Source of the DNA: Dehalococcoidia bacterium
Lineage (GTDB): Bacteria; Chloroflexota; Dehalococcoidia; Bin125
Length of the DNA: 36,054 nucleotides
Assembly (NCBI GenBank): GCA_022822375.1
Contig: JAJEBU010000007.1
Coordinates: 1 to 36,054 of the forward strand
Direction of reading: 5' to 3'
The notes under the pieces are model-generated. The model made no database searches. It had not been told where the DNA came from and saw nothing but the letters and a program-made list of their open reading frames with translations. The translations under genes and the position numbers were made by a program. This document shows positions 1 through 36,054 of this stretch, one piece after another (position 1 is the first letter of the stretch; every line of letters starts with the position of its first letter).

Positions 1-323
1 TCGTCGGTGACCGCTTCGAGGTCGTCGTGGGCGATGAAGTGGGTCATCCCGGCGTTGTTGACGAGGATTTCGAGGTGACCGAACTCGTCAATGGCGGCCT
101 GGATCAGCTTGCGGCAATCAGCGTCGGAGCGGGTGTCGGCCTGGACGGCAATGGCGGATCCGCCCGCGGACTGAATCTCCGCGACGACGCGTTGCCCGGC
201 GTCGGCGCCTCGGAAGTAGTTGACCACGACCGAGGCGCCGAGCGAGGCGAGCAGCTTGGCCGTCGCCTCGCCGACGCCCGATGAGGAGCCGGTGACGACC
301 GCGACTTTGCCGTTGATGTCCAT
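1..323 (-). CDS. SDR-family oxidoreductase, N-terminal part (cut by window edge)
   Basis: The reverse strand from the ATG at 321-323 reads as the first 107 residues of a classical short-chain dehydrogenase/reductase; the rest lies beyond the left edge. The protein starts MDINGKVAVVTGSSSGVGEA, which contains the Rossmann motif TGxxxGxG for NAD(P)H. Further on it has the structural motif NNAG (LVNNAG, about residue 92). The catalytic Ser and YxxxK would be in the missing part. The start lies 6 bases after the stop of the upstream amidohydrolase, so the two are probably co-transcribed. Substrate cannot be told from this fragment. Family assignment is secure; function beyond NAD(P)-dependent oxidoreductase is open. 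Confidence 0.88.
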   Translation of the reverse strand, partial: MDINGKVAVVTGSSSGVGEATAKLLASLGASVVVNYFRGADAGQRVVAEIQSAGGSAIAVQADTRSDADCRKLIQAAIDEFGHLEILVNNAGMTHFIAHDDLEAVTD

Positions 324-329
324 CGCGGC

Positions 330-1523
330 TTAGCCGCCGGCTGCTGCTGCGGCGGCGAGGCCGGCGGGCATGACCTCGGGGATGTCGATGTTGTAGAGCT
401 TGGCCGAGTTCTCCCAGAGGATCTTGCGGCGCGTCTCTTCCGACTGGCCCTCGAGCCCGTCCTCGATGGTCTCCTGCACGTTGCCGTAGAGGCAGGTCGG
501 GTGCGGGAAGTCGGTCTCGAAGAGGATGTTGTCCTCGCCGATGTCGTCGATCAGCTTGCGCGGCGCGATCTTCTCGAACCAGTAGCAGGTGTAGACCTGG
601 CGGCGGAAGTAGTCCGACGGCATCATCTCGAACTCGGGGCGCGCCTTGCGGATGTCCGCCGCAAGGAAGTGGTAGTCGCAGCTTTCGAGGCAGAACGGCA
701 CCCAGCCGATGCCCGACTCGACCGAGATGAACTTGAGCTCGGGGAAGCGCGGCAGCACGCCACAGAGCAGCAGATCGGTCATCTGCAGGCCGTTGGCCAG
801 GAACAGACTGGTCGACGTGCGCGCGTAGGTGACCTCCGCGCCGTCGACGGCGAGGCGGTCAGGCGTGAAGCCGTCGTTGAAGTCGCCGGAGCCAATGTGG
901 AACGAGATCGGCAGCCCGGCGTCGGAGGCGATGTTCCAGAGCGGGTCCCAATGGTGGTCGCCGAGGAAGGGCTGTCCGTGCGACTGCGGGTCGCCGGTGA
1001 AGAGGATGCCGCGCATGCCTCTCGGCGCGACGCGCTCGATTTCCTTGACCGTCTCCTCGATGTCCCAGAACGGGACCGAGATGTTGGCGACGAACCGCTC
1101 GGGCGCGACGGAAATCCAGTCGAGCTGGAAGTCGTTCCAGGCGCGGACGCATTCGAGCATCAGCTCTGGATCGCCCAGCGAGAGGAATCGCTGTGAACCA
1201 AAGCCGGCCACGTTGGGATAGAGGACCTGCGCGTAGACGCCGGTCTCATCCATCAGCTTGAGGCGCTCGTGCACGTCGAAGCTGGCCGGGTGGGCCTCTT
1301 CGTAGGTTGGTGGCGAGCTGGGGAACTTGCCCTTCCAACCGGCGAAGACGCCCGACGGCGCGTTGGCGACTTTGGCGTCGCCGACGAACCAGGCGTTGGT
1401 GCCCTGGTCGTCCTGCTTGACGTGCAGCACCTGATCGCCCCACTTGGAGGCGACTCGAGAGGTCCACAGGTCGGCAGGTTCCGTGATGTGCGTGTCGGCG
1501 TCGATAAAGGTCTGGAACGCCAT
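330..1523 (-). CDS. Amidohydrolase_2 family metal-dependent hydrolase/decarboxylase
   Basis: This 397-residue protein belongs to the amidohydrolase_2 (ACMSD-like TIM-barrel) group. The N-terminal metal motif DADTH gives D10-x-H12. A barrel histidine appears in ISFHIGSG near residue 210, and the late metal-site Asp in LFETDFPHP near residue 338. These are the positions expected for a mononuclear Zn/Mn hydrolase or non-oxidative decarboxylase. The start is supported by an AAGGAG ribosome site 5 bases before the ATG. It is followed by an SDR gene after 6 bases and sits 67 bases downstream of rseP. Proteins of this type are often found in degradation of cyclic or aromatic acids, but the substrate here is unknown. 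The C-terminus ends in an Ala/Gly-rich tail (AAAAAAGG). Confidence 0.85.
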   Translation of the reverse strand: MAFQTFIDADTHITEPADLWTSRVASKWGDQVLHVKQDDQGTNAWFVGDAKVANAPSGVFAGWKGKFPSSPPTYEEAHPASFDVHERLKLMDETGVYAQVLYPNVAGFGSQRFLSLGDPELMLECVRAWNDFQLDWISVAPERFVANISVPFWDIEETVKEIERVAPRGMRGILFTGDPQSHGQPFLGDHHWDPLWNIASDAGLPISFHIGSGDFNDGFTPDRLAVDGAEVTYARTSTSLFLANGLQMTDLLLCGVLPRFPELKFISVESGIGWVPFCLESCDYHFLAADIRKARPEFEMMPSDYFRRQVYTCYWFEKIAPRKLIDDIGEDNILFETDFPHPTCLYGNVQETIEDGLEGQSEETRRKILWENSAKLYNIDIPEVMPAGLAAAAAAGG

Positions 1524-1590
1524 GCTTACTCCTTCGGGCTGGCGAACGAATCGGATCGCGAACAGTCTAGCGCCCGCGTGCTGAGCAGGA

Positions 1591-3297
1591 TCAGGGAATG
1601 ACCGGCTCGCCGGAGATGGCTCTGCTGATGTCGAAGTAGCTGATCACGACAATGAACAGGAGCAGTGCGGCGAAGCCGGCCATGTGCACGAGCCCTTCGC
1701 GCTCCGGGCTGATCTTCTTGCCGCGGCGCACGATCTCGAGCAGCACGAACATGATCCGTCCGCCGTCGAGCATCGGCAGCGGCAGAATGTTGACGATCGC
1801 GAGGTTCAGCGAGATCAGCGCGGCGAGCTCGATCAGCCGGTTCCAGCCGGCGCGGTCGACCACCTCGCCGGTGACCCTCGCAATGCCGACTGGCCCCGAC
1901 AGTTCGATCGGTTCGCCGCCCGCGATCCAGGAGCGGATTCGATTGCGCACGAGGATGAACGTGTCGCGCGTCTGCGTCCAGCCGGCGCTGACCGCTTCGC
2001 CGAATGACGGGCTCTCGCGGGTGACGAGTCGCGTGCCGTCGGCAATGCTGATCCCCGTCGCGCCTTGGGGGACGGCGATCTCAATGCCAGAAGGCGGATG
2101 GAGCGGGTCGATGTCCAGCGCGGCATAGATCGACGCCATGCGGACGGACTCCTCAATCGCAATCGAGAGCATCGTGTCACCGTCCTGCGTGTTGTAGGTG
2201 CGGTCGCCCGGCAGCTCCATCTCCAGGCCCGGCGCCAGCTCTTGCGTCTCGATGCCCCAAGCGGCGATCACGGAGGCGGCCGAGACGCCGAGCGCGTCTG
2301 CGATGTCGTGGACGGAGTCGCCTTGTTGCACAATGTGGGTCAACGGTTGGGGAGCGAGTCGAGCGTGCACCCGTGTGTCGAACACGTCGGGTTCGGTCGA
2401 GGCTCCGCTGTCGGTGATCGAGCCGGCGGCCGGCCGTTCGACGGTCACGTTGAGCGTCTCGCCCAGGTTCAGCTGGATGTATCGGGAGAGATCAGCGGCG
2501 TTGCTGATCTGCTCGCCGTCGATGGCGACGATCCGGTCGCCCGCTCGGATGCCTGCTTGATGCGCAGGCGCCGACTCGATGGTGCTCGTGACGACGGCGG
2601 GACCGGCCGATACGTTGTCGGGGATGAGCGCGCCAACGGCAAAGAGGAAGAACGGCAGGATCGCATTGACGAGCGCGCCGGCGGCCATGATCACGATCCG
2701 GGTGAAACGCGACTTGGCCCCCAGCGAGCGCGGATCGATGCCGACGGTGATGCCGAGGATGTCTGCCTCGCCGCGATCGTTGATGAACTCGCGCCGCTGC
2801 TCTTCGGTCGTGCGATGGTTGCGACGCGGCGGTGCGTCTTCGCGTTCTGGCAGTCTGCGGCTGATCGTCCAGGTCGTCTTGCGGCCGTCCGCCTCTTCGT
2901 GGTCGTAGGTGACCTCCCACTTGGGATCACCCATCGTCGACAGCAGTCGGTCGATCAGCTGGTCGGGCGTGACCACGCGCTTGCCGCCGACCTTGATGAT
3001 GCGGTCGCCGGCGACGAGGTGGTCGCTGAAGGCGGAGTCCGCTTCGACGCCGGTGACGAGCAGGCCCGACGCTTCCTCGCCAGTCAGGCGGACGAATCCG
3101 CCGATCGGCAGCCAGTTGACGGAGTAGAGGGTTTCGCCGAACTGCCGTCCCTTGCCGATCCGAGGCGGCAGGCCGACGCCGAACTCCTCGACCCGCACGC
3201 CGGCGAGCTTGGCCGCGACGAAGTGGCCGAGCTCGTGCAACACGACCAGGCCGAGCAGAATGCCGACGAAGGGCAGGATGGTGTCGAGGAAGACCAT
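1591..3297 (-). CDS. rseP: Site-2 intramembrane metalloprotease RseP with PDZ and LysM-like domains
   Basis: This is a site-2 protease family zinc metalloprotease acting within the membrane, normally in regulated intramembrane proteolysis. HELGH (residues 21-25) in the first membrane helix supplies two zinc ligands and the catalytic Glu. The third ligand is in PMLDGGR near residue 515. PDZ-like segments lie around residues 75-140 and 231-292. Between about residues 317 and 411 there are two LysM-like repeats (HIVQQGDSVHDIADALGVS and the YNTQDGDTMLSIA segment). LysM normally binds peptidoglycan. The 568-residue length exceeds the usual 350-450 because of this insert. It is 39 bases downstream of dxr, as in many bacteria (dxr-rseP). 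The fold and active site are clear; the LysM assignment is by pattern only. Substrates are unknown. Confidence 0.92.
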   Translation of the reverse strand: MVFLDTILPFVGILLGLVVLHELGHFVAAKLAGVRVEEFGVGLPPRIGKGRQFGETLYSVNWLPIGGFVRLTGEEASGLLVTGVEADSAFSDHLVAGDRIIKVGGKRVVTPDQLIDRLLSTMGDPKWEVTYDHEEADGRKTTWTISRRLPEREDAPPRRNHRTTEEQRREFINDRGEADILGITVGIDPRSLGAKSRFTRIVIMAAGALVNAILPFFLFAVGALIPDNVSAGPAVVTSTIESAPAHQAGIRAGDRIVAIDGEQISNAADLSRYIQLNLGETLNVTVERPAAGSITDSGASTEPDVFDTRVHARLAPQPLTHIVQQGDSVHDIADALGVSAASVIAAWGIETQELAPGLEMELPGDRTYNTQDGDTMLSIAIEESVRMASIYAALDIDPLHPPSGIEIAVPQGATGISIADGTRLVTRESPSFGEAVSAGWTQTRDTFILVRNRIRSWIAGGEPIELSGPVGIARVTGEVVDRAGWNRLIELAALISLNLAIVNILPLPMLDGGRIMFVLLEIVRRGKKISPEREGLVHMAGFAALLLFIVVISYFDISRAISGEPVIP

Positions 3298-3336
3298 GCC
3301 GTCAGCGTACTAGCCGACGCAGACGGGTCGGCGCGC

Positions 3337-4512
3337 TCAGACCGTGGCGGCGATGCGGCCGGTCGTAAAGCCGCGCGCCCAGGCGTCGGCGGCGTCGATC
3401 TCATCGATGCCAGGATCAGCGGTGTTGTGGTGCGCGTCCATCGCCTGGTGGACGAAGTCCGCAATCTCAGTGAAGCCGATTCGTCGATCGAGAAACGCCT
3501 CGACGGCGACCTCATCAGCGGCGGCCATGACGGCCGGATACGTCCCCCCGGCGCGTCCCGCCTGCTGCGCCAGTTTGAGGCAGGGATACCGGTCGAGGTC
3601 GGGACGCGAGAAGTTGAGCGTGCCGACCGACGCCAGGTCAAGCGGCTCAACGGTCGGCTGCAAGCGCTGCGGATACGTCAGCGCGAGCTGGATCGGCAGC
3701 TTCATGTCCGGATAGCCCAGTTGCGCCTTGACCGATCCGTCGCTGAACTCGACCAGTGAATGCACAATCGACTCGGCGTGTTGGACGATCTCGACACGCT
3801 CGTAGGGAACATCGAAGAGCCACTTGGCCTCAATCGTTTCCATGCCCTTGTTCATCAGGGTGGCGCTGTCGATGGTGATCTTGTCGCCCATGTTCCAGGT
3901 GGGGTGGTCGAGCGCCTGCTCGGGAGTGACGGAGGCGAGCTCGTCGGCTGGCAAGTGACGCAGGGCCCCGCCCGATGCGGTGAGCAGGATGCGGCGGATC
4001 TCATGTCCCGCTTCGCCCCACAGACACTGCCAGATGGCTGAGTGCTCGGAGTCGACCGGACGCAGCTCGCCCCCGCCCCGATCGGCGGCGTCGCGGACGA
4101 GCTTGCCCGCCATGACCACCACTTCCTTGTTCGCCAATGCGACCGCTCCGCCGCGTTCCAGCGAGGTGAGCGTGGGCTCGAGGCCGGCGCGTCCGGCCGT
4201 GCCCACGACGAGTACGTCGCCGTCGGGATCTTGGGCCATCTCGTCCATCGGCGTGATCGACGCGCCGCTCGCGGAGGCGATCTGCGCGACGCGCGCGTCG
4301 TCGTCCGACGCGGACCAGAGGTACGTGGGTGTGAACTCCTGCGCTTGCGCCTCGAGTGCATCCAGATTGCGTCCAGCCGCCAGGCCGAGCACGCGAAACC
4401 GCTCGGGCATTGCCCGCACGACATCCAACGTCTGACGACCAATGCTGCCGGTCGAGCCGAGCAGGACGAGGTTGATGGGGCTGATCATGTTCTCGGTCAT
4501 GGTCTCAGTCAT
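3337..4512 (-). CDS. dxr: 1-deoxy-D-xylulose 5-phosphate reductoisomerase
   Basis: Dxr converts DXP to 2-C-methyl-D-erythritol 4-phosphate with NADPH and a divalent metal, the committed step of the MEP isoprenoid pathway, in the cytoplasm. The NADPH loop GSTGSIGRQTLDVV is near the N-terminus. LANKEVVVMAG, the metal-binding DSEHSAIWQCL and the active-site segment DSATLMNKGMETIEAKWLF are all intact. The preferred start, ATG 4510-4512, overlaps the cdsA stop as ATGA and gives 391 residues, the family norm. Other in-frame ATGs lie at 4521, 4500 and 4488, so the exact start is uncertain by a few residues. It lies within the uppS-cdsA-dxr-rseP run. Confidence 0.96.
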   Translation of the reverse strand: MTETMTENMISPINLVLLGSTGSIGRQTLDVVRAMPERFRVLGLAAGRNLDALEAQAQEFTPTYLWSASDDDARVAQIASASGASITPMDEMAQDPDGDVLVVGTAGRAGLEPTLTSLERGGAVALANKEVVVMAGKLVRDAADRGGGELRPVDSEHSAIWQCLWGEAGHEIRRILLTASGGALRHLPADELASVTPEQALDHPTWNMGDKITIDSATLMNKGMETIEAKWLFDVPYERVEIVQHAESIVHSLVEFSDGSVKAQLGYPDMKLPIQLALTYPQRLQPTVEPLDLASVGTLNFSRPDLDRYPCLKLAQQAGRAGGTYPAVMAAADEVAVEAFLDRRIGFTEIADFVHQAMDAHHNTADPGIDEIDAADAWARGFTTGRIAATV

Positions 4513-5369
4513 GTTGTCCATTGCAGAAAGAAATATACGACGGGCAGGCCGAAGAGGAGCGAGTCGAGTCGGTCGAGCACGCCGCCGTGGCCGGGAATCA
4601 GGTTGGACGAATCTTTCACATCCATCGCGCGCTTGAAGAGGGACTCGACGAGATCGCCCAGCTGCGATACCAGCGGCAGCACAACGGCGAGGATGATCAA
4701 CGGCCAGAGTTCCGCATCGAGGTCGAGAATCTGGTCCAGCGCGATGGTCGCGCCGAGTCCGCCGAGCCACCCGCTGATCGCGCCCTCCACCGTCTTGTTG
4801 GGCGAGACGGACGGCGCAAGTTGGCGCCTGCCGAGCAGGCGTCCACCCGCGTAGGCTGCGGCGTCGGCGGACATCACGGCGAGCATGGCCAGCAGCACCC
4901 AGCGGTCGCCCTGATCGGCGGCTCGGACGAAGATGAACGTCGCTCCTGGGATTGCCAGATAGAGAAAGCCGCCGATCATCGTGAGGGCGTGCAGGACGAC
5001 GCGCTTGAGCTGATCGGGATCGGGCGTGGGGATGGTCTGGACCGCGGCGATCGTCGCGACACCGGCGACCGCGAGTGTTCCGATGATCAGCGGCGTGAAG
5101 ACGGGCAAGCTGGGGTGGGCGGCAGCGCCGATGATCGCTCCGACGGTGGCCTCGGCGACGATGAACAGCGCGCTGCGCGGGTTGATGCCGACGATCACGG
5201 CAATCTCGCCCAGCGCGACGGCCAGCGCCAACGCGATCAACGCTGCGAAGAGCGGCACACCGACGAGGATGGCCGCGGCAATCAGCGGGAGACCGATTGC
5301 GGCGCTGATCAGACGCGGTCGCAGATTGCCGTCCAGCAGCGACCTCAGACGCGAGGAGTTACGCGCCAT
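4509..5369 (-). CDS. cdsA: Phosphatidate cytidylyltransferase
   Basis: CdsA makes CDP-diacylglycerol from phosphatidic acid and CTP in the membrane, feeding phospholipid synthesis. The 286-residue protein has many hydrophobic segments. Its C-terminal family signature is SQLGDLVESLFKRAMDVKDS followed by PGHGGVLDRLDSL, with the catalytic Asp residues and the K-D-x-x-x-x-x-P-G-H-G-G pattern. The start ATG lies 11 bases inside uppS, and the stop overlaps the dxr start by four bases, so the three are probably translated from one message. No anomalies seen. Confidence 0.96.
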   Translation of the reverse strand: MARNSSRLRSLLDGNLRPRLISAAIGLPLIAAAILVGVPLFAALIALALAVALGEIAVIVGINPRSALFIVAEATVGAIIGAAAHPSLPVFTPLIIGTLAVAGVATIAAVQTIPTPDPDQLKRVVLHALTMIGGFLYLAIPGATFIFVRAADQGDRWVLLAMLAVMSADAAAYAGGRLLGRRQLAPSVSPNKTVEGAISGWLGGLGATIALDQILDLDAELWPLIILAVVLPLVSQLGDLVESLFKRAMDVKDSSNLIPGHGGVLDRLDSLLFGLPVVYFFLQWTT

Positions 5370-6153
5370 TCGCTGGTCGTCCGCCGAAGTTGCGGGTGCG
5401 CTGGGCGTAGGCGGCCAGCGCCTGGTCCACGTCGCGCTCGCCGAACTCGGGCCAGTACGTGTCCGAGAAGACGTACTCGGCGTAGGCCGCCTGCCAGAGC
5501 AGGAAGTTGGAGATGCGCTGGTCGCCGCCGGTGCGGATGATCAAGTCCGGATCAGGCAGGTCACGGGTGTAGAGATGGTCGGAGATCAGCCGCTCCGAGA
5601 TGTCGTCGGGTGCGACGCCCTCCGCGACGATCTGGCGCACCGTGTCGACGAGTTCGGCGCGCGATCCGTAGTTGAATGCCACGCAGACGGTCATTCGCTC
5701 GTTGTGCCGCGTCAGCTCGATGGCTTCGTTGATCTTGCGGCGCAGGCGGGACTCGAGCGCGTCGATCCGACCGATGTAGCGCAGCCGAATGCCGGCCTCG
5801 TGCAGCGGTTGAATCTCACGGTCGATGGTCGAGGAGAGGATGCGCATCAAGCCGCGCACCTCAGGTCGCGGTCGGTTCCAGTTCTCGGTCGAGAAGGCGA
5901 ACAGGGTCAGATAGCGCACGCCACGCTCGGCGAAGGCCTCGATCGCGTCGCGGATGTTCTCGGTACCAGCGCGGTGGCCGTCGGTCGGGCGTAGCCCGCG
6001 CTGGGCGGCCCAGCGGCCGTTGCCATCCATGATCACCGCGACATGGTGCGGGACATCGCCGGCCGGGTCGGCGCAGACCCCATTGACCTGGGTTGCGGGA
6101 ATGGTGGACGGATCGGGCGATGCGGGGAGCGCAGAGGCGGTGGTGATGGACAC
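5359..6153 (-). CDS. uppS: Isoprenyl (undecaprenyl-type) diphosphate synthase
   Basis: A cis-prenyltransferase that elongates farnesyl diphosphate with isopentenyl diphosphate to make the lipid carrier for cell-wall glycan synthesis. HHVAVIMDGNGRWAAQRG contains the catalytic Asp. FAFSTENWNRP and the C-terminal PDLIIRTGGDQRISNFLLWQ segment complete the UPP-synthase signatures. The GTG start 3 bases after frr gives 264 residues. That leaves about 36 residues before the conserved core, longer than usual, so a later start is possible. It overlaps cdsA by 11 bases. Confidence 0.95.
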   Translation of the reverse strand: MSITTASALPASPDPSTIPATQVNGVCADPAGDVPHHVAVIMDGNGRWAAQRGLRPTDGHRAGTENIRDAIEAFAERGVRYLTLFAFSTENWNRPRPEVRGLMRILSSTIDREIQPLHEAGIRLRYIGRIDALESRLRRKINEAIELTRHNERMTVCVAFNYGSRAELVDTVRQIVAEGVAPDDISERLISDHLYTRDLPDPDLIIRTGGDQRISNFLLWQAAYAEYVFSDTYWPEFGERDVDQALAAYAQRTRNFGGRPANGA

Positions 6154-6156
6154 GTG

Positions 6157-6729
6157 TTAGACCTCGAGGAGCTCTTGCTCCTTCTGATTGCCCGCAGCAT
6201 CCACTTTAGCGATGAACTGGCCGGTCAGCGTATCGAGTTGCGATTCGGCGCGTCGTTCTTCGTCCTGAGTCAGGTCGCCGTCGCGCTGCATGCCCCGCAG
6301 ATCGTCGTGGATGTGACGCCGCACGTTACGAATCGCGACCCGCGCGGCCTCCGCTTTCTGATGGACCAACCTGACCATGTCGCGGCGGCGTTCCTCTGTC
6401 AGCTCGGGCAGCGCCAGTCGGATCAGAATGCCGTCCGACTGCGGGTTGATGCCGATTTCGGAGGCCTGAATTGCCTTGGTGATCGGCTCGAACGCGTTGC
6501 GGTCCCATGGTTGGATGGCGATCAGCCTCGCCTCGGGGGTGGAGATCGTGGCCAGCTGGTTGAGGGCCATCGTGGTCCCGTAGTAGTCGACCCGCATCTG
6601 ATCGACGAGCGATGTGTGGGCGCGGCCGGTGCGGATCGCCATCAGATCGCGCTCGAAGGCAGTGACCGCTCCCGACATACGCGAGTTGGCGTCGTCGAAG
6701 GCGATGTCCAGGAGTTCGTTCTCGGACAT
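6157..6729 (-). CDS. frr: Ribosome recycling factor
   Basis: RRF splits post-termination ribosomes together with EF-G. The 190-residue length fits the family (about 185). Conserved blocks are RTGRAHTSLVD, LNQLATISTPEARLIAIQPWD, the SDGILIRLALPELTEERR segment and the C-terminal helix with DEERRAESQLDTLT. An ATG with an upstream GGGAG supports the start. It lies between pyrH and uppS, the usual order in many bacteria. Confidence 0.97.
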   Translation of the reverse strand: MSENELLDIAFDDANSRMSGAVTAFERDLMAIRTGRAHTSLVDQMRVDYYGTTMALNQLATISTPEARLIAIQPWDRNAFEPITKAIQASEIGINPQSDGILIRLALPELTEERRRDMVRLVHQKAEAARVAIRNVRRHIHDDLRGMQRDGDLTQDEERRAESQLDTLTGQFIAKVDAAGNQKEQELLEV

Positions 6730-6786
6730 GTCGCGCTCCCACTCAGAGGACGGTTGTGTCGGCCAGGTTGTGCGGCGCGACGGTCG

Positions 6787-7542
6787 TCAGTCGGCGAGTC
6801 GGGTGTCGCCGTCGTCCACCCGGGTGCCGGCCAGTTCCAGGTCGGGCCCGTCGATCACCGTCTTCACGATAGCGTCAGGCGCCTCGATGTTGAACACGAC
6901 GATCGGCAGCGAATGCTCCTCGCAGAGCGTCAGCGCCGACGCGTCCATCAGGACACCCAGATTCTGTTGCAGGGCGTCACGGTAGTTGAGCCGCGCGTAA
7001 CGGCGCGCATCGGAGTGTGTGGCCGGATCAGCGGTGTAGACGCCGTCGGTTCCGTGTTTTCCCATCAGGAGTTGATCGGCGTCGAGCTCGATCCCGCGCA
7101 GCGCGGCCGCGGTGTCGGTCGTGACGTAGGGGTTGCCCGTCCCGCCGACGCAGAGGACGATGCGGCCCTTTTCGAGATGTCTGATGGCTCGCCGTCGGAT
7201 GAAGATTTCGGAGACCTGGCGCACGTGCAGCGCCGACATCGTGCGCACTTCGCAGCCGGCCGCCTCGATTGCGTCTTGCAGCGCGAGTCCGTTGATCACG
7301 GTGGCCAACATGCCCGCGTAATGAGCGGTTGCCTCGCTCATCCCGAGCTTGGCGGCGATGCGGCCGCGGAACAAGTTGCCCCCGCCGACCACGACGCCGA
7401 TCTCCACGCCGTGTTCGCGGCAGGCGGCAATCTGGCGCGCCATGTCATTCAGCGCGTCGGAGTCGATGCCTGACTCGCGCGAACCCTGCAACGATTCGCC
7501 GGAGACCTTCAGCACGACGCGGGGCGGGGACTCGCTGCTCAC
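6787..7542 (-). CDS. pyrH: UMP kinase
   Basis: PyrH phosphorylates UMP to UDP with ATP; it is a hexameric amino-acid-kinase-fold enzyme. Visible are the N-terminal KVSGESL, the glycine loop VVVGGGNLFRG, and the ATP/UMP region RRRAIRHLEKGRIVLCVGG plus GNPYVTTDTAAALR. The DGVYTADP segment is the standard UMP-kinase motif. A GTG start is preceded by an AGGA element. It is 251 residues long, slightly above the norm because of the C-terminal tail. It lies 57 bases upstream of frr and 47 bases downstream of tsf, probably in one operon with rpsB-tsf. Confidence 0.96.
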   Translation of the reverse strand: MSSESPPRVVLKVSGESLQGSRESGIDSDALNDMARQIAACREHGVEIGVVVGGGNLFRGRIAAKLGMSEATAHYAGMLATVINGLALQDAIEAAGCEVRTMSALHVRQVSEIFIRRRAIRHLEKGRIVLCVGGTGNPYVTTDTAAALRGIELDADQLLMGKHGTDGVYTADPATHSDARRYARLNYRDALQQNLGVLMDASALTLCEEHSLPIVVFNIEAPDAIVKTVIDGPDLELAGTRVDDGDTRLAD

Positions 7543-7589
7543 TTGCGTCCTCGTCCCCGTGTTGCGAGCGCTGGGTTGGTGTTGGTTGG

Positions 7590-8081
7590 CTACTCGCCCA
7601 TCTCATAGCGGGTGAAGCGGGCGACTTCGACCCGCTCGCCAATCGAGGCGATCACATCGTTGATGCGGTCGGCGATGGTCTGCGAGCCGTCGCGGATGAA
7701 CTCCTGATCGAGCAGCGCGACGGCGTCCGGATCGTCGTCGGGCAGGTCGTCCGAGCTGACACCGGCCGGGTTCATCGAGGCGATCTGCATGGCGATGTCG
7801 TGGGCGAGCTCCTTGAAGGGTTCGGTTTTGGCCACGAAGTCGGTCTCGCAGCGGAGGTCGACCAGCACGCCGATCCGTCCGCCGTGGATGTAGCTGTGGA
7901 TCAGGCCCTGGCCGGTCGCCTTGTCGGCGCGCTTGCTCGCCGTGGCGATGCCCTTCTCGCGCAGCAACAGACGGGCCTGGTCGATGTCGCCGTTGGCGTC
8001 GGTGAGCGCCTGGCGGCAGTCCATCACGCCGGCTCCGGTTTCGGCGCGCAGTTCCTTGATCTGGTCAATCGATACGGGCAC
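7590..8081 (-). CDS. tsf: Elongation factor Ts (short form)
   Basis: EF-Ts is the guanine nucleotide exchange factor of EF-Tu. The N-terminal UBA-like part (IKELRAETGAGVMDCRQAL) and the EF-Tu-contacting signature RCETDFVA are present. With 163 residues it is the compact form with a single dimerisation region, unlike the roughly 280-residue E. coli protein. Short EF-Ts occurs in Thermus and is a clue to lineage here (inference). The start is GTG with a GAGGAG site about 8 bases upstream. It lies 89 bases downstream of rpsB. Confidence 0.95.
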   Translation of the reverse strand: MPVSIDQIKELRAETGAGVMDCRQALTDANGDIDQARLLLREKGIATASKRADKATGQGLIHSYIHGGRIGVLVDLRCETDFVAKTEPFKELAHDIAMQIASMNPAGVSSDDLPDDDPDAVALLDQEFIRDGSQTIADRINDVIASIGERVEVARFTRYEMGE

Positions 8082-8170
8082 GGTGGAGACTCCTCAGTTG
8101 AGTGATGTTGGTTGTGTGGTTCGCGTGGCGATCACGGGAGCGCGGCGCGGATCCGAATGGGTGGATTCGT

Positions 8171-8923
8171 TCAGTTCAGCGAAGCGGCTTCGGCGTAGGA
8201 CGCGTCGGAGCCGTCATCGCCCTCTACGGCGCTCTGCCGCATCATGCCGCCCGACTGCGCCGCGTCGGCGATCTGCGAGGTGAGCAGCCGCACGGCGCGG
8301 ATCGCGTCGTCGTTGGAGGGAATCGGGAAGTCGACCTGGTTGGGGTCGCAGTTGGTGTCGCAGACTCCGATGATGGGGATGTTGAGGCGTCGCGCCTCGG
8401 CGACGGCGATGTGCTCGCGCGGGACGTCAACGACGAACAGCGCACCGGGCAGCGACGTCATGTCGCGCAGGCCGCGTAGGTAGCGATGCAAGCGGGTGAG
8501 GTTGTCGCGCAGCTTCAGCGCTTCCTTCTTGGGCAGCAGGTCCAGCTGGCCGGCTTCCTCGCGCCGCTCGAGTTCGATCATGTAGTCGACGCGCTGGCGG
8601 ATGGTCTGGAAGTTGGTCAGCGTGCCGCCCAGCCAGCGCGTGACGACATACGGCATGTTGGCGCGGTCGGCCTCGTTGCGGATCACATCCTGCGCCTGCC
8701 GCTTGGTACCGACGAAGAGAATCTGTTGACCGGAGGTCGACAGATCGCGCACAAACTCGGTCGCCTCATCCAGCCGCGAGACGGTCTGGGCGAGGTCGAG
8801 AATGTGTACGCCGTTGCGGGCGCCGTAGATGTAGGGCGCCATCTTGGGGTTCCAGCGGCCGGTCTGGTGGCCGAAGTGGACGCCGGCTTCCAGCAGGTCG
8901 CGCATAGAGATCGTGGTCGTCAT
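8171..8923 (-). CDS. rpsB: 30S ribosomal protein S2
   Basis: This is a 250-residue protein of the small ribosomal subunit. MRDLLEAGVHFGHQTGRWNP is the S2 signature. WLGGTLTNFQTIRQRV, the GALFVVDVPREHIAVAEARR region and the IPIIGVCDTNCDPN stretch are also typical. The ATG at 8921-8923 was chosen over an upstream extension because GAGGAG lies 5 bases ahead and homologues begin just before this motif. It is the first gene of the rpsB-tsf-pyrH-frr-uppS-cdsA-dxr-rseP cluster. A candidate promoter lies about 70 bases upstream. Confidence 0.97.
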   Translation of the reverse strand: MTTTISMRDLLEAGVHFGHQTGRWNPKMAPYIYGARNGVHILDLAQTVSRLDEATEFVRDLSTSGQQILFVGTKRQAQDVIRNEADRANMPYVVTRWLGGTLTNFQTIRQRVDYMIELERREEAGQLDLLPKKEALKLRDNLTRLHRYLRGLRDMTSLPGALFVVDVPREHIAVAEARRLNIPIIGVCDTNCDPNQVDFPIPSNDDAIRAVRLLTSQIADAAQSGGMMRQSAVEGDDGSDASYAEAASLN

Positions 8924-8992
8924 CCGGCTCCTCAGTCGCCATTCTGGCTGTTGGTCACGGTCGTCCCGACCCGTTGGCGGGCATACACGTCG

Positions 8993-8998
8993 AGTATA
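8993..8998 (-). promoter_or_regulatory. Candidate -10 box for the rpsB cluster
   Basis: On the minus strand 8998-8993 reads TATACT, one mismatch from TATAAT, about 70 bases before the rpsB start. No good -35 hexamer is seen 16-18 bases upstream. It is placed in the divergent gap with the plus-strand fmdB-like gene. Motif-only call. Confidence 0.3.
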
Positions 8999-9081
8999 GG
9001 GGTGAACCCCGCTTGGACGCACCGATTCAGTCGCCGTGATAGCTTACGAGGTGTCGTTTGGTATCTGCGCGGAGGAAGCAC

Positions 9082-9399
9082 GTGCCCCGCTACGTCTATG
9101 AGTGTTTCGAGTGCGGCCACACGGTCGAGAAGCTGGAAGGCTGGAACGCGGAAGCCCAACAGCCTTGCCTGGAGTGCGAGCACACCATGCAGCGCATCCC
9201 CAGCGCACCCGCGATCGTCTTCAAGGGATCCGGCTGGTACTCGACCGACAGCAAGAAGAGCAACTGGAAGAACCGCCGCGACGAAGATCGCGAGGGCGGC
9301 GGTGGCGACGGGGAGCACGGCGAGAGCGGTGAGGGTGCTGAGTCGTCCGGCAGCAGCGACGCCGGCGAACGCGAACCATCCACCGCGGCTGCCGAGTAA
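9082..9399 (+). CDS. FmdB-family zinc-ribbon protein
   Basis: This small protein (105 residues) starts at GTG 9082, chosen because GGAGG at 9071-9075 lies 6 bases upstream. PRYVYECFECGHTVEK and a second CLEC pair form the CxxC...CxxC zinc ribbon of the FmdB/CxxC regulatory family. AIVFKGSGWYSTD is the usual short motif following the ribbon. The second half is a low-complexity Gly/Ser/Glu-rich tail and is probably disordered. The family has no established biochemical role; the FmdB name comes from a putative regulator of formamidase. A possible promoter pair is TTGGAC at 9013-9018 and TGATAG at 9037-9042. It is followed by dtd after 42 bases. Confidence 0.88.
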   Translation: MPRYVYECFECGHTVEKLEGWNAEAQQPCLECEHTMQRIPSAPAIVFKGSGWYSTDSKKSNWKNRRDEDREGGGGDGEHGESGEGAESSGSSDAGEREPSTAAAE

Positions 9400-9441
9400 C
9401 GCTCCGCCGCTCTCCGCGGCGTCATCCGATCTCGCAATCTC

Positions 9442-9906
9442 ATGAGACTCGTGCTGCAGCGCGTCACGAACGGGTCCGTTCGCGTGGCTGGCGAGCTGGT
9501 CGGTGAGATCGGCCAGGGGCTGCTGATCCTCGTGGGGGTGGCCGAGGGCGACACAGAGGCGGAGGCCGAAAAGCTCGCGGCCAAGACCGCGGGGTTGAGA
9601 ATCTTCGCCGACGCCGAAGGCCGCATCAACGACAGTCTGCTCGACATCGGTGGTGAGGCGCTCGTCGTCAGTCAGTTCACGCTCAACGCGGACGTCCGCA
9701 AGGGCCGTCGTCCCAGTTTCACTGGTGCGGCCAGACCAGCTGACGCGGAACCGCTCGTGGACTACTTCGCCCAGTGTCTGAGAGGCACTGGCATACCCGT
9801 CGAGACTGGCGTCTTCGGCGCTGCGATGTCGGTCTCATTGGTCAACGACGGGCCGTTCACGATTGTGATCGACTCGGCCGATCTGGAGCGTCCTCGCAGG
9901 TCCTAG
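9442..9906 (+). CDS. dtd: D-aminoacyl-tRNA deacylase
   Basis: Dtd hydrolyses D-amino acids and glycine mischarged onto tRNA, protecting translation. The 154-residue length is standard. [15 protein letters not shown], the catalytic-site SQFTL and the cross-subunit NDGPFT (family pattern NxGPxT with one inserted residue) are present. The start ATG is at the N-terminus expected for the family. The stop codon overlaps that of the convergent nadC gene through a shared CTAG at 9903-9906. Confidence 0.95.
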
Positions 9907-10775
9907 CCGAGCGTGAGGTCCATCGCGATATCGAGCGACGGCGCGGAGTGGGTCAGCGCGCCCAAGGAGATGAAGTCGACGCCGGCGGCGGCGACGGTCG
10001 CAATCTGATCGAGCGTGATGCCGCCGCTGGCCTCGGTGCGAGCGCGGTGGGCGCGAGCCGCCTCGACGGCCGGCGGGTAGTCTTCGACGCGGAAGTTGTC
10101 CAGCAACAGCGCGGTCGCGCCGGCGTCAAGCGCTTCCTGGACCTCATCGAGACTCGTCACTTCAACCTCGACGCCCGTGGCCGGACCGACGTTGGCTCGG
10201 GCCGCCGCAACAGCGTCGCGGAGCGTTCCCCCGGCCTGGCGGACGGCAGCAATGTGGTTGTCTTTCAGCATCACACCCGACGCCAGCGAGTCACGGTGGT
10301 TGACGCCGCCGCCGCAGCGGACCGCGTAGCGTTCGGCGGCTCTGAGGCCGGGCGTGGTCTTGCGGGTGTCGAGGATCGTCGTGTGCGGCCCCGCGGCTTC
10401 AACGGCGAGCGCGGTCAGCGTCGCGGTACCGCTCAGGCGCTGCATCCAGTTCAGTGCCGTGCGTTCTGCGCGGAGCAAGGCGTCGAGCTGGCCGCTCACA
10501 GTCGCGATGGGTTGCCCGGCAGCCGCGCGGTCGCCGTCGGCCAGCTCGGCCTGGAAGCGGGCGTCTGGATCGAGCGCGACGAACGCCGCTCGAGCGAACG
10601 ACAGCCCGCAGATCACGCCGCCCGCCCGAGCCGTCAGCAGCGCTTGTCCCTGTCGAACCCCGATCCAGCGGCGCAGGGAGCCCGTCGTCACGTCCAGGTC
10701 CACGCGGTCCTCAGCCAGCGATGCGTCCACCAACCGCTGGACAACTCCCGGCTCCAGGCCGCGCGCGGCGCTCAT
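9903..10775 (-). CDS. nadC: Nicotinate-nucleotide pyrophosphorylase (quinolinate phosphoribosyltransferase)
   Basis: NadC joins quinolinate and PRPP to form nicotinate mononucleotide with release of CO2, the third step of de novo NAD synthesis. The 290-residue protein has [54 protein letters not shown] and a late [19 protein letters not shown], all family signatures. The start overlaps the nadB stop by four bases (ATGA), consistent with translational coupling in nadA-nadB-nadC. Confidence 0.97.
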
Positions 10776-12262
10776 TCAATCACCAGCTGATGCAGACTGT
10801 GCCGCCGCCAGGACGGTCGCTCGTCGGGGAAGTCGAGCCGCAAGTGAGCGCCGCGCGATTCTCTGCGTTGGAGCGCGGCCTCGGCGATCAACCGCGCGGT
10901 CAATGTCGCCAACGGCAGCGACGGATCTTCGGTGTCCGTGTCTGTCCACCGGTCGAAGCGTTCCAGAGCCGAGCGGAGGCCGTCCGCCGTTCGTGTGATG
11001 CCGGCGAACTCGCTCATGGTCTCGTGGAGGTCGTCCCACGAGGGCGCGCTCGCGTGTGGACTCAGCGGCATGCGATCGATCTGTCCTGCGGGAGTCGGGG
11101 CGGCAGCTGGGCCGGTCTGGATGGCGGCTGCGACGCGAGCGGAGAAGACCGCTGCTTCGAGCAGCGAGTTCGAGGCGACACGGTTGGCGCCGTGCGCCCC
11201 GCTCGACGCGCACTCGCCGGCCGCGAACAAGCCGGGCACGGTGGTCCGACCGTCAATGTCGGTGTACACGCCGCCCATGTGGTAGTGAGCAGCCGGCGCG
11301 ACCGGGATCGGGCCTGCCGTGATGTCCCAGCCACGCTCGAGAGCGCCGCGGTGGACGCCGGGGAAGCGGGCCTGCAGGAACTCTGCGCCACGATGCGAAA
11401 TGTCCAGCCAGACGTGGTCGGTCGCGTCCCGCTGCATCGATGCCGAGATGGCGTTCGCGACGACTGAACGCGGGGCCAACTCGGCGTCTGGGTGGACTTG
11501 CGCCATGAGCCGCTCGCCCGTTGCATCGAGCAGCCTGGCGCCCTCGCCGCGCAGCGCCTCCGAGATGAGAAACGCAGATCCGCCAACGGCCAGGGAGGTG
11601 GGGTGAAACTGGACGAATTCCATGTCGCGCAGCAGCGCTCCCGCTCGCAGCGCGAGGGCGACGCCGTCGCCGCTGGCGGTCAGCGGATTCGTGGTGACGC
11701 GATAGAGCGCGCCCGCGCCGCCGGTGGCCAGAACTGTGGCGTCGGCAAGGATCGTCTCGCGAGCATCGGTGATCGCTCCGACGCAGCGGCCGGCGTCCAT
11801 GACGAGTTCCGTCACGGTCACGCCGCTGCGGACGTCGACATCGGCCTCGGCGAGCCGATTGAGCAGCGCCGACTGAATGTGCAGCCCCGTCTCGTCGCCG
11901 CCGGCGTGGAGGACGCGCGGCGTGGAATGTGCGCCTTCCATGGCAAGCGACAGCTCGCCCGATTCGGCGCGATCAAACTCAACGCCCAACCGCAGCAGCC
12001 GCTCGATCGCTGCGACCCCGTCCGCCGTGAGCGCGTGCACCGCTTGCGGATCACAGAGGCCGGCGCCGGCGCGGATCGTGTCCGCGGCGTGGGTGTCAGG
12101 ATCGTCCAGTGACGAGATGGCAGCGGCGATGCCGCCCTGGGCGCGGCGCGTGTTCGTTTCCGACAGGTCGGCCTTGCTCAGCAGCGTGACAGCTGCGAAC
12201 TCCGACGCCAACAGAGCGGTGTTGATGCCCGCCAAGCCGCTGCCGATGACGAGGATTCGCAT
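10772..12262 (-). CDS. nadB: L-aspartate oxidase
   Basis: NadB is an FAD enzyme oxidising L-aspartate to iminoaspartate, the first step of NAD synthesis. The 496-residue protein begins MRILVIGSGLAGINTALLAS, the dinucleotide-binding fold. The active-site region includes HYHMGGVYTDIDGRTTVPGL and GLFAAGECASSGAHGANRVA, plus HRGAEFLQARFPG. It belongs to the succinate dehydrogenase flavoprotein superfamily, but length, lack of other SDH subunits and position between nadA and nadC support NadB. It starts 9 bases after nadA. Confidence 0.97.
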   Translation of the reverse strand: MRILVIGSGLAGINTALLASEFAAVTLLSKADLSETNTRRAQGGIAAAISSLDDPDTHAADTIRAGAGLCDPQAVHALTADGVAAIERLLRLGVEFDRAESGELSLAMEGAHSTPRVLHAGGDETGLHIQSALLNRLAEADVDVRSGVTVTELVMDAGRCVGAITDARETILADATVLATGGAGALYRVTTNPLTASGDGVALALRAGALLRDMEFVQFHPTSLAVGGSAFLISEALRGEGARLLDATGERLMAQVHPDAELAPRSVVANAISASMQRDATDHVWLDISHRGAEFLQARFPGVHRGALERGWDITAGPIPVAPAAHYHMGGVYTDIDGRTTVPGLFAAGECASSGAHGANRVASNSLLEAAVFSARVAAAIQTGPAAAPTPAGQIDRMPLSPHASAPSWDDLHETMSEFAGITRTADGLRSALERFDRWTDTDTEDPSLPLATLTARLIAEAALQRRESRGAHLRLDFPDERPSWRRHSLHQLVIE

Positions 12263-12271
12263 GGTCAGCGG

Positions 12272-13489
12272 TTAGGTGATGGCCAGCATGCGGTCGAGCG
12301 CGACACGGGCCCACTCGCGTGTCTCGTCGTCGACGCGGATCGGGTTGACCACTCGTCCTGCCACCAGCGACTCGGTGACCCAGGCCAGGTAGGCCGGGTG
12401 AATGCGGTACATCGTCGCGCAGGGGCAGACGACGGGGTCGAGGCAGAATGCCGTCTTGCCGTCTGACTGCACTTCCTCATTGAGGCGGTGGACGAGATTG
12501 ATCTCCGTGCCGACCGCGTAAGCGCCTGGTGGTCCGTTGCGTACGTAGTTGATGATGAATTCAGTGGAACCATCAGCGTCGGCGGCGTCGACGACGGGTT
12601 CGGGGCACTCAGGATGCACCACGACACGCACGCCGGGGTGTTCCTCACGCGCTTTGGCGATCTGCTCGGTTCGGAATCGGATGTGGACGGAGCAGTGGCC
12701 CTGCCAGAGCAGAATCTTGCTGTCTCGGATGCGCTGCTCGGTGAGTCCACCGTTGACCTTGCGCGGGCTCCAGACAGCGGTTTCGGTCGCCGGGTCGATG
12801 CCCAACCGCTTGCCCGTGTTGCGGCCCAGGTGCTGGTCGGGGAAGAACAGCACCTGGTCGCCATGTTCGAAGGCCCACTCGAGCACGGCCGTCGCGTTGG
12901 ACGAGGTACAGACCGCACCGCCGTGCTTGCCCACGAAGGCCTTCAGCGAGGCGGCGGAGTTCATGTAGGTGATTGGGATCACGCGCTCGGTGTCGACCAA
13001 CTCCGACAGGTCGTCCCAGGCGTCGTAGACATCTTCCGGTTGCGCCATGTCGGCCATCGAGCAGCCGGCGGCGAGGTTGGGCAGGATGACGGTCTGCTCG
13101 GGCGTGGTCAGGATGTCAGCGCTCTCGGCCATAAAGTGGACGCCGCAGAAGATGATGTACTCGGCGGCCGAGTTGTCGGCGGCCTGCTGCGCGAGCTTGA
13201 AGGAGTCGCCGCGGAAATCGGCAAACTCGATGATGTCGTCGCGCTGATAGTGGTGACCGAGAATCAGCAGGCGCTCGCCCAGCTGCTTCCGCGCGGCGCG
13301 GATGCGCTCGCGCAACTCGTCGCCCGAGAGTTGCAGGTACGACTGCGGGATCTCCGGCTGCCAATCGGGCAGGTGCGGCTCCGAGGCCAACGGGATCGTG
13401 GCGATGTCAGTCTCACAGGCCTCATCGGGCAGGTTGGGCGGCAGGATCTCTGGAACGAAATCGGTCTCGACGACGATGGCTTCGGTCAT
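12272..13489 (-). CDS. nadA: Quinolinate synthase
   Basis: NadA condenses iminoaspartate with dihydroxyacetone phosphate to quinolinate using a [4Fe-4S] cluster. The 405-residue protein has the three expected cluster cysteines, in IIFCGVHFMAESA, HPECPEPV and VVCPCATMYRI. YQRDDIIEFADFRGDSF and the CTSSNATAVLEW stretch bind substrate. The N-terminal region before LILGHHYQ is about 90 residues, as in long-form NadA. It is the first gene of nadABC and has the NrtR operator array just upstream. Confidence 0.97.
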   Translation of the reverse strand: MTEAIVVETDFVPEILPPNLPDEACETDIATIPLASEPHLPDWQPEIPQSYLQLSGDELRERIRAARKQLGERLLILGHHYQRDDIIEFADFRGDSFKLAQQAADNSAAEYIIFCGVHFMAESADILTTPEQTVILPNLAAGCSMADMAQPEDVYDAWDDLSELVDTERVIPITYMNSAASLKAFVGKHGGAVCTSSNATAVLEWAFEHGDQVLFFPDQHLGRNTGKRLGIDPATETAVWSPRKVNGGLTEQRIRDSKILLWQGHCSVHIRFRTEQIAKAREEHPGVRVVVHPECPEPVVDAADADGSTEFIINYVRNGPPGAYAVGTEINLVHRLNEEVQSDGKTAFCLDPVVCPCATMYRIHPAYLAWVTESLVAGRVVNPIRVDDETREWARVALDRMLAIT

Positions 13490-13511
13490 GATGGACTCTG
13501 AACGCTGCTAC

Positions 13512-13549
13512 TTAGTGTCTGTCTGACACTATCAGTGTCGGATTAGTGT
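13512..13549 (-). promoter_or_regulatory. Probable NrtR operator array upstream of nadA
   Basis: Four AGTGT(C) half-sites lie in 38 bases, ending 23 bases upstream of nadA. TAGTGTC at 13513-13519 and GACACTA at 13525-13531 form an inverted repeat with a 5-base spacer. The second half also pairs with AGTGTC at 13534-13539 (3-base spacer). TTAGTGT at 13543-13549 repeats in the same direction. Known NrtR sites in several phyla have inverted TAGTGTC-like arms, and nrtR is the adjacent gene. The array covers the predicted -10 and the transcript start, which suits repression. Binding itself is inferred. Confidence 0.75.
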
Positions 13550-13573
13550 TGCAAATTGGCAGGTTGCTGTCAA
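13545..13573 (-). promoter_or_regulatory. Candidate promoter of nadABC
   Basis: On the minus strand TTGACA (13573-13568) is a perfect -35 hexamer. AACACT follows after 17 bases (13550-13545) as a weak -10. The -10 overlaps the outermost half-site of the operator array, which fits repressor occlusion. Prediction from sequence only. Confidence 0.5.
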
Positions 13574-13665
13574 GACACGGTTAACGCTGCAGCGCCAAGC
13601 AGCTGCGGCTAGACATAATCGAGGCAGGGTTCCCGTGGCGCATCCAGCGGGGCCTTGCGACGAAA

Positions 13666-13695
13666 CCCGCTTCTCCTGCAAGGAGGGGGAGCGGG
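13666..13695 (-). terminator. Hairpin behind nrtR, possible terminator
   Basis: CCCGCT and AGCGGG arms enclose a second CTCCT/AGGAG stem with a 3-base loop, in the gap after nrtR and before the nadA promoter. On the minus strand only a short TTTCG run follows, so termination strength is doubtful. It could separate nrtR transcription from nadABC. Confidence 0.4.
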
Positions 13696-13734
13696 CCGGG
13701 AACAGCGTGATGTGCAGGTTTCCAGCAGGGGAGG

Positions 13735-14409
13735 CTAGGACCGTTCGGCGAAGCGGTAGAGCCCCGCTGGCCGGTGGCGGCCCTCCTTTCTCTGCTCGTT
13801 GGTGGCCGTGATGAAGTCTCGTTTCAGCATCCAGCGGCGAAAGTTCCGCTTGTCCAGCGGACGGCCTCGGATCGCCTCATAGACCTCCTGCAGCTCCCGC
13901 ATCGTGAAGCGCGGCGGCAGCAGCGAGTATGCGGCGGTCGTGTATTCGAGCTTGTTGATCAGCCGCTGGCGCGCCTCGTCGAGCACGCGCTGATTGTCGA
14001 AGGCGAGCGGCGGCGTCGCGTCCAGTCTCCACCACTGTGGACGCCAGGCGCTGCGATCCGCGAGTCGCACGCGCTCGGGATCGACCAGTGCAAACCAGGT
14101 CACGCCGACGCTGCCGTCGGGCGCGTCCGGATCGAGGTCGCCGAAGGTGTAGAGCTGTTCGAGGAAGACATCGGTGACGCCGGTTTCCTCGGCGAGCTTG
14201 CGCACGGCGGCCTGTTCCAATGTCTCTCCGTGATGCAGCGCTCCGCCAGGAATCGCCCATTGACCCTCCGCCGGCGCGGCCGATCGCTCGATCAACAGCA
14301 CTTGGAGCGCACCCTCGTAGACGGTGAAGATCACGACCAAGACCGCGACCGTTGGGCGGCGCGTGCCGAGAGCCTGGTTGACGGCGCCGGAGCGGGTCTC
14401 GGTCGTCAT
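13735..14409 (-). CDS. nrtR: NrtR-type Nudix-related transcriptional regulator of NAD metabolism
   Basis: A 224-residue protein with a Nudix domain (about residues 19-150) and a C-terminal winged helix (FTMRELQEVYEAIRGRPLDK, then RNFRRWMLKRDFI), the architecture of NrtR. NrtR represses NAD biosynthesis genes and is released by ADP-ribose or related NAD metabolites. The Nudix box runs from G56 to V78 as GALHHGETLEQAAVRKLAEE then TGV. Its usual RE pair is RK, with K71 in place of the first catalytic Glu, so hydrolase activity may be lost while ligand sensing remains (inference). The ATG at 14407-14409 is 4 bases after miaB; an earlier in-frame start at 14466 would overlap miaB by about 50 bases and is less likely. 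Its likely target is the adjacent nadABC. Confidence 0.9.
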   Translation of the reverse strand: MTTETRSGAVNQALGTRRPTVAVLVVIFTVYEGALQVLLIERSAAPAEGQWAIPGGALHHGETLEQAAVRKLAEETGVTDVFLEQLYTFGDLDPDAPDGSVGVTWFALVDPERVRLADRSAWRPQWWRLDATPPLAFDNQRVLDEARQRLINKLEYTTAAYSLLPPRFTMRELQEVYEAIRGRPLDKRNFRRWMLKRDFITATNEQRKEGRHRPAGLYRFAERS

Positions 14410-14413
14410 CGGT

Positions 14414-15766
14414 CTAGGCCGGCACGCCCTGCAGACTCCACGCGCCGACGCTCGTGACCGTGACATCGAGCATGTCGCCAGGATGATGCTGGCCGATGGG
14501 TGCGTCGAAGTGGACGAGCTTCATGGTGCGCGTGCGGCCGGTGTGCCGCTCGACGCCCTCGTGCTCTGACGGCTTCGTCGATTCCAGCAGCACTTCGACA
14601 TCGGTCAGCAGGTAGCGGTTGTTGATCTGGAAGGAGATGTCGCGCTGCAAATCTTCGATGCGGTGCAGGCGCTCCATCTTCAGCTCGTGGGGGACGTCGT
14701 CGGGCTGATTCTTCTGAGCGAAGGTGCCGGTTCGCGGGCTGTATGCGGCGACATGGACCTTGTCGAACCGCATGTCGGCGAGCAGGTCGTAGGTGTCTTG
14801 GAAGTCCCGATCGGACTCGCCGGGAAAGCCGACGATCACGTCGGTCGAAATGCTCACGTCGGGCCAGAGCGAGCGGACCTTGTCCACGCGGTCGCGGAAC
14901 TGCGCCACGGAATAGCCGCGCCGCATGTTGGTCAGTACATCGTCCGAGCCTGCCTGGACGGGCAGCGAGAACGCTTCGCAGACCTTTGGCAGCTCAGCCA
15001 TGCCCTCGAGGATTCGATCTGTCATGTCGGGCGGATAGCTGGTCAGCTGTCGGATGCGGTGGAGATTGGGGAGGTCATGGATGGCGCGCATCAGGTCTGA
15101 GAGGTCGGCGTGCTCCGTCGCCGGGTCGACGGACGGCTGGTCCTTGCCGTAGGCCTCGACGGTCTGTCCCAGCAAGGTGACCTCGCGCACGCCGCGCATG
15201 GTGTGCGCCTCGATCTCTCGGGCGATCTCACTGATCGGCCGCGAGCGCTCGCGTCCACGCCGCAGCGGCACAATGCAGTAGGTGCAGAACTTGTCGCAGC
15301 CCTCAATGACAGGCACAAAGGCCGTCGGACTGGTGTTGTCCGGGAAGATCTCCGGCCAGAACTCGCCGCCGTCGTCCTCAGGCTCGGGGATGCCCGCTGG
15401 GACGCCCGGCAGATCGAGCAGGCTCACGACCTGGTCGAATCGCTGCGGTTGGGCCCAGGTGTCGACGAAGGAGAAGCGCTTGGTGATCGGGTCGTCGCCG
15501 CGCGCGGTATGCGGTCCGACCATGCAGCCCATCACGGCGATGCGCAGATCGGGATTCGCCGCCTTCAGATGCTTCAGTGAGCCAAGCTTGGCCTGGGCCT
15601 TGTCTTCGGCGTGTTGTCGGACGGCGCAGGTGTTGAGCACGAGCAGGTCGGCGTCGCGCGGCTGATCGGTGGGGTCCATGCCGAGGCGCCGCAATCCCGC
15701 CGCGAGCTTGGCCGAGTCGGCCGTGTTGACCTGGCAGCCGACAGTCCAGATGTGATATTGGGGCAT
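14414..15766 (-). CDS. miaB: tRNA-2-methylthio-N6-isopentenyladenosine synthase MiaB
   Basis: MiaB is a radical-SAM methylthiotransferase that converts i6A37 to ms2i6A37 in tRNAs reading U-starting codons. The N-terminal cluster domain has cysteines in TVGCQVN, NTCAVRQHAEDKA and MGCMVG. The radical-SAM motif is CDKFCTYC within VIEGCDKFCTYCIVPLRRGR. A TRAM domain occupies the C-terminus. NTCAVR..A..K favours MiaB over the related MtaB and RimO. The protein has 450 residues. It lies upstream of nrtR with a 4-base gap and just downstream of the tRNA-Ser gene on the same strand. Confidence 0.93.
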   Translation of the reverse strand: MPQYHIWTVGCQVNTADSAKLAAGLRRLGMDPTDQPRDADLLVLNTCAVRQHAEDKAQAKLGSLKHLKAANPDLRIAVMGCMVGPHTARGDDPITKRFSFVDTWAQPQRFDQVVSLLDLPGVPAGIPEPEDDGGEFWPEIFPDNTSPTAFVPVIEGCDKFCTYCIVPLRRGRERSRPISEIAREIEAHTMRGVREVTLLGQTVEAYGKDQPSVDPATEHADLSDLMRAIHDLPNLHRIRQLTSYPPDMTDRILEGMAELPKVCEAFSLPVQAGSDDVLTNMRRGYSVAQFRDRVDKVRSLWPDVSISTDVIVGFPGESDRDFQDTYDLLADMRFDKVHVAAYSPRTGTFAQKNQPDDVPHELKMERLHRIEDLQRDISFQINNRYLLTDVEVLLESTKPSEHEGVERHTGRTRTMKLVHFDAPIGQHHPGDMLDVTVTSVGAWSLQGVPA

Positions 15767-15783
15767 GGTGTCGCTCGATTCAG

Positions 15784-15873
15784 TGGCGGAGGGTGAGGGA
15801 TTCGAACCCTCGACGGAGTCTCCCCCGAACCCGCTTAGCAGGCGGGCGCACTAGGCCACTATGCGAACCCTCC
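15784..15873 (-). tRNA. tRNA-Ser (anticodon GCU), CCA encoded
   Basis: The minus strand from 15873 folds as a class II tRNA. The acceptor arms are GGAGGGT and ACCCTCC, followed by discriminator G and an encoded CCA. The anticodon stem CCCGC/GCGGG holds the loop CTGCTAA, giving anticodon GCT. The T arm is GAGGG-TTCGAAT-CCCTC. A long variable arm of about 18 bases, typical of tRNA-Ser, separates anticodon and T arms. It reads AGC/AGU codons. Confidence 0.95.
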
Positions 15874-15980
15874 ACTTGCGAGATTAGCAGCGAGCGACGC
15901 ATATGCTGCGCAACACAGCGCTGCCAGTGTCACGAATCGTGTCGCATCAGTCGCGTTGCAGACAGACAAGCGGGGCCGCG

Positions 15981-16928
15981 ATGCGCCAGCGAGTGCTGGA
16001 TCTGTGGAATCTGCGCCAACGGCTTGATGCGGCGCTGCCGCAGCTGCTCGGCAACCGCTGGCTGCCGATGCTCGGTGCGCTCGGCGCGATCACGGTCGCG
16101 CTGGCGATTGCGTTGCCACTCGCGCTCGTGACCAAGAGCGATCAGAATGACCCCTTCGTCTTGCAGTCGTACGACGGGGCCCGATTCGTGGCGGAGACCA
16201 GTGGGGACGGCGACGAGTGGGTCTTGCTGGGTCACATGTACCGCACCAAGAACACCAATCCGACCAACCGCGGCATCTGGGATCGGCTCGCCGAGCGGTT
16301 GGTCGCGGACGGCTACCGCGTCCTGCGCTGGGATTTCCGCTGTCACGGCGACACGCCCTGTGTCTACAGCGATCGCCAGATTGAGGACGTGCCGGATATC
16401 TATCTCGAGTGGGAGGCGGCGATCGACTACGCGGTTGAACAGGGCGCCAGGCGGATTCTGGGCGTCGGCGTGAGCATGGGAGGTACGAGCCTGCTGCAGG
16501 TCGCGGCCTACCGCGACGAGCTGGAGGCGGTCAGCGCGATCTCCAGCCCCAATCAGTTTCCCAACAAGGAGCCGTCCGATTCCGACCGCGGCGGCGCTGA
16601 CTTCGACAAGCTGGAGGCGTTGAGCACGATCCGCGATGTGGAGGCGCCCAAGCTGTTCATGGTCGGCGCGCGCAACCAGTGCTCGTACTGGCAATCGAAT
16701 CGCTACTTCCAGAAATCCGGCGAGCCGACCCGCTTCGTGATCTACGACACGGACCTGCACGGCACAGAGATTCTCGACGACGAGCAGATCGGGCCAGGTG
16801 CGGTGCAAGAACTGCTGGAATTCCTTGCGGAACCAACGGGCATCGTCGGCAAGGAAAAGCAAAACCTCGCACCCGACGCGGATCCGAACGACGAATGCTG
16901 GCCGCCGGAAGACGAGGAAGCAGACTGA
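15981..16928 (+). CDS. Membrane-anchored alpha/beta hydrolase
   Basis: A 315-residue protein from ATG 15981 (an ATG at 15903 would add 26 residues). A hydrophobic anchor, LPMLGALGAITVALAIALPL, covers about residues 34-53. The hydrolase domain follows. The nucleophile elbow is GVGVSMGGTS with Ser165, and a likely catalytic His is H260 in DTDLHGTE. WVLLGHMYRTK may form the oxyanion region, and RVLRWDFRCHGDTP resembles the cap-proximal loop of peptidase/esterase-like hydrolases. The C-terminus is acidic. It probably faces the outside of the membrane. Substrate is unknown; esterase or peptidase-like activity is possible. It is transcribed divergently from the tRNA-Ser gene. Confidence 0.8.
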   Translation: MRQRVLDLWNLRQRLDAALPQLLGNRWLPMLGALGAITVALAIALPLALVTKSDQNDPFVLQSYDGARFVAETSGDGDEWVLLGHMYRTKNTNPTNRGIWDRLAERLVADGYRVLRWDFRCHGDTPCVYSDRQIEDVPDIYLEWEAAIDYAVEQGARRILGVGVSMGGTSLLQVAAYRDELEAVSAISSPNQFPNKEPSDSDRGGADFDKLEALSTIRDVEAPKLFMVGARNQCSYWQSNRYFQKSGEPTRFVIYDTDLHGTEILDDEQIGPGAVQELLEFLAEPTGIVGKEKQNLAPDADPNDECWPPEDEEAD

Positions 16929-16945
16929 ATCCGGGCGGCCAGCGA

Positions 16946-17149
16946 CTAGGACTGGCTGCGTCGGCGCAGCAGGCGCTGGGTGATCGGCACCATGACGAGT
17001 ACGGCGATTGCGCCGACGATGATGCCCACCACGACGTTGACCAGCACGGCCAGGATGATCATCAGCAGGATGCCGACCAACGGCGAGAGGAACCCGGCGA
17101 GGGTCGCGATCTGACCCTGCTGTCTTGGTGTCAGCGAGCCATCGGTCAT
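16946..17149 (-). CDS. Small two-helix membrane protein, unknown function
   Basis: A 67-residue protein with a short polar N-terminus, two hydrophobic helices (around residues 17-38 and 39-57, rich in Ile, Val and Leu) and a basic tail (LLRRRSQS) that should sit in the cytoplasm. No family recognised. It starts 7 bases from the sucD stop on the same strand, so it is probably the last gene of the sucC-sucD transcript. It converges with the hydrolase gene ending at 16928. Confidence 0.6.
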   Translation of the reverse strand: MTDGSLTPRQQGQIATLAGFLSPLVGILLMIILAVLVNVVVGIIVGAIAVLVMVPITQRLLRRRSQS

Positions 17150-17156
17150 TGGCGTG

Positions 17157-18083
<927 letters not shown>

Positions 18084-18114
18084 GCGCCGGTGTCCTTCAG
18101 GCAGTCAGGGAGGT

Positions 18115-19401
18115 CTAGTTGCGGCTGCGGCGTCGGGCGGCCGTGGCGGCGGCTTGGACCGCGAGTTCGGCGGCGTCGCCGAGCTCGTCGGCCGTCTGTA
18201 CGTCAATGCCGGAGTCGTGCAGCACACGGCGGCCTTCTTCGACGTTCGAGCCGTTGAGACGCACGACCAGCGGCTGCCGAATCTTCAGTTCATTGACGGC
18301 GTCGACGACGCCCTCAGCCACGATGTCGACCCGAGCCAGGCCGCCGAAGATGTTGATGAAGATCGCCTTCACATCGGAGTCGTTGACGATGATGCGCAGC
18401 GCTTCGACCACGCGGTCCTTGCGGTTGACCGTGCCGATGTCCAGGAAGTTGGCCGGTTCGCCACCGTGCAGCATGAGCGTGTCCATTGTCGCCATCGCGA
18501 GCCCGGCACCGTTGACGACGCAGCCGATGTTGCCGTCCAGCTTGATGTACGAGCCGATGTTGGCCTCTTCGGCCTCGATCTCGGTCGGATTCTCCTGCGA
18601 GCGGTCCCGCCAGGCCTCGTATCCGTCGTGACGGAACGACGCGTTGTCGTCCAGGCCCACTTTGCCGTCGATGGCGAGCACCGTGCCTTCGCCGGTCAGC
18701 ACGAACGGGTTGACCTCGACCAACGACGCGTCCATCTCGGTGAAGACGTTGTAGAGGTTGGCGAACATCTCGCCGGCCTGCCGAATCGCCGATGACGGCA
18801 GGCCGAGTTGGCTGGCCAACGTGCGTCCGCGAAAGGCCGGGAAGCCCTCGACCGGGTCGACCGGGATGCGCAGCACCGCTCGTGGATTGGTGCGGTTGAC
18901 TTCCTCAATCGACTGTCCGCCTTCGGCAGACGCGATGATCAGCGGCTGTCCACTGGCGCCGTCGACCTGGATTGAGAAGTAGTACTCGTGGGCGATCGAG
19001 GTCTGTTGTTCGATCAGCGCGGCGGAGATTGGTGCGCCTTCGGGTCCCGTCTGGATGCTGACCAGGCGGTTGTCCTTGTCCAACAACGGGCGGAACTCCT
19101 TGAGCCCGTCCTCGACGCCTGAGGCGAGCCGCACACCGCCGCGTCGGCGGCCGCTGATCTGGCCTTCGTGACGTCCGGGCTCGCGTGTCAGATCGTTGTA
19201 GGTCCGCGAGGCGCGGTCGCGCTTGACGACGCGTCCCTTGCCGCGTCCGCCGGCGTGGACCTGCGCCTTGATCACGACATCGGGGCCGTGCTCCTTGATC
19301 AGGGCGCGGGCTTCGGCCTCGGTCGCGGCCGCGCCGCCGCCGGGCACGGGCACGTTGTGCCGCCTGAAGATCTCTTTGGCCTGGTACTCGTGGATGTTCA
19401 T
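18115..19401 (-). CDS. sucC: Succinate-CoA ligase, beta subunit (ATP-grasp), with unusual insert
   Basis: The ATP-grasp subunit binds nucleotide and the acid substrate. It begins MNIHEYQAKEIFRRHNVPVP and keeps QVHAGGRGKG, ASAEGGQSIEEV, VEVNPFVLT, LDGNIGCVVNGAGLAMATMD and HGGEPANFLD. Two features are atypical. After GGRGKG about 27-30 Arg-rich residues are inserted before RGGVRLA, where some alphaproteobacterial SucC proteins have a shorter insert. The glycine-rich GGGA that normally follows NFLDVG reads TVNRKD here. The protein has 428 residues, against about 388 in E. coli. Frames are continuous, so a frameshift is not needed. The acid substrate could differ from succinate. Confidence 0.87.
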   Translation of the reverse strand: MNIHEYQAKEIFRRHNVPVPGGGAAATEAEARALIKEHGPDVVIKAQVHAGGRGKGRVVKRDRASRTYNDLTREPGRHEGQISGRRRGGVRLASGVEDGLKEFRPLLDKDNRLVSIQTGPEGAPISAALIEQQTSIAHEYYFSIQVDGASGQPLIIASAEGGQSIEEVNRTNPRAVLRIPVDPVEGFPAFRGRTLASQLGLPSSAIRQAGEMFANLYNVFTEMDASLVEVNPFVLTGEGTVLAIDGKVGLDDNASFRHDGYEAWRDRSQENPTEIEAEEANIGSYIKLDGNIGCVVNGAGLAMATMDTLMLHGGEPANFLDIGTVNRKDRVVEALRIIVNDSDVKAIFINIFGGLARVDIVAEGVVDAVNELKIRQPLVVRLNGSNVEEGRRVLHDSGIDVQTADELGDAAELAVQAAATAARRRSRN

Positions 19402-19482
19402 GTCAACCAGCCGGGTCTCTGCGTTGCAACCTGGATAATGTCAATCCCGAACATAGCTGCGGCCAGTGGCAGGGGCAATCGA

Positions 19483-21003
19483 ATGGCACTCACTCGACGG
19501 CGCGTTCTGCAGCGCGGCGCACTGGCCGCGGGAGGCGCGGCCGCGCTGATCGTCGTCGGATGCGGGGACGCTGACCTCCCGCAGAGCATGCCGCAACCAA
19601 CGCCGGATCCGCCCGCCAGTCCGCCCGCCAGTCCACAGCCGCAGCGTGCGCCCGAACCGGAGCGGACGCCGCAACCGCAGGCGCAGGCCGTCCAGGTGGA
19701 GCAAGAGCGCGCTGCCCCACCCGCCCAGCATGCGCCGGCTGGGCGGCGACTGCTCGTGCCTGACGTCGAGTCTGGCGATTGGGAGCTGGAGGACCCGGCG
19801 TTCGATCCCGCGCCTGGCGCACGATCGGCCAACGGCGTGATCGACGGCGCGGGATATCGAATCGAGCTGCCCGCGCAGTGGACCGGCGACCTGGTGCTGT
19901 GGGCGCATGGATTTCGCGGACTGAATGAGGACGGCACCGGATTCTCGACGCGGTTGCGCTTCGACAGCGTCGTCGCGCGCGAACTGATCCTCTCGTTCGG
20001 CTTCGGATGGGCGACATCGACCTACCGCGTCAACGGATACGTGCCCGGGGTCGGCGTGGACGATCTGCTGCGCGTCAAGGACCGGGTCGCAGAGCTGGCT
20101 GGCGCACCATCGCGGACGGTCGTCGCAGGCGGATCGATGGGCGGCGCGACCGCGCAGATTATGGCGCAGGAGTTCCCTGAAGAGATCGATGCGGCGATCG
20201 CGATCTGCCCCGCCGCGGGCAACGTCTGGGTCGTGGACTATCTGGCCGCGTGGCACGCTTGGGCGCATTGGCTGATCGGAGACGCGCCAGCGCAGCTCGA
20301 CACGGAGGGCATGATCGCCTGGTCGCGGGCACTCGGCACGGTTGACGACGCCGGCCTGCGCCTGACGCCTGTGGGTGAGCAGTTTGCTGCGCTGGTCCAT
20401 CGCTTCACCGGCGGCGACCGTTGGGGCTTCGACGATGGGTTGCGCCAACAGTGGCGGGTCAACTTCGCGCTTGGCGGCGTACTCTGGCCCGCGCTGCTCG
20501 ACGCTGGCAGCCCGACGCCCGGCGCCGTGATTGCGTCCCCGCCCAGTCTGCCGCCCGTCGATACCCGTTCCCATGTCTACGATGCCGACGCCTCAGCCGC
20601 GATTGACCTCGAACGTCTCAATGCGGAGGTGATCCGGATCGCGTCGACTGCGGCTCGCCGGAACGATCCCGGTGTGGGTGTTCCCACGGGAGTCGTGGGC
20701 GTCCCGACGATGTCGGTCAAGACGACTGGCGACCTCTACACGCCGATCCACCTGGATCGCGACTTTCAGCGGCTCGTCAACGACTCGGGGTTCGGCGGCA
20801 ATCTGATCACGAGGACCGTGCGGCGGGCCGGCCATTGCGCGTTCTCGGAGGCCGAGACGTTGTCCACGCTGACCAGCGTGCTGACCTGGCTCGCCCTCGA
20901 CCGTGCGCCAGCTGGCGAGAATCTGCAGGGCGCGCTGTCAGGCCTCGGGGTGCCGTTCACCGATCCGTTTGACGCGCACGATCCCCTGCGGCCGCCTGCC
21001 TAG
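19483..21003 (+). CDS. Tat-exported alpha/beta-hydrolase lipoprotein
   Basis: A 506-residue protein. The start ATG 19483 has AGGGG upstream; an earlier ATG at 19438 exists. The signal peptide has a twin-arginine motif (TRRRVLQR) and a lipobox ending VVGC, so it is probably exported folded and lipid-anchored. A Pro/Gln-rich linker of about 60 residues follows. The catalytic domain has the nucleophile elbow GGSMGGATAQ (Ser218), with probable Asp417 (TTGDLYTP) and His451 (RAGHCAFSE). This is a full serine-hydrolase triad. The substrate is not evident. It is divergent from sucC and convergent with the selenoprotein gene. Confidence 0.85.
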   Translation: MALTRRRVLQRGALAAGGAAALIVVGCGDADLPQSMPQPTPDPPASPPASPQPQRAPEPERTPQPQAQAVQVEQERAAPPAQHAPAGRRLLVPDVESGDWELEDPAFDPAPGARSANGVIDGAGYRIELPAQWTGDLVLWAHGFRGLNEDGTGFSTRLRFDSVVARELILSFGFGWATSTYRVNGYVPGVGVDDLLRVKDRVAELAGAPSRTVVAGGSMGGATAQIMAQEFPEEIDAAIAICPAAGNVWVVDYLAAWHAWAHWLIGDAPAQLDTEGMIAWSRALGTVDDAGLRLTPVGEQFAALVHRFTGGDRWGFDDGLRQQWRVNFALGGVLWPALLDAGSPTPGAVIASPPSLPPVDTRSHVYDADASAAIDLERLNAEVIRIASTAARRNDPGVGVPTGVVGVPTMSVKTTGDLYTPIHLDRDFQRLVNDSGFGGNLITRTVRRAGHCAFSEAETLSTLTSVLTWLALDRAPAGENLQGALSGLGVPFTDPFDAHDPLRPPA

Positions 21004-21015
21004 TGCAGTCTGCGG

Positions 21016-22254
21016 TCAGGATCGAGGGCGGGCAAAGCCGGCGGGAATCATGCCGATCACGAGCCCGGCCACGCGACGGTCGTCGCTCTGGCTCATTCTG
21101 CCGACGATCTGGCGCAGCACCGTGCCCAGCAAGGTCTGGTTGAACAGCCAATCGTTGAGATCGGCGTCGGTCGGGTACTTCGCGCCGGGCTGCGCGGTGG
21201 CCGCCTCGTGATAGAACGCCCGCAAGTCGTCGGAGGCGAATTTGAGCCGCACCGGCATCCGATGATTCCAGTCGATCTCGCCGTCAACGGGCTCAGCGCC
21301 GGTGGCGAAGTCGGCGAGCAGCGCAGCCAAATCTTCCACCTGATCGAGCGTTGCGCCCGAGACACCGACGGTTGAGCGTCCGCGGCGCTTAACCGACTCC
21401 GCGTGCCACGGGGCCAGTTGGCGAATCTCGGCGATCAACTGATCGCGCAGCGCTTCGGTCGCGTCGGCCGGCTCGGGCGGTGCGAGCGCCACTGCGCAGG
21501 CCCACGGGTCGTCGCCTGACGTCGGGGCGTCGTGCGGATAGTCGGTCAGTGTCGTCTCGGCCGCCGTTTCCAGCAGTTGCAGCGACGTGAGCAGCACATC
21601 GCGCTGGAAGTCGGGCTGATCGGGCGCACCGAGCGGGCGTCCGAGCGGGAACGGGACGAATAGGGAGCGCGGCGGGGCCATCCCTTCGGCATGCTCTCGG
21701 ATCAGGGAGACGCCGGTCGTGGCTACGCGGCCCTCGCTGCCGCGCTCGATGTAGTGGCTCAGCGCGCACACGGCGCGCGTGCAGAACGGTCAAACGGGTG
21801 TCAGGAAGGCTGCCGTCACGCCGTCCTCAGCGAGCAACCGGCCAATCTCTTCACCCGTCTTCTCCAGCCGAGTCGGATCGGGCTGCGCGCCCATGAAGGA
21901 GTAGTGATAGCGGCTGATGCCGGCAATCGTGCCGTCGGCCGCCAGCTCGCGCAGGCGCTCGAGCGGGAAGACGGTGTTGATGTCCTGCTGGAAGCCGGAG
22001 CGGTCGAAGTTGACCGAGAGGTGCGACATGCGCAGGTCGGCGAAGTCGACATCGCCGGGGATCAGCCGATACTCGACCGAGCCGGGGTTGAACGGTCGGT
22101 CGCCGCTGGGGTGCATCCCCGCAGTCGTGACGATCGCCACCTGGTGCTCGGAGAGCGGCCGTGCGGGAATCCATGCCTGCGGCTCGATCTGCGGCAGCGG
22201 CAGACTGAGCAGGTTCTTGGCCATGTCGGGATGCATGTCGGACGTGCGGACCAT
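21016..22254 (-). CDS. Glycine/sarcosine/betaine/D-proline reductase B-type selenoprotein (in-frame TGA = Sec155)
   Basis: Two adjacent open frames on the minus strand form one gene interrupted only by TGA at 21792-21790. The first ends ...VTAAFLTPV and the second continues PFCTRAV..., in the same frame. Joined, they give TPV-U-PFC, the UxxC redox site of the GrdB/PrdB family, where Sec or Cys occupies this position. Upstream the family pattern is seen in VAIVTTAGMHPSGDRPF, DINTVFPLERLREL and ISRYHYSFMGAQPD. Downstream PPRSLFVPFPLGRPLGAPDQ is also typical. The start ATG 22254 has GGAG 6 bases upstream; length is 412 residues with Sec155 and Cys158. An in-frame GTG at 21771 is an internal Val codon, not a start. 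No grdA, prdA or other reductase subunit is nearby, so the protein may act alone as a thiol/selenol oxidoreductase; its substrate is unknown. Confidence 0.87.
21762..21792 (-). promoter_or_regulatory. UGA(Sec) codon and candidate bacterial SECIS hairpin
   Basis: The TGA is followed by 11 bases, then a perfect 6-bp stem GCGCGC/GCGCGC (21778-21773 and 21767-21762) closing a 5-base loop CGUGU that holds the GU dinucleotide expected in bacterial SECIS apical loops. The loop starts 18 bases after the UGA, inside the known spacing range for SelB-dependent recoding. Alternative pairings exist because the region is GC-rich, so the fold is a prediction. Confidence 0.65.
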
Positions 22255-22360
22255 GGGGAACTCCGAGCGGTTGGGGACGTGATCGGTTGAGCGTCCTGCC
22301 TCGACGATACCGAATACACGCCGCTCGCTGATAGTCTGAGTCTGTTCAGTCAACGATCAG

Positions 22361-22392
22361 CACTGACAGCACTGACAAGATTGACAGCATTG
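22361..22392. repeat. Short 9-bp tandem repeat in a divergent promoter region
   Basis: About 3.5 copies of a 9-base unit occur in a row: CACTGACAG, CACTGACAA, GATTGACAG, CATTGA. They lie between the selenoprotein gene (minus) and the small Ig-like gene (plus), ending just before the latter's GGAG site. They may be protein-binding sites or chance slippage. Confidence 0.7.
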
Positions 22393-22404
22393 AGGAGCGG
22401 GCCG

Positions 22405-22746
22405 ATGCCGGAAGACACAGTTGAGGTGAGCGTGCGCATGGCCGACCGTGGCGAGGTGGGTTACCGGATGGTGTCCGCCTCGATCAGCAGCCGCGAAGGA
22501 TCGCTGGCCGGCGCGCCGGTCGCCTTCACGATCGAGGATGGACCGGGCACGCTGGCCTCGTCGGGCGGACGCGAGCGCACCGTCGACTCCGATGAGTGGG
22601 GCATCGCCGAGGTCAACTGGTACCCGGAGCAACACCCGCGCTCCTCACCCGAGGCGTCGGAGGTGCAGACCGTGACGATCAAGGCCGTCTGCGAGAGCGC
22701 GGCCGAGGTGTCGCTGAACGTCGCATCGCCACTCTGGAAACACTAG
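22405..22746 (+). CDS. Small Ig-like (beta-sandwich) domain protein, function unknown
   Basis: A 113-residue protein from ATG 22405, with GGAG about 8 bases upstream. The central part, LAGAPVAFTIEDGPGTL followed by GGRERTVDSDEWGIAEVNW, follows the pattern of bacterial Ig-like (Big/invasin-type) domains: a G-x-PV-x-F strand, then T-x-S-D-x-x-G-x-A. The end TVTIKAVCESAAEVSLNV fits the last strands. Such domains usually sit in exported proteins, yet no signal peptide or membrane segment is seen here. It is followed 5 bases later by a membrane protein gene, so the two may be made together. Confidence 0.7.
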   Translation: MPEDTVEVSVRMADRGEVGYRMVSASISSREGSLAGAPVAFTIEDGPGTLASSGGRERTVDSDEWGIAEVNWYPEQHPRSSPEASEVQTVTIKAVCESAAEVSLNVASPLWKH

Positions 22747-22751
22747 CCCGC

Positions 22752-23474
22752 TTGACGTCCGACGCTGACCGTCAACTGCGCAACTCCGACGAGCCGCCGC
22801 CACCCGAATGGGCGCGCAAGGTCGAGTCGTTCCCGCAGGTCGATCCGATCGCGGTGCTGGGCGTGGCACCGACGCTGTCGTATCTGATCTTCAATGCCAT
22901 CGCCGGCGTGCGCGGCGCGATCGCGGCGGCGGTGATCGTCGGAGTTGCGGTCTATCTGATTCAGCGGCACTATCGGCCGCGGATTCAGGTGGTGCGTTGG
23001 TTGATGGTCTTCAGCGTGGCGTTCAATGTGGGCTTCGGCGTGTGGGGACTGATCGAGGGCGACGGCAAGGTCTACTGGGCGCGCGATTTCGTGGACAACT
23101 TTGTGCTCGGCGGCGTGTTCCTGATCACCGTCCTGCTCGGACGACCGATCGTCAGCGCCCTCGTGCGCGAGACGTTTCCCAGCATCCGCGAGCAGATGCC
23201 TGCTGATCATCGCGTCTGGATTCGTTTGACGATTGTGTGGGGGCTGTACATCGCGCTCGCGGGTGTGCTGCGATGGTGGATTCTCGACCAAGTGAGCGCC
23301 AGCACGTACGCGATCATCCGTCTCCCGCTCGGTTGGGGATTGGGCGTGGTGCTCATGCTGTGGACCTTCAGCACCATGAGTCGAGCGATGCGTGACGTTG
23401 CCTGGCAGCGGGCCCGTTCTGGCTCAGGCGATCCCGGCGAAGTGATCCCGGATCCCGAGGTCGCTGAACGCTGA
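22752..23474 (+). CDS. Multi-pass membrane protein (VC0807/DUF3159-like)
   Basis: A 240-residue protein, if read from the TTG at 22752, 5 bases after the preceding stop. No ATG is near and the frame is open further upstream, so the start is uncertain. After a polar N-terminus with PPPPEWARKVESFP come about six hydrophobic segments: two around residues 36-72, a pair near 78-122, and two more near 158-180 and 190-210. The layout, with charged loops such as IEGDGKVYWARDFVDN, resembles the VC0807-like/septation-protein-like membrane family. No catalytic motif is seen. Its last 51 bases overlap the convergent dehydrogenase gene. Confidence 0.65.
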   Translation: MTSDADRQLRNSDEPPPPEWARKVESFPQVDPIAVLGVAPTLSYLIFNAIAGVRGAIAAAVIVGVAVYLIQRHYRPRIQVVRWLMVFSVAFNVGFGVWGLIEGDGKVYWARDFVDNFVLGGVFLITVLLGRPIVSALVRETFPSIREQMPADHRVWIRLTIVWGLYIALAGVLRWWILDQVSASTYAIIRLPLGWGLGVVLMLWTFSTMSRAMRDVAWQRARSGSGDPGEVIPDPEVAER

Positions 23475-24509
23475 GCGGAACCACTCGATCACCTCCGGGT
23501 GATACGGAATCCCCCGCTCGGCGCGCTCGATCTCCTGCTCGTGCTCCTCAAGTCCTGCGTAGAGGACGCGCTCCTCGCCGGGCGCGGTGGGCGTCTCGCG
23601 CAAGGCCTTCAAGTACTCGTCCATGTGACCCTTGAACTCATCGACATCAGTAAACGACGCGATGTTGAACACGGTGAAGTGGTGTCCGACGCCCTTGAAT
23701 CTGAACAGCGCCGATCCCGCGCCAGCCATGATCCCGCTGAGGATGTCGATCATGACGGCCAGCGAGTAGCCCTTGTGCGAGCCGATCTCTCGCGTGCCGC
23801 CGAGCGGCAGCATCAGGAACTCGTCGGGCGTCGGCGCGGACTCCATCATCGGCGTGCCGTCCGCCGTGGCGACCCAACCCGGCAGCAGATCCTCGCCCAA
23901 CCGCTGGGCGAGGCGAATCTTGTTGCCCGCAACCGACGACATCGATGCGTCGAAGATGAACGGCGCCTCCTCGTTGGCCGGCGCGGCGATGCTCATGGGG
24001 TTCAGTCCGACCATCGCCTGCGCGCCGTGCGTCGGCGCGACCAGCAGTCCGCCGACGGTCATCGAGAGGCCGATCATGTCGTGCTCGAGCGCCATCTGCG
24101 CGTGGTAGGCGGCAGCGCCGAAGTGGCGGCCGTTGTTGCAGACGACGGTCGCGACCCCCTGGTTGCGCGCCTTCTCGATCGCGAGCTCCATCGCTTGCGG
24201 GCCGACCGTCAGGCCCAGACCGCGATCGCAATCGATCGTCGCCGCGGCGGGGGCGTCCCGCTCGATGGTCCAGTTCGGAGTCGGATTGATATCGCCCGCG
24301 TTGATGCCGGCGACATACGCGCGCAGCATGTTCGAGACGCCGTGCGAGTCGATCCCGCGCAGGTCGGCGTAGAGCAGCGTGTCGGTGCTGCGCGCCGCGT
24401 CGTCGTCGGGCATGCCGAGCGTGGTGAAGATCTCATGCACCGCGCCGCGCATGGCATCGGGTGGAATGCGGACGGCAATCTCATCGGGGACGGCGAACTG
24501 CTTCAGCAT
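23424..24509 (-). CDS. Ldh-family NAD(P)-dependent malate/lactate-type dehydrogenase
   Basis: A 361-residue member of the malate/L-sulfolactate/ureidoglycolate dehydrogenase family (Ldh_2), whose fold differs from classical Rossmann dehydrogenases. The active-site segment LRGIDSHGVSNMLRAYVAGI holds the conserved catalytic His. RHFGAAAYHAQMAL, GLNPMSIAAPA and HKGYSLAVMIDILSG are further signatures. The family reduces or oxidises 2-oxo/2-hydroxy acids with NAD(P); the exact substrate cannot be read from sequence. GAGGAG lies 7 bases before the ATG. The 3' end overlaps the convergent membrane protein gene by 51 bases. Confidence 0.92.
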   Translation of the reverse strand: MLKQFAVPDEIAVRIPPDAMRGAVHEIFTTLGMPDDDAARSTDTLLYADLRGIDSHGVSNMLRAYVAGINAGDINPTPNWTIERDAPAAATIDCDRGLGLTVGPQAMELAIEKARNQGVATVVCNNGRHFGAAAYHAQMALEHDMIGLSMTVGGLLVAPTHGAQAMVGLNPMSIAAPANEEAPFIFDASMSSVAGNKIRLAQRLGEDLLPGWVATADGTPMMESAPTPDEFLMLPLGGTREIGSHKGYSLAVMIDILSGIMAGAGSALFRFKGVGHHFTVFNIASFTDVDEFKGHMDEYLKALRETPTAPGEERVLYAGLEEHEQEIERAERGIPYHPEVIEWFRSAFSDLGIRDHFAGIA

Positions 24510-24721
24510 GATGGGACTCCTCAGGTCTAGTTCCTGCGCAGGCTACCGCCGAACTGAGACTTGCTTGTCAAGCGAAGTGTGCACTCGAAGCGGTTTCCAC
24601 GACGTTCACAATCCGCTCGTACCGCAGACCGCGATCCGCCATAGCGTCGGCAATGAGGGCAATGGACAGGCGGCTCAGCGTCGTCGGCCGGCCCTCAACC
24701 AAGCGCGAGGAGCGTGACGCT

Positions 24722-24985
24722 ATGATCTCCGTCCCCGACCCTAATCCCTACGCGCCGAACTCGGCGCTGGACCAGACCGACAAGGACGCCCACCAGCGCG
24801 GCGTCGCGCGCCGGCGCTGGATGGTGCAGCGGGAGCAGGAGCGCAAGCGGCTGCGTCGGCAGCGGGCCGCGATGGTCATCGAGCGGTTCAAGCTGAACCG
24901 CAGCCAGCGGACTGGCAAAGCCATCGCCAGCTCGCTCTCGCCGGTCTACAACGTGTTCAACGACCGCTATCTCCGTCGCCGCTGA
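24722..24985 (+). CDS. Small basic hypothetical protein
   Basis: An 87-residue protein from ATG 24722; GAGGAG at 24707-24712 supports this start over an earlier one at 24653. The N-terminus is Pro/Asn-rich (SVPDPNPYAPNSALDQ). The middle is a strongly charged helix with many Arg and Gln residues (RRRWMVQREQERKRLRRQR), and the C-terminus ends DRYLRRR. No known family recognised; a nucleic-acid-binding or structural role is possible but unsupported. Confidence 0.6.
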   Translation: MISVPDPNPYAPNSALDQTDKDAHQRGVARRRWMVQREQERKRLRRQRAAMVIERFKLNRSQRTGKAIASSLSPVYNVFNDRYLRRR

Positions 24986-25426
24986 GCGGACGCCAGGAGC
25001 ATTGATCTCCGTAACCCGGATGTGCGAGCGGGTTGTCTCGGCGCAGACGCGGCTCAAGCGGCGCCAGAGCGAGAGCCGCGGGTGGTCCTGCGCGCCGGTC
25101 TCCATTCGTTGACGAAGATGCTTGCCCGTATCGGGCGAGGGTCACCGTTTGGCTGAAGGCGTTTTCTGCTGGAATGAAGCGCGGGGCTGGTGCAGATGGA
25201 TCAGCGTGGGATACAACAAACAGGACGTCCGGTCGTACTAACACACGAGCAATCGCGTGAATTCACGCAACTTCTGCGGCCCATTAACCAGTCTTGTTGG
25301 ATACCTCGGGGTCGTCGATGTCGATCTAGTCGGCCAGAGCGATCCGCCCGATAGGCACTACAGCTTTCCGCGTAACCTCCTCGGCAATCCTCCACTCTGA
25401 AGTCCGACCAAGTTTAGGCATCCACA
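24986..25426. other. 441-base stretch without a convincing gene
   Basis: Several frames are open for short distances but none has a start, ribosome site and recognisable product. A 47-residue frame from GTG 25257 to 25400 and a 75-residue frame at 25033-25260 are the longest candidates on the plus strand; both are doubtful. A perfect 14-base palindrome, GCGTGAATTCACGC, lies at 25255-25268. AT content is higher than in the flanks, which hints at decayed or acquired DNA. Confidence 0.6.
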
Positions 25427-25729
25427 ATGTCCGCGACTCTGTTCGTTGACGCATTCGGTCGCTTTGACCCGATTCCCGAGCGGGTGGCTCCTGATCCCGA
25501 TTCTCCGAATGAGGTGTATGAACACCTCTGGAGCACCTTCCTCAATCGATCAGCACAGATGCGGTGGTCCACAGCAGGCAGCGCGGGGACTTCTCGCGTG
25601 TGGGACGTGGAAGAGGCGGAACTTACCTTTCATCTCGGGTCGTCTCGGATTGGATTCGCCCAGGTCGGACTCGAAGTCAAAGGGGCTATTCCCGACATTG
25701 CGCGGATGCGCGAACTGCCATCGCCGTGA
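25427..25729 (+). CDS. Hypothetical protein, doubtful
   Basis: A 100-residue open frame from ATG to TGA with a plausible protein-like composition (NEVYEHLWSTFLNRSAQM, VWDVEEAELTFHLGSS, RIGFAQVGLEVKG). No family is recognised and no good ribosome site precedes it. It lies in a locally AT-richer island. It may be a real orphan gene, or a remnant: a second open stretch starting at ATG 25732 follows directly. Confidence 0.4.
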   Translation: MSATLFVDAFGRFDPIPERVAPDPDSPNEVYEHLWSTFLNRSAQMRWSTAGSAGTSRVWDVEEAELTFHLGSSRIGFAQVGLEVKGAIPDIARMRELPSP

Positions 25730-26007
25730 CGATGCTCGAGTGGTCGACCGCTGCGGTCGGATGGGTGATTGGGACGGTGTTTGAAGCTGCGCTCTCGCTG
25801 GAGTCGCCGCCAAATGACCTTTCCGTCCGGGTGACGCACGTCGCCTCTGCGTGAGCTGTTGCGCCTGTTCCAGATTCCGCTCGCGGCTGCCTCGATGCGG
25901 GCTGCTGGTACACTGCGGGCTGCGTGAACGAAATCACGTGATCGAGCCATGTTCGCGCAGCAACCGACTGCGCGGCCCATACACACGATTGTTGAGAGGG
26001 GAACGCG
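25730..26007. other. Leader region before the DUF35/thiolase pair
   Basis: A 40-residue frame (ATG 25732 to 25854, starting MLEWSTAAVGWVIGTVFEAA) could be coding but has no support. A 10-base palindrome, ATCACGTGAT, at 25933-25942 lies about 65 bases before the next start and could be an operator. TACACT at 25909-25914 is a possible -10 without a good -35. Confidence 0.4.
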
Positions 26008-26430
26008 GTGGCTGACTATACGAAGCCCATTCCCAGTCCCGATCCGGTCTCACAGCCCTTCTGGGACGGGGCCAAAGAGGGGAAGCTGATGCTGCCCCGC
26101 TGCGACGACTGCAACCGTTGCCATTGGTACCCGCGGGTGATCTGCCCGTTCTGCCATTCGATGAGCATCGAGTGGGTCGAGGCGACCGGCAAGGGCACGA
26201 TCCACACCTTCGCTGTCCAGCACAACAAGGGTCTCGTCGCGCGCGGCTGGGGCGACGACGTGCCCTACGTCTCTGCCTACATCGACCTCGCCGAGGGCGA
26301 CCGCATGCTGACCGTGCTGAAGGGCGTTGACCCCAACGACCCGGAGTCGATCCAGATTGGCGCTGCCGTCCAGATCGAGTTCGAGGAAGCGTCGGAAGAC
26401 GTGCATATCCCCTTCTGGCGGCCCGTGTAG
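26008..26430 (+). CDS. DUF35 zinc-ribbon/OB-fold protein (acyl-CoA-associated)
   Basis: A 140-residue protein with the DUF35 layout. An N-terminal helix (PDPVSQPFWDGAKEGKLML) precedes a rubredoxin-like zinc ribbon with CDDCNRCHWYPRVICPFCHS (CxxC...CxxC), followed by an OB-fold (TGKGTIHTFAVQHNKGL to EFEEASEDVHIPFWRPV). In known cases DUF35 proteins form complexes with thiolases or related enzymes and help bind acyl-CoA; the thiolase gene 55 bases downstream fits that. The start is GTG with an AGAGGGG site 6 bases upstream. Confidence 0.9.
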   Translation: MADYTKPIPSPDPVSQPFWDGAKEGKLMLPRCDDCNRCHWYPRVICPFCHSMSIEWVEATGKGTIHTFAVQHNKGLVARGWGDDVPYVSAYIDLAEGDRMLTVLKGVDPNDPESIQIGAAVQIEFEEASEDVHIPFWRPV

Positions 26431-26485
26431 CGGCTGTTCTCACCACTGCTGACCGACACCACTCTGGAACACACAGGAGACACCC

Positions 26486-27751
26486 ATGCCTGGTCCAGCA
26501 TCCAAGGCCGCGGCGATCATTGGCGCCGCCGAAGCGAACGACATCGGCTATCCGCAGACCCCGAAGTCGTCGCTCACCCTGCACATTGAGGCGATCAAGA
26601 ACGTTTGCGACTCGACCGGTATCCCGATCGCCGCAATCGACGGCATCTTCTCGGCCGGCTGGTCGCCGCAGATCGCCGAATATCTCGGTCTGCATCCCAA
26701 GTACATCGACACGACCGCAGTTGGCGGCTGCTCGTTCGAAATGCACGTGCATCACGCGCTCGCCGCAATCCACGCCGGCGCAATCAACGTCGCGCTCGTG
26801 ACGCATGGCGAGATGGGCTTTAGCCAACGGTTCACGCAGGGCAAGGGCACCGGGCGTCCGGGCGGCGCCGGCGACCCATGGGACCCGGCGACGCAGCACA
26901 CGATGGCCTACGGACTCGGTGGCGCGCCGACGGCTTACTCGCACGCGCTGAATCGGCACATGGCGCGTTACGGCACGACCCAGGAAGACTTCGCCGAGAT
27001 CGCCGTCGTCACTCGCGAGTGGGCCACGCTGAACCCGCGCGCGGTCATGTACCGCAAGGCGGGCGAGGGCGACCTGCCGCCGTTGGAGAAGGGCGAGTGG
27101 GGCGGCGGCAAGCGCGGCCACACCTTCGGCGGTCCAATCACCGTCGACACCGTGATGAACTCGCGCCCGATCTCCTGGCCGATCAAGCTGCTCGACGTTT
27201 GCCTGGTCACCGACCACGGCGGCGCGGTGCTGATCACCGGTCCCGAGATCGCGAAGACGTCGAAGACGCCGCCAGTCTGGATTGCCGGTGCGGGCGAGTC
27301 GATCTCGCACTGGAACATGCTCGAAATGGGCGACTTCACGCAGACGTCGGCCGGACGCTCGGCCGCTGCGGCCTATCGCATGGCGGGCATGGGACCCGAA
27401 GACATGGAAATGGCCATGATCTACGACTCCTTCACCGTGACCGCGGGGATCACGGCGGAGATGCTTGGTCTCGCGCCCGCGGGCGAAGGCTTCACGCTCT
27501 GGAAGGATCGCCACGCGGCCCCCGGCGGACGCCTGCCGATCAACACCAACGGCGGCGGACTCAGCTTCAACCACTCCGGCATGTACGGCATGCAGCTGCT
27601 GGTCGAGGCCTACCGCCAGCTGAGCGGGACCGCTGAGGACGGCGGCTTCTCGGGCGACCCAGGCAAGCAGACGTCGGCGCGCAGCTGCGTCGTCAACGGC
27701 ACCGGCGGCTCGCTCTCGACCACCGGCACCCTGGTGCTCACCTCCGACTAG
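26486..27751 (+). CDS. Thiolase-fold protein (SCP-x/lipid-transfer type)
   Basis: A 421-residue protein with thiolase fold. The nucleophilic Cys region is VGGCSFEMHVHHAL; the C-terminal half has NTNGGGLSFNHSGM, matching the NxxGGxxxxxHxxG catalytic-His region, and VVNGTGGSLSTT in place of the usual second-Cys motif. This type, paired with a DUF35 partner, is common in steroid and other acyl-CoA side-chain degradation, where some members act as aldolases rather than thiolases. So the reaction here may be C-C cleavage or condensation of an acyl-CoA (inference). An AGGAG site lies 7 bases before the ATG. A strong terminator follows. Confidence 0.88.
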   Translation: MPGPASKAAAIIGAAEANDIGYPQTPKSSLTLHIEAIKNVCDSTGIPIAAIDGIFSAGWSPQIAEYLGLHPKYIDTTAVGGCSFEMHVHHALAAIHAGAINVALVTHGEMGFSQRFTQGKGTGRPGGAGDPWDPATQHTMAYGLGGAPTAYSHALNRHMARYGTTQEDFAEIAVVTREWATLNPRAVMYRKAGEGDLPPLEKGEWGGGKRGHTFGGPITVDTVMNSRPISWPIKLLDVCLVTDHGGAVLITGPEIAKTSKTPPVWIAGAGESISHWNMLEMGDFTQTSAGRSAAAAYRMAGMGPEDMEMAMIYDSFTVTAGITAEMLGLAPAGEGFTLWKDRHAAPGGRLPINTNGGGLSFNHSGMYGMQLLVEAYRQLSGTAEDGGFSGDPGKQTSARSCVVNGTGGSLSTTGTLVLTSD

Positions 27752-27774
27752 CGGCACCACTTCGCCATCGCTCT

Positions 27775-27810
27775 CGAGCCCACTCTGATCGCAGAGTGGG
27801 CTCGTTTGCT
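27775..27810 (+). terminator. Rho-independent terminator after the thiolase gene
   Basis: A perfect 13-bp stem (27775-27787 with 27792-27804) closes a 4-base loop ATCG and is followed by TTTGCT. It lies 24 bases after the thiolase stop, ending the DUF35-thiolase transcript. Confidence 0.85.
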
Positions 27811-27858
27811 ATCTTCGGCTCTGGCAATCCGTAGCCGAATGCGGGGATGGGACCATCG

Positions 27859-28290
27859 ATGTCTGAAGCTGTTCCAGATCGGGCAGAGCATCTGCACAAC
27901 ACCAAGCAGGGCATCACGTTCATCTGGGCGCTCGACCTGCTCGCCATGATCGCCCTCGTTGCGCTCTTTGCGCTCAGCGACCTTGGTGGAGACGTCGTCA
28001 CCAATGAGGTTGACGCGCTGGCCGCAGGCAGCATCAATGGCATCGGACTGATCGCGATCGGCGGCATCAACGCCATTGGCGTGATCTCGCTCGGCATGGT
28101 CAACTCCGTCGGCGTGGTCGCGATTGGCGGTGTCAACAGCGTCGGCGTGATCGCGGTTGGCGGATATAACGCCACGGGGCTGGTCACGATCGGCGGGGTG
28201 AATAGTTACCCGTTTCCGCTGCAGGTCTGGAGCGCGACGCTGTTCGATTGGAATCCGAGAATCAAGCGAGCGGGTCTGGACCCCGCTTGA
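27859..28290 (+). CDS. Membrane-anchored protein with five 11-residue Gly/Asn repeats
   Basis: A 143-residue protein from ATG 27859; ATG 27847 would add four residues. A hydrophobic helix (FIWALDLLAMIALVALFAL) covers about residues 21-39. From residue 59 to 113 come five tandem units of 11 residues with the pattern [IVY]-N-x-[IVT]-G-[LV]-[IV]-x-[ILV]-G-[GM]. A sixth starts as VNSYP. Spacing and the hydrophobic/Gly/Asn pattern suggest a beta-solenoid or stacked-strand fold (inference). The tail contains Trp, Arg and Lys residues. No known family recognised and no catalytic motif. It stands alone between the thiolase terminator and the TPP riboswitch. Confidence 0.75.
   Translation: MSEAVPDRAEHLHNTKQGITFIWALDLLAMIALVALFALSDLGGDVVTNEVDALAAGSINGIGLIAIGGINAIGVISLGMVNSVGVVAIGGVNSVGVIAVGGYNATGLVTIGGVNSYPFPLQVWSATLFDWNPRIKRAGLDPA
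28033..28197 (+). repeat. 33-bp coding tandem repeat, five units
   Basis: Five consecutive 33-base units encode INGIGLIAIGG, INAIGVISLGM, VNSVGVVAIGG, VNSVGVIAVGG and YNATGLVTIGG. Units three and four are the most alike. The period is exact with no indels, and units differ mainly at synonymous or conservative positions, so the array is old or under selection. Confidence 0.85.
28269..28287 (+). terminator. Weak hairpin overlapping the end of the repeat-protein gene
   Basis: AGCGGG and CCCGCT arms enclose a 7-base loop and reach almost to the stop codon. The following sequence is only moderately T-rich. It may reduce read-through into the riboswitch region; the evidence is slight. Confidence 0.3.
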
Positions 28291-28322
28291 TTGCTCTGTT
28301 GTGTTAACATCAGGTCCATCAC

Positions 28323-28413
28323 CGATCCCGGGGTGGTCCGGCCGTGACATGCGGACTCGGGCCTGAGAACACACCCGCCGAACCTGATCCGGGTAATGCC
28401 GGCGCAGGGAGCG
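28323..28413 (+). ncRNA. TPP riboswitch (THI element)
   Basis: The conserved TPP aptamer blocks occur in order. CGGGGT is at 28329-28334, CTGAGA at 28363-28368, ACCTGATC at 28382-28389, GGGTAATGCCGGCG at 28391-28404 and CAGGGAG at 28405-28411. A closing P1 stem pairs CGATCCC (28323-28329) with GGGAGCG (28407-28413), with one mismatch. CTGAGA and ACCTGATC lie in the pyrimidine and pyrophosphate sensor arms. About 52 bases separate the aptamer from the thiD start, without an obvious terminator, so control of translation initiation is more likely than attenuation (inference). It is placed directly before an all-thiamin operon. Confidence 0.95.
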
Positions 28414-28465
28414 ACGAGCCTCTCAGACCGACAACCGACCACCCGCATCTGACAAGGATGACGGC

Positions 28466-29278
28466 ATGCGCGTGGTCTGCAGCATCGCAGGCTCCGACTC
28501 GTCCGCTGGGGCGGGAATCCAGGCTGACCTGAAGGCGACTTCGCAGTTCTATGCGTGCTACTGCGCGACGGTGATCACCGCGGTCACCGCCCAGAACACG
28601 CTCGGAGTGCAGGACGCCTACCAGCTGCCGACCTCGATCGTGCGGGCGCAGATCGAGTCGGTCTTCTCAGACCTGAACGTCCACGTCGTCAAGACGGGCA
28701 TGTTGGGCGACTCCGAGATGATCAACGCCGTCGCCGACGAGCTGGCCCTCCGCCAGCCGCCCAAGATCGTCGTCGACCCGGTGATGATCTCCAAGACTGG
28801 CTTTCCGCTGCTCGCCGATGGCGCTATGGAGACCTTCAAGACGCGGATCGTGCCTCTGGCGGCCCTGATCACACCAAACACGCACGAGGCGGAACGCCTC
28901 ACCGGAGTTTCCGTACACAGCATCGACGACGCCAAGCGGGCAGGACAGTCACTGCTCGAGCTGGGCGCGGGTGCGGCGCTGGTCAAGGGCGGCCACCTGG
29001 AGGAATCGCCTGGCACGGATGTCTTGGTCACGCCGAGCGAGATCCAGCTGATCGAGCGTGAATGGATCGACACCAAGCACACGCACGGCACCGGCTGCAG
29101 TTATGCGTCGGCGATCGCTGCGCGCATGGCGTATCCGAGCGATTGGCCGCTCTACGAATGCGTCATGAGCGCCAAGTACTGGCTAACGGAGGCGATTCGC
29201 TACGGCATCGACCTCGGCCATGGGGTTGGTCCGACGCAGCCGTTCTGGAACGGCGAATGGGGCGGGTTCCATGACTGA
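28466..29278 (+). CDS. thiD: Hydroxymethylpyrimidine / HMP-phosphate kinase
   Basis: ThiD phosphorylates HMP to HMP-P and then HMP-PP, the pyrimidine half of thiamin. SIAGSDSSAGAGIQADLK is the N-terminal signature, HMP-binding included. VVDPVMISKTG, TPNTHEAERLTG, ALVKGGHL and the anion-hole motif HTHGTGCSYASAI complete a PfkB/ribokinase fold. It has 270 residues, and AAGGA lies about 8 bases upstream. It is the first gene after the TPP riboswitch. Its stop overlaps thiE by 8 bases. Confidence 0.97.
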   Translation: MRVVCSIAGSDSSAGAGIQADLKATSQFYACYCATVITAVTAQNTLGVQDAYQLPTSIVRAQIESVFSDLNVHVVKTGMLGDSEMINAVADELALRQPPKIVVDPVMISKTGFPLLADGAMETFKTRIVPLAALITPNTHEAERLTGVSVHSIDDAKRAGQSLLELGAGAALVKGGHLEESPGTDVLVTPSEIQLIEREWIDTKHTHGTGCSYASAIAARMAYPSDWPLYECVMSAKYWLTEAIRYGIDLGHGVGPTQPFWNGEWGGFHD

Positions 29279-29906
29279 TGTTGGCCGCCTGCACGTGATC
29301 ACAGACGAGGTGCTACAAACCAGGTTCTCTCTGGTTGAGCTGGCAGCAGCAGCAGCGGCCGGTGGGGCTGACGTCGTGCAGTACCGCGAGAAGCGCCAGG
29401 TCGCGACGCGGGAGATGATCCGCGCCGCCCACCTGATCAGCCTCACCCTGCAGCACACCGACACCGCGCTGCTCGTCGACGACCGCGTCGACGTCGCAGT
29501 TGCCGTCGGAGCGAGCGCGGTCCATCTCGGACGCGACGACCTGCCGCCTGAGGCTGCGAGGCGGATCCTGGGCCCCGATGCACTGATCGGCGGGACGGCG
29601 AACTCGGTCGAGGAAGCGGTCGAGGTTGCCAAGCAGCCGGTCGACTACCTCGGCGTCGGGCCCGTCTACGGCACGACGTCCAAGGGCGATCGCGCGGCGC
29701 CGATGCTCGGGCTGGAGCGATTTGCCGACATCTGCGCCGCAGTGGACAAGCCGGTGATTGGCATCGGCAGCATCACCGTCGACCGCGTCGCCGACGTGCT
29801 GGCTGCAGGCGCGTACGGTGTCGCGGTGCTCTCGGCGATCGTCTGTCAGGACGATCCGCAGGCGGCGTGCCGCGCGTTCGCCGACGAGATTGCGCGGGTG
29901 ACGTGA
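29271..29906 (+). CDS. thiE: Thiamin-phosphate synthase
   Basis: ThiE couples HMP-PP with thiazole phosphate to thiamin phosphate. The 211-residue TIM-barrel protein has DVVQYREK (usual QLREK; Tyr replaces Leu), LLVDDRVDVAVAVGASAVHL, and the pyrophosphate-binding VGPVYGTTSKGD. ATG 29271 overlaps thiD. The stop shares a base with the thiO start (TGATG). Confidence 0.95.
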   Translation: MTDVGRLHVITDEVLQTRFSLVELAAAAAAGGADVVQYREKRQVATREMIRAAHLISLTLQHTDTALLVDDRVDVAVAVGASAVHLGRDDLPPEAARRILGPDALIGGTANSVEEAVEVAKQPVDYLGVGPVYGTTSKGDRAAPMLGLERFADICAAVDKPVIGIGSITVDRVADVLAAGAYGVAVLSAIVCQDDPQAACRAFADEIARVT

Positions 29907-31033
29907 TGCGGACGGCAATCGTCGGCGGTGGAGTGGTCGGGCTGGCCTGCGCCTTCGAACTGGCGCGCCGCGGTGCAGAGGTCACCCTCTTCGAACGCGA
30001 GCAGCCGGGCGCCGGGGCGTCGACGGTCGCGGCAGGCATGCTGGCGCCGTCGTCGGAGCTCGAGAAGACGCCGCAGGTGCTCGTCGACCTCCAGCTGGAC
30101 AGTTTGCGCCGCTATCCCGATTTCGTCGCTGCCGTCGAGGCCGCCGGCGGCCAACCTTGCGGCTACCGCGACGAGGGCACCCTGTGGGTCTCCAGGCACC
30201 GCGACGACGAGTTGGAGCTCGACCACCTCTGCGCCATTCAGCAGGATCGCGGCATGCCCGCACGGCGGCTGAGCGGCCGAGACGTCCGCCAGATCGAACC
30301 GTACGTGTCACCGAGAGCGGTCGGCGGATTGTTGGTTGAGCGCGACACGCAGGTCGATCCGCGCCGTCTCGTTCCCGCATTGCGAGCTGCCTGTGAAGCG
30401 TCGGGCGTCGAGATTCGAGCCCAGACGGTCGTTCGCGCGATCGAACCGCGCCGCGGGACGCTCAGTCTGACGATTGAGAGCGACGCCGGCGCGTCCCAGT
30501 TCGAGACCGACCAGGCGCTGCTCGCGTCGGGTGTCTGGCTGGAGGACTGCATCGTGACGCCGCTGCCGACGCTCGGCATGCGGCCGATCAAGGGTCAAAT
30601 CGTGCACCTGCGCGGACAGCCGCTGGCCGACCGCGTGCTGCGCAACAGCGACATCTACCTGGTTCCGCGAGCAGACGGCGAGCTGCTGCTGGGCGCGACG
30701 GAAGAGGAGCAGGGCTTCGATCTGACAGCGTCAGCGGGCGGGACGCTCGACCTGTTGCGCTATGCCTTTGAGGTGCTGCCCGGCATCTACGATCTCGACT
30801 TGACCGAGATCGACGTCGGTCTGCGACCGGCATTCTCCGACCACATGCCTGTGATCGGTCCCACGAACGTGGATGGCGTGTTCATCGCCGCGGGACACTA
30901 CCGAGGCGGCATCCTTCTGGCGCCTGGCACCGCGCATTGGATGGCGGAGTTGATGATCAACGGTCAGGCCATTGACCACCTCGCGCCGTTCGGATACGAG
31001 CGGTTGCTGCAGAATCAGGAGGCGCCGGCATGA
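29906..31033 (+). CDS. thiO: Glycine oxidase ThiO (copy 1)
   Basis: ThiO is a flavoprotein oxidising glycine to the imine needed by ThiG for thiazole synthesis. The 375-residue protein begins MRTAIVGGGVVGLACAFELA, an FAD fold with GxGxxG. GAGASTVAAGMLAPSSE is the expected flavin loop. Late LRPAFSDHMPVIGPT and GHYRGGILLAPGTA match the D-amino-acid-oxidase-type family. A second related gene follows immediately, overlapping by four bases. Substrate could be glycine or sarcosine-like amines, but the operon supports ThiO. Confidence 0.93.
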   Translation: MRTAIVGGGVVGLACAFELARRGAEVTLFEREQPGAGASTVAAGMLAPSSELEKTPQVLVDLQLDSLRRYPDFVAAVEAAGGQPCGYRDEGTLWVSRHRDDELELDHLCAIQQDRGMPARRLSGRDVRQIEPYVSPRAVGGLLVERDTQVDPRRLVPALRAACEASGVEIRAQTVVRAIEPRRGTLSLTIESDAGASQFETDQALLASGVWLEDCIVTPLPTLGMRPIKGQIVHLRGQPLADRVLRNSDIYLVPRADGELLLGATEEEQGFDLTASAGGTLDLLRYAFEVLPGIYDLDLTEIDVGLRPAFSDHMPVIGPTNVDGVFIAAGHYRGGILLAPGTAHWMAELMINGQAIDHLAPFGYERLLQNQEAPA

Positions 31034-32181
31034 GCGCGTCATCCTGGGACGCCGCGGTGATCGGCGCTGGGGTGATTGGCCTGTCGATCGCGCTGGAACT
31101 CTCGCAGCGCGGTCGCCGCGTGATCATCGTCGAGCGCGACCAGCCCGGCTACCACGCGAGCCGCATCGCGGCGGGTCTGTTGGGCACCGCAGGTCTGCCT
31201 GTCGGTGAGCTGCCGGCGATGCAGCCTCTGAAGCTCGACAGCCTGCGACGCTACCCCCAGTTCATCGCCGACCTCGAATCGATCAGCGGCCGTGACGCGG
31301 GCTATCACGATGACGGCACGCTCAGGGTCGCGCGGGATATCGACGATGGGGAGCAGTTGGAATTGCTGCACGCCGACCGCCAGCAGCACGGCCTGCCGGC
31401 GCAGATGTTGACCGGCGGCGAGGCGTTGGAGCTGGAACCCAATCTCACGGGCGCGCTCGTCAGCGGTCTGCTGATCGAGGACGATGTGCAGATTGATCCG
31501 CGGCGCTTGATCGGCGCGTTGGTGTCGGCCTGCCTCGCGAAGGGCGTCGAGATTCGCAACGGCTGTGGGATCGACCGGGCATCGCGGAGCGATGACGGCT
31601 GGACGCTGACGCCAACCAGCGCGTCGTCCAGCACCGAGTCGATTTCGGCTGCGCTCGTGGTCGTCAGCGCAGGTCCGTGGTGCGACCGGATCCGTCGCAA
31701 CGCACCCGACGACGAACTAGGCGACGCACCGGTTGTTACGAGCGGCGTCGGACCGGTCAAGGGCCAGCTGCTCCGACTGCGCGGTCCTCACCTGCTCCAG
31801 CGGGTCGTGCGCACGCCTGGCGTGAGTCTCTCGCAGCGGCGCAACGGTGAATTGATTGTGGCCTCCAGCAAAGAGCCGGAGGCAGGCTGGGATCGATCAC
31901 CGACGGATCTGGCGCGGCGCACGCTGTGGGATCGCGCGACGTCGCTCGTGGCCCAGATCGGCGACTTTGAGCTCGAGGAGCAGAGCGTGGGGATTCGGCC
32001 GGCCGTGTCCGATCACTATCCGTTGATTGGCCAGGCCGGCGACGGCCTGTGGATTGCCACGGGCCACTATCAGCACGGCATTCTGCTCGCGCCGGCGACG
32101 GCGCATTACCTGGTCGAGGCGATCGAGCGCGGCACGGTGCCGGACGCGATCGCGTCGTTTGGAACGGAGGCGCGCCCATGA
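31030..32181 (+). CDS. Second ThiO-like flavin amine oxidase (paralog)
   Basis: This 383-residue protein shares the fold and many blocks with the upstream copy: GAGVIGLSIALELSQRG, DQPGYHASRIAAGLLG, DDVQIDPRRLIGAL, GIRPAVSDHYPLIG and GHYQHGILLAPATAHY. The sequence is clearly diverged, so it is not a recent copy. Its start ATG 31030 overlaps the first gene as ATGA. It may be a second glycine oxidase with different properties, or oxidise another amine within thiamin salvage (inference). Its gene overlaps thiS by four bases. Confidence 0.88.
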   Translation: MSASSWDAAVIGAGVIGLSIALELSQRGRRVIIVERDQPGYHASRIAAGLLGTAGLPVGELPAMQPLKLDSLRRYPQFIADLESISGRDAGYHDDGTLRVARDIDDGEQLELLHADRQQHGLPAQMLTGGEALELEPNLTGALVSGLLIEDDVQIDPRRLIGALVSACLAKGVEIRNGCGIDRASRSDDGWTLTPTSASSSTESISAALVVVSAGPWCDRIRRNAPDDELGDAPVVTSGVGPVKGQLLRLRGPHLLQRVVRTPGVSLSQRRNGELIVASSKEPEAGWDRSPTDLARRTLWDRATSLVAQIGDFELEEQSVGIRPAVSDHYPLIGQAGDGLWIATGHYQHGILLAPATAHYLVEAIERGTVPDAIASFGTEARP

Positions 32182-32402
32182 CTCAGGCGCAATCCACGCT
32201 GGAGATCACCGTCAACGGCGAGTCTGTCAGGGTCGCTGCCTCGCGGCTGCCTGATGCGCTCTGCGAGATGGGGTACGAGCCCGAACAGCCGGGAATCGCC
32301 GTGGCGCTGAACATGTCAGTCGTGCCGCGCAGCGAGTGGGACGAGACTGAGCTCGGAGAGGGCGACCGAATCGACATTGTCGGCGCACGACAAGGCGGGT
32401 AG
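32178..32402 (+). CDS. thiS: Sulfur carrier protein ThiS
   Basis: ThiS is a ubiquitin-fold carrier whose C-terminal glycine is adenylated and thiolated to deliver sulfur to the thiazole ring. The 74-residue protein starts with a short extension, then LEITVNGESVRV, and ends GDRIDIVGARQGG with the required Gly-Gly. GIAVALNMSVVPRSEWDE is the usual central block. The start overlaps the preceding stop as ATGA and thiG follows after 3 bases. No thiF is visible; activation may use an enzyme encoded elsewhere. Confidence 0.95.
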   Translation: MTQAQSTLEITVNGESVRVAASRLPDALCEMGYEPEQPGIAVALNMSVVPRSEWDETELGEGDRIDIVGARQGG

Positions 32403-32405
32403 GAC

Positions 32406-33221
32406 ATGAACCGTTCAGATGACCAAGCCGATCCCTGGATGCTCGCCGGACGCGAGCTGCGCTCCCGGGTGATTCTGGGCACGGCGCGCTATCCGTCGCA
32501 GGGTGTGCTGCTCGAGTCGCTGGCGGCGTCGGGGACGGAGTTGGTCACCGTCGCGCTGCGCCGCGTCAACGTGGGATCGGCCGACGGCTCGGACCCGACC
32601 AACCTGTACACGCTGCTGACGGAACGCGGCTACGGTCTGTTGCCCAACACGGCCGGCTGTTTCACCGCTGCCGACGCGGTCCTGACGGCCGAGCTGGCGC
32701 GGGAGGCATTGGGCGTCTCGATGATCAAGCTGGAAGTGATCGCTGACGAGGAGACGTTGCTGCCAGATACCGAAGCGTTGCTCGAAGGCGCGCAGGAGCT
32801 GATCCGCCGAGGCTTCGAGGTGTTGCCGTACACCAACGACGATCCCGTGACCGCGCGCAAGCTGGAGGACATCGGCTGCGCTGCCGTGATGCCGCTGGGC
32901 GCGCCGATTGGCTCGGGTCTGGGCATCCGCAACCCGCACAACATTCAGCTGATCAAGGAGCGGGCAGGTGTGCCCGTGATCGTCGATGCCGGCGTCGGCA
33001 CCGCGTCGGATGTGGCGATTGCCTTTGAACTGGGCTGCGACGCAGTATTGATGAACACGGCCGTTGCCCGCTCGCGCGATCCGGTCCGCATGGCCCGCGC
33101 GATGAACATGGCCGCCCGCGCCGGGCGTGACGCCTACCTGGCCGGCCGCATGCCTCGCAAGTTCTTTGCCGAGGCCTCGTCTCCGTCGGAGGGCATGATC
33201 TCTCCGCTTGAAACGTCATGA
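32406..33221 (+). CDS. thiG: Thiazole synthase
   Basis: ThiG condenses DXP, the ThiO-made glycine imine and ThiS-thiocarboxylate to the thiazole phosphate. The 271-residue TIM-barrel protein has the Schiff-base lysine in MIKLEV (K108). Conserved blocks are [53 protein letters not shown] and [18 protein letters not shown] for it would come from the MEP pathway also present in this window through dxr. Its stop lies just before the tenA start. Confidence 0.97.
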
Positions 33222-33235
33222 GCAGGAGGAAGACC

Positions 33236-33871
33236 GTGACCGATCCGCCGCTGTCGCAGCGCCTGTGGGAGGCGAACCGTGATCTCGCCGAAGCATGTCT
33301 GGAGCATCCATTCCTACAAGGGCTCGCCGATGGATCGCTATCGGCGTCCCGCTACGGCTTGTTCGCGCAGCAGGACCATTTCTATCTCGATGCGTACGCG
33401 CGCTCGTACGCCTGGGGCGCCGTTCGGGCGCGCGACTGGGCGACGCGCCGACAGTTCGGCGAGCTGTTGGCCGGCATTCTCACTGAGGGCACGCTGCACG
33501 AGCAGACCGCGCCCGAGCTTGGCGTATCGCTCGATGATGTGCAGCCATTGCCTGCCGCCCGCGCCTACACCGATTTCCTGCTGGCCAACGCGTCGCTGGG
33601 CGAGATCGGCGAGCACATCGCGGCGATGGCGCCCTGCGCCAAGCTGTATGGATGGCTCGGCGCACGCCTGGCCGACGAGCCCTATGACAGCCGCTACGCA
33701 TTCTGGATCGACATGTACTCGGGCCGCGACTACCTGGACAAGGTGCAGATCATCGAGCGGATGCTTGACGAGCACGGCGACGACTCCCAGCAGATCACGA
33801 CCAACTACCGCACCGCAATGGAGCTCGAGTATCAGTTCTTTGACTCCGCGTGGGTGAACGGAAGCGAATGA
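33236..33871 (+). CDS. tenA: Aminopyrimidine aminohydrolase TenA (thiaminase II)
   Basis: TenA hydrolyses 4-amino-5-aminomethyl-2-methylpyrimidine from degraded thiamin to HMP. GTG 33236 is chosen because AGGAGG at 33224-33229 lies 6 bases upstream; an ATG at 33218 overlapping thiG is the alternative. The 211-residue helical protein has ALL-alpha blocks such as FAQQDHFYLDAYARSYA and MAPCAKLYGWLG. The catalytic Cys falls at residue 134, as in the Cys-type TenA used in salvage. The C-terminal EYQFFDSAW is also typical. The next gene, for a pyrimidine-binding protein, overlaps it by four bases. Confidence 0.95.
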   Translation: MTDPPLSQRLWEANRDLAEACLEHPFLQGLADGSLSASRYGLFAQQDHFYLDAYARSYAWGAVRARDWATRRQFGELLAGILTEGTLHEQTAPELGVSLDDVQPLPAARAYTDFLLANASLGEIGEHIAAMAPCAKLYGWLGARLADEPYDSRYAFWIDMYSGRDYLDKVQIIERMLDEHGDDSQQITTNYRTAMELEYQFFDSAWVNGSE

Positions 33872-34962
33872 TGCCCATGTTCAGACAGATGCTCGACGTG
33901 AAACTGCTGATCGTCCTGTTGATCGTGGCATCGCTCGCGATGCTGACCGCCTGCTCAGACGCCGACGATGTCGCAGAGCGCCCCATCCGCGTCGTGGAGG
34001 CGCAGCAGGAGGCCGAACCCGATGTCGTCCGAGTGCAGCTGGACTGGTTGCCCAACACCAACCACACCGGCATCTACGTGGCGATGGCGCAGGGTTGGTA
34101 CGAAGATGTCGGCATCGAGGTCGAGGTGCTGCCGTACAGCGGCGTCGCCGGCGAGATCTTGATCGACCAGGGCGCTGCCGATGTGGCGTTCTCGTTTCCG
34201 ACGTACCTGCCGCTGTTCCGCGCACGCGGGATTGACATCGTCTCGATCGCGGCGGTGCTGCAGACCAATCCGACGCAGATCGCGGTGCTCGCGGATGGGC
34301 CGATTGAGCGGCCGCGCGACCTGGATGGTCAGATTTACGGCGGATTCGGCGGTCCAGCCGAGCAGCCGCAGTGGGAATGGGTCGTTCGCGCTGACGGTGG
34401 CGAGGGGGACATCTCAGGGGTGATCCTGGACACCGCGGCGTATGAGGCGCTGTACGAGGGCCGTGTCCAGGCGGTCGAGCCGTTCGTGACCTGGGAAGGC
34501 ATCGAGGCCCGCCAACGCGGTATCGAACTGAAGACCTGGAAGTACTCCGACTTTGGCATCCCCGACTATCCCGGTGTGGTGCTGGTCGCCGGGCGACAGG
34601 CGATCGACTCAGACGCCGACGTGTTGACCCGCTTCCTCGCGGCAACCATTCAGGGCTACGAGTACGCCGTCTCGGAGCCGAATGCCGCGGCGCAGATGAT
34701 GATCGACGTGACCGGCGAGGATGGCTTCCCCAACCTGGAGTTGGTCTTCGAGTCGGCCCGGCTGCTGGCCGCTCAGTACTACGTCGACCCTGAGGGCCGT
34801 TGGGGATCGCAGACGCTGCCGCAGTGGCGCGGCTACACCGCGTGGCTGTTCGAGCATGGGCTGTTGATCGACGCCGATGGCGATCCGCTCGTCGATCCGC
34901 CCGACTACGCGGCCCACTTCACGAACGCCATCTACGCGGCAGCGCGCGCCTCGATCAACTAG
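33868..34962 (+). CDS. thiY: ABC transporter substrate-binding lipoprotein for pyrimidine (ThiY-like)
   Basis: A 364-residue NMT1/THI5-type binding protein. The signal peptide (LLIVLLIVASLAMLTAC) ends in a lipobox with Cys29. LDWLPNTNHTGIYVAMAQGW is the family signature. ThiY proteins bind N-formyl-aminomethylpyrimidine and deliver it to ThiXZ; TenA then acts after deformylation. Adjacent tenA, ATPase and permease genes agree with this. No separate deformylase gene (ylmB-like) is visible in the window. ATG 33868 overlaps the tenA stop; ATG 33871 is equally possible. Confidence 0.93.
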   Translation: MMPMFRQMLDVKLLIVLLIVASLAMLTACSDADDVAERPIRVVEAQQEAEPDVVRVQLDWLPNTNHTGIYVAMAQGWYEDVGIEVEVLPYSGVAGEILIDQGAADVAFSFPTYLPLFRARGIDIVSIAAVLQTNPTQIAVLADGPIERPRDLDGQIYGGFGGPAEQPQWEWVVRADGGEGDISGVILDTAAYEALYEGRVQAVEPFVTWEGIEARQRGIELKTWKYSDFGIPDYPGVVLVAGRQAIDSDADVLTRFLAATIQGYEYAVSEPNAAAQMMIDVTGEDGFPNLELVFESARLLAAQYYVDPEGRWGSQTLPQWRGYTAWLFEHGLLIDADGDPLVDPPDYAAHFTNAIYAAARASIN

Positions 34963-35005
34963 CCGGGCCACAGCGAAGTCACGTCGAGCGACGGGCGGCC
35001 AGCGC

Positions 35006-35770
35006 ATGCTCTCGGTGGAGGCGGTCGATAAGACCTATGGCAGCGGCGCCGAGCAAGTGGAGACGCTGCGCGGCGTGTCACTCACCGTCCGCGACGGCGA
35101 GTTCGCCGCGCTGGTCGGACCCTCGGGCTGTGGCAAGACGACCCTGCTCAACTTGATCGCCGGGTTGGACGAGGTCGACGCGGGGCGGATCATCGTCGAC
35201 GGCGAGGCGCCGCCGGCCGCTGAGCGGCTGTCCCGCTTCGGCTACATGCCGCAGCAAGACATGCTGTTCCCCTGGCGCACGGTGCTCGAGAACGTGGCCC
35301 TCGGCCTCGAAATCCAGGGCGAGCGCAAGTCCGACGCGCAGGCTCGGGCGGCCGAGTTGTTCCCGCAGTTCGGACTCGGCGGCTTCGAGCATCGGCGGCC
35401 GCACGAACTCTCCGGCGGCATGCGCCAGCGCGCCAGCTTCCTGAGGACCTACCTGCTCGGCCGGCCGTTCCTGTTGCTGGACGAGCCGTTCGGCGCGCTG
35501 GACGCGATCACGCGCGGACATCTCCAGGCCTGGTTGGCCGAGACCTGGAACCGCATCGGCGGATCGGCGCTGCTCGTCACGCACGATCCGCACGAAGCGG
35601 TCGCGCTGTCCGACCGCGTCTTTGTGATGTCGGCGCGTCCTGGCCGCATCACGAGGGTGTTGGACGTGGATCTGCCGCGTCCGCGCACCGCCCGAGCGGC
35701 CGAGACGGAGGCCGCACACCAGCTGATTGACGCGCTGCGCCATGAGACCGAGTCGATCGAGGTGTTGTAG
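35006..35770 (+). CDS. thiZ: ABC transporter ATPase for pyrimidine (ThiZ-like)
   Basis: A 254-residue ABC ATPase of the nitrate/sulfonate/pyrimidine group. Walker A is GPSGCGKTT, the Q-loop lies in GYMPQQDMLFPWRTVLENV, the signature is LSGGMRQR, Walker B is LLLDEPFGALD and the H-loop is LLVTHDPHEAV. It powers import by the ThiXYZ transporter. ATG 35006 fits, 43 bases after thiY. The permease gene follows by 2 bases. Confidence 0.93.
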   Translation: MLSVEAVDKTYGSGAEQVETLRGVSLTVRDGEFAALVGPSGCGKTTLLNLIAGLDEVDAGRIIVDGEAPPAAERLSRFGYMPQQDMLFPWRTVLENVALGLEIQGERKSDAQARAAELFPQFGLGGFEHRRPHELSGGMRQRASFLRTYLLGRPFLLLDEPFGALDAITRGHLQAWLAETWNRIGGSALLVTHDPHEAVALSDRVFVMSARPGRITRVLDVDLPRPRTARAAETEAAHQLIDALRHETESIEVL

Positions 35771-35772
35771 CG

Positions 35773-36054
35773 ATGCGGCGGATCAGCTCGGTCTCAAGCT
35801 GGTGGCGATGGTTCATCGATGTCGTCGCGCCCGTGTCCGTGACGCTGGTCGTGCTGATCGGCTGGCAAGTCTACGTCTGGCTGTCCGACATCCGGCCCGA
35901 GGTGCTGCCCGGGCCGATTCGGATCGTGCGGGAGAGCGTGGAGTCGGCCGGGGCCATCTGGGAGCACGCGCTGGTCACGATGTCGGAGGTTGGAGCAGGC
36001 TTTGCGATCAGTATCGTCTGCGCCATCGCGTTGGGCATGCTGCTGGACCTGTCG
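35773..36054 (+). CDS. thiX: ABC transporter permease (ThiX-like), N-terminal part
   Basis: The frame from ATG 35773 runs open to the right edge (94 codons). It begins with a basic segment and a first transmembrane helix (VAPVSVTLVVLIGWQVYVWL), then VLPGPIRIVRESVESAGAIW, and a second hydrophobic stretch starting GFAISIVCAIALGMLL. This is the N-terminal layout of binding-protein-dependent permeases of the NMT1/taurine group. The rest is outside the window. Confidence 0.88.
   Translation, partial: MRRISSVSSWWRWFIDVVAPVSVTLVVLIGWQVYVWLSDIRPEVLPGPIRIVRESVESAGAIWEHALVTMSEVGAGFAISIVCAIALGMLLDLS

Follow-up and report, generated by a model that had tools for sequence, protein, structure and literature searches.

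Gene Structure and Reading Frame

In this work, we analyzed a 36,054-nucleotide stretch of DNA (the window) from a Dehalococcoidia draft genome. On its minus strand, a frame running from 22254 to 21016 is open except for a single TGA at 21792-21790 and is closed by a TGA at 21018-21016. The original prediction had joined the two abutting frames across the internal TGA into one selenoprotein gene with selenocysteine (Sec) at a UxxC motif, and its account of frame, coordinates, and sequence context proved accurate. The main features of the gene are as follows:

21016..22254, minus strand: putative PrdB-like selenoprotein coding region, 412 amino acids plus the terminal TGA stop, with the ATG at 22254
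21790..21792, minus strand: in-frame TGA, predicted Sec codon for residue 155 of the UxxC motif (TPV-U-PFC), TGA in 79/79 homologous loci
21781..21783, minus strand: Cys158 of the UxxC motif, presumed resolving thiol, invariant in the family alignment
22261..22264, minus strand: GGAG, Shine-Dalgarno-like, kept upstream of the ATG

This GGAG is present ahead of the ATG in 14 of 14 congeners as well as in the window gene. The terminal codon varies within the genus (TAG, TAA, and TGA in 10, two, and three of the 15 genomes, respectively) and the internal codon is invariably TGA (15/15), which identifies the terminal TGA as an ordinary stop. Annotation that ignores Sec will split the gene into two truncated ones.

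If the internal TGA were a real stop, the locus would be a pseudogene, would encode two distinct proteins, or would contain a sequencing error. In this GC-rich window, frames that abut at a single TGA are frequent (24 such junctions are flanked on either side by 120 codons or more), so the arrangement alone is weak evidence and could arise by chance. However, both halves of the split frame match one family, in profile matches as well as in the family alignment, and the frame downstream of the TGA shows the same synonymous-biased selection as the upstream part, with purifying selection acting on the frame both before and after the codon. Together with the conserved codon (all 15 genus genomes and all 79 homologous loci), the covarying hairpin, and the full Sec machinery described below, these observations make a real stop very improbable.

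Conservation of the Sec Codon and a SECIS-Type Hairpin

When 61 related genomes were searched at the protein level, 33 gave matches. The query carried Cys at position 155; therefore, Cys homologs would have been found. The 79 mapped loci come from these relatives and one Desulfosarcina MAG; they include one short match (L107) and three loci that probably encode GrdB. The aligned codon is TGA in every one of the 79 and Cys in none, such that an in-frame UGA is conserved at the redox-active position, as is expected of a selenoprotein. Because all 15 genus members carry it, a sequencing error is excluded. In a wider sample of the phylum, TGA was found at 19 of 20 mapped sites and Cys at one. This lone Cys-for-Sec homolog (L145 in genome G068; AGCPLC) offers a natural Sec/Cys pair for comparison.

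The 48 nucleotides following the TGA were stacked across homologs, with offsets counted from 0 after the TGA. A stem-loop was found at a fixed place, with offsets 11-16 pairing with 22-27 and the loop at 17-21. In the window gene, it corresponds to the following feature:

21762..21778, minus strand: SECIS-type hairpin with six G-C pairs (GCGCGC/GCGCGC) and loop CGTGT, beginning at the 12th nucleotide after the TGA

Among 31 non-redundant sequences (<85% identical), 90% of the cells are paired, compared with 58% in shuffles and 26-46% in slid controls. The observed pairing was reached by none of 2,000 shuffles and by none of 296 control positions elsewhere in these genes. Pair 14:24 covaries (CG, TA, and GC), and the minimum of synonymous diversity in the gene lies just 3′ of the TGA. 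A covarying stem with a G in its apical loop (CGTGT) directly downstream of the UGA is a further hallmark of selenoprotein genes. For the single sequence, the folding energy after the TGA is no better than in shuffles and lies in the usual range for DNA this rich in GC. A generic score for SECIS-like hairpins is only weakly raised (median rank 0.23 versus other codons), and an Rfam search over the TGA region with E up to 10 returned chance matches only. Of these lines of evidence for the predicted hairpin, the comparative one is strong, and the comparative test decided the point.

Selenocysteine Machinery and Host Genome

The genome that holds the window is a 2.72-Mb draft, 95.6% complete. The original prediction had proposed beforehand that the Sec machinery be sought there, and the search recovered a tRNA-Sec with anticodon TCA together with selA (516 bits), selB (323 bits), and selD (350 bits), all above the curated cut-offs. 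This set of tRNA-Sec, SelA, SelB, and SelD is what decoding of UGA as Sec calls for. The selD gene is itself a selenoprotein gene with one in-frame TGA (NCGGUGSKFG; L018, contig C110 of the same genome, minus strand near 2469-2400).

The conserved TGA, the covarying hairpin, and the Sec machinery bear out the prediction of Sec at TPV-U-PFC, and on these sequence comparisons the gene is almost certainly a genuine selenoprotein gene with Sec at residue 155.

A heme-copper oxidase subunit I is also encoded in the genome; O2 respiration is therefore likely. Matches in named assemblies place the genus among Chloroflexi/Dehalococcoidia MAGs, and, judging from the kind of assemblies matched, the lineage appears to be sponge-associated. 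Elsewhere in the window, a TPP riboswitch (28319-28427, plus strand) lies directly upstream of a run of thiamine genes for phosphomethylpyrimidine kinase, TMP synthase, FAD oxidoreductases, and ThiG.

Domain Organization and Family Placement

Two domains can be distinguished in the protein:

21556..22185, minus strand: PrdB/GRDB-like redox domain, residues 24-233, from TIGR04483 and PF07355 matches
21019..21519, minus strand: clade-specific helical C-terminal domain, residues 246-412, no Pfam match, AlphaFold2 pLDDT 88

The best curated match is TIGR04483 (PrdB; E 3.7e-30), and its 105 bits fall below the equivalog cut-off of 300 bits, compared with 310 and 425 bits for genuine PrdB. The PF07355 (GRDB) match reaches 38.8 bits, above the gathering cut-off of 22, and covers residues 30-152 with part of the profile (219-345 of 347). 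Membership in the GRDB superfamily is thus confirmed at the domain level, and the alignment to true PrdB supports the earlier assignment of both halves to the GrdB/PrdB family. Across 45 relatives, D91, P97, G108, Sec155, Cys158, P195, R196, G205, and G209 are invariant.

The AlphaFold2 model of the whole protein (pLDDT 90, pTM 0.89) predicts an N-terminal alpha/beta domain with Sec155 just before a helix (residues 156-172) and three residues before Cys158. The helical C-terminal domain of about 170 residues was missed by the original prediction. This domain has no Pfam match. Foldseek searches against the PDB gave no match with E ≤ 0.001 for the whole model or for the C-terminal domain alone; the same threshold gave no match among viral models, and a PDB profile search gave no convincing relative. 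A likeness to a LacI-type regulator (VIA-align Z 8.7, rmsd 3.4, 139 residues) reflects the common Rossmann/periplasmic-binding-like arrangement, and no function was read from it.

In a tree rooted by midpoint only, with true PrdB represented by two clostridial sequences and GrdB by class relatives, the extended proteins group together in a single clade of 45 rows (support 100/98), separate from PrdB and GrdB. Searches of plasmids and phages yielded clostridial PrdB as well as a single weak phage match that carries no annotation.

Genomic Context, Paralogs, and Missing Partners

The gene order is conserved in the genus: a malate/lactate dehydrogenase gene, two small divergent genes, the selenoprotein gene, a convergent hydrolase-like gene, and two CoA-ligase genes. 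No reductase gene adjoins the selenoprotein gene anywhere in this genus-wide synteny. Among 20 same-family genomes, no GrdA (PF04723) and no GrdE-type protein (PF09338) scored over the cut-off, with one sub-threshold match for the latter, and no PrdA (TIGR04480) scored over the cut-off in these genomes or in the genome holding the window. These profiles do perform elsewhere: PF09338 and PF04723 clearly match proteins of G024, G025, and G037, more distant members of the class, and TIGR04480 scores 976 bits on true PrdA. Neither the combination that defines component B of glycine/sarcosine/betaine reductase (a GrdE/GrdG/GrdI-type subunit plus GrdA in the genome) nor the PrdA pyruvoyl proprotein that goes with PrdB of D-proline reductase was found. 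The genome is an incomplete draft, but the absence of partners repeats in all relatives.

The original prediction had described the gene as an orphan and a loner. The loner part holds both locally and genome-wide. The orphan part does not, as the genome carries a second TGA-containing PrdB-like paralog with 48% identity (contig C33:1840-3069; L075/L151), and congeners hold between two and five, some of them arranged as tandem pairs or triplets (L072, L080, and L084). Moreover, excerpts of two marine surveys show that Sec-containing PrdB-like genes are a long-known and abundant marine family (PMC1088965; PMC2398784). The paralog in the same genome lies between a ClpS-like frame, recognized by eye, and recQ, upstream of the latter. 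The neighborhoods of the paralogs and short relatives (RecQ, TPR, acyl-CoA dehydrogenase, SurE, pantothenate, and radical SAM) are inconsistent and provide no functional link.

These patterns bear on whether the protein could serve as PrdB in a genuine reductase of D-proline or a related amino acid, the pyruvoyl partner being either too diverged to recognize or absent from the draft assembly. The best curated match is indeed PrdB, and the protein shares 31% identity with PrdB of Terrisporobacter, whose gene lies one gene after prdA. However, the score is far below those of genuine PrdB, an extra C-terminal domain is present, the proteins form a separate clade, no partner gene adjoins them genus-wide, neither TIGR04480 nor PF09338 has a match over the cut-off in the 20 same-family genomes, and the genome encodes an oxidase. 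We therefore regard a PrdB subunit as quite unlikely.

Proposed Function and Mechanism

The best explanation overall, which the comparisons of sequence make probable, is that Sec155 would be decoded through the SECIS-type hairpin and SelB and that the protein acts as a stand-alone selenol/thiol reductase using Sec155-Cys158. The stand-alone reductase reading, taken by itself, is likewise probable. Searches of the genome and of its family recovered neither GrdA nor a pyruvoyl partner of the PrdA/GrdE type, so the protein most likely acts by itself or together with a partner yet to be recognized. Glycine and D-proline reductases use a pyruvoyl group for amine binding; without it, a different substrate class or binding mode is expected. 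The protein is probably not a Stickland enzyme, and the non-Stickland role suggested by the original prediction would fit these data.

In this proposal, the hairpin that follows the UGA at 21792-21790 would recruit SelB with Sec-tRNA and so place Sec at residue 155. By analogy with distant relatives (31% identity to PrdB), the Sec155 selenolate may attack the substrate, and Cys158 may resolve the intermediate as a selenenylsulfide, which a dithiol of the thioredoxin or lipoyl type could then reduce. Selenolate/selenenylsulfide chemistry has been proposed for glycine and D-proline reductases (reviewed in PMC10298544). The helical C-terminal domain may supply a substrate pocket or an oligomer interface.

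Alternatively, the selenoprotein could have a non-reductase role as a thiol/selenol redox sensor, a peroxidase-like protectant, or a selenium carrier. Its stand-alone gene, its UxxC motif, and the several paralogs per genome are compatible with such roles, as is a predicted fold that is only generically Rossmann/periplasmic-binding-like. Nevertheless, the active-site surroundings of PrdB/GrdB are conserved (D91, P97, G108, P195, R196, G205, and G209), which points to retained small-molecule chemistry, and we consider a non-reductase role unlikely.

Returning to the stand-alone reductase, it is conceivable, though we propose it only tentatively, that the extended partnerless clade, carried by oxidase-bearing Chloroflexi, represents a new selenoenzyme in which one polypeptide uses Sec to cleave a small molecule reductively, with no pyruvoyl subunit. 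If so, many oceanic selenoproteins called proline reductase PrdB would be misnamed. The clade also offers one compact protein for testing still uncharacterized selenium chemistry.

Comparison With Known Systems

Clostridial PrdB sequences (L157 2200-2922 and L156 3465-4178) show weak similarity near the Sec site to UGSC selenoproteins (NF041046; E 1e-4 to 5e-4), which hints at a shared origin. One of them, on a Peptoclostridium acidaminophilum plasmid (L156 3465-4178), is a PrdB over the cut-off with no prdA listed within 3.5 kb and is possibly another loner.

The extended, partnerless clade is not described in the literature searched, whose coverage leaves out many journals. A 2026 review lists TIGR04483 as "D-proline reductase" only (PMC13188914).

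Compared with PrdB (TIGR04483), the window protein has the same domain and Sec at the same aligned UxxC site, with 31% identity over about 225 residues, but differs in its score (105 bits versus the cut-off of 300), its additional 170-residue helical domain, its separate clade, and the lack of PrdA in its genome or family. As for GrdB (PF07355; TIGR01917/01918), the protein is above the Pfam GRDB cut-off and shares the UxxC Sec site. However, its match is confined to the C-terminal portion of the GrdB profile, it falls below the NCBIfam cut-offs, and it is not accompanied by genes for GrdA or a GrdE-type subunit. In the tree, the GrdB sequences from class relatives (L105 and L106) branch far from it.

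Ocean metagenomes have yielded PrdB-like proteins with Sec since 2005. According to excerpts of the two survey reports, PrdB-like UxxC proteins were the third most abundant selenoprotein family in the Sargasso Sea, with 42 genes (PMC1088965), and 235 Sec versus 110 Cys forms were counted in the GOS data (PMC2398784). These marine proteins resemble the window protein in being bacterial UxxC PrdB-like Sec proteins. In contrast, they are filed in those excerpts as D-proline reductase, an anaerobic Stickland enzyme, with no mention of a missing PrdA or a C-terminal domain; the two groups are compared here by description. The clade analyzed here keeps Sec in every copy found, has up to five copies, and comes with a heme-copper oxidase in the genome but without any of the known reductase partners, which argues that the PrdB name, and the metabolism that this name has suggested in metagenomes, are wrong for this group. 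The family is known; what is new is its enlarged stand-alone version.

Follow-up and report, generated by a model that had tools for sequence, protein, structure and literature searches.

A membrane-anchored protein family of Chloroflexota and Acidimicrobiia with 11-residue repeats and a predicted beta-solenoid fold

The parallel left-handed beta-helix of the hexapeptide enzymes, among them GlmU, LpxA, and the gamma carbonic anhydrases, is built of 18-residue triangular coils, and the beetle antifreeze protein of Tenebrio molitor, which is braced by disulfides and carries threonine arrays, has to our knowledge the shortest known solenoid coil, at 12 residues. The ice-binding protein of ryegrass, Lolium perenne (3ult), is a slim solenoid with about 14 residues per coil, and its ice-binding motif proceeds in Asn-x-hydrophobic steps. 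A coil of about 14 residues is also found in the left-handed beta-roll head of the trimeric autotransporter adhesins EibD and YadA, a short-stranded solenoid with Asn/Gly-rich turns. In EibD every subunit contributes two strands to each turn (PMC7247746, excerpt).

Here we describe a 143-residue protein encoded in the window, by which we mean the whole stretch of 36,054 nucleotides from a Dehalococcoidia bacterium that was analyzed (GCA_022822375.1, contig JAJEBU010000007.1). A single transmembrane helix is followed in it by five 11-residue units without gaps and then by a tail that contains the motif FxWxP. The model predicted for a repeat-only relative resembles the EibD/YadA head, its best structural neighbor, in short strands and Asn/Gly-rich turns, and 3ult in slimness, but the coil would span 11 residues rather than about 14. 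In contrast to the YadA type, the protein shows no sign of a stalk, barrel, or trimer and has an N-terminal helix as anchor instead; helix, repeats, and a 29-residue tail make up the whole chain, with neither a coiled-coil stalk nor a C-terminal beta-barrel anchor. It is hydrophobic with few threonines, unlike the plant ice-binding protein. The hexapeptide enzymes would have in common with the predicted fold a parallel left-handed solenoid (Z about 3-4.6), but they are catalytic and show no sequence match to the repeat protein. The Tenebrio protein has a short solenoid coil of the kind predicted here, although no search matched it.

The repeat gene and its site

The gene and the parts of its product lie on the + strand of the window as follows.

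27859..28290, + strand: repeat-protein gene, 143 aa, with a second in-frame ATG at 27847
27919..27981, + strand: transmembrane helix, residues 21-41, from hydropathy and an AlphaFold2 helix at residues 8-39
28036..28200, + strand: five 11-residue units, residues 60-114, gap-free; in order NGIGLIAIGGI, NAIGVISLGMV, NSVGVVAIGGV, NSVGVIAVGGY, and NATGLVTIGGV
28201..28287, + strand: C-terminal cap and tail, residues 115-143, with FxWxP (129-133) and R137

The original prediction had called a gene at these coordinates, with a single membrane helix followed by an exact array of five 11-residue units. The gene is as called, the helix is supported by the 19-residue hydropathy maximum (2.53, starting at residue 21) and the AlphaFold2 helix, and the five units run without indels, a frame shift of one residue giving the earlier pattern in all of them. 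The array is exact in its period but not in its units, which have 18-25 of 33 nucleotides in common pairwise, so that it must be old and without recent expansion. Within residues 54-118, 26 of 54 positions are identical at a lag of 11, a count that none of 100,000 shuffles reached (best of lags 5-24: mean 11.6, maximum 24), which rules out a chance origin of the periodicity. The reading frame is under purifying selection: against the closest relative (89% identical) dN is 0.062 and dS 0.283, or 0.032 and 0.158 for the repeats alone, and the differences at codon positions 1, 2, and 3 number 14, 4, and 27. This substitution pattern rules out a spurious open reading frame or the shadow of one on the reverse strand. 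Two long - strand frames of the window (27738-28187 and 27748-28374) mirror the 11-residue period and are themselves shadows of the repeat gene, not genes.

Of 15 genomes of the genus, that of the window included, 11 carry the gene. Variation in copy number between relatives, which the original prediction had put forward for checking, is absent among these 11 intact proteins of the membrane form, all with the same number of units, and present between the sub-forms described below. Most Asn and Gly positions are invariant in the alignment of the 11, with some Asn of the last units replaced, and W23 is invariant as well. The same holds for F129, W131, P133, and R137 (11/11 rows), W131 and P133 being kept also in a set of 14 (14/14). 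One genome (G012) has, besides its intact copy, a truncated second copy (L012, C41:200109-200294) in which the helix and first unit are followed by unrelated sequence.

The surroundings of the gene contain the following features.

26486..27751, + strand: thiolase-like gene (PF22691), upstream
27775..27804, + strand: perfect 13-bp hairpin in the gap between thiolase and repeat gene; a GC-rich hairpin is found in relatives too
27807..27815, + strand: putative extended -10, TGC-TATCTT, for the repeat gene, from the alignment
28300..28308, + strand: TGTGTTAAC box shortly after the stop codon of the repeat gene, 8 columns invariant in 11/11 loci
28319..28427, + strand: TPP riboswitch (RF00059); no other was found in the window's genome
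28466..29278, + strand: thiD (PF08543, E 2e-84), with which the downstream thiamine operon begins

Gene order is the same in all 10 loci compared, namely the window and L037-L045, with L036, a short contig, left aside: the OB-fold protein comes first, then thiolase, repeat gene, and thiD, then more thiamine genes. None of these neighbors points to a function for the repeat protein. The hairpin likely terminates transcription of the thiolase gene, and the -10-like box behind it suggests that the repeat gene is transcribed on its own. The TGTGTTAAC box (TGTGTTAA, invariant in 11/11) is the likely promoter of the thiamine operon, and it is present also at sites that lack the repeat gene. In three of the four genomes without a match (G004, G008, and G010) the TPP riboswitch comes directly after the thiolase gene and the repeat gene is missing; in the fourth (G011) only distant thiolases were found and the site is not judgeable. 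With both neighbors kept in three genomes that lack it, the gene is accessory and has been gained or lost at a single site. Farther into the thiamine operon, at 29906-32181, are two similar genes in tandem (375 and 383 aa, in one BLAST cluster), which we take to be probably ThiO-like oxidases; the pair is kept in 10/10 loci.

Forms and spread of the wider family

No described family had been recognized in the repeats, and the searches bear this out: the window protein and its relatives gave sub-threshold matches or none in Pfam, NCBIfam, PHROGs, and, by sequence, the PDB. Eight family members matched no adhesin-repeat family in Pfam and no hexapeptide or pentapeptide repeat profile in Pfam or NCBIfam. 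One relative scored 12.4 bits with Pfam GLTT (cut-off 21), which was taken as chance. Judged from titles and the starts of abstracts, no paper in the literature was recognized as describing such an 11-residue repeat family.

Profile searches matched 20 of 393 genomes of the class (E <= 1e-4) and 20 of 400 of the phylum (E <= 1e-5), while in the class around one Acidimicrobiia genome 2 of 296 matched, one of them the starting genome. A scan of contigs with the single window protein as query found nothing, and the scan based on an alignment gave 24 loci out of 52 candidate stretches. By reading, 13 of the 24 have the transmembrane-plus-repeat form of the window (10 in Chloroflexota, 3 in Acidimicrobiia), and the other 11 encode repeat-only proteins some 100 residues long that have about eight units; one of these proteins is incomplete. 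A third form joins about eight units to a conserved basic tail, and a fourth, with 16 readable loci (15 from the phylum search and one other, L082 and L098 being left out), combines a membrane helix with degenerate units and a WPxWP-containing tail. Hence, the repeats occur in at least four arrangements. Some genomes carry more than one member: an Acidimicrobiales genome has two full-length copies with helix, repeats, and cap (L046 and L047; 41-42% identical to the window protein), and two of Chloroflexota (G458 and G680) have two matches each at separate places (L081, L082, L115, and L116), those of G680 being one repeat-only form and one transmembrane form with a WP-rich tail.

The tree, which is unrooted and has support below 80 at 7 of its 11 inner forks, places the three Acidimicrobiia rows beside part of the window's genus, and this suggests horizontal transfer between Chloroflexota and Acidimicrobiia. 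One alignment omits L059, whose sequence has N or X, and another omits L028, whose protein is the same as that of L027. A phage or plasmid origin was ruled out, as no relative was found in viral contigs or in plasmids. The bin names of most of the 24 loci look like those of sponge metagenomes. MPNM, bin125, appears in a table of the Aplysina aerophoba binning paper (PMC5649159, excerpt), and, going by names, the jk18x and p16x bins would be from an Ircinia study (PMC9531527, excerpt), the RHO bins from Rhopaloeides odorabile, the SB06xx bins from Ircinia ramosa, and the PNGco bins from a Papua New Guinea seep study (PMC6742649, excerpt). The family spans two phyla, largely in genomes that look like those of sponge symbionts.

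Predicted fold of the repeats

The composition of the units is highly regular. Among 69 units of the membrane form, chosen by a regular expression that is itself biased toward the pattern, position 1 is Asn in 61, position 4 is Gly in all 69, and positions 9 and 10 are Gly in 65 each; small residues almost always occupy positions 2 and 7, and positions 3, 5, 6, and 8 are mostly hydrophobic. Charge is almost absent from these units (0.014 charged residues per unit) and wholly absent from the coils of the window protein, which have only small, neutral, or hydrophobic side chains.

AlphaFold2, given 11 rows, places strands in the repeats of the window protein (pLDDT 60.5 overall, about 68-78 in the repeats). 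For a repeat-only relative of 101 residues, modeled with 20 hand-picked rows, pLDDT is 86.5 and pTM 0.69, with strands at 8-16, 19-27, 30-38, 41-49, and 52-60, then pairs of short strands, in a step of about 11, the last units having two short strands each. Both models thus show strands in the repeats, not transmembrane helices, and the small beta-solenoid of the original prediction gains from the strands every 11 residues in the repeat-only relative and from the solenoids among its top neighbors, all of this being prediction. It should be noted that AlphaFold2 tends to yield confident yet unreal beta-solenoids for perfect repeats, an error to which its describers consider natural, diverged repeats less prone (PMC11795689, excerpt). 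The units in question are both diverged and uncharged, which helps against this bias, and the solenoid fold remains a predicted one.

Foldseek gave no match of the model at E <= 0.001 in the PDB. When its candidates were aligned with VIA-align, in which a Z below 8, or below about 13 for repeats, may mean a common arrangement only, the EibD head gave Z 9.0 (rmsd 5.5, 91 aligned), the ryegrass ice-binding protein Z 7.4 (rmsd 6.3, 89 aligned), and the remaining rows 4.6 or lower. The aligned ranges, 11-101 of the model against 160-276 of EibD and 12-100 against 5-118 of 3ult, place one 11-residue coil of the model on each target coil of about 14. In the viral structure library there was likewise no match at E <= 0.001; some predicted proteins of giant viruses resemble the solenoid model below significance (e.g., A0A5B8HWD0, probability 0.98, E 0.015).

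A proposed envelope module and its alternatives

We now put forward an explanation to which we give somewhat better than an even chance, namely that the protein is a single-pass membrane protein with an outer beta-solenoid of 11-residue coils and an FxWxP cap, serving as a structural or assembly module of the envelope and not as an enzyme. We propose that the N-terminal helix is an uncleaved signal anchor, with the solenoid most likely outside, and that each repeat would form one coil, probably of a left-handed beta-roll type. Asn and Gly would form the turns, large aliphatic residues would fill the core, the outer sides would be small and neutral, and the conserved cap would close the solenoid. 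With coils that are uncharged and bear only small, neutral, or hydrophobic side chains, the flat sides most likely pack on other copies of the protein or on the membrane. While the fold is predicted, we infer the handedness, topology, self-assembly, and structural role.

With regard to topology, the linker after the helix has no Lys or Arg and two or three acids in 13 of 14 sequences (one Lys and two acids in the remaining one), which weakly favors an outside solenoid, and the net charge of the N-terminal tail, 0 to -3, counts against it. In the repeat-only and basic-tail forms neither a signal nor a membrane helix is evident, which makes an outside location impossible for the family as a whole. 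A body prone to pack on itself or on lipid, together with a linker that weakly favors the outside, leads us to favor a structural or assembly module of the envelope. If the fold is right, the 11-residue coil would be among the slimmest of natural beta-solenoids and, in the window protein, free of cysteines and charges, which bears on minimum size and on protein design. The family, in several arrangements, would be common to Chloroflexota and Acidimicrobiia apparently living together in sponges and a concrete candidate for envelope proteins of hard-to-culture symbionts.

A surface adhesin resembling the YadA head, with chains that come together by one face of the solenoid and attach to a partner, which may be in the sponge host, would fit the EibD head as best structural neighbor and the occurrence of the full form with helix, repeats, and cap in two phyla that seemingly share a sponge habitat. 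We consider it unlikely, as the coils number only five or six, Pfam matched no adhesin repeat, a stalk and a beta-barrel anchor are both absent, and the repeat-only forms have no evident export signal.

The repeats could also be extra membrane helices, or a hendecad amphipathic helix lying on the membrane, since 11 residues make three helical turns and the 19-residue hydropathy within the repeats, at 1.9-2.0, could be called as membrane segments. This is distinctly unlikely for a sequence of 36% Gly plus Asn and 36% Val plus Ile, with a helix propensity of 0.91 against 1.16 for strand, no charged face, and strands in both AlphaFold2 models.

Proximity to thiamine genes raises the question of a membrane accessory for handling thiamine or its precursors. 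The single TPP riboswitch is next to the repeat gene in the window's genus (a riboswitch match was found in 21 of 22 family-bearing genomes searched, 20 of them with one only). In four genomes of genus g85 (L104-L107) the single riboswitch precedes the basic-tail form by about 4-5 kb on the same strand, with a thiamine-transport run between the two (a Thiamine_BP gene, then an ABC transporter with permease, NMT1 protein, and ATPase; Pfam names checked in L104). However, the repeat gene has a promoter-like box of its own, which lies upstream of the riboswitch; the remaining forms examined lie away from the riboswitch of their genome; and the link was spotted post hoc. Membership in the thiamine operon was set aside as the main reading, since the operon's own TGTGTTAAC box and riboswitch persist in three relatives without the gene, and the accessory role itself seems to us improbable.

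About equally improbable is a solenoid standing across the bilayer, its backbone bonds met between coils and its sides uncharged and hydrophobic. A stack of six coils, spaced about 4.8 angstroms apart, would be about 29 angstroms tall, which is as thick as the membrane core, and the longer repeat-only forms fit less well; we know of no membrane-spanning parallel beta-solenoid. An ice-binding protein is scarcely credible, for all that ryegrass supplies the second-best structural neighbor and the repeats share its Asn-x-hydrophobic steps, since Thr at position 7 in 4 of the 69 membrane-form units makes no regular outward threonine array and the named relatives seem, from their bin names, to come from warm-water or Mediterranean sponges.
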